Of a stretch of 22,884 nucleotides of DNA, positions 1 to 22,884 are shown piece after piece; position 1 is the first letter of the stretch; every line of letters begins with the position of its first letter. The position numbers were made by a program, and so were the translations under genes. The DNA lies in the IMG/VR virus record IMGVR_UViG_3300020463_000147, positions 1 through 22,884 of that record, one strand, 5' to 3'. This DNA comes from a virus. The notes under the pieces were generated by a model. The model searched no databases. It saw nothing but the letters and a program-made list of their open reading frames with translations, and was not told the origin of the DNA.

Positions 1-778
1 AAGGTGAGTCAAGAACTTGGTCGTGTGCTGCAAGACCACTTGTGGTGAAATCATTACCATTACCAGATTCATCATCGCCTAAATCACTTGCATCTCTGCC
101 ATCTATACGAAACCCATTTGTTCCATAACTTCCATCATAAGCTTTTGGAATCCACAAACCATTACTTTTCGTTTCGCCAAAATAACTAGGGTCTAAAGCT
201 AAACCATCAATAAAATTTATTTCTGTCATATAACCATCAAAATATTGACCACCAGCTGATGGTGGTCTTGTATAATACCCAATACTATGTTGAACTGTAT
301 TATTAATATAACTATCAGTATTTTGTGAGGGATATACAACACTACTTGCACCAGTTAAATTAGTAATTCTTTGACCATTGACATAAAGTTTTACTCTTTC
401 AGTTGATATAGCATTGCCAGAATCATATACAACTACATAGTGATACCAAGCTGATGGGTCTCTAAATACTTGAGTTGTCCTTACATCAAAATCATAACCT
501 GAACCAGTCCATTGATATAACATAAATGAGTCAGAGGAGTCATATTGTATAGACATATAACCAGCACTTGAGCCTAATGGTGCAGAAAACATTTGTAAGT
601 TTGCACTTATGTTACCTCTTTTTATCCACCCACTCCAAGTCCACTTATCTCTATTACTAGCACTACTTGGTGTTCTATACATATATGCAGAATCATCATC
701 ATTAAATCTAATTGACTGGTCTATTGTAAAAGCAGTTGTTCCAGATGTAGGCGATAAAAATAATGGTTTGCTAAACAT
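1..778 (-). CDS. Tail fibre / receptor-binding protein with ConA-like (LamG-type) lectin fold, partial
   Basis: The frame is open from an ATG at 778 to the left edge, so about 259 N-terminal residues are visible and the C-terminus is missing. The translation begins MFSKPLFLSPTSG and contains SIRFNDDDSAYMYRTP, WTWSGWIKRG, WYHYVVVYDSG, RVKLYVNGQRI, YFDGYMTEINFIDGL and NGLWIPKAYDGSYG. This is the run of beta strands typical of concanavalin A-like lectin/glucanase domains found in phage tail proteins. The likely role is host-surface glycan binding at the tail tip. The ATG lies directly before the stop codon of the upstream fibre gene (779), with only a weak GGA as ribosome binding site, so it is probably co-translated. 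Fold assignment is by pattern; the ligand is unknown. Confidence 0.8.
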   Translation of the reverse strand, partial: MFSKPLFLSPTSGTTAFTIDQSIRFNDDDSAYMYRTPSSASNRDKWTWSGWIKRGNISANLQMFSAPLGSSAGYMSIQYDSSDSFMLYQWTGSGYDFDVRTTQVFRDPSAWYHYVVVYDSGNAISTERVKLYVNGQRITNLTGASSVVYPSQNTDSYINNTVQHSIGYYTRPPSAGGQYFDGYMTEINFIDGLALDPSYFGETKSNGLWIPKAYDGSYGTNGFRIDGRDASDLGDDESGNGNDFTTSGLAAHDQVLDSP

Positions 779-2014
779 TTATCCAACTGCAAGTATCGGA
801 GCACCTAACACAATTCCTCCAGATGCTCTTACATAATATGGCACAACATCAACTGCATTTGCCCCTGTGCTTAATGTTATTGCTGGAGAACCTCCACCAC
901 TTGCTGTTTCAAAATCACTTGCACTTAATGCAACAGTTCTCCCACCAGTACCATCTTGTGTAAAAACCAACACTCCAGATTGACCAGCAGTTTCATTATT
1001 GACAGCAAGTGTGGTTATATTGTTTGCACCAAAAGTTATATGAAAATTATCTCCAGTCGCAAAATCTAGTGTTACACTTCCAGTTTGTCCTGTTAAAGCA
1101 ACTGGAGTAGAAGAAGTTGAAGCCTCTCCACTTACTGTTGCAATATGACCAGCATTTGAAATTGTTAATCGTTCTGTTACTGCACTTGCACCATCTTCTG
1201 TAGTTCCAAAGACTAATTCTGTTGGCAAATCATTACTGCCGGGTGTTCCATTTATTCTTGCAGAAATAGATGCACCCTTAGTCGCCATATCTGTACCATC
1301 AGAGCCATAAAAATCTAAAGAACCTAATATATCATTATCTTGCACAACTGTGTATGTGCCTACAGTAGCCGCCCTTGATTTACCTAATGATAGTGAATGT
1401 CCTGTTGCATCAGCAGAGAATCGTGTTAATGCTGTTGTTCCTTGAGCATTATCTATCGCATTGATTTGAAATTCGCTTACAATACCACCAATCGTAACTG
1501 AGGTATCATCATGAACTAACACTTGGTCTGTGGAGGAATCTACAAATACTTTATGTGTGTCATTATTAGATTCTACCCTAAAGTCCATAGCACTTTCTGA
1601 GTTTTCATTAACAACAACCCCAGTAGTTCCTAATGTAAATCCAATAGTACCTCCAGATACTCCATCTATTCTATCTGCACCTTGTCTATAAAATCCTGTG
1701 TTTGTATCTGATATAAATGAAATACTTGGTGAACCAGCACTTCCATCTTCAAATTGTGCTGTTTCTGAAAAAATAAATTTTGATGTGGATTGATTAATTC
1801 TTCCTATTTCAATATTAGCATTATTTGCACCATTTCTTATATATAAAATATTTCCTGTTGCAGTCGTTGTATCAATCCATAATTGATTTGCAAATGTTGT
1901 ACTAGGTGCAGATGTGCCACTACTGGTTGAAGCAAGTGCTTGTAATGCTCCATTTAAATCAGTTCTAAATGCTGGGAATCCTTGGTTGGCTATAGTAAAA
2001 TCGTTTTGACTCAT
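779..2014 (-). CDS. Phage tail fibre protein
   Basis: A 411-residue protein rich in Thr, Ser, Gly and Asn, made almost wholly of short beta-type segments with no membrane segment, as in trimeric phage fibres. Residues 1-60 (MSQNDFTIANQGFPAFRTDLNGALQAL) resemble the conserved N-terminal attachment segment of many marine phage fibres. Around residues 95-113 it carries GSAGSPSISF and TNTGFYRQGAD, a motif repeated in such fibre proteins. The C-terminal part has the repetitive pattern of a beta-prism shaft or tip. The start has a clear AGGAG ribosome binding site. It lies 9 nt after the J-like hub gene and abuts the lectin-like gene, so the three form the host-recognition end of the tail operon. 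No endosialidase-type chaperone or catalytic motif was recognised. Confidence 0.8.
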   Translation of the reverse strand: MSQNDFTIANQGFPAFRTDLNGALQALASTSSGTSAPSTTFANQLWIDTTTATGNILYIRNGANNANIEIGRINQSTSKFIFSETAQFEDGSAGSPSISFISDTNTGFYRQGADRIDGVSGGTIGFTLGTTGVVVNENSESAMDFRVESNNDTHKVFVDSSTDQVLVHDDTSVTIGGIVSEFQINAIDNAQGTTALTRFSADATGHSLSLGKSRAATVGTYTVVQDNDILGSLDFYGSDGTDMATKGASISARINGTPGSNDLPTELVFGTTEDGASAVTERLTISNAGHIATVSGEASTSSTPVALTGQTGSVTLDFATGDNFHITFGANNITTLAVNNETAGQSGVLVFTQDGTGGRTVALSASDFETASGGGSPAITLSTGANAVDVVPYYVRASGGIVLGAPILAVG

Positions 2015-2023
2015 AAAAAACTC

Positions 2024-5000
2024 CTAACTTACTTTTTCTCCATATCCTTTAGCAACATAATCAAAGGTTCTGCTTACTGTACTACCACCACTATTAAAGA
2101 ACTCTATTGTAAATCCAGTTGCACTCTTGCTAGTGATAGCATAAAAATCTCCACTTGCCAAGTTTTGTGCAGAAATATTTAATCCTTGTAATTCCTTAAA
2201 TGCTGGACTAAATGTTACAGCTTTTCCATCTGTACTTGTTCCACTTGCGATATCAACCTCTGCTCGTGTTGAATCTTGCATAGCAACTTTAACTCCTAAA
2301 ACAGAAATTACTGGAGTGGCTTGTGTGTCAGCAGAAGTTAATACTACTCTATATTTAAATCCTCTTGCAGTATAATCTCCAGCTATAAATCTTCTAAATG
2401 CAGTAAAAGTAGCACCTCCACTTGCTGGGTCATCATCTGTTGTTGCAATTTGAAATTCAACATTCGTATCATCAAATGCTGTTGCATCTCCATCAAAATC
2501 ACCTTCTCTTGCATCAAAATTACCACTAGCATCATCAAAAGTATTTACATAATCAGTTCTTGATACTGTTATAAAAGGTGTTACTTTTGCAGTAAATTTA
2601 TTTGTTAAATCAGTTTTAGTTGCAAAATCATAAGTTCCAAGATTATCAACTGTTCCTCCACCACCATCAAATAAACCAACTGCATCATCAAAGTTCCCAC
2701 TTGTTGAATCAAATGTACTTATAGAATCTAATATTAAAGTTCCAGCACTTGTTACAACAACATCATCTTTTGTACCAGAAAATCCTGTGCTTTCAGTAAT
2801 TGTACCTATATCTTGCATTAGTTGTATTGAATCTATAATCGCAACTGAACTAGCGGCAGTATTAGAAGATAAACCTAACTTATCTACTGCTTTACAAAAA
2901 TAAGTTCCTGTCAATGCTGGTACTGTTATTGATTGTGCTGGTCGTGCAACCTTAGGTACTAAATCAGTTGCATTTTGATAAGTTGCTCCAGTTGTTGCTC
3001 CAGAATGTCTAATTTTATAATGTGATAAATCTAAGTCAGCTACAGGAGTCCAAGTTAAGTGTGCAACTGCTCCATCTATATTGACACTAAAATCAGTTAC
3101 ATCTGCTGGTGGTGCAGATTTACCTACTACTTGATGTGTTCCTGTTGTATAAGAAGATTTAGAACCAAGTGTTGTTATTGCTCTTGCTCTTACATCATAA
3201 ACTATATTGTCCTCTACATTTAATAATTCAAACCTATTACCACTTGCTCTACCTAAATTTGTAAAATCTGAATCTGTTGTTTTCTTTGCTTCTACCTCAA
3301 AATTATCAACAAAGTTATTTTCTGTTGAAACATCAACAATTAAAGATGTTATCGCTTCTTGGTTAAAACTTCTTAGTTCATCTGAGATTGTAATACTTGG
3401 AGTTGCTACTTGGAATGGATTTGGAAGATTAGTATTATTTGAAATAATAGCATTTTCTTCAGCACTCCAATCATACACAGATGAAGATATTTCTCGTAAG
3501 TTTAAATCTACTCCTAATCCCATACCATCGCCAGTTTGAGATTGTGCAAATGACCACCCAGCTACCTCAAAAGGTTTTACACTAAATCCTAATCTTGCAT
3601 TTGTAATATTTACAGTATCACCAACTTCTAAATTAAATGCAGTTGTTTTACATGGATAATTTAAAGTTATTTGCTCTCTTGCTCTATAAAGAATAATCTT
3701 AGCAATCCTTTGTGCCATAGATGGTGAGGTTGTAAAACTTAATTCAATATCACTAAAAATTTGTTCACTATTATCTTCAGTTTCAAATGTGGAAGATGTG
3801 ATAGAAGGAAAATCTGTAGGTTGGTAGAAATTATCTGGATTTACAAATATTCCTTTTACAGCATTAAAGCTGTCTCGTCTTGTACTTCTTGTGGTTATAG
3901 AAATAGCACCTCTCAAATCATCATCAGTTAAAGTAACTGTAGGACTTACATATTCTCCAGTTTTAATATTCCATTTACCACCAGAATAGGTAACTAATCC
4001 AATACAAGAAGAAGTCATGTCATTTAATATCTTTGCTGGAGTTTCTCCCACATCTAGCACTCCGTTACTTTCATACCTATTTTCTACCAATCGTTTTACG
4101 ACTTGTGTTTCTCCGGCATCTGTACTTGCGGCCGTTATATCTATTGCTGTTCCAGCACTTGCATTTGAAGAACTTGTTGCAAGTTTAAAACTATTTACAT
4201 TATTCCTTATAATGTAATATGTAGTGCCACTTGTTAATCCTGTAAGATTTGTGCCACCTTCATTTGAATATTGTATTGCATCACCAGTTAAATATCCGTG
4301 AGCAGTAATAGATATAGTTTCAGCAGAAGAATCTACATCAGTTTCTGTGTTAAATTGTTTTTCTATGGGTGTTGCTATTGTAACAGTTTCATCACATACA
4401 TTTGCACCAGCTATAAAAGATGTGTCATTAATTTCTGAAGTTTTTGCACCTAATCCATATCGTGTATTGGTTAAAAAATCTCTTATACAAAGTGCAGAGT
4501 TAGCAGTAAAAACAGTTGTCGTAGTTCTCGGGTCATATACTTTCTTGCCTTTTATTATAGCAGAAATTGTTGGAATACCATTTGGAAAGATATCATTACT
4601 AAATTTTAATCGTGCATAAATATAAGCTACACCTCTTAATCTGTGATTTGTTGTCCATTTTCCATCAGATTCATTAACTAAATCTGTGTCAGCTAATTGG
4701 TCATCTGTACCTAAATGAGTTTTTAGTCTTATGTATTTTGTATCTCCTTCTATGTATTTTGAGGAAGTAACAAATCCATCTGTATCAATCGTAACTGAAT
4801 CTTCATTAACTAAAAAACTTTCAAAACTATTTATCTCATGTCCAGCTACAGCAAATATTAAATGTAAAAATTCATCATCATTAGTAGATTCAGCAAAAAC
4901 TAAACTACCAGCCATTCTTACAGTTCCATAAGCTACTTGTCTTGTCATAATAGCTTGTTTTATGTTGACCAATCTTCCAGCGGCAGATGTGCCTAAATCA

Positions 5001-5221
5001 GAAAAATTAGCACTTACATTTGGTATTTTTGGTTTCGGTGATAATGCTTTTGATGCCATTGACATAAGAGCACCAACTGCTAAATTAACTGCAAAAGTAG
5101 CGGCTAATGCTCCAAATGTTCCCAAACTGGCAAACATTGAACCAGCAACGAAAGCACTTACACCTCCAGCCGCAGCAACTGATGCAACTGTGGCTGCAAC
5201 TGCGGCAACTACTGGTGGCAT
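2024..5221 (-). CDS. J-like tail tip / central tail hub protein
   Basis: A 1065-residue protein of the host-specificity protein J / RcGTA mega-hub type. Residues 1-58 are an Ala/Gly-rich hydrophobic stretch. About 80-560 form the hub region (phage-tail_3-like: VAYGTVRMAGSLVFAE, RGVAYIYARLKF, IRDFLTNTRYGLG, FNLEVGDTVNI). About 300-362 is an inserted beta domain (TAHGYLTGDAIQYSNEGGT then SFKLATSSSNASAGTAIDI) known from other fibre and surface proteins. About 605-800 look like two fibronectin type III domains. About 836-912 has FDxxxGxFD repeats, followed by a beta-rich C-terminus. The start has a strong GGAGG site, and its ATG overlaps the stop of the NlpC-like gene (TAATG). The protein should cap the tail and organise the fibres. 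Family is confident; domain borders are approximate. Confidence 0.85.
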   Translation of the reverse strand: MPPVVAAVAATVASVAAAGGVSAFVAGSMFASLGTFGALAATFAVNLAVGALMSMASKALSPKPKIPNVSANFSDLGTSAAGRLVNIKQAIMTRQVAYGTVRMAGSLVFAESTNDDEFLHLIFAVAGHEINSFESFLVNEDSVTIDTDGFVTSSKYIEGDTKYIRLKTHLGTDDQLADTDLVNESDGKWTTNHRLRGVAYIYARLKFSNDIFPNGIPTISAIIKGKKVYDPRTTTTVFTANSALCIRDFLTNTRYGLGAKTSEINDTSFIAGANVCDETVTIATPIEKQFNTETDVDSSAETISITAHGYLTGDAIQYSNEGGTNLTGLTSGTTYYIIRNNVNSFKLATSSSNASAGTAIDITAASTDAGETQVVKRLVENRYESNGVLDVGETPAKILNDMTSSCIGLVTYSGGKWNIKTGEYVSPTVTLTDDDLRGAISITTRSTRRDSFNAVKGIFVNPDNFYQPTDFPSITSSTFETEDNSEQIFSDIELSFTTSPSMAQRIAKIILYRAREQITLNYPCKTTAFNLEVGDTVNITNARLGFSVKPFEVAGWSFAQSQTGDGMGLGVDLNLREISSSVYDWSAEENAIISNNTNLPNPFQVATPSITISDELRSFNQEAITSLIVDVSTENNFVDNFEVEAKKTTDSDFTNLGRASGNRFELLNVEDNIVYDVRARAITTLGSKSSYTTGTHQVVGKSAPPADVTDFSVNIDGAVAHLTWTPVADLDLSHYKIRHSGATTGATYQNATDLVPKVARPAQSITVPALTGTYFCKAVDKLGLSSNTAASSVAIIDSIQLMQDIGTITESTGFSGTKDDVVVTSAGTLILDSISTFDSTSGNFDDAVGLFDGGGGTVDNLGTYDFATKTDLTNKFTAKVTPFITVSRTDYVNTFDDASGNFDAREGDFDGDATAFDDTNVEFQIATTDDDPASGGATFTAFRRFIAGDYTARGFKYRVVLTSADTQATPVISVLGVKVAMQDSTRAEVDIASGTSTDGKAVTFSPAFKELQGLNISAQNLASGDFYAITSKSATGFTIEFFNSGGSTVSRTFDYVAKGYGEKVS

Positions 5222-5625
5222 TAGTCAATCCTCCATGCTAGTTTTAAGTTTTCTCTTGGTATAAATTCCATTTTTTCTTTTCCAACAAATGCTCCATATT
5301 TTCCCATACAGATTCCCATAGCAAAACTATCGTTAGTTCTCATTGAAACTACATCTCCTCGTTTTGCAAAAGCAACAGTAATTTTTTCAAGTCTATCATT
5401 ACAAGCACCTATCCAAGTTTTATAACCTAATTTAGTTAATATTTGTTTACCCCCTTTTAAATCTTTATAAGTACCATCAAATTCTGGAAATAAGGTACTG
5501 CCAGTTAGTATCTTCTGTGCTTTTATAGCAAAACTACAACAATCGTGTTTTCCATACTCAAACCCCTTAAATTGGTTTACATGGATATAATCATTAAGTT
5601 TTGTTTCCCAATGTGGTAATCTCAT
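5221..5625 (-). CDS. NlpC/P60-like tail protein (DUF6950-type)
   Basis: A 134-residue protein. Its signature is near residues 24-33, GKHDCCSFAIKA, the usual G-x-x-DC-x-x-F active-site context of the NlpC/P60-like superfamily, with a cysteine as candidate nucleophile. A second part near 83-113 (FAKRGDVVSMRTNDSFAMGICMGKYGAF) matches the GD-V pattern of DUF6950-type phage proteins. A catalytic His is less clear than in classical NlpC enzymes, so activity is uncertain. The gene sits between the DUF2163-like and J-like genes, exactly where siphophages and the Rhodobacter GTA (genes 13-14-15) place a tail-tip peptidoglycan hydrolase. Its ATG overlaps the upstream stop by 4 nt. It may thin the host wall during entry or assemble the hub. 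Confidence 0.75.
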   Translation of the reverse strand: MRLPHWETKLNDYIHVNQFKGFEYGKHDCCSFAIKAQKILTGSTLFPEFDGTYKDLKGGKQILTKLGYKTWIGACNDRLEKITVAFAKRGDVVSMRTNDSFAMGICMGKYGAFVGKEKMEFIPRENLKLAWRID

Positions 5626-6182
5626 TTACCACCCCAGTTTATCGTCTTGTCTTGTAAATCAGCAACAAAATCCAAACCTAAATCTCCAGAAAACAATCTT
5701 TTTTGCTCTTCTCCAGTATATCGTGTTTCATTTGGTTTTTCTAGGTCTATAAGTCTTGATTCTACTGTGAGGGTAAATTGAACTGCATCTCCACTGTCAT
5801 TAATGCTAATTGTATCCATTCTTCCTTGAAATAATTGATACACACTAGCTATAATTTGATGAGTTTCATTTAACATACCTAAAAATAAAGTAAATGTTCT
5901 GTTTTGATAGTTTGCTGTTAAAGCAGAAGATAAAATAGAAGAATCAACACCAGAAAGGGAAACATTAAGTCCAGTAGCTTTGATTTCAGAAGTTTCTTCA
6001 ACTGCAGAGACACCCAAAAGAGTGCCACCCCCAGTATAAGTTTCAGAATTAACACTTATTTCACCATAACCAGTCCATAGTCGCACATCACCCTCTAAAA
6101 ACTCTGCTTTCATAGCAAGAAAAGGTTTAAGCGAACTTGCAGATAATTCTGTCAAGAAATCAGATGTTAGCCCTCTTGACAT
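5622..6182 (-). CDS. DUF2163-like tail hub protein
   Basis: A 186-residue protein with the start of the DUF2163/phage hub family: MSRGLTSDFLTEL followed by KPFLAMKAEFLEGDVRLWTGYGEI, then TYTGGGTLLGVSAVEETSEIKATGLNVSLSG. Residues 140-170 have the DLEKPNETRYTGEEQKRLFSGDLGLDFV pattern common in this family. Such proteins are part of the baseplate hub of siphophages and GTAs (RcGTA g13). It is shorter than many family members. The ATG has an AGGAG site 5-6 nt upstream. It is followed by an NlpC/P60-like gene (ATGA overlap) and a J-like gene, which supports the assignment. No gene for the usual upstream partners, tape measure or DUF2460, is present. Confidence 0.75.
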   Translation of the reverse strand: MSRGLTSDFLTELSASSLKPFLAMKAEFLEGDVRLWTGYGEISVNSETYTGGGTLLGVSAVEETSEIKATGLNVSLSGVDSSILSSALTANYQNRTFTLFLGMLNETHQIIASVYQLFQGRMDTISINDSGDAVQFTLTVESRLIDLEKPNETRYTGEEQKRLFSGDLGLDFVADLQDKTINWGGK

Positions 6183-6191
6183 TTTAATCTC

Positions 6192-6455
6192 CTATGAAAA
6201 ATATGATTTTTTCTTTTTTTCTTTTTTGGGTTTTGGCTCTACATCAGATGGGATTGTTTCATAATCATTTTTAACCATTGGAATTGGTTCGTTTCCTTGA
6301 ATCTCTATTGCATGACCAGTCTTTACAAAGTTTTTTCCTACTTTGTCAACCCACTCTGGAGAGTTTGGAATAACTTCATCTATTTTATAAACCCTAGTGC
6401 TTACACCAACTGGGTCATTAATTCCTGTTCCTATTGAAATCATTTTATATGGCAT
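6192..6455 (-). CDS. Small conserved-type phage protein of unknown function, Lys-rich tail
   Basis: An 87-residue protein starting MPYKMISIGTGINDPVGVS. The first two thirds look folded, and the last ~20 residues are a charged tail with a run of lysines (PKPKKEKKKKSYFS). The ribosome binding site AAGGAG is good. The gene is the first after the terminator that closes the capsid transcript and lies 9 nt before the DUF2163-like gene. It therefore occupies the place where neck or head-tail connector genes normally lie, but no connector fold can be recognised. Function unknown; a virion protein by position. Confidence 0.65.
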   Translation of the reverse strand: MPYKMISIGTGINDPVGVSTRVYKIDEVIPNSPEWVDKVGKNFVKTGHAIEIQGNEPIPMVKNDYETIPSDVEPKPKKEKKKKSYFS

Positions 6456-6467
6456 TTTATTCTCCTT

Positions 6468-6498
6468 AAAAAAATAAGGTGGCTTTTACACCACCCTA
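6468..6498 (-). terminator. Intrinsic terminator after the capsid genes
   Basis: On the minus strand, TAGGGTGG (6498-6491) pairs with CCACCTTA (6482-6475) across an 8-nt loop. This makes an 8-bp stem with one G-U pair, followed after the stem by seven T residues (6474-6468). It lies 12 nt after the stop of the gene at 6510-6989 and just before the ribosome binding site of the next gene. It would end or reduce transcription between the abundant capsid proteins and the scarce tail-tip proteins. Confidence 0.75.
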
Positions 6499-6509
6499 TT
6501 CTCGTCTAT

Positions 6510-6989
6510 TTATGCATTATGTGCAGTAATTTCATTATCAGATGAATGAATCGCATTACCTTTAACTACTAACAATCCAATAGGTGTTCCTGTTGAATGT
6601 GTTCCAGTTTTAGCGATTACTCCTCTGATATATCTTTTACCACCAATATATCCAACTTGAGTTACAGTTCCTGTTGAATCTGGATTACCAGATGTTCCAG
6701 CAGTTCCTGTTCCATCAATTTTCAACCAAATACCTCCAGCGGCTATTGTGCCATTGGTAATATCTGCTTGAGTTACATCAGAATATGATGAGTTATCATC
6801 AGAATGTTCTAATGAGATTTCAAAGTGAACTGAAGATGATAATGTATCACCTTCTGCCCCAATGAAAGCCACTAATGTTGCACTCTTATAACCTTGTAAA
6901 TCTACCCCAGTTCCATTTGCCGCGGCAGTTGTTACAGCAGGTTTATAAGAAAGAGCAACAGCAGTATTGTTTGCTAAATCAAAATTCAT
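6510..6989 (-). CDS. Probable capsid decoration / head-associated protein
   Basis: A 159-residue, Thr/Gly/Ser/Ala-rich protein with no charged core and a beta-strand-type sequence. Segments such as GTGVDLQGYKSATLVAFIGAE, SSSVHFEISLEHSDDNSSYSDV and GYIGGKRYIRGVI are typical of a protein family that follows the major capsid gene in many HK97-type phages, often unnamed or annotated as head decoration. It has a strong AAAGGAG ribosome binding site, lies 14 nt after the capsid gene, and is closed by an intrinsic terminator. That suggests high expression together with capsid. Decoration is inferred from position and composition; a major tail-like or head-fibre role cannot be excluded. Confidence 0.65.
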   Translation of the reverse strand: MNFDLANNTAVALSYKPAVTTAAANGTGVDLQGYKSATLVAFIGAEGDTLSSSVHFEISLEHSDDNSSYSDVTQADITNGTIAAGGIWLKIDGTGTAGTSGNPDSTGTVTQVGYIGGKRYIRGVIAKTGTHSTGTPIGLLVVKGNAIHSSDNEITAHNA

Positions 6990-7003
6990 GTCTTGCTCCT
7001 TTC

Positions 7004-8224
7004 CTAGCTCGGTACATATTTAACAAAAGCCTCTGGAAGTACAACTTGACCACCAACTCTTCTTCTTGCAACATATCTTACATTACCAGAAGTAGCTTGA
7101 GTGAATGGGTCTCGTAATACAGAGAGGTTTACTCTATCCACAACCATATATCCAGCACGGAAATCTCCATACACAACACAGATTGCACTTGAACCAACAT
7201 CAGCCATATCTGGCATTTCTACATAAGGAACACCAAGAATAGTATTTGGCATTCCAGCAACAAGTGTCATGCCCGGTTGGAAGATGTATTGGTTGTTTCC
7301 ATCTTTAAGTTTCCTTATAGCTGACAATGTATTTCTATTAAAAGCTAGAACTGCATTTTGATTATAAGGTGTTTTTAAAGAATGAACCAAAGTAACTAGA
7401 GTATCTGCTGTAACTGCACCAGAACCACCAGCAACAGATGCACTAATACCAGCAGTAAATCCTTCTGGTTTGTTTATCTTATCTCCAGTAGTCATAGCTA
7501 AACCTTCAGCTTTTGCAAACTGAGTAGCAAATTCTGATTGCATTTCTGACTCTAAGTCAAAAACACTATCTTCTAGTTCTTGTTCTGAAATATCAACTAA
7601 AGCATATACTTCATGTGCTGGAATTTCTTCCAACTGTGTAGTGTATCCAGTAGTTTCACTTCGTGTTCCAGATTCAGCAGTCCATTGTGCAGTAAAGGTT
7701 GCACTTCTTACAGGAATTTGAACACTTCTTTGTGAAGTTTGTCTAACTCGTGCAATAGAACGAACTGGTGAAATTTCAGTAAGAGTTTTTAATAATTCTC
7801 TCACATACTCTGGTGGAGCAAGATAACCAGCTTGAGTATCATCAGAAACAGTTAATGCTTTGACTTCCTCTGGTGCTAAGTTTTCTTTTCCTTTTCGTAA
7901 CCATCTGTCAAAGATGTTTACTTTTTTATCAATTTGTTCAACAGAACCACCAACATTTGGTCTTTTTAATAAAGACTCAAAACTGTTGACTTTCTCGTCA
8001 AATTCTTCTTGTTTTTTTTGAGCAAGTGTTACTTTTTGGTTTATACTCTCCAAACTATCTAACGACTTTTCAATTTTAACAAGTTTTTCTTCAACAAGAG
8101 GGTCAGTTGAACCTTTTTTTTCTAAGTCTGCAATTTTCTTGTCATTGGTTGCTTTGAACTCTTCAAATGCTTTACCAATTCCTTCAACTGCTGACTTAAC
8201 TTCATTAGTTTCAACTTCTGACAT
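7004..8224 (-). CDS. HK97-fold major capsid protein
   Basis: A 406-residue protein of the HK97 major capsid family. Residues 1-115 are a charged, heptad-like coiled coil (KAFEEFKATNDKKIADLEKK, LVKIEKSLDSLESINQKV), the scaffolding delta domain that the prohead protease usually removes. The mature part starts near residue 130 with QAGYLAPPEYVRELLKTL and ISPVRSIARV. It continues through the E-loop and P-domain pattern (SVQIPVRSATFTAQWTAES, LVDISEQELEDSVFDLESE) to GQVVLPEAFVKYVPS. The length is typical. The start has an AAAGGAG site and follows the protease gene by one base, the classic protease-capsid pair. Confidence 0.93.
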   Translation of the reverse strand: MSEVETNEVKSAVEGIGKAFEEFKATNDKKIADLEKKGSTDPLVEEKLVKIEKSLDSLESINQKVTLAQKKQEEFDEKVNSFESLLKRPNVGGSVEQIDKKVNIFDRWLRKGKENLAPEEVKALTVSDDTQAGYLAPPEYVRELLKTLTEISPVRSIARVRQTSQRSVQIPVRSATFTAQWTAESGTRSETTGYTTQLEEIPAHEVYALVDISEQELEDSVFDLESEMQSEFATQFAKAEGLAMTTGDKINKPEGFTAGISASVAGGSGAVTADTLVTLVHSLKTPYNQNAVLAFNRNTLSAIRKLKDGNNQYIFQPGMTLVAGMPNTILGVPYVEMPDMADVGSSAICVVYGDFRAGYMVVDRVNLSVLRDPFTQATSGNVRYVARRRVGGQVVLPEAFVKYVPS

Positions 8225-8225
8225 G

Positions 8226-9089
8226 TTATTCTCCTTTTATCAGTTGAGTTAAGTTTGTTATTGAGTTTAATAGTTCTGGCTTACCAAGTTCAACATCTCG
8301 CTGACTAAGTGCCTGTGTAAGTGCTTTTGCACCCATTTTAGATTCGTTCCTTGAAAGTCCTCCTACCTCTCGTAGCATTTCTTCCCAATCACGAATCGTA
8401 TTTTCTGCACCTTTTACCTTGCGAACCCTTGCTTTTGGATTCATAGGAAAAGTTACTGCTGAAATCTCCATAAGGTCTACTGACTTTAATTTTCTTGTTT
8501 TGCCTTTTTCATCATAGTCATAACCTTTTGCATCTACTTTATATCCAATAGACAAACCATCAATAGCACCCATCTTCATTAGTTCATAAACTTCTTTACC
8601 TCTTTGAGTGCCCATCGCTAATTGTCCTTCAACATATAAACCTTTTTCATCTTCTTCTAATTTTTTGTAAATTCCAATCGGTTCATCTGTTTTATGTTGA
8701 TACAACATTTTAACTGACTTGGTGCTTTTACCTCTTAATGATTTTGTAAATGCACCTTTTTCAATAATATCGTTTCCTAAATCTTTGTTTCCAAAAATAG
8801 AAGCATACCCAGAAAATTTTCCTTTATCTTTATCATCTTCATCATCATTATACATTTTAAGTTCGCATTGAATATCAATGTATTTAAATTCTGTGTCTTG
8901 GATTTCATTTTGTATTTCACTCATGCTTTTTTCGTTCCTTTCATTCCAACTTGTGGAGCAGATTGCAATTCTTTGCTGGTTTGAATACTCACTTTGCATT
9001 GTAGAATCTGAAATACATCTACTCATAAAAGTTTCTTCGTCTTCTGTTCCTATCGGTTTCGGTATAGGCATAATAATAATTTGTAGCAT
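8226..9089 (-). CDS. HK97-family prohead protease with N-terminal PIPKP module
   Basis: A 287-residue protein. Residues 70-230 match the HK97 prohead protease (FSGYASIFGNKDLGNDIIEKGAF, LYQHKTDEPIGI, AIDGLSIGYKV, DLMEISAVTFPMNPKA), with His132 and Ser180 as the likely catalytic pair and Glu209 a candidate third residue. It matures the procapsid by cutting the capsid delta domain. Residues 7-48 (MPIPKPIGTEDEETFMSRC to AICSTSW) form a small Cys-containing module often joined to phage head proteins. The start is uncertain. The ATG at 9089 and the ATG at 9071 (MPIPKP, favoured by family similarity) both lack a clear ribosome binding site. An internal ATG at 8924 has AAAGGA 11 nt upstream and could give a shorter protease. 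Confidence 0.88.
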   Translation of the reverse strand: MLQIIIMPIPKPIGTEDEETFMSRCISDSTMQSEYSNQQRIAICSTSWNERNEKSMSEIQNEIQDTEFKYIDIQCELKMYNDDEDDKDKGKFSGYASIFGNKDLGNDIIEKGAFTKSLRGKSTKSVKMLYQHKTDEPIGIYKKLEEDEKGLYVEGQLAMGTQRGKEVYELMKMGAIDGLSIGYKVDAKGYDYDEKGKTRKLKSVDLMEISAVTFPMNPKARVRKVKGAENTIRDWEEMLREVGGLSRNESKMGAKALTQALSQRDVELGKPELLNSITNLTQLIKGE

Positions 9090-9184
9090 ATATTAATTAA
9101 AATGCCAATAGCAAGTGTATTTTATTGAAAGTATAAACTTTTTCTGTTAGATTAATTATGGGTATTAACCCAGTGGGTAAATAA

Positions 9185-9225
9185 CACTCCTATTGTTCGT
9201 CCCCATAGGTTTTACAATAGGAGTG
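9185..9225 (-). terminator. Perfect 12-bp inverted repeat, terminator-like
   Basis: CACTCCTATTGT (9185-9196) and ACAATAGGAGTG (9214-9225) are perfect reverse complements around a 17-nt loop. Read on the minus strand, the stem is followed by TTATTT, so it may end the island transcript (9239-10611) before the protease gene. The T-tract is short and the loop long, so a regulatory hairpin or protein-binding site is also possible. The rest of 9090-9238 holds no convincing gene. Confidence 0.45.
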
Positions 9226-9238
9226 ATTACAGAGAAAA

Positions 9239-9352
9239 CTAATTTTTTAATTCTATTACCAATTCATTTAATATTGGCACTAAATGTAATGCTATATAAA
9301 TAAAAACAAAGATACCTACAATTACGATTGAATCAATTATTTTTTGTATCAT
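9239..9352 (-). CDS. Small single-span membrane protein, 37 residues
   Basis: The translation begins MIQKIIDSIVIVGIFVFIYI and continues ALHLVPILNELVIELKN. One hydrophobic segment spans about residues 9-26, with a short polar C-terminus. The ATG overlaps the stop of the upstream DUF7249-like gene as TAATG, the junction used repeatedly in this window, which supports translation by coupling. It is the last gene of the accessory island, 14 nt before a 12-bp inverted repeat. Function unknown. A lysis-related or membrane-anchoring role is possible but not shown. Confidence 0.55.
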   Translation of the reverse strand: MIQKIIDSIVIVGIFVFIYIALHLVPILNELVIELKN

Positions 9353-9594
9353 TATTCCACCATTCCTTTAATTGCATCTTCAATAGCAATTTTACTGTAT
9401 ATTGCACCATCTGGTGTTTTTAATCCTTCAAGTTGAAATATCATTTGTTTAATAGTTTTTTGCAAACCATCTTTTTCTAAACTTTTTTCTATTTGTTTGT
9501 ATAAGTTATAATCATTGTTAAACCATAAAGAAACATTCCATGAGTTCCAACTTCTGTGTCCATTATAACCTTTTTGTTTTTGATTGTTTTTCAT
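9352..9594 (-). CDS. Small phage protein, DUF7249-like
   Basis: An 80-residue protein with the motif YNGHRSWNSWNVSLWFNNDYNLY at residues 9-31. This matches a widespread phage/plasmid small-protein pattern (N-G-x-x-S/T-x-x-x-W-N-V-S-L-W-x-x-N-D) assigned to DUF7249. The C-terminal half is a predicted helix. The function of the family is unknown. The start codon overlaps the stop of the preceding gene (TAATG), with AAGGAT upstream. It is part of the accessory island between two head genes. Confidence 0.6.
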   Translation of the reverse strand: MKNNQKQKGYNGHRSWNSWNVSLWFNNDYNLYKQIEKSLEKDGLQKTIKQMIFQLEGLKTPDGAIYSKIAIEDAIKGMVE

Positions 9595-9833
9595 TAATGG
9601 TATCCTTTTTTGATTAATTTTTTAAATTCTTCTGCATCGTAAACTTTTTTAATTCTTCCAGATTTATTTGTAACAATCGTTTTTACTGGTTTTGGATTTT
9701 GGTCTTTATTTAAACTTTTAAAAAACTCTTTTGCTTTTTCTTCAGAAGTTTCACTTATTGCATAATAATTAATTTGTTCAATTTTTTCTTTTACACATAA
9801 AACAAATACTTCATTTTTTTTATTGTTTTTCAT
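9594..9833 (-). CDS. Small hypothetical protein of the accessory island
   Basis: A 79-residue, Lys-rich protein (MKNNKKNEVFVLCVKEKIEQ; C-terminus DAEEFKKLIKKGYH). The pattern is a small alpha/beta fold with a helix near 28-40 (SEEKAKEFFKSL). The GGGAGGTG ribosome binding site is strong and overlaps the stop region of the upstream gene, whose junction reads TAATATG. No family recognised. Neighbours suggest an early or accessory role rather than a virion protein. Confidence 0.6.
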   Translation of the reverse strand: MKNNKKNEVFVLCVKEKIEQINYYAISETSEEKAKEFFKSLNKDQNPKPVKTIVTNKSGRIKKVYDAEEFKKLIKKGYH

Positions 9834-9834
9834 A

Positions 9835-10170
9835 TTACACCTCCCTTTTTTTTATTATTATATCTAATTCTTCCCACTTTTTTCCATCATATTTATGTGG
9901 TTTACATTTGTATTTCCAAGTTTTAATAAATTTTTCAAGTTGTTTTACATCTCTTAGAATAAGTTCATAATGATTGTGTCCTGTGTCATCAATTTCATTA
10001 TCAGTTTCTTCTAATTCTTTTAAACCAAGATATAAATGATGTTCAGCTTCTTCTATAATATATGAGTCTGGAAAATAGATATTTGCTTCCTTTTCACCTA
10101 CACCATCAACTTCAGCAAACTGCCAATTCAATTCTGAAACTTTAAAAGCATGTTTTACTATTGGTCTCAT
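9835..10170 (-). CDS. Hypothetical protein of the accessory island
   Basis: A 111-residue acidic protein starting MRPIVKHAFKVSELNWQFAE. It includes EEAEHHLYLGLKELEETDNEIDDTGH and a helical segment HYELILRDVKQLEKFIKTWKYKC. I chose the ATG at 10170 because it follows the upstream stop as GTGTAATATG, the same junction as at 9833. The in-frame ATG at 10188 would add six residues but sits inside the upstream gene with no ribosome binding site. No family recognised. Confidence 0.6.
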   Translation of the reverse strand: MRPIVKHAFKVSELNWQFAEVDGVGEKEANIYFPDSYIIEEAEHHLYLGLKELEETDNEIDDTGHNHYELILRDVKQLEKFIKTWKYKCKPHKYDGKKWEELDIIIKKREV

Positions 10171-10171
10171 A

Positions 10172-10414
10172 TTACACTTCACCCACATTTTTTTCTGTTT
10201 CTTTCCAAATTTGTTTCATCTTAGAATTAAAAGAATGAAAGTTACTGTCTTCAAAAGCATTATATAAAACATCAAATATTTTTTGACCATTATATTCACA
10301 AAGATTTGATACAATTAAACCTAATGCTTCTTCATCTGTTGCTTTTGCTGGATTATAAAAAGCAATTTGTTTTGTATCGTTTATTATTTTTTTTAAATCA
10401 TTTTTATAAATCAT
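10172..10414 (-). CDS. Hypothetical protein of the accessory island
   Basis: An 80-residue, mostly helical protein (MIYKNDLKKIINDTKQIAFY; EEALGLIVSNLCEYNGQKIF; SKMKQIWKETEKNVGEV). It has a strong AAAAGGAG site 5-6 nt before the ATG. It stands 26 nt after the 56-residue gene and is followed without a gap by the next gene, so it belongs to the same transcript. No family or motif recognised. Confidence 0.6.
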   Translation of the reverse strand: MIYKNDLKKIINDTKQIAFYNPAKATDEEALGLIVSNLCEYNGQKIFDVLYNAFEDSNFHSFNSKMKQIWKETEKNVGEV

Positions 10415-10440
10415 TTTTTTCTCCTTTTGATTATAAATAC

Positions 10441-10611
10441 TTAATCTAAATTATTGGTAAACATTTTAGTTTCTCTAACTGACCTTAACATTTCTTGCAA
10501 CTTTTTTTTATTTTCTCTTTTTAACTTATTTATTTCCCAGTTAGCTAAACTAAACTTTTTAGAGTTATTAAATATATTTACTATTTCGTTTATTAATTCT
10601 TTTCTTGTCAT
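10441..10611 (-). CDS. Small helical protein, first gene of the island operon
   Basis: A 56-residue basic protein (MTRKELINEIVNIFNNSKKF, then LANWEINKLKRENKKKLQEM) predicted as two helices, the second amphipathic and coiled-coil-like. The frame can be extended to 10686, but that extension lies in promoter-like A+T-rich DNA. The ATG at 10611 has CGGAG 7 nt upstream, as in neighbouring genes, so I take it as the start. Function unknown; the helical basic character would suit nucleic-acid or protein binding. Confidence 0.55.
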   Translation of the reverse strand: MTRKELINEIVNIFNNSKKFSLANWEINKLKRENKKKLQEMLRSVRETKMFTNNLD

Positions 10612-10649
10612 TTTTTTCTCCGTTTTATTTATTAATAATTGTATCATTA

Positions 10650-10683
10650 TATATATATTATAGTAAACATTTACTATTGTATA
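10650..10683 (-). promoter_or_regulatory. Minus-strand promoter of the island with palindrome in the spacer
   Basis: On the minus strand a -35-like TATACA (10683-10678) is followed at 17 nt by TAATAT, or at 15 nt by TATAAT (10662-10657). The spacer is an 18-bp palindrome, ATAGTAAACATTTACTAT on the plus strand at 10660-10677, with 8-bp arms and a 2-nt centre. This is an ideal position for a repressor operator. It would drive the five to six minus-strand genes down to 9239. Confidence 0.5.
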
Positions 10684-10772
10684 CACTTTTTTTTATTTTC
10701 TTTGTAAGTTATTGATTTTATTACATTCTTTTTGCAAATTAATGTTTTTTTATATTTATTTTACTTTAGGGG

Positions 10773-10800
10773 TTTACATTAGTAAATAAATGTATATTAT
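10773..10800 (+). promoter_or_regulatory. Plus-strand promoter for the gene at 10846
   Basis: TTTACA (10773-10778), a 16-nt spacer and TATTAT (10795-10800) form a sigma70-like promoter. The -35 box lies inside TTTAC-ATTA-GTAAA, an inverted repeat. The same arrangement (GGG-TTTACA-wt-AGTAA ... TGTATA) occurs at the promoter at 20454, and TAAGGAAAT follows both near the expected start of transcription. Confidence 0.6.
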
Positions 10801-10845
10801 AGTAAACATAAGGAAATTAATTCTTATAACTAAAAAGAGAAAAAA

Positions 10846-11064
10846 ATGAAACAAAGTAAACTCGCAACAATTATGAATGAAGATTATAAAATGTTTAAAT
10901 TTGCATTAGAACTTGCCATTACTGCACCAAATAAGTCTAAAAGCCAGGAATGTATTGAGATGGCAATTAATATATCCAAACTGTTTCCATTACATGAAAT
11001 AGAAAGAGCAAAAAAAGAAGTTGCCTTTTATATTAATAATTTAACAAAACAATCTTTAAATTAG
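10846..11064 (+). CDS. Small hypothetical protein, lone plus-strand gene in the structural region
   Basis: A 72-residue helical protein (MKQSKLATIMNEDYKMFKFA; SQECIEMAINISKLFPLHEI; ERAKKEVAFYINNL). The AAAAGAGAAAAAAATG start region has a modest ribosome binding site. A good plus-strand promoter lies 45 nt upstream. Its last 9 bases overlap the end of the convergent head-morphogenesis gene. The pattern resembles small proteins seen in other marine phages, but I can name no family. Its own promoter and orientation mark it as a moron-like gene. Confidence 0.65.
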   Translation: MKQSKLATIMNEDYKMFKFALELAITAPNKSKSQECIEMAINISKLFPLHEIERAKKEVAFYINNLTKQSLN

Positions 11065-11835
11065 AACATCTTCTGGAGTTATATAAAGAAGAACACAGCG
11101 ACAGTTAATAACATTTTTAGCACCACCTCTTGGGTCTCCGGGATATGACATTGGTAAACCTCCAACTAGAAAATCTTCTTCCATAGGTACTTGTGTTCCA
11201 CTGATTGCACTATGTATTCCTCTGGTTCTATTATCATTTGTTGCTAACCATTGTTTTTGCATCTGAGGAATATTCATAGACTGTGCAACTTTCTGATTAG
11301 CAAAACTTGCGGCATTATGAGTTTCTGTTCGTGCTATTGTTGCACTTCTATATCTACTAAATGCCATTTTGTCTAAGTTTCTAATATCTTTTGCAATTAA
11401 AGCAACCCCCATAAATTCATCTGTATTTAAAGCAATTATCTTATTTATATATCTTCGTGTTGTTTCAACAATTCCTACAACTTTTGTTGCTCCGGTTTCT
11501 CTAACATAATCTTGGTAAATTTGTTCAAATTGTCCTTCTTGTTTTTGTAATTGATTAAATATTCTAAGTCCAAATTCTTCAATTACAATCCTGTAATGAT
11601 TATTCATTAATTTATAAAGTTCATTAATTGCTTCACTAAAAACTGGTGCAACTGGTAATTGAACCTCGTAATTATCAGCATAATTATTAAATAAAGTTTT
11701 AAAAAAATTGTTTAATTGATTTCTAAATTTTCTTTCGAAATTTACTCTTAATCTTGATTGAACTCTAAATTCTTTTCTTATATTAATTCTTCTTCTAGTG
11801 CCAAAATTAAATTGTTTTCTTTTGGGTTGAAGCAT
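11056..11835 (-). CDS. Head morphogenesis protein, Mu gpF / SPP1 gp7-like
   Basis: A 259-residue protein. The N-terminal ~160 residues are helical and very basic at the start. Residues 165-250 match the Phage_Mu_F domain: IARTETHNAASFANQKVA (168-185), WLATNDNRTRGIHSAISG, then GDPRGGAKNVINCRCVL with the conserved C-R-C near 245-247. Such minor head proteins bind the portal inside the procapsid and act in DNA packaging or ejection. The ATG overlaps the stop of the portal gene as TAATG, so translation is probably coupled. Its 3' end overlaps the convergent gene 10846-11064 by 9 nt, with no terminator between. Confidence 0.85.
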   Translation of the reverse strand: MLQPKRKQFNFGTRRRINIRKEFRVQSRLRVNFERKFRNQLNNFFKTLFNNYADNYEVQLPVAPVFSEAINELYKLMNNHYRIVIEEFGLRIFNQLQKQEGQFEQIYQDYVRETGATKVVGIVETTRRYINKIIALNTDEFMGVALIAKDIRNLDKMAFSRYRSATIARTETHNAASFANQKVAQSMNIPQMQKQWLATNDNRTRGIHSAISGTQVPMEEDFLVGGLPMSYPGDPRGGAKNVINCRCVLLYITPEDVLI

Positions 11836-14186
11836 TATTTGTCTTTTTCTTTTGCTCTGTATAGTGGGTGTTCTTTAGGTAATAAATCTCTATCAAATTT
11901 TCCTCTTCTAAATCTACCAGTTCTAACAGCAAAAAGATAAGCATTAACTCGTGCTATTGCCCATTGGTCTGGACCCATAACATTTCTTCTTACAGATTCT
12001 GGATTAGTGCGATATGCACCTATTCCTCTACGAAACACACCTTCTAACATTCTCATTGTAACTCTTTTACCTTTTTTATCACCATGTTTTTCATTATGGT
12101 CTTTCATTTTGCCTTCTAAAGTTTTTCTGGTTTTTGCTGATAATTGTTTTTCCTCTATATCTTCACAAGCAAATTTTTCTAATTCTGCATTTATTTCATC
12201 TCTTTTTCTTTTGCTCCATGCAAAACCTGCATCACCTCCCCATAATCCCCAAGCAATTCTTCCAGCACTTGGATAGCCTTTTTCTCCACTTGAAAAACCT
12301 TCTGCTTGTTTATCTACTTCATGTCTTGAGAAAAAACTATACATTCTCAATATAGTTCTTTGCGATAAATTATCTCGCCTTACTAATTGATTGGCTCTGG
12401 CAACTCCTACTCTTGTTCCACCTCTTTTAAATTCTTTTCTCCAATCTAGTGCCTGTTGTGCTTGGTTTGCCATTTCTTGTGTTGGTTTCATATTAATATC
12501 TGATATAGCTTTGTCTTGATTTGTTTCTCTTAAATAAATTGCATGACTTGAGCAAGGCATATAAACATTTCCATCTGGAGTTTTTAAAGTATGTGTTCCT
12601 TGACACCCAATCACTTCTGCTCTTTCCAATGCTTCTGATACACTATCAAAAACATCTTCACCTTCTCCCATTCTTGGGTCTTGATTAACTAAATATTCTG
12701 GGTCAGCAGTATGATATTTTAGTTGTTCACCAGTTAGCTTTTCATATTCTGCATGAGTTTCACAAGGCATAAAAACTTTATTGCCATCAGAATCATGAGA
12801 ATGAAAACCACTACACCCTATTTCTTCTGCTCTTTCTTCCGCTTCTTCTTGAGTAGTGTAAACATCTTTTCTAATCTCTGCTTTCATACCATAGGCATCT
12901 TCTGCTTCTTTTTCTGGATTAGATTCTTCTTCTTCTAATGGAGAAGTTTCTGGTTCTCCAAGTGGAAATAAATTTGCACTTATATAAACATCATTACCAC
13001 CAGTTATAGGTTCTAAACCTAATCGTTCCCTTGCTTCGTTTCTAGATATAATTCCCTCTCTAACTGCAATAGTAACATTTTCATAAATTCTTTTTCTTCG
13101 TTCTGCCATAGCTGGGATAGAATCAATATCATATTCAACTCTTATTGTTTCCCCATACAGAGGAGATAAGTATTCATTTAAATCAGATTCTATTCTTTTT
13201 GCCAATGGAATTATAGTTTCTTCATATAGTGCAAGTCTAGCTTCTTGAACATTAGAATAAGTTTGTGCATCTGGTATTCCTACTAATTGACTTGGCACTC
13301 CAAAACACATAGCAATATCTCTAGCACTCATGTTTTTTAATTGTAAGAAATCCATATCTTTAGGACTTAATCCCATTTCTTTCCATTCAAAATCACCCTC
13401 TAACAGCATGGGTCTACCAGTATTATCTGTTCCTTGAAATCTAACTTGCATATCTTGTAGTAACTGTGCTCTTTGATATTCTGTGAGTTGTACTGATTGT
13501 CCAGCTTCATCTTTAGGTCTAAATACAATCGCACCACTTGGTCTTGCACCATTCATTAATAAACTTACATTGTGTTTGGCGGCATAATTATGCTGGTCAA
13601 TATCTGTACTTGCAGAGTGAATAGGACTTAATCCATAATAATCATCTATTGGATTCCAGAGTTTAAAATGTTTAACTTCACTTTCTCCAGTTTGACTGTC
13701 AACATCATATTCTTTTATTACTTTGCCACCTACCTCATAAATATATCCTCTAGGAATCATATTATTACTTGGTTTAACTTTTACTCTATCTGGTCTTAAC
13801 AAATAAAGTTCTCTTGGCTCTCCATTATCTGCACCAACTCTTAATGCATAACTATTTCCAGCAATTAATAAAAAAGAATACAAAGATTTAAAATATTCAT
13901 TACCAGCTTGTAAAGGATTAGGTCTTTGTAATAAATTGATTAATGGGTGTGCATCAAGTTTTATGTCGCCATCAAAAACATTAAGTTTTATTGCTGATGC
14001 ACCATTTGCTATTTCATTTATGCATTTATACACCACTGCATTTTGTTGATATCCCTCTTGTGCATATTGTTGATAACTATCTTTTCTCGGTGCTGAATAA
14101 CCTACATTATTCATCATAGTGATAGGTGCTTGTTTTGTTTTTATCTGTTTTGTAAATATTTTTTTTATGTCATCTAAAATGCTCAT
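11835..14186 (-). CDS. Portal protein with long multi-domain C-terminal extension
   Basis: A 783-residue protein. Residues 40-410 are an HK97-family (phage_portal) portal: YQQNAVVYKCINEIANGASA, NPLQAGNEYFKSLYSFLLIAGNSYAL, MSARDIAMCFGVPSQLVG, REGIISRNEARERLGL. Typical portals end near 400-450 residues. Here about 370 residues follow: two copies of a Cys/His module (443-485 and 513-554, each C-x3-H-x12-C-x2-H), a domain at 578-660 (EVDKQAEGF, PSAGRIAWGLWGGD) and a basic domain at 690-775 (HNEKHGDKKGKRVT, NPESVRRNVMGPDQWAIARV). Similar modules occur in other phage head proteins. I chose the ATG at 14186, which overlaps the TerL stop (TAATG) with GGAG 9 nt upstream. The frame is open to 14243. 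Confidence 0.9.
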   Translation of the reverse strand: MSILDDIKKIFTKQIKTKQAPITMMNNVGYSAPRKDSYQQYAQEGYQQNAVVYKCINEIANGASAIKLNVFDGDIKLDAHPLINLLQRPNPLQAGNEYFKSLYSFLLIAGNSYALRVGADNGEPRELYLLRPDRVKVKPSNNMIPRGYIYEVGGKVIKEYDVDSQTGESEVKHFKLWNPIDDYYGLSPIHSASTDIDQHNYAAKHNVSLLMNGARPSGAIVFRPKDEAGQSVQLTEYQRAQLLQDMQVRFQGTDNTGRPMLLEGDFEWKEMGLSPKDMDFLQLKNMSARDIAMCFGVPSQLVGIPDAQTYSNVQEARLALYEETIIPLAKRIESDLNEYLSPLYGETIRVEYDIDSIPAMAERRKRIYENVTIAVREGIISRNEARERLGLEPITGGNDVYISANLFPLGEPETSPLEEEESNPEKEAEDAYGMKAEIRKDVYTTQEEAEERAEEIGCSGFHSHDSDGNKVFMPCETHAEYEKLTGEQLKYHTADPEYLVNQDPRMGEGEDVFDSVSEALERAEVIGCQGTHTLKTPDGNVYMPCSSHAIYLRETNQDKAISDINMKPTQEMANQAQQALDWRKEFKRGGTRVGVARANQLVRRDNLSQRTILRMYSFFSRHEVDKQAEGFSSGEKGYPSAGRIAWGLWGGDAGFAWSKRKRDEINAELEKFACEDIEEKQLSAKTRKTLEGKMKDHNEKHGDKKGKRVTMRMLEGVFRRGIGAYRTNPESVRRNVMGPDQWAIARVNAYLFAVRTGRFRRGKFDRDLLPKEHPLYRAKEKDK

Positions 14187-15493
14187 TAACTTATTCTCCA
14201 TATTGGCTTCCCTGTGGAAGAACTCAGTTCTGTTAATGCCCAAACTAAGGCATCAAGTCTATCTGGAGACTTTTTATTATCTCCTGTATAAGAACACATT
14301 TGTTCCTCTAATTCAGAAAAGACCTTAGTATGAAAAACCTTTCCTTGTTCGTATAAAGCAGATATTGGTTCTGCTCTTAACATCTTACCTCGTGTTGCAG
14401 TAACAGATTTATAGGGAATATTTGTATCAACACTTCTTAATAATCGTTCCACTAAATCTCCACCATTATTCGTTTCTGCTACAATTTTATTAGCATTATA
14501 ACTATAAAATTGCTCTATGGCTAGTCTTGCCCATTTATCTGGAGTAAACTTACCACTTTTATCCTCTAAAATATAGTATTTATTATTTTCTGCCAATCCT
14601 GCAACAATAATACCAGTATCATCTGAGTTTGCATTTGCAGTAACTGCTGGGTCAATCGCAACCACTATTTTTTTTAATTCAGGTATTTCTTCTTTTTTAA
14701 CTCTGCATTTATCTAATTGAAAATGAGTCCATAATGCACCTTCAATATCTTCTAATATTTCTGCATATAATTCTTGTCTACCTAATCTTGTTCCTTCATA
14801 TCGTTCTTTAAATTGCTCTAATGCAGAATCAGCTAAGTTTTCTTGGTTTTCATAAGTTGACCCTTGTGTAATAAAAACATCGTCATTTTTTCTTTTAAAT
14901 AATTTTCTAATTATCTCAGTCGGTCTTGGTGTTGTAGTTATTATACATTGTGGTTTTTCGCCCAATCTAAGACCAAACATTAATTGGTCAAAAGCATCTG
15001 GGTATCTCCAAGCGGCTAATTCATCACACCATGCTCTATGATATTGACTTCCTCGAAGTCTATCTGGTTCACTAGCACTAAATCCAATAATTTTTGACCC
15101 ATTCCACAGATTAATTTGTGCTGTTGATTTATTATATGCTTTTAATCCTTGCTTATCTTTTAAACACTCATCTGGAATTAATTGCCTTATTCCACTTACA
15201 CCCTCAAAACATACTCTTCTTAAATCTCCAGAAGTTGGTGCAACAACTGCCGATATTGTATTAGGATTCAACATAGCATAATTAACAATATCAAAAGAAC
15301 CAGTCCTCGTTTTTCCCCACCCACGACCAGCAAGAATTAACCATATATTCCAATCTCCATAGGGTGTAACTTGTTTTTTCCTAGAAGTATGGTGGTATTT
15401 AATGTAGGTTAGATTCGCCTTCTCGTCTGCTTCTGCAGATTTCATCAATAATTGAGAAAGCCTCTTTAACTGTTGACTGTTTGTTTGTAACAT
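14186..15493 (-). CDS. terL: Terminase large subunit
   Basis: A 435-residue ATPase/nuclease that drives DNA packaging at the portal. Walker A is GRGWGKT (56-62), Walker B AWCDE (154-158) and the coupling motif IITTTPRPT (184-192). The C-terminal RNase H-like nuclease has Asp281 in VVAIDPAV, Glu340 in VAETNNGG and Asp414 in DRLDALVWAL. Length and motif order fit the GTA/HK97-like TerL type. The start is uncertain. The ATG at 15493 overlaps terS by 95 nt, and the ATG at 15445 would shorten the overlap to 47 nt; neither has a well-spaced ribosome binding site, so coupling to terS translation is likely. Confidence 0.93.
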   Translation of the reverse strand: MLQTNSQQLKRLSQLLMKSAEADEKANLTYIKYHHTSRKKQVTPYGDWNIWLILAGRGWGKTRTGSFDIVNYAMLNPNTISAVVAPTSGDLRRVCFEGVSGIRQLIPDECLKDKQGLKAYNKSTAQINLWNGSKIIGFSASEPDRLRGSQYHRAWCDELAAWRYPDAFDQLMFGLRLGEKPQCIITTTPRPTEIIRKLFKRKNDDVFITQGSTYENQENLADSALEQFKERYEGTRLGRQELYAEILEDIEGALWTHFQLDKCRVKKEEIPELKKIVVAIDPAVTANANSDDTGIIVAGLAENNKYYILEDKSGKFTPDKWARLAIEQFYSYNANKIVAETNNGGDLVERLLRSVDTNIPYKSVTATRGKMLRAEPISALYEQGKVFHTKVFSELEEQMCSYTGDNKKSPDRLDALVWALTELSSSTGKPIWRIS

Positions 15494-15941
15494 TTGTATT
15501 TTCTGTTGATTCTCCTAATGCTAATCTACCAACCCTTTGGCAAGTATGTAGTGCCATTCCTAAAGAATTTAAAGCACTAGGACTAAAATAAGGTGCTTCT
15601 ATTCCTTGTTTTCTTCGTTTATTTGATTGTTGTAATAATCCTACAATTTCTGATTGTAATGCTTTTGCTATTTTTAAACTATTACTATCAAATTCTTTTG
15701 CTTCTTTTGCAATAATTTTTTGTTTTGCTTGGTCTATTTCTATTTGTAAATTTTGTGTAAATAAGTTTTTTTGATTTTTCCAACCATTTGATTTGCTTTT
15801 TCTATAAAGTGTAATTGCTGGTATATTAAATTTTTTGGCTAATTCGTCTATTGTTGGATATGTTCTATTACCAGAATCATCTTCAAAACCTTGTACAAAA
15901 AGTTCTCTGATTTCCTCTATTATGTTTTCTGAATAACTCAT
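15399..15941 (-). CDS. terS: Terminase small subunit
   Basis: A 180-residue protein with an N-terminal helix-turn-helix at about 28-55 (YPTIDELAKKFNIPAITLYR) as in small terminases that recognise the packaging site. A long helical, Lys/Gln-rich oligomerisation segment follows (65-115), then a variable C-terminus. It directly precedes and overlaps terL. No clear ribosome binding site lies before the ATG; the A+T-rich 252-nt region upstream probably holds its promoter. Confidence 0.8.
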   Translation of the reverse strand: MSYSENIIEEIRELFVQGFEDDSGNRTYPTIDELAKKFNIPAITLYRKSKSNGWKNQKNLFTQNLQIEIDQAKQKIIAKEAKEFDSNSLKIAKALQSEIVGLLQQSNKRRKQGIEAPYFSPSALNSLGMALHTCQRVGRLALGESTENTNVTNKQSTVKEAFSIIDEICRSRREGESNLH

Positions 15942-16193
15942 ATTAAGTAAATGTAACAGAATGATAAATAATTTTAAAGTATTATTTTTGAAAATTTTTA
16001 AAATATAAATTGTAATTTAATTTATTTTTTTAAACTTTTTTTTGTTTTTTTATTTGCAATATATATAATTAATATTTATTTTTTTGCTTTTTACTTTGTG
16101 CTAAAATTAATCATTTTTTTATCATTTATTCTCACTTTTAGCTTTTTAAACAATTATAAAATTTATAAATTCATTACAATATTATTAAATACT
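15942..16193 (-). other. A+T-rich gene-free region upstream of terS
   Basis: A 252-nt stretch with long T-tracts on the plus strand (A-tracts on the minus) and no frame longer than about 15 codons. It separates the methyltransferase gene from the packaging genes and is the likely site of the late promoter and perhaps of the packaging recognition site. No convincing -35/-10 pair stands out, because many A/T hexamers fit equally well. Confidence 0.4.
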
Positions 16194-17240
16194 CTATATT
16201 AAATTATCAAAAATCTGTTTTTGAAGTTCTAAAGCTATGTTTTTAATCATTAGTGGTGGAACAGACATTCCACAAATATATTTTGAATCCATACCTAAAA
16301 AATTATAGTCATCAGGAAAACTTTGAAGTCTAGATATTTGTTTTGAACTTAATTTAACAGGCATATCATAATGATATATAGAGCCACCAGATGTAATAGT
16401 GTTAACAGGTAAATTAGGATGAATTTTAAAGTTTGAAAAGTATGAACTTGAATTCCAAAGTTTCATTGCTGCATCAGAAAAGTTTTTACCTGGTTTTGTA
16501 TTTACCCATAATTGATACTGTTTAGTTGATTTTTTAAGTTGTTTATTGGAATTCGGAAGATTAAATATAGCTTCTTTAGTTGTGATAATTTGTTTTCTGA
16601 AAGACATTTTAAGTTTTTTTTTTTTCATTTTGTTAAAAATATCTTTTCTAATTCCTATAAAAAAAACACGTTGTCTAGCTTGTGGAACTTGCATATATTT
16701 AGAGTTTAAAAGAAAAACTTGTACATGATACCCAATATTTTTATATTTGTATATTATTTTTCGAGCATAGTTTTTAGCTTTAGACATTATTAAACCTTTT
16801 ACATTTTCAGCTACAATAACTTTTGGTTTAATCTTATTAGCAAAATCTAAGAAGTAAAAAAATAAATCATCAAGTTTTTGTTTTTTTTGACCTTCTCTGA
16901 ATTTTTTTTCTTTACCCCAAAAACTTTCTCTTTTAGTTGAAGCTGTACTAAATACTGAGCAGGGGGGTGAACCGTCTAAGATATCTATATTATATAACTC
17001 TTTATCAATTTCTTTTTTGATTAAATTTCTTATATCACTCTGATAAAATATTTTAGGATTATGATTTATTTTATAAACATTTGCCATTTTTGGGTCAATC
17101 TCATTTCCTCCTAAAGAAGTATACCCCGCCAATTTATATCCCATTGTTGAACCACCACCACAGCAAAAACAAGAGAATACTTTTAAATTATTCTTTTTAA
17201 CTAATAATATATCTGTAAGATTCCACCTAATCAAACTCAT
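16194..17240 (-). CDS. C5-cytosine DNA methyltransferase
   Basis: A 348-residue enzyme transferring a methyl group from S-adenosylmethionine to cytosine C5. Motif I is VFSCFCCGGGSTMGYKLAG (21-39), motif IV is GSPPCS with catalytic Cys94, motif VI is ENV (145-147), and motif VIII is QARQRVFFIG (187-196). The target recognition region spans about 200-300. Motif X is GMSVPP (324-329), where most family members have GNSVPP or GNAVPP. The start is taken as the ATG at 17240; a GTG at 17246 is possible. Both overlap the ParB-like gene and lack a ribosome binding site. With no nuclease gene beside it, it probably protects phage DNA or marks it for packaging rather than being half of a restriction system. 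Confidence 0.9.
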   Translation of the reverse strand: MSLIRWNLTDILLVKKNNLKVFSCFCCGGGSTMGYKLAGYTSLGGNEIDPKMANVYKINHNPKIFYQSDIRNLIKKEIDKELYNIDILDGSPPCSVFSTASTKRESFWGKEKKFREGQKKQKLDDLFFYFLDFANKIKPKVIVAENVKGLIMSKAKNYARKIIYKYKNIGYHVQVFLLNSKYMQVPQARQRVFFIGIRKDIFNKMKKKKLKMSFRKQIITTKEAIFNLPNSNKQLKKSTKQYQLWVNTKPGKNFSDAAMKLWNSSSYFSNFKIHPNLPVNTITSGGSIYHYDMPVKLSSKQISRLQSFPDDYNFLGMDSKYICGMSVPPLMIKNIALELQKQIFDNLI

Positions 17241-17712
17241 AGCCACAACTAGGACATTTATTTTTAGCCTTTAAATAAGAATCAGTTATTTCTGTATTTT
17301 CAATATCATCATCAATTTTAGGTTCTTTGTTTAGTAAATTTTGAAGTTCATCGGAATCAAATCCAGTATTTAAAAGTTCATAATTATTTTTCGATATGTT
17401 ATCAAGTTCAATTTGTAATTTGTCTAAATCCCAATAATTATCTTGCGCAAGTTTATTATCGGCTATTCTGTAAGCCTTAGCTTTAATTTCAGATAAATTA
17501 GCTACTTGAACCGGTATTTTATTTAATCCTAACTTTTTTGCAGCTGCGTATCTTGTATGGCCTACTATTATTACATTCTCTTTATCAACTACTATTGGTT
17601 GTTGAAATCCAAATTCTTTAATACTAGAAGCAACTTTATCAACATTTAAGTTTTTTCGTGGATTATTAATATATGGAAAAATTGAGTTTATATCTACTTC
17701 TGTAATATCCAT
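17227..17712 (-). CDS. ParB/sulfiredoxin-fold protein linked to DNA modification
   Basis: A 161-residue protein. Residues 1-95 match the ParB N-terminal domain: DINSIFPYINNPRKN, IKEFGFQQPIVVDKENVIIVGHTRYAAAKKLGL (GHTRYAA at 51-57) and RIADNKLAQ. The end carries CPSCGYEF, a lone CxxC. This type is found in phages next to, or fused with, DNA methyltransferases; it lacks the DNA-binding HTH of true partition ParB. Its 3' end overlaps the methyltransferase gene in another frame by 14 nt. No ribosome binding site precedes the ATG, but a tiny frame ends at it (TAATG). Role inferred: specificity or regulation of the methylase, or CTPase/nuclease-like activity. Confidence 0.85.
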   Translation of the reverse strand: MDITEVDINSIFPYINNPRKNLNVDKVASSIKEFGFQQPIVVDKENVIIVGHTRYAAAKKLGLNKIPVQVANLSEIKAKAYRIADNKLAQDNYWDLDKLQIELDNISKNNYELLNTGFDSDELQNLLNKEPKIDDDIENTEITDSYLKAKNKCPSCGYEFD

Positions 17713-17774
17713 TATATAAACTTATCATAATTGAATTTTAAATCAAGTTTATCGTTTATGGAGTTATTCGCCAT
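17712..17774 (-). CDS. Possible 20-residue leader peptide before the ParB-like gene
   Basis: An ATG at 17774 opens a 20-codon frame (MANNSINDKLDLKFNYDKFI) whose TAA overlaps the ParB-like ATG as TAATG, the coupling junction used elsewhere in this window. The ParB-like gene has no ribosome binding site, so a coupled leader would make sense. The leader also lacks a clear ribosome binding site, and a frame this short can arise by chance. Confidence 0.25.
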   Translation of the reverse strand: MANNSINDKLDLKFNYDKFI

Positions 17775-17800
17775 AGCTTTATTATTTTAGGTATGAAATA

Positions 17801-18016
17801 TTAAGATTCATTTTTTTCTTGATGGGTGGGTTTTAAGCATTCCTGCCCATCTAGTTTCTCTGAAATCGCATCTCTTATTAAATCTGCAATAGATATTTCT
17901 TTATTATGTAATTTACTTTGAATAAAAGATTCTTTAGAAAGATGTTCTTTCCATGCTGTTGGTAAAGTAAGATTGTATGATGTGGTTTCTACATTTAATT
18001 TGTTAGGTCTAGGCAT
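17801..18016 (-). CDS. Small ribbon-helix-helix-like DNA-binding protein
   Basis: A 71-residue protein beginning MPRPNKLNVETTSYNLTLPT. The order is a beta strand (TSYNLTLP), a helix (AWKEHLSKESFIQSKL) and a second helix (SIADLIRDAISEKLD), the layout of Arc/MetJ-type ribbon-helix-helix repressors. The ATG at 18016 has AAAGGTGG about 6 nt upstream and overlaps the end of the primase-helicase gene. A longer frame from 18034 is less likely. It is the most repressor-like protein in the window, so it is a candidate for binding the palindromic promoter sites, though no target is proven. Confidence 0.6.
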   Translation of the reverse strand: MPRPNKLNVETTSYNLTLPTAWKEHLSKESFIQSKLHNKEISIADLIRDAISEKLDGQECLKPTHQEKNES

Positions 18017-19712
18017 TTTGCCACCTTTCTTCATCAGATTGTTCTAAGACTTCTTTGTAAACTCTTTCTTGTAAATCATAAGTAAAATAACATTCTCCAA
18101 TATTTCCATACAAACCTTGTTCTCTTACTTTTCTGGTTATAACTCTGGTTTTATTGTTTTCAAAATCTCTATGTACTACCAAACCAATATCACACATATT
18201 ATTCCAATGAGCACTGCCAGAAACATCATATAATGTTGGTGGATTAATGATGCCATTTTCTCTAGGAAGTTTTGCTGGGTGAGCCACAACCCACATTGAA
18301 ATTTCATGTGTACGACAAAATTTTTTACATTTTGATATAATATCTTTAATGTGTTCATCTTCTCGTTTACCTATTCCTCTTTCTGAGTTTATTTCATTGT
18401 AAGGGTCTATTATAATTCCTTTTACTCCATATTTCAAGCAACTCATTTTTGCTTTTTGTAAAATCCAATCAATAGTTGGAATTGAATCTTTATTCTCAAT
18501 AAAAAAAAAATTATCATTTAATATATTCAAACCTCTTTCTAATTCTGATTCTGTCATTCTTTTTGTAAAACCATCATCAAAAGGTTTCCTCACAATCTTT
18601 TCAACAATTCTTCTAATATGTTGAGGTGTAGAATGTTCTGGAGAAAAAACACAAAACTTCCAATTATAGTTCTTGAACATATTAACTGCAATCTGGTCTA
18701 TAAAATTAGATTTGCCATGATTTGGAACTCCTGTAACTAAATGAAATGTTCCAGGTTGTATTTTATATATCTGGTCAAGGATTTTAAAGCCTGTGGACAG
18801 TGGTTTTTGTATTCTACCATTATATATATCAAAAATTTCTTTTGTGTAATTTCTGACAGTATATAATCCTTCTATTGGATAGGGTATTGCTTGTTTCAAA
18901 CAGTCTATTAATGTATTTCTACCAAGTTTTACTAAAACTTCATTTGCATCTTTACAATCTTCTGGAAATTTTACTCGTAAACATCTATCTTTACCAAATC
19001 TATGTATAAGTTCTAATTGAAGTGCTTTTCCAGCTTCGTCTTGGTCAGTTGCTATATAAACTTTATCTACTTCATTTAACCAATGTGTATTTTTTAAAGC
19101 TACAAATCGTGCATCTGATTTATCATATTTTGCTGTTTTAGGTGCACCATCTGGTAGAGTTACAGTATTTTTTATACCAGCTTCATAAAATGCGACACAA
19201 TCCATTTCGCCTTCGCATAATATTAAATTTTTTTTCTTTGTTGTTTCCCAGTATTTTTTTACATTATCTATGTTATATAAAGTTCTTTGTGCTGATGGAA
19301 CTTGCTTAAATCGTTTATCATAGCTTCTAAATTTAATGTTTTTGGTTTGAGCATCTTGTATGTATGGGAAACAAATCTGATTGTTAGATTCATAAATACC
19401 CATATCACTAATTGTGTTTTCAGATATGCCTCTTCCTTTAAACCATTCTAAGAATTTATTGCTTGGTTTTTCTTTTTTAATTGTTTGTAATGGCCTAATG
19501 TATTTTTTATATGGTTGATTAAAATTTAATCCTCCACTCCATTCACAATTATGACATTTCCAAACTGCCTTTTCATAATCAATGGAAACACTTAAAGGTG
19601 TATCATTCTGATTTTGTGGTTTTCTTAAATTTTTGCATTGAGGACATTTAGATTTATAATAACCTTCATTGTAAGAATTTAAATAAATGCCTTGTTCATT
19701 TAATATTTTCAT
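18009..19712 (-). CDS. Bifunctional primase-helicase (T7 gp4 / Twinkle-like)
   Basis: A 567-residue replication enzyme. The N-terminal zinc-binding primase domain has CPQC (23-26) and CHNC (53-56). The TOPRIM domain has EGEMD (167-171) and DQDEAG (223-228). The C-terminal DnaB/RecA-like helicase has Walker A GVPNHGKS (328-335), Walker B GIIIDPYNE (432-440) and the WVVAHPAK motif (475-481). It unwinds the fork and makes primers for lagging-strand synthesis. The ribosome binding site is AGGA. It lies 7 nt after the initiator-like gene. No DNA polymerase gene is visible in this window, so the phage may use the host replicase or carry one outside. Confidence 0.92.
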   Translation of the reverse strand: MKILNEQGIYLNSYNEGYYKSKCPQCKNLRKPQNQNDTPLSVSIDYEKAVWKCHNCEWSGGLNFNQPYKKYIRPLQTIKKEKPSNKFLEWFKGRGISENTISDMGIYESNNQICFPYIQDAQTKNIKFRSYDKRFKQVPSAQRTLYNIDNVKKYWETTKKKNLILCEGEMDCVAFYEAGIKNTVTLPDGAPKTAKYDKSDARFVALKNTHWLNEVDKVYIATDQDEAGKALQLELIHRFGKDRCLRVKFPEDCKDANEVLVKLGRNTLIDCLKQAIPYPIEGLYTVRNYTKEIFDIYNGRIQKPLSTGFKILDQIYKIQPGTFHLVTGVPNHGKSNFIDQIAVNMFKNYNWKFCVFSPEHSTPQHIRRIVEKIVRKPFDDGFTKRMTESELERGLNILNDNFFFIENKDSIPTIDWILQKAKMSCLKYGVKGIIIDPYNEINSERGIGKREDEHIKDIISKCKKFCRTHEISMWVVAHPAKLPRENGIINPPTLYDVSGSAHWNNMCDIGLVVHRDFENNKTRVITRKVREQGLYGNIGECYFTYDLQERVYKEVLEQSDEERWQNA

Positions 19713-19719
19713 TTTTTTC

Positions 19720-20325
19720 CTAACCAGCTAAAGTGTTTTTATTTGATACTTTTACTTTAACTATTTTATAGTTTATATAATATTCATCTCGCAACCATTT
19801 AACTGGGTTATGATAGAATTTTGTTACCTCCATTTTATAATTCTTTAAACAATTTAAAAGAAGTGTTTTGTCTTTTATTTTGACCCATTGTTTGTATGTT
19901 AATTTTTTATTCCATTTAAAATCCTCCTCTGGATATAGTTTCCAAAAAATCTCAAATTGTTCTGTATATTTATTTATATTTAATTGATTGTTTAAAGTGA
20001 TAGTATTGGGGGTTGATTTTGATACCCCTACCCCCTCTATTTTAGGGGTGGCTAATTTGATACCCCTACTAATTGTATATAAATTTGATGTTTGTTTATT
20101 ACCTTGAAATCTAAACTCTGATTTTACATACCCTTTTTCTACCAATTCATCTAAACTTCTTTTTATTGTATTTGAATCACAATTACATAATTCAGATAAT
20201 TTTTTTTTACTAGGATAGCTTTGCCATTGTTCATTGGCATAATTTGCTAATACTAATAAAACTAATTTTGAAGTAGGTCTTATATTCTTTGCATTTATAC
20301 AAAGTGCTAAAGCATCAAATGACAT
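19720..20325 (-). CDS. Replication initiator-like protein (lambda O-type, winged HTH)
   Basis: A 201-residue protein. Residues 1-85 form a winged helix (HTH_36-type): PTSKLVLLVLANYANEQWQSYPSKKKLSEL, then the recognition helix SNTIKRSLDELVEKGYVKSE. A linker at 86-110 contains two similar peptides, GIKLATP and GVSKSTP. The C-terminal part (125-180: FEIFWKLYPEEDFKWNKKLTYKQWVKIK) is the type found in phage replication proteins that load a helicase. The linker is encoded by iteron-like DNA repeats, the same layout as lambda O with its internal origin. It has a strong AAAGGAG ribosome binding site and precedes the primase-helicase gene by 7 nt. Confidence 0.8.
   Translation of the reverse strand: MSFDALALCINAKNIRPTSKLVLLVLANYANEQWQSYPSKKKLSELCNCDSNTIKRSLDELVEKGYVKSEFRFQGNKQTSNLYTISRGIKLATPKIEGVGVSKSTPNTITLNNQLNINKYTEQFEIFWKLYPEEDFKWNKKLTYKQWVKIKDKTLLLNCLKNYKMEVTKFYHNPVKWLRDEYYINYKIVKVKVSNKNTLAG
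20018..20069. repeat. Iteron-like repeats inside the initiator gene: candidate replication origin
   Basis: The 14-mer TTTGATACCCCTAC occurs at 20018-20031 and again at 20056-20069, 38 bp apart. Between them TAGGGGT (20043-20049) is the same 7-bp core ACCCCTA in inverted orientation, and CCCCT (20032-20036) can pair with AGGGG (20044-20048). These G/C blocks stand out in A+T-rich surroundings, and a very A+T-rich stretch follows at 20070-20100. Direct plus inverted cores inside an O-like gene next to A+T-rich DNA are the architecture of the lambda origin. Origin function is inferred. Confidence 0.6.
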
Positions 20326-20357
20326 TTTTTTCTCCTTTTAGTTTAAGCATTATAAAT

Positions 20358-20386
20358 ATTTTATAATAATAAAATAAAAAAGTAAA
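20358..20386 (-). promoter_or_regulatory. Candidate minus-strand promoter of the replication genes
   Basis: On the minus strand TTTACT (20386-20381), a 17-nt spacer and TAAAAT (20363-20358) lie about 35 nt before the initiator-like ATG. The region is nearly all A/T, so other pairs are possible; TATAAT at 20354-20349 is a second -10 candidate. Confidence 0.4.
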
Positions 20387-20453
20387 TATCCTTTAAAAGA
20401 TAAAAAAAGAATATAATAAAATCAATAACTTATAAAAAAAGTTAAATAAAGGG

Positions 20454-20481
20454 TTTACAATAGTAATTATTTGTATAAAAT
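20454..20481 (+). promoter_or_regulatory. Plus-strand promoter of the 20637-21558 operon
   Basis: TTTACA (20454-20459), a 16-nt spacer and TAAAAT (20476-20481) form a sigma70-like promoter with a predicted start near 20488-20490. It is nearly identical to the promoter at 10773 (GGG-TTTACA-wt-AGTAA ... TGTATA, same spacing), and TAAGGAAAT follows both. The predicted start coincides with the 5' arm of the leader structure described next. Confidence 0.65.
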
Positions 20482-20487
20482 AAAATT

Positions 20488-20636
20488 AAGGAAATATTAG
20501 AAAAGTCATTGAGGGTCATTGGTTGGCACACAGGAAATTTCTAAAACAAGTTTAAAAAGTTGAAGAGTAATCTGCTCCCCCAACATTTAAAGATGAAGAA
20601 CCTCCTAATATTTCCCCAAACTTTTAGGAGAAAAAA
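20488..20636 (+). promoter_or_regulatory. Structured 5' leader with two exclusive pairings around the ribosome binding site
   Basis: This ~150-nt leader has no coding frame of note. TTAGGAG (20624-20630), which holds the ribosome binding site, is complementary to CTCCTAA (20602-20608), giving a 7-bp hairpin with a 15-nt loop that would hide it. CTAATATTTCC (20605-20615) is also a perfect 11-bp complement of GGAAATATTAG (20490-20500) at the predicted 5' end. GAGG (20511-20514) matches CCTC (20601-20604), extending that pairing. The two states cannot coexist. Inside are GTCATTG twice, 10 bp apart (20505 and 20515), and a GTTG/CAAC stem (20559-20562 with 20581-20584). This is the layout of a translational riboswitch or attenuator; I recognise no known class. 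It also accounts for the gene-free stretch 20326-20636 together with the two promoters. Confidence 0.55.
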
Positions 20637-20870
20637 ATGGTAAACATACGACCAACAACTGCAACTAAAAAAATGCTTGAAGAAAAGTTTAATACTTTAT
20701 TTCATGAGCATCATTCATATACTCAACAACATTTAGCAACCAAAGTTGATAATTCAATTAAATTAAATGCTCTAGAAAAAGAAATGAAATTAATTTGTAA
20801 GTTTTTAGATTTAGATTTTAATGATGAAATTTTATTTCGCACAGAACAAATTTGCTGGGAGAATAAATAA
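20637..20870 (+). CDS. Small hypothetical protein, first gene of the plus-strand operon
   Basis: A 77-residue protein (MVNIRPTTATKKMLEEKFNT; HHSYTQQHLATKVDN; ALEKEMKLICKFLDLDFND). It looks mainly helical. It has the optimal AGGAG site 6 nt before the ATG, and that site can be hidden by the leader hairpin. The stop overlaps the next start. No family recognised; as the first gene behind a strong promoter and regulated leader, an early role is plausible. Confidence 0.65.
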   Translation: MVNIRPTTATKKMLEEKFNTLFHEHHSYTQQHLATKVDNSIKLNALEKEMKLICKFLDLDFNDEILFRTEQICWENK

Positions 20871-21055
20871 TGATTGATATTTTAAATGATATACAAAACC
20901 TAGAAAAAGTAAAAAGTTTTATGCTTAAAGCAGTTGTATCTAATGATGAAGCAGATGCAAATCTTGGAGTAGCAATAGAAAAACTTAATTTAGTTATAAA
21001 AAATAAAGAAAATATAATTACTGATTTTAATAAAATGGAGAAGCAAAATGGATAA
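20870..21055 (+). CDS. Small hypothetical helical protein
   Basis: A 61-residue protein (MIDILNDIQNLEKVKSFMLK; EADANLGVAIEKLNLVIKNK) predicted as a helical hairpin. The ATG overlaps the upstream stop (TAATG), with GGGAG 8 nt before it. The 3' end overlaps the next gene by 8 nt. No family recognised; part of the plus-strand operon. Confidence 0.6.
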   Translation: MIDILNDIQNLEKVKSFMLKAVVSNDEADANLGVAIEKLNLVIKNKENIITDFNKMEKQNG

Positions 21056-21266
21056 AGTAAATTGGCAAATTATTATCGAACTTAAAGATAAGACTCTTTG
21101 GGTTACAGAAGGATTTGGTCTTGATGATGGTATTAATAATCTTATGTCTGAAACTCGTTTTAGTAAAGAAAGTTTTATTAAAGAAATTCATTCTATCATA
21201 GCCAAAAATTCAAAAAAAATGGAATATATAAAAGCTAACCTAAAGAAGCAAAATGAAAACAATTAG
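21048..21266 (+). CDS. Small hypothetical protein
   Basis: A 72-residue protein. The N-terminus (VNWQIIIELKDKTLWVTEGFG) has a strand-turn-strand pattern and the C-terminal half is a Lys-rich helix (SIIAKNSKKMEYIKANLKKQ). A GGAG site sits 7 nt before the ATG. It overlaps both neighbours, by 8 and 14 nt. No family recognised. Confidence 0.6.
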   Translation: MDKVNWQIIIELKDKTLWVTEGFGLDDGINNLMSETRFSKESFIKEIHSIIAKNSKKMEYIKANLKKQNENN

Positions 21267-21558
21267 AAACAGTAACAATATAAAAACTTTTATAATTGAA
21301 GATAATGACAAAGTGCCAGATTTGTTAGAAGCATATAAATTAATTGATACAGATATTGTGCAAGTTGTAAATCTTAATAATGGAGATTGCTTTATTATCT
21401 GTGAAGAGGGTAAATTAAGAAATAAATCAATAAATAGACATGCTACTGAGGTGTGGGAGCAAAGTTTTTCCTCCGATAATAACAGTATGCAATTTTATGA
21501 TGTTATTGTTGGTCATGCCATTTATATACCCAAGCATCTTAGAAAAGACCATTGGTGA
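21253..21558 (+). CDS. DUF3846-like small protein
   Basis: A 101-residue protein. Residues 30-92 match the pattern of DUF3846 phage proteins: IVQVVNLNNGDCFIICEEGKL, then NRHATEVWEQ and DVIVGHAIYI, where family members have EEGKL, N-x-x-A and D-x-I-V-G. The function of the family is unknown; members are common as small non-virion genes in phages and plasmids. It is the last gene of the plus-strand operon. Its stop is immediately adjacent to the stop of the convergent gene at 21559, with no terminator visible between. Confidence 0.6.
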   Translation: MKTIRNSNNIKTFIIEDNDKVPDLLEAYKLIDTDIVQVVNLNNGDCFIICEEGKLRNKSINRHATEVWEQSFSSDNNSMQFYDVIVGHAIYIPKHLRKDHW

Positions 21559-21771
21559 TTATTTGTCGTAGATTTTGTGGTATGTTTTCTTCAAAAAAGT
21601 CTTGATAAATGTTTTAATCCATTTCTTAAGATAATATCTAACAAGCCTCATAACTAATAAAATTGGTGAGGATAACACATCAAACACTAACAATCCAATG
21701 TCAACTATTCCATCAATGACATTATCTGCATTTGAGAATTTATCTTTTATATTTTTTAAAATCTTAATCAT
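21559..21771 (-). CDS. Small membrane-associated protein, basic C-terminus
   Basis: A 70-residue protein (MIKILKNIKDKFSNADNVID, then IVDIGLLVFDVLSSPILLVM). A hydrophobic span at about 21-43 is followed by a strongly basic amphipathic tail (RYYLKKWIKTFIKTFLKKTY). The frame could extend to a TTG at 21801, but the ATG at 21771 overlaps the end of the preceding small gene by 8 nt, as in the rest of this cassette. Function unknown; a basic amphipathic tail behind a membrane span would suit membrane disruption or anchoring. Confidence 0.6.
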   Translation of the reverse strand: MIKILKNIKDKFSNADNVIDGIVDIGLLVFDVLSSPILLVMRLVRYYLKKWIKTFIKTFLKKTYHKIYDK

Positions 21772-21904
21772 CGTTTTTGTGTAATTCTTGTAAATTGTCA
21801 AAAAATGAAATATCTAGCCATAACTCTAAAATATGTAAAAAAATTGCAAATAATAAAATATAATAGATTCTTTTATTATATTTATTTTTATATGAATACC
21901 TCAC
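21764..21904 (-). CDS. Small single-span membrane protein, GTG start
   Basis: A 46-residue protein starting at GTG: VRYSYKNKYNKRIYYILLFA then IFLHILELWLDISFFDNLQE. A very basic N-terminus precedes one membrane span (about 13-31), so the C-terminus is probably outside. Start and stop overlap both neighbours (4 nt as GTGA, and 8 nt), which supports it as real despite its size. The LHILExxxD segment resembles LHIAEILFD in the neighbouring 38-residue protein, so the two may be related. Function unknown. Confidence 0.45.
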   Translation of the reverse strand: MRYSYKNKYNKRIYYILLFAIFLHILELWLDISFFDNLQELHKNDD

Positions 21905-22017
21905 CAGTCAAAACCATAAAAATGAATATGTTGAAACATATCAAACAATATTTCTGCAATATGTAAAGTTATTTCAATGCTCAATAAAACTAATATTATT
22001 TTATTTGCTTTTGTCAT
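21901..22017 (-). CDS. Small single-span membrane protein, 38 residues
   Basis: The translation is MTKANKIILVLLSIEITLHI followed by AEILFDMFQHIHFYGFDW. One hydrophobic span covers about 6-25, with a His/aromatic C-terminus. The start lies inside the end of the holin-like gene (17-nt overlap) and the TGA overlaps the next gene's GTG. No ribosome binding site is evident, so translational coupling is assumed. Function unknown. Confidence 0.45.
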   Translation of the reverse strand: MTKANKIILVLLSIEITLHIAEILFDMFQHIHFYGFDW

Positions 22018-22213
22018 TGTTATTGTTTTTTGCAAAACCAAAATATGCACCAACAAGTGCTGACAGAGAACCATACATCATCATTAAAATGCTATCTGCT
22101 TTCGCAAATCTTTCTGGGTCTACTAATACTGCAATCGTAGCAATAAACATCATAACCAAGGCACACCATGCCATATATCTTCTATTTTTTTGATATACTG
22201 TTTTATTTATCAT
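22001..22213 (-). CDS. Holin-like protein with two membrane spans
   Basis: A 70-residue protein (MINKTVYQKNRRYMAWCALV). Hydrophobic spans lie at about 14-32 (MAWCALVMMFIATIAVLV) and 41-61 (ILMMMYGSLSALVGAYFGFA), with a short polar tail. The RRYMAWxAL ... GAYFGFAK pattern is common in small phage membrane proteins that are often called holins. The size and two-span layout fit a holin, but no endolysin gene lies beside it, so the lysis role is inference. It overlaps its upstream neighbour by 11 nt. Confidence 0.6.
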   Translation of the reverse strand: MINKTVYQKNRRYMAWCALVMMFIATIAVLVDPERFAKADSILMMMYGSLSALVGAYFGFAKNNNNDKSK

Positions 22214-22346
22214 CTTCTTTTTCGTAATATTCTAAAACTCCATCTGGAGATTCTACACTTTTTTTTTTGCTATGCCAACATACGACTGGCGATTTATATT
22301 TAAGTTTTGACAATTTAGGAAATCTTTTCCATTTAAACTTTTTCAT
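22203..22346 (-). CDS. Small basic protein, 47 residues
   Basis: The translation begins MKKFKWKRFPKLSKLKYKSP and continues VVCWHSKKKSVESPDG, then a short acidic end (LEYYEKEDDK). The N-terminal half is strongly basic and could bind nucleic acid or membrane phosphates. The ATG overlaps the stop of the upstream gene as TAATG and its 3' end overlaps the holin-like gene by 11 nt, so the reading frame is held by both neighbours. Family unknown. Confidence 0.5.
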   Translation of the reverse strand: MKKFKWKRFPKLSKLKYKSPVVCWHSKKKSVESPDGVLEYYEKEDDK

Positions 22347-22789
22347 TAAAGAACAAAGAAATATAGAAAAAAACCTAGTCCGGTTGCTAAGATTATTGCT
22401 AAAATAACAAGAACCATTTTAATTAATTCTTCTTGTTCTTTTTTTCTTATTAATTCAGCTTCTTTTCGTTCTTTTCTTAGTCTTGCCTGTATTTGAAGAA
22501 TATCATTCCATGCATTGACACCATACGAAGCAATCATAAAATTGCGAAGTTCATCTTCCATTTTTCTTGCTTTTTTAAGAGCAACATAAGTTTCTAAAGA
22601 TTCCTCTTCTACTGAACCAAACTTTCTTTTTTTTTTTTGATTATGTAAGTTTCTTATATCATCAACAGAATGCATAAATCTGCCAACATCTTTTATCATA
22701 GATTCTGCATCTCGTCCTAATTCAAAACCTTTTTTTAGTGTTGTAAATGCAGTTGTTGCAACTCCAAGAATGGAAATTGGGTCTAACAT
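22346..22789 (-). CDS. Conserved-type marine phage protein with coiled coil and C-terminal membrane span
   Basis: A 147-residue protein. The N-terminus MLDPISILGVATTAFTTLKKGFELGRDAESM is a small-residue-rich amphipathic segment. Residues 50-120 are charged and coiled-coil-like (KKARKMEDELRNFM; LRKERKEAELIRKKEQEELI), with SYGVNAWNDILQIQARLRK in the middle. One membrane span lies at about 124-146. From memory, proteins of this layout are widespread as hypothetical proteins in marine phages. AAGGG about 10 nt before the ATG is a moderate ribosome binding site. It heads the overlapping small-gene cassette and follows a candidate promoter. A membrane-linked or virion-associated role is possible. 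Confidence 0.65.
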   Translation of the reverse strand: MLDPISILGVATTAFTTLKKGFELGRDAESMIKDVGRFMHSVDDIRNLHNQKKKRKFGSVEEESLETYVALKKARKMEDELRNFMIASYGVNAWNDILQIQARLRKERKEAELIRKKEQEELIKMVLVILAIILATGLGFFLYFFVL

Positions 22790-22808
22790 TTAGTTTTTCC
22801 CTTGTTGT

Positions 22809-22824
22809 AATTCCATTTGGAATT
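22809..22824. repeat. 16-bp palindrome in the leader of the right-hand cassette
   Basis: AATTCCA (22809-22815) and TGGAATT (22818-22824) are perfect inverted 7-bp arms around 2 bases. The palindrome lies about 20-35 nt after the predicted transcription start and 20 nt before the gene at 22789, a typical place for an operator or a small RNA hairpin. Confidence 0.4.
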
Positions 22825-22851
22825 TAATTAATTTGCCCTTTGGCTTTAATT

Positions 22852-22880
22852 AATATACTAAAATATCTCTATAATTTCAA
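22852..22880 (-). promoter_or_regulatory. Candidate minus-strand promoter at the right edge
   Basis: TTGAAA (22880-22875), a 17-nt spacer and TATATT (22857-22852) on the minus strand form a good sigma70-like promoter about 60 nt before the ATG at 22789. It would drive the six-gene cassette to 21559. Confidence 0.5.
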
Positions 22881-22884
22881 TGGG

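Follow-up and report, generated by a model that had tools for sequence, protein, structure and literature searches.

Among the closest known systems is the maturation-gene leader of phage MS2, a kinetic leader that has been experimentally proven (van Meerten et al. 2001, as related in PMC6733600). In the leader analysed here, which precedes a 77-aa early gene, a transiently open nascent RNA would likewise permit translation before closure, according to our modelling. In contrast to MS2, an RNA phage with a proven mechanism, it belongs to a DNA phage, its folding is in silico only, it is not conserved and its final state is a mixture rather than a closed form. The cIII leader of phage lambda has been shown to be bound by host RNase III, which shifts its fold (PMC2777011). 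It shares with our leader the setting of a phage early gene and a translation-inhibiting structure that refolding could relieve, as predicted in our case; a known acting factor, RNase III, sets cIII apart from the leader described here. The aapA3 toxin mRNA forms metastable hairpins, with compensatory changes across strains (PMC6733600). There too, short hairpins over the ribosome site are set against a long-range pairing by the 5′ end, but this pairing closes the aapA3 message, whereas ours would open it and is present in no second strain. Finally, the marine phage Melnitz carries a glutamine riboswitch of a recognisable family (PMC9004378); our leader, also from a marine-type phage, is likewise a candidate for a structured regulatory RNA, but it matches no Rfam family.

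The window, by which we mean the whole stretch of 22,884 bases that was analysed, is a linear virus record. It belongs to a tailed phage, as its genes for terminase, portal, major capsid and tail show, and the best terminase match among the named phages listed is Roseobacter phage CRP-6 (48%). The 77-aa gene lies on the plus strand at 20637–20870, divergent from a replication-initiation gene on the minus strand (19720–20325; PHROG 270 and others). A confident structure model of the 77-aa protein predicts three helices. Searching this fold among viral proteins returned nothing at E≤0.001 and therefore gave no functional hint, and a search for the gene in genome contigs and phage records found none. 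The ribosome sites of the divergent gene pair lie in 22-nt inverted copies that are 86% alike (20323–20344 and 20618–20639). Elsewhere in the record, near the primase-helicase, overlapping genes for a DNA methyltransferase (16194–17246) and a ParB-like protein (17227–17712) are found on the minus strand.

If transcription starts near 20488, the leader of the 77-aa gene spans 149 nt (20488–20636, plus strand). The preliminary description had placed two perfect pairings within it, and a recheck of the letters found these and all of their coordinates to be correct; as a feature of the sequence, the leader and its pairings are real. The 5′ arm GGAAATATTAG (20490–20500) has its perfect reverse complement at 20605–20615, and this open-state helix is extended by GAGG (20511–20514), the complement of CCTC at 20601–20604. 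The strand CCTCCTAATATTTCC (20601–20615) is shared, as its partner can be either the 5′ arm or the ribosome site. In the hidden state CTCCTAA (20602–20608) pairs with the complementary ribosome site TTAGGAG (20624–20630), so that 20602–20608 is the stretch contested by both helices. A hairpin at 20547–20596 is common to both predicted states. On the minus strand, the leader also contains a terminator-like hairpin followed by T's (20562–20580), which points leftward to the replication gene.

A rightward early promoter, TTTACA-16-TAAAAT, was predicted at 20454–20481 (plus strand) by consensus scan and alignment to relatives. It matches the consensus at 10 of 12 positions and aligns with a TTGACT-16-TACAAT site in the relative L016. 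The −35-like boxes of L002, L019 and L020 align with it as well, yet in L002 and L019 the scan called no promoter at that place. The start had been said to coincide with the 5′ arm, and a start near 20488 is indeed plausible; promoter-type matches in the surrounding region are no commoner than in shuffled sequence. A 32-nt imperfect direct repeat (20411–20442 and 20475–20506, 75%) also aligns an AT-rich stretch upstream with the −10 region and the 5′ arm.

Folding both states, a check proposed in the preliminary description, gave two near-equal and mutually exclusive folds in silico. At 37 °C the hidden state is predicted at −29.1 kcal/mol and the open state at −28.8 kcal/mol, with populations of about 0.6 and 0.4 and a predicted barrier of about 13 kcal/mol between them. 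Nascent RNA was modelled by equilibrium calculations on prefixes rather than by kinetic simulation. In these, the open helix has a probability of 1.00 in any RNA ending at or before 20626, and the mixture of open and hidden states arises once the coding region joins the folded prefix. The prefix folding shows the behaviour expected of a kinetic leader, one state being adopted first in the nascent RNA, and the model also yields the exclusive folds of similar energy, one hiding the ribosome site, that define such leaders, in a balance that depends on the settings. Across the dangling-end and lonely-pair options by which robustness was judged, and across transcript ends, the open fraction ranged from 0.21 to 0.96. 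The open fold is predicted to need the first six nucleotides of the transcript: with a start at or beyond 20494 the open helix is lost and the hidden helix forms with a probability of about 1.00. Overall, the leader is no more stable than its shuffles (z −0.57).

How unusual such an arrangement is depends on what is counted. The window holds four perfect inverted repeats of at least 11 nt within 160 bp, against 2.4 ± 1.6 in dinucleotide shuffles; long pairing by itself is at chance level. In shuffled leaders a 7-bp helix over AGGAG occurs in 1.8% and an 11-bp helix in 0.75%, and the ribosome site is covered at 0.5 or more in 76%. Two helices with a common strand, the second of at least 10 bp, arose in 0.005% of shuffles (1 in 20,000), a joint criterion that was framed after the case had been seen. 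Among 113 AGGAG start sites in real AT-rich phage DNA, the ribosome site lies under a 7-bp helix in 8, and both helices occur in the leader alone (0 of the 112 others). We also scored folding as switch-like where the ribosome site is partly covered, the covering strand is paired in nascent RNA and two states coexist. Predicted folding was at least as switch-like in 44 of 4000 shuffles (1.1%) and in 2 of the 113 natural sites, the leader included, and similar scores are obtained for the next gene start in the window (20870), which has coding sequence upstream. Judged by function in this way, the leader stands out at about the 1% level, a figure uncorrected for the approximately 30 gene starts in the window.

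Two relatives, L001 and L002, carry the 77-aa gene with identities of 92% and 91%. To the left of the leader, 20326–20450 matches L002 at 87% and 20326–20465 matches L009 at 96% in DNA, and to the right 20615–20700 matches L001 and L002 at 93–94%. Between these flanks, 20451–20614 has no credible match among the relatives searched and is specific to the record; this absence holds for the sequences searched, from which near-identical records may have been omitted. The neighbouring proteins of L001 are near-identical to those of the window (o61 98%, o101 97%, o70 100%). In the place of the leader L001 has a gene that ends 51 bp ahead of its 77-aa gene, and in L002 two genes (68 and 198 aa) separate the aligned promoter from the 77-aa gene. 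In the more distant relatives L016, L019, L020 and L031, inspection places the start of the first gene about 30–45 nt beyond the aligned promoter position, and a leader of such length is unusual in this phage group; the 77-aa gene is absent at the junction in L016, L019 and L020. More broadly, the early operon to the right of the replication gene appears as a cassette hotspot in which small genes are swapped behind the aligned promoter (20451–21252 in the window; L001:1–1180; L002:1278–2657; L016:2190–3000). At one such position, a 163-aa gene in L001 and L016 (PHROG 624 in L001) replaces the 72-aa gene of the window.

The ribosome site itself reads AAAGGAG in L001 and L002, where the CTCCTAA partner is missing; it is predicted to be open in L002 and partly paired with other bases in L001. 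With AA at 20624–20625, as in these relatives, the hiding helix would have 5 bp; TT in the window gives it 7 bp, a difference that could stem from selection or from chance. Two related phages match the 20 nt of 20621–20640 at 95% in another place, so the TTAGGAG variant is not unique to the leader. L001 (240–292) and L002 (2170–2226) share a 7-bp hairpin, GGGTCAG...CTGACCC, that immediately precedes the ribosome site of their 77-aa gene, although their upstream genes differ. No relative keeps either competing pairing, an outcome that the preliminary description had itself named as contradicting its proposal, and a conserved switch is not supported. The relatives lack the whole segment, so that individual pairs can be called neither retained nor lost in them.

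The earlier reading had recognised no known riboswitch class, and Rfam, at gathering and relaxed thresholds alike, likewise gave no match on the leader strand. The open fold, cast as a covariance model from the one sequence, was used to search 655 kb of related loci, where the window was the sole hit; a scan of 15 whole records, which had no positive control, gave no hit. Exact-pattern matches in L005 and L006 cover only 17–18 nt, lie within or across unrelated genes and were judged to be chance; the remaining exact pattern scans for pieces of the leader were empty. In a distant-DNA search of phage records the hits, all of them weak (E about 0.09), were to viruses of Bacillus and Sulfolobus and were set aside. 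The leader was also considered as a decayed gene, and this was rejected for want of a convincing resemblance to the upstream genes of L001 or L002.

The leader may be a genuine two-state regulatory element of the MS2 or lambda cIII type, whose state is set by folding kinetics or by a bound protein or nuclease, a reading that we regard as possible but unlikely. In its kinetic form, new RNA would be open and translated at first, and its later relaxation into a partly closed form would limit synthesis of the 77-aa protein to a pulse. The predicted order of events suits this, as the open helix is complete before the ribosome site exists and then gives way to the near-even mixture across the predicted barrier. 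Further points in its favour are the rarity of the joint architecture, the AA-to-TT change that strengthens the hiding helix and the plausibility of the transcript start that it requires. Against these stand the lack of conservation in any relative, an open balance that shifts widely with folding options and transcript end, and the similar behaviour of about one shuffle in a hundred. A more specific proposal, which seems doubtful, is that this DNA phage has recently acquired an RNA timer peculiar to its strain, placed behind an existing promoter at a cassette hotspot; an early transcript that is open when nascent and closed later would then deliver a pulse of the first early protein. The least probable reading is an undescribed translational riboswitch, in which 20490–20615 would form a ligand domain closed by the long helix and the ligand would free the ribosome site. 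Its layout alone is suggestive: the closing helix surrounds internal hairpins, its 3′ strand is the strand that opposes the ribosome site, and the exclusive helices at that site are, in the folding model, those of a riboswitch-type expression platform; marine phages can also carry riboswitches (PMC9004378). However, a conserved, covarying ligand-binding domain was not found, as Rfam gave no match and the relatives have no homologous leader, the stability does not exceed that of shuffles and the downstream 77-aa gene offers no hint of a ligand. An RNA thermometer was rejected because mean predicted pairing of AGGAG is nearly flat, from about 0.73 at 4 °C through 0.70 at 37 °C to 0.66 at 45 °C.

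The inverted repeat might instead act as DNA, either as a pair of operators to which a phage regulator binds or as the ends of a small inserted element, which we consider improbable. The perfect 11-bp repeat does flank most of the record-specific segment, with its right arm where similarity to relatives resumes, but the window shows no enrichment of the motif (20 near matches against 15.6 expected), inspection revealed no flanking duplication and no other copy was found in the relatives. Translational coupling is slightly less probable still. A short frame (27 codons from TTG at 20560, or 16 from an internal ATG) reads across the hairpin and over the start codon of the 77-aa gene before it ends at 20643, and ribosomes translating this frame could open the hairpin. 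By inspection, though, neither start is preceded by a good ribosome site, the frame does not resemble the upstream genes of L001 or L002, and chance makes such short frames common. The most economical account, which we regard as more probable than not, is that the leader is a lineage-specific junction sequence of cassette exchange, with largely fortuitous pairings that impose modest constitutive damping at most. Since the whole stretch is absent in close relatives, a by-product of exchange is likelier than a proven switch. The unmatched 20451–20614 between flanks matching at 87–96% fits exchange, and so does the finding that about 1% of shuffles and one other natural site fold in a comparable two-state manner; the rare two-helix architecture, the almost equal energies, the longer hiding helix and the unusual length of the leader argue against it.

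In this cassette exchange, an accessory gene cassette would have been replaced behind the retained early promoter, before the 77-aa gene, and the non-coding leader of about 149 nt would have been left or brought in. The 5′ end of the nascent RNA would pair with the strand able to cover the ribosome site; once that site is made, the 7-bp hairpin would compete and cover it in about half of the molecules. Translation would probably be damped to a modest, constitutive degree, with no regulated switching, and we infer that no signal for switching is at work.

Of the two-state RNA switch first proposed, the exclusive, near-equal folds survive in silico, while its standing as a conserved or known regulatory RNA does not. 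The suggestion of a riboswitch-class or temperature-controlled leader has no positive evidence, as the missing Rfam match and structural homologue and the near-flat temperature response show; defining features of both classes were sought and not found, and we accordingly file the leader under neither. As a selected switch it is a weak candidate and, should it prove functional, it would join the alternative-structure leaders, a kind already known. AT-rich phage leaders readily show switch-like pairings, which calls for caution in reading them. If the switch were nevertheless true, the phage would gain RNA-level timing of an early gene through local replacement of its leader.
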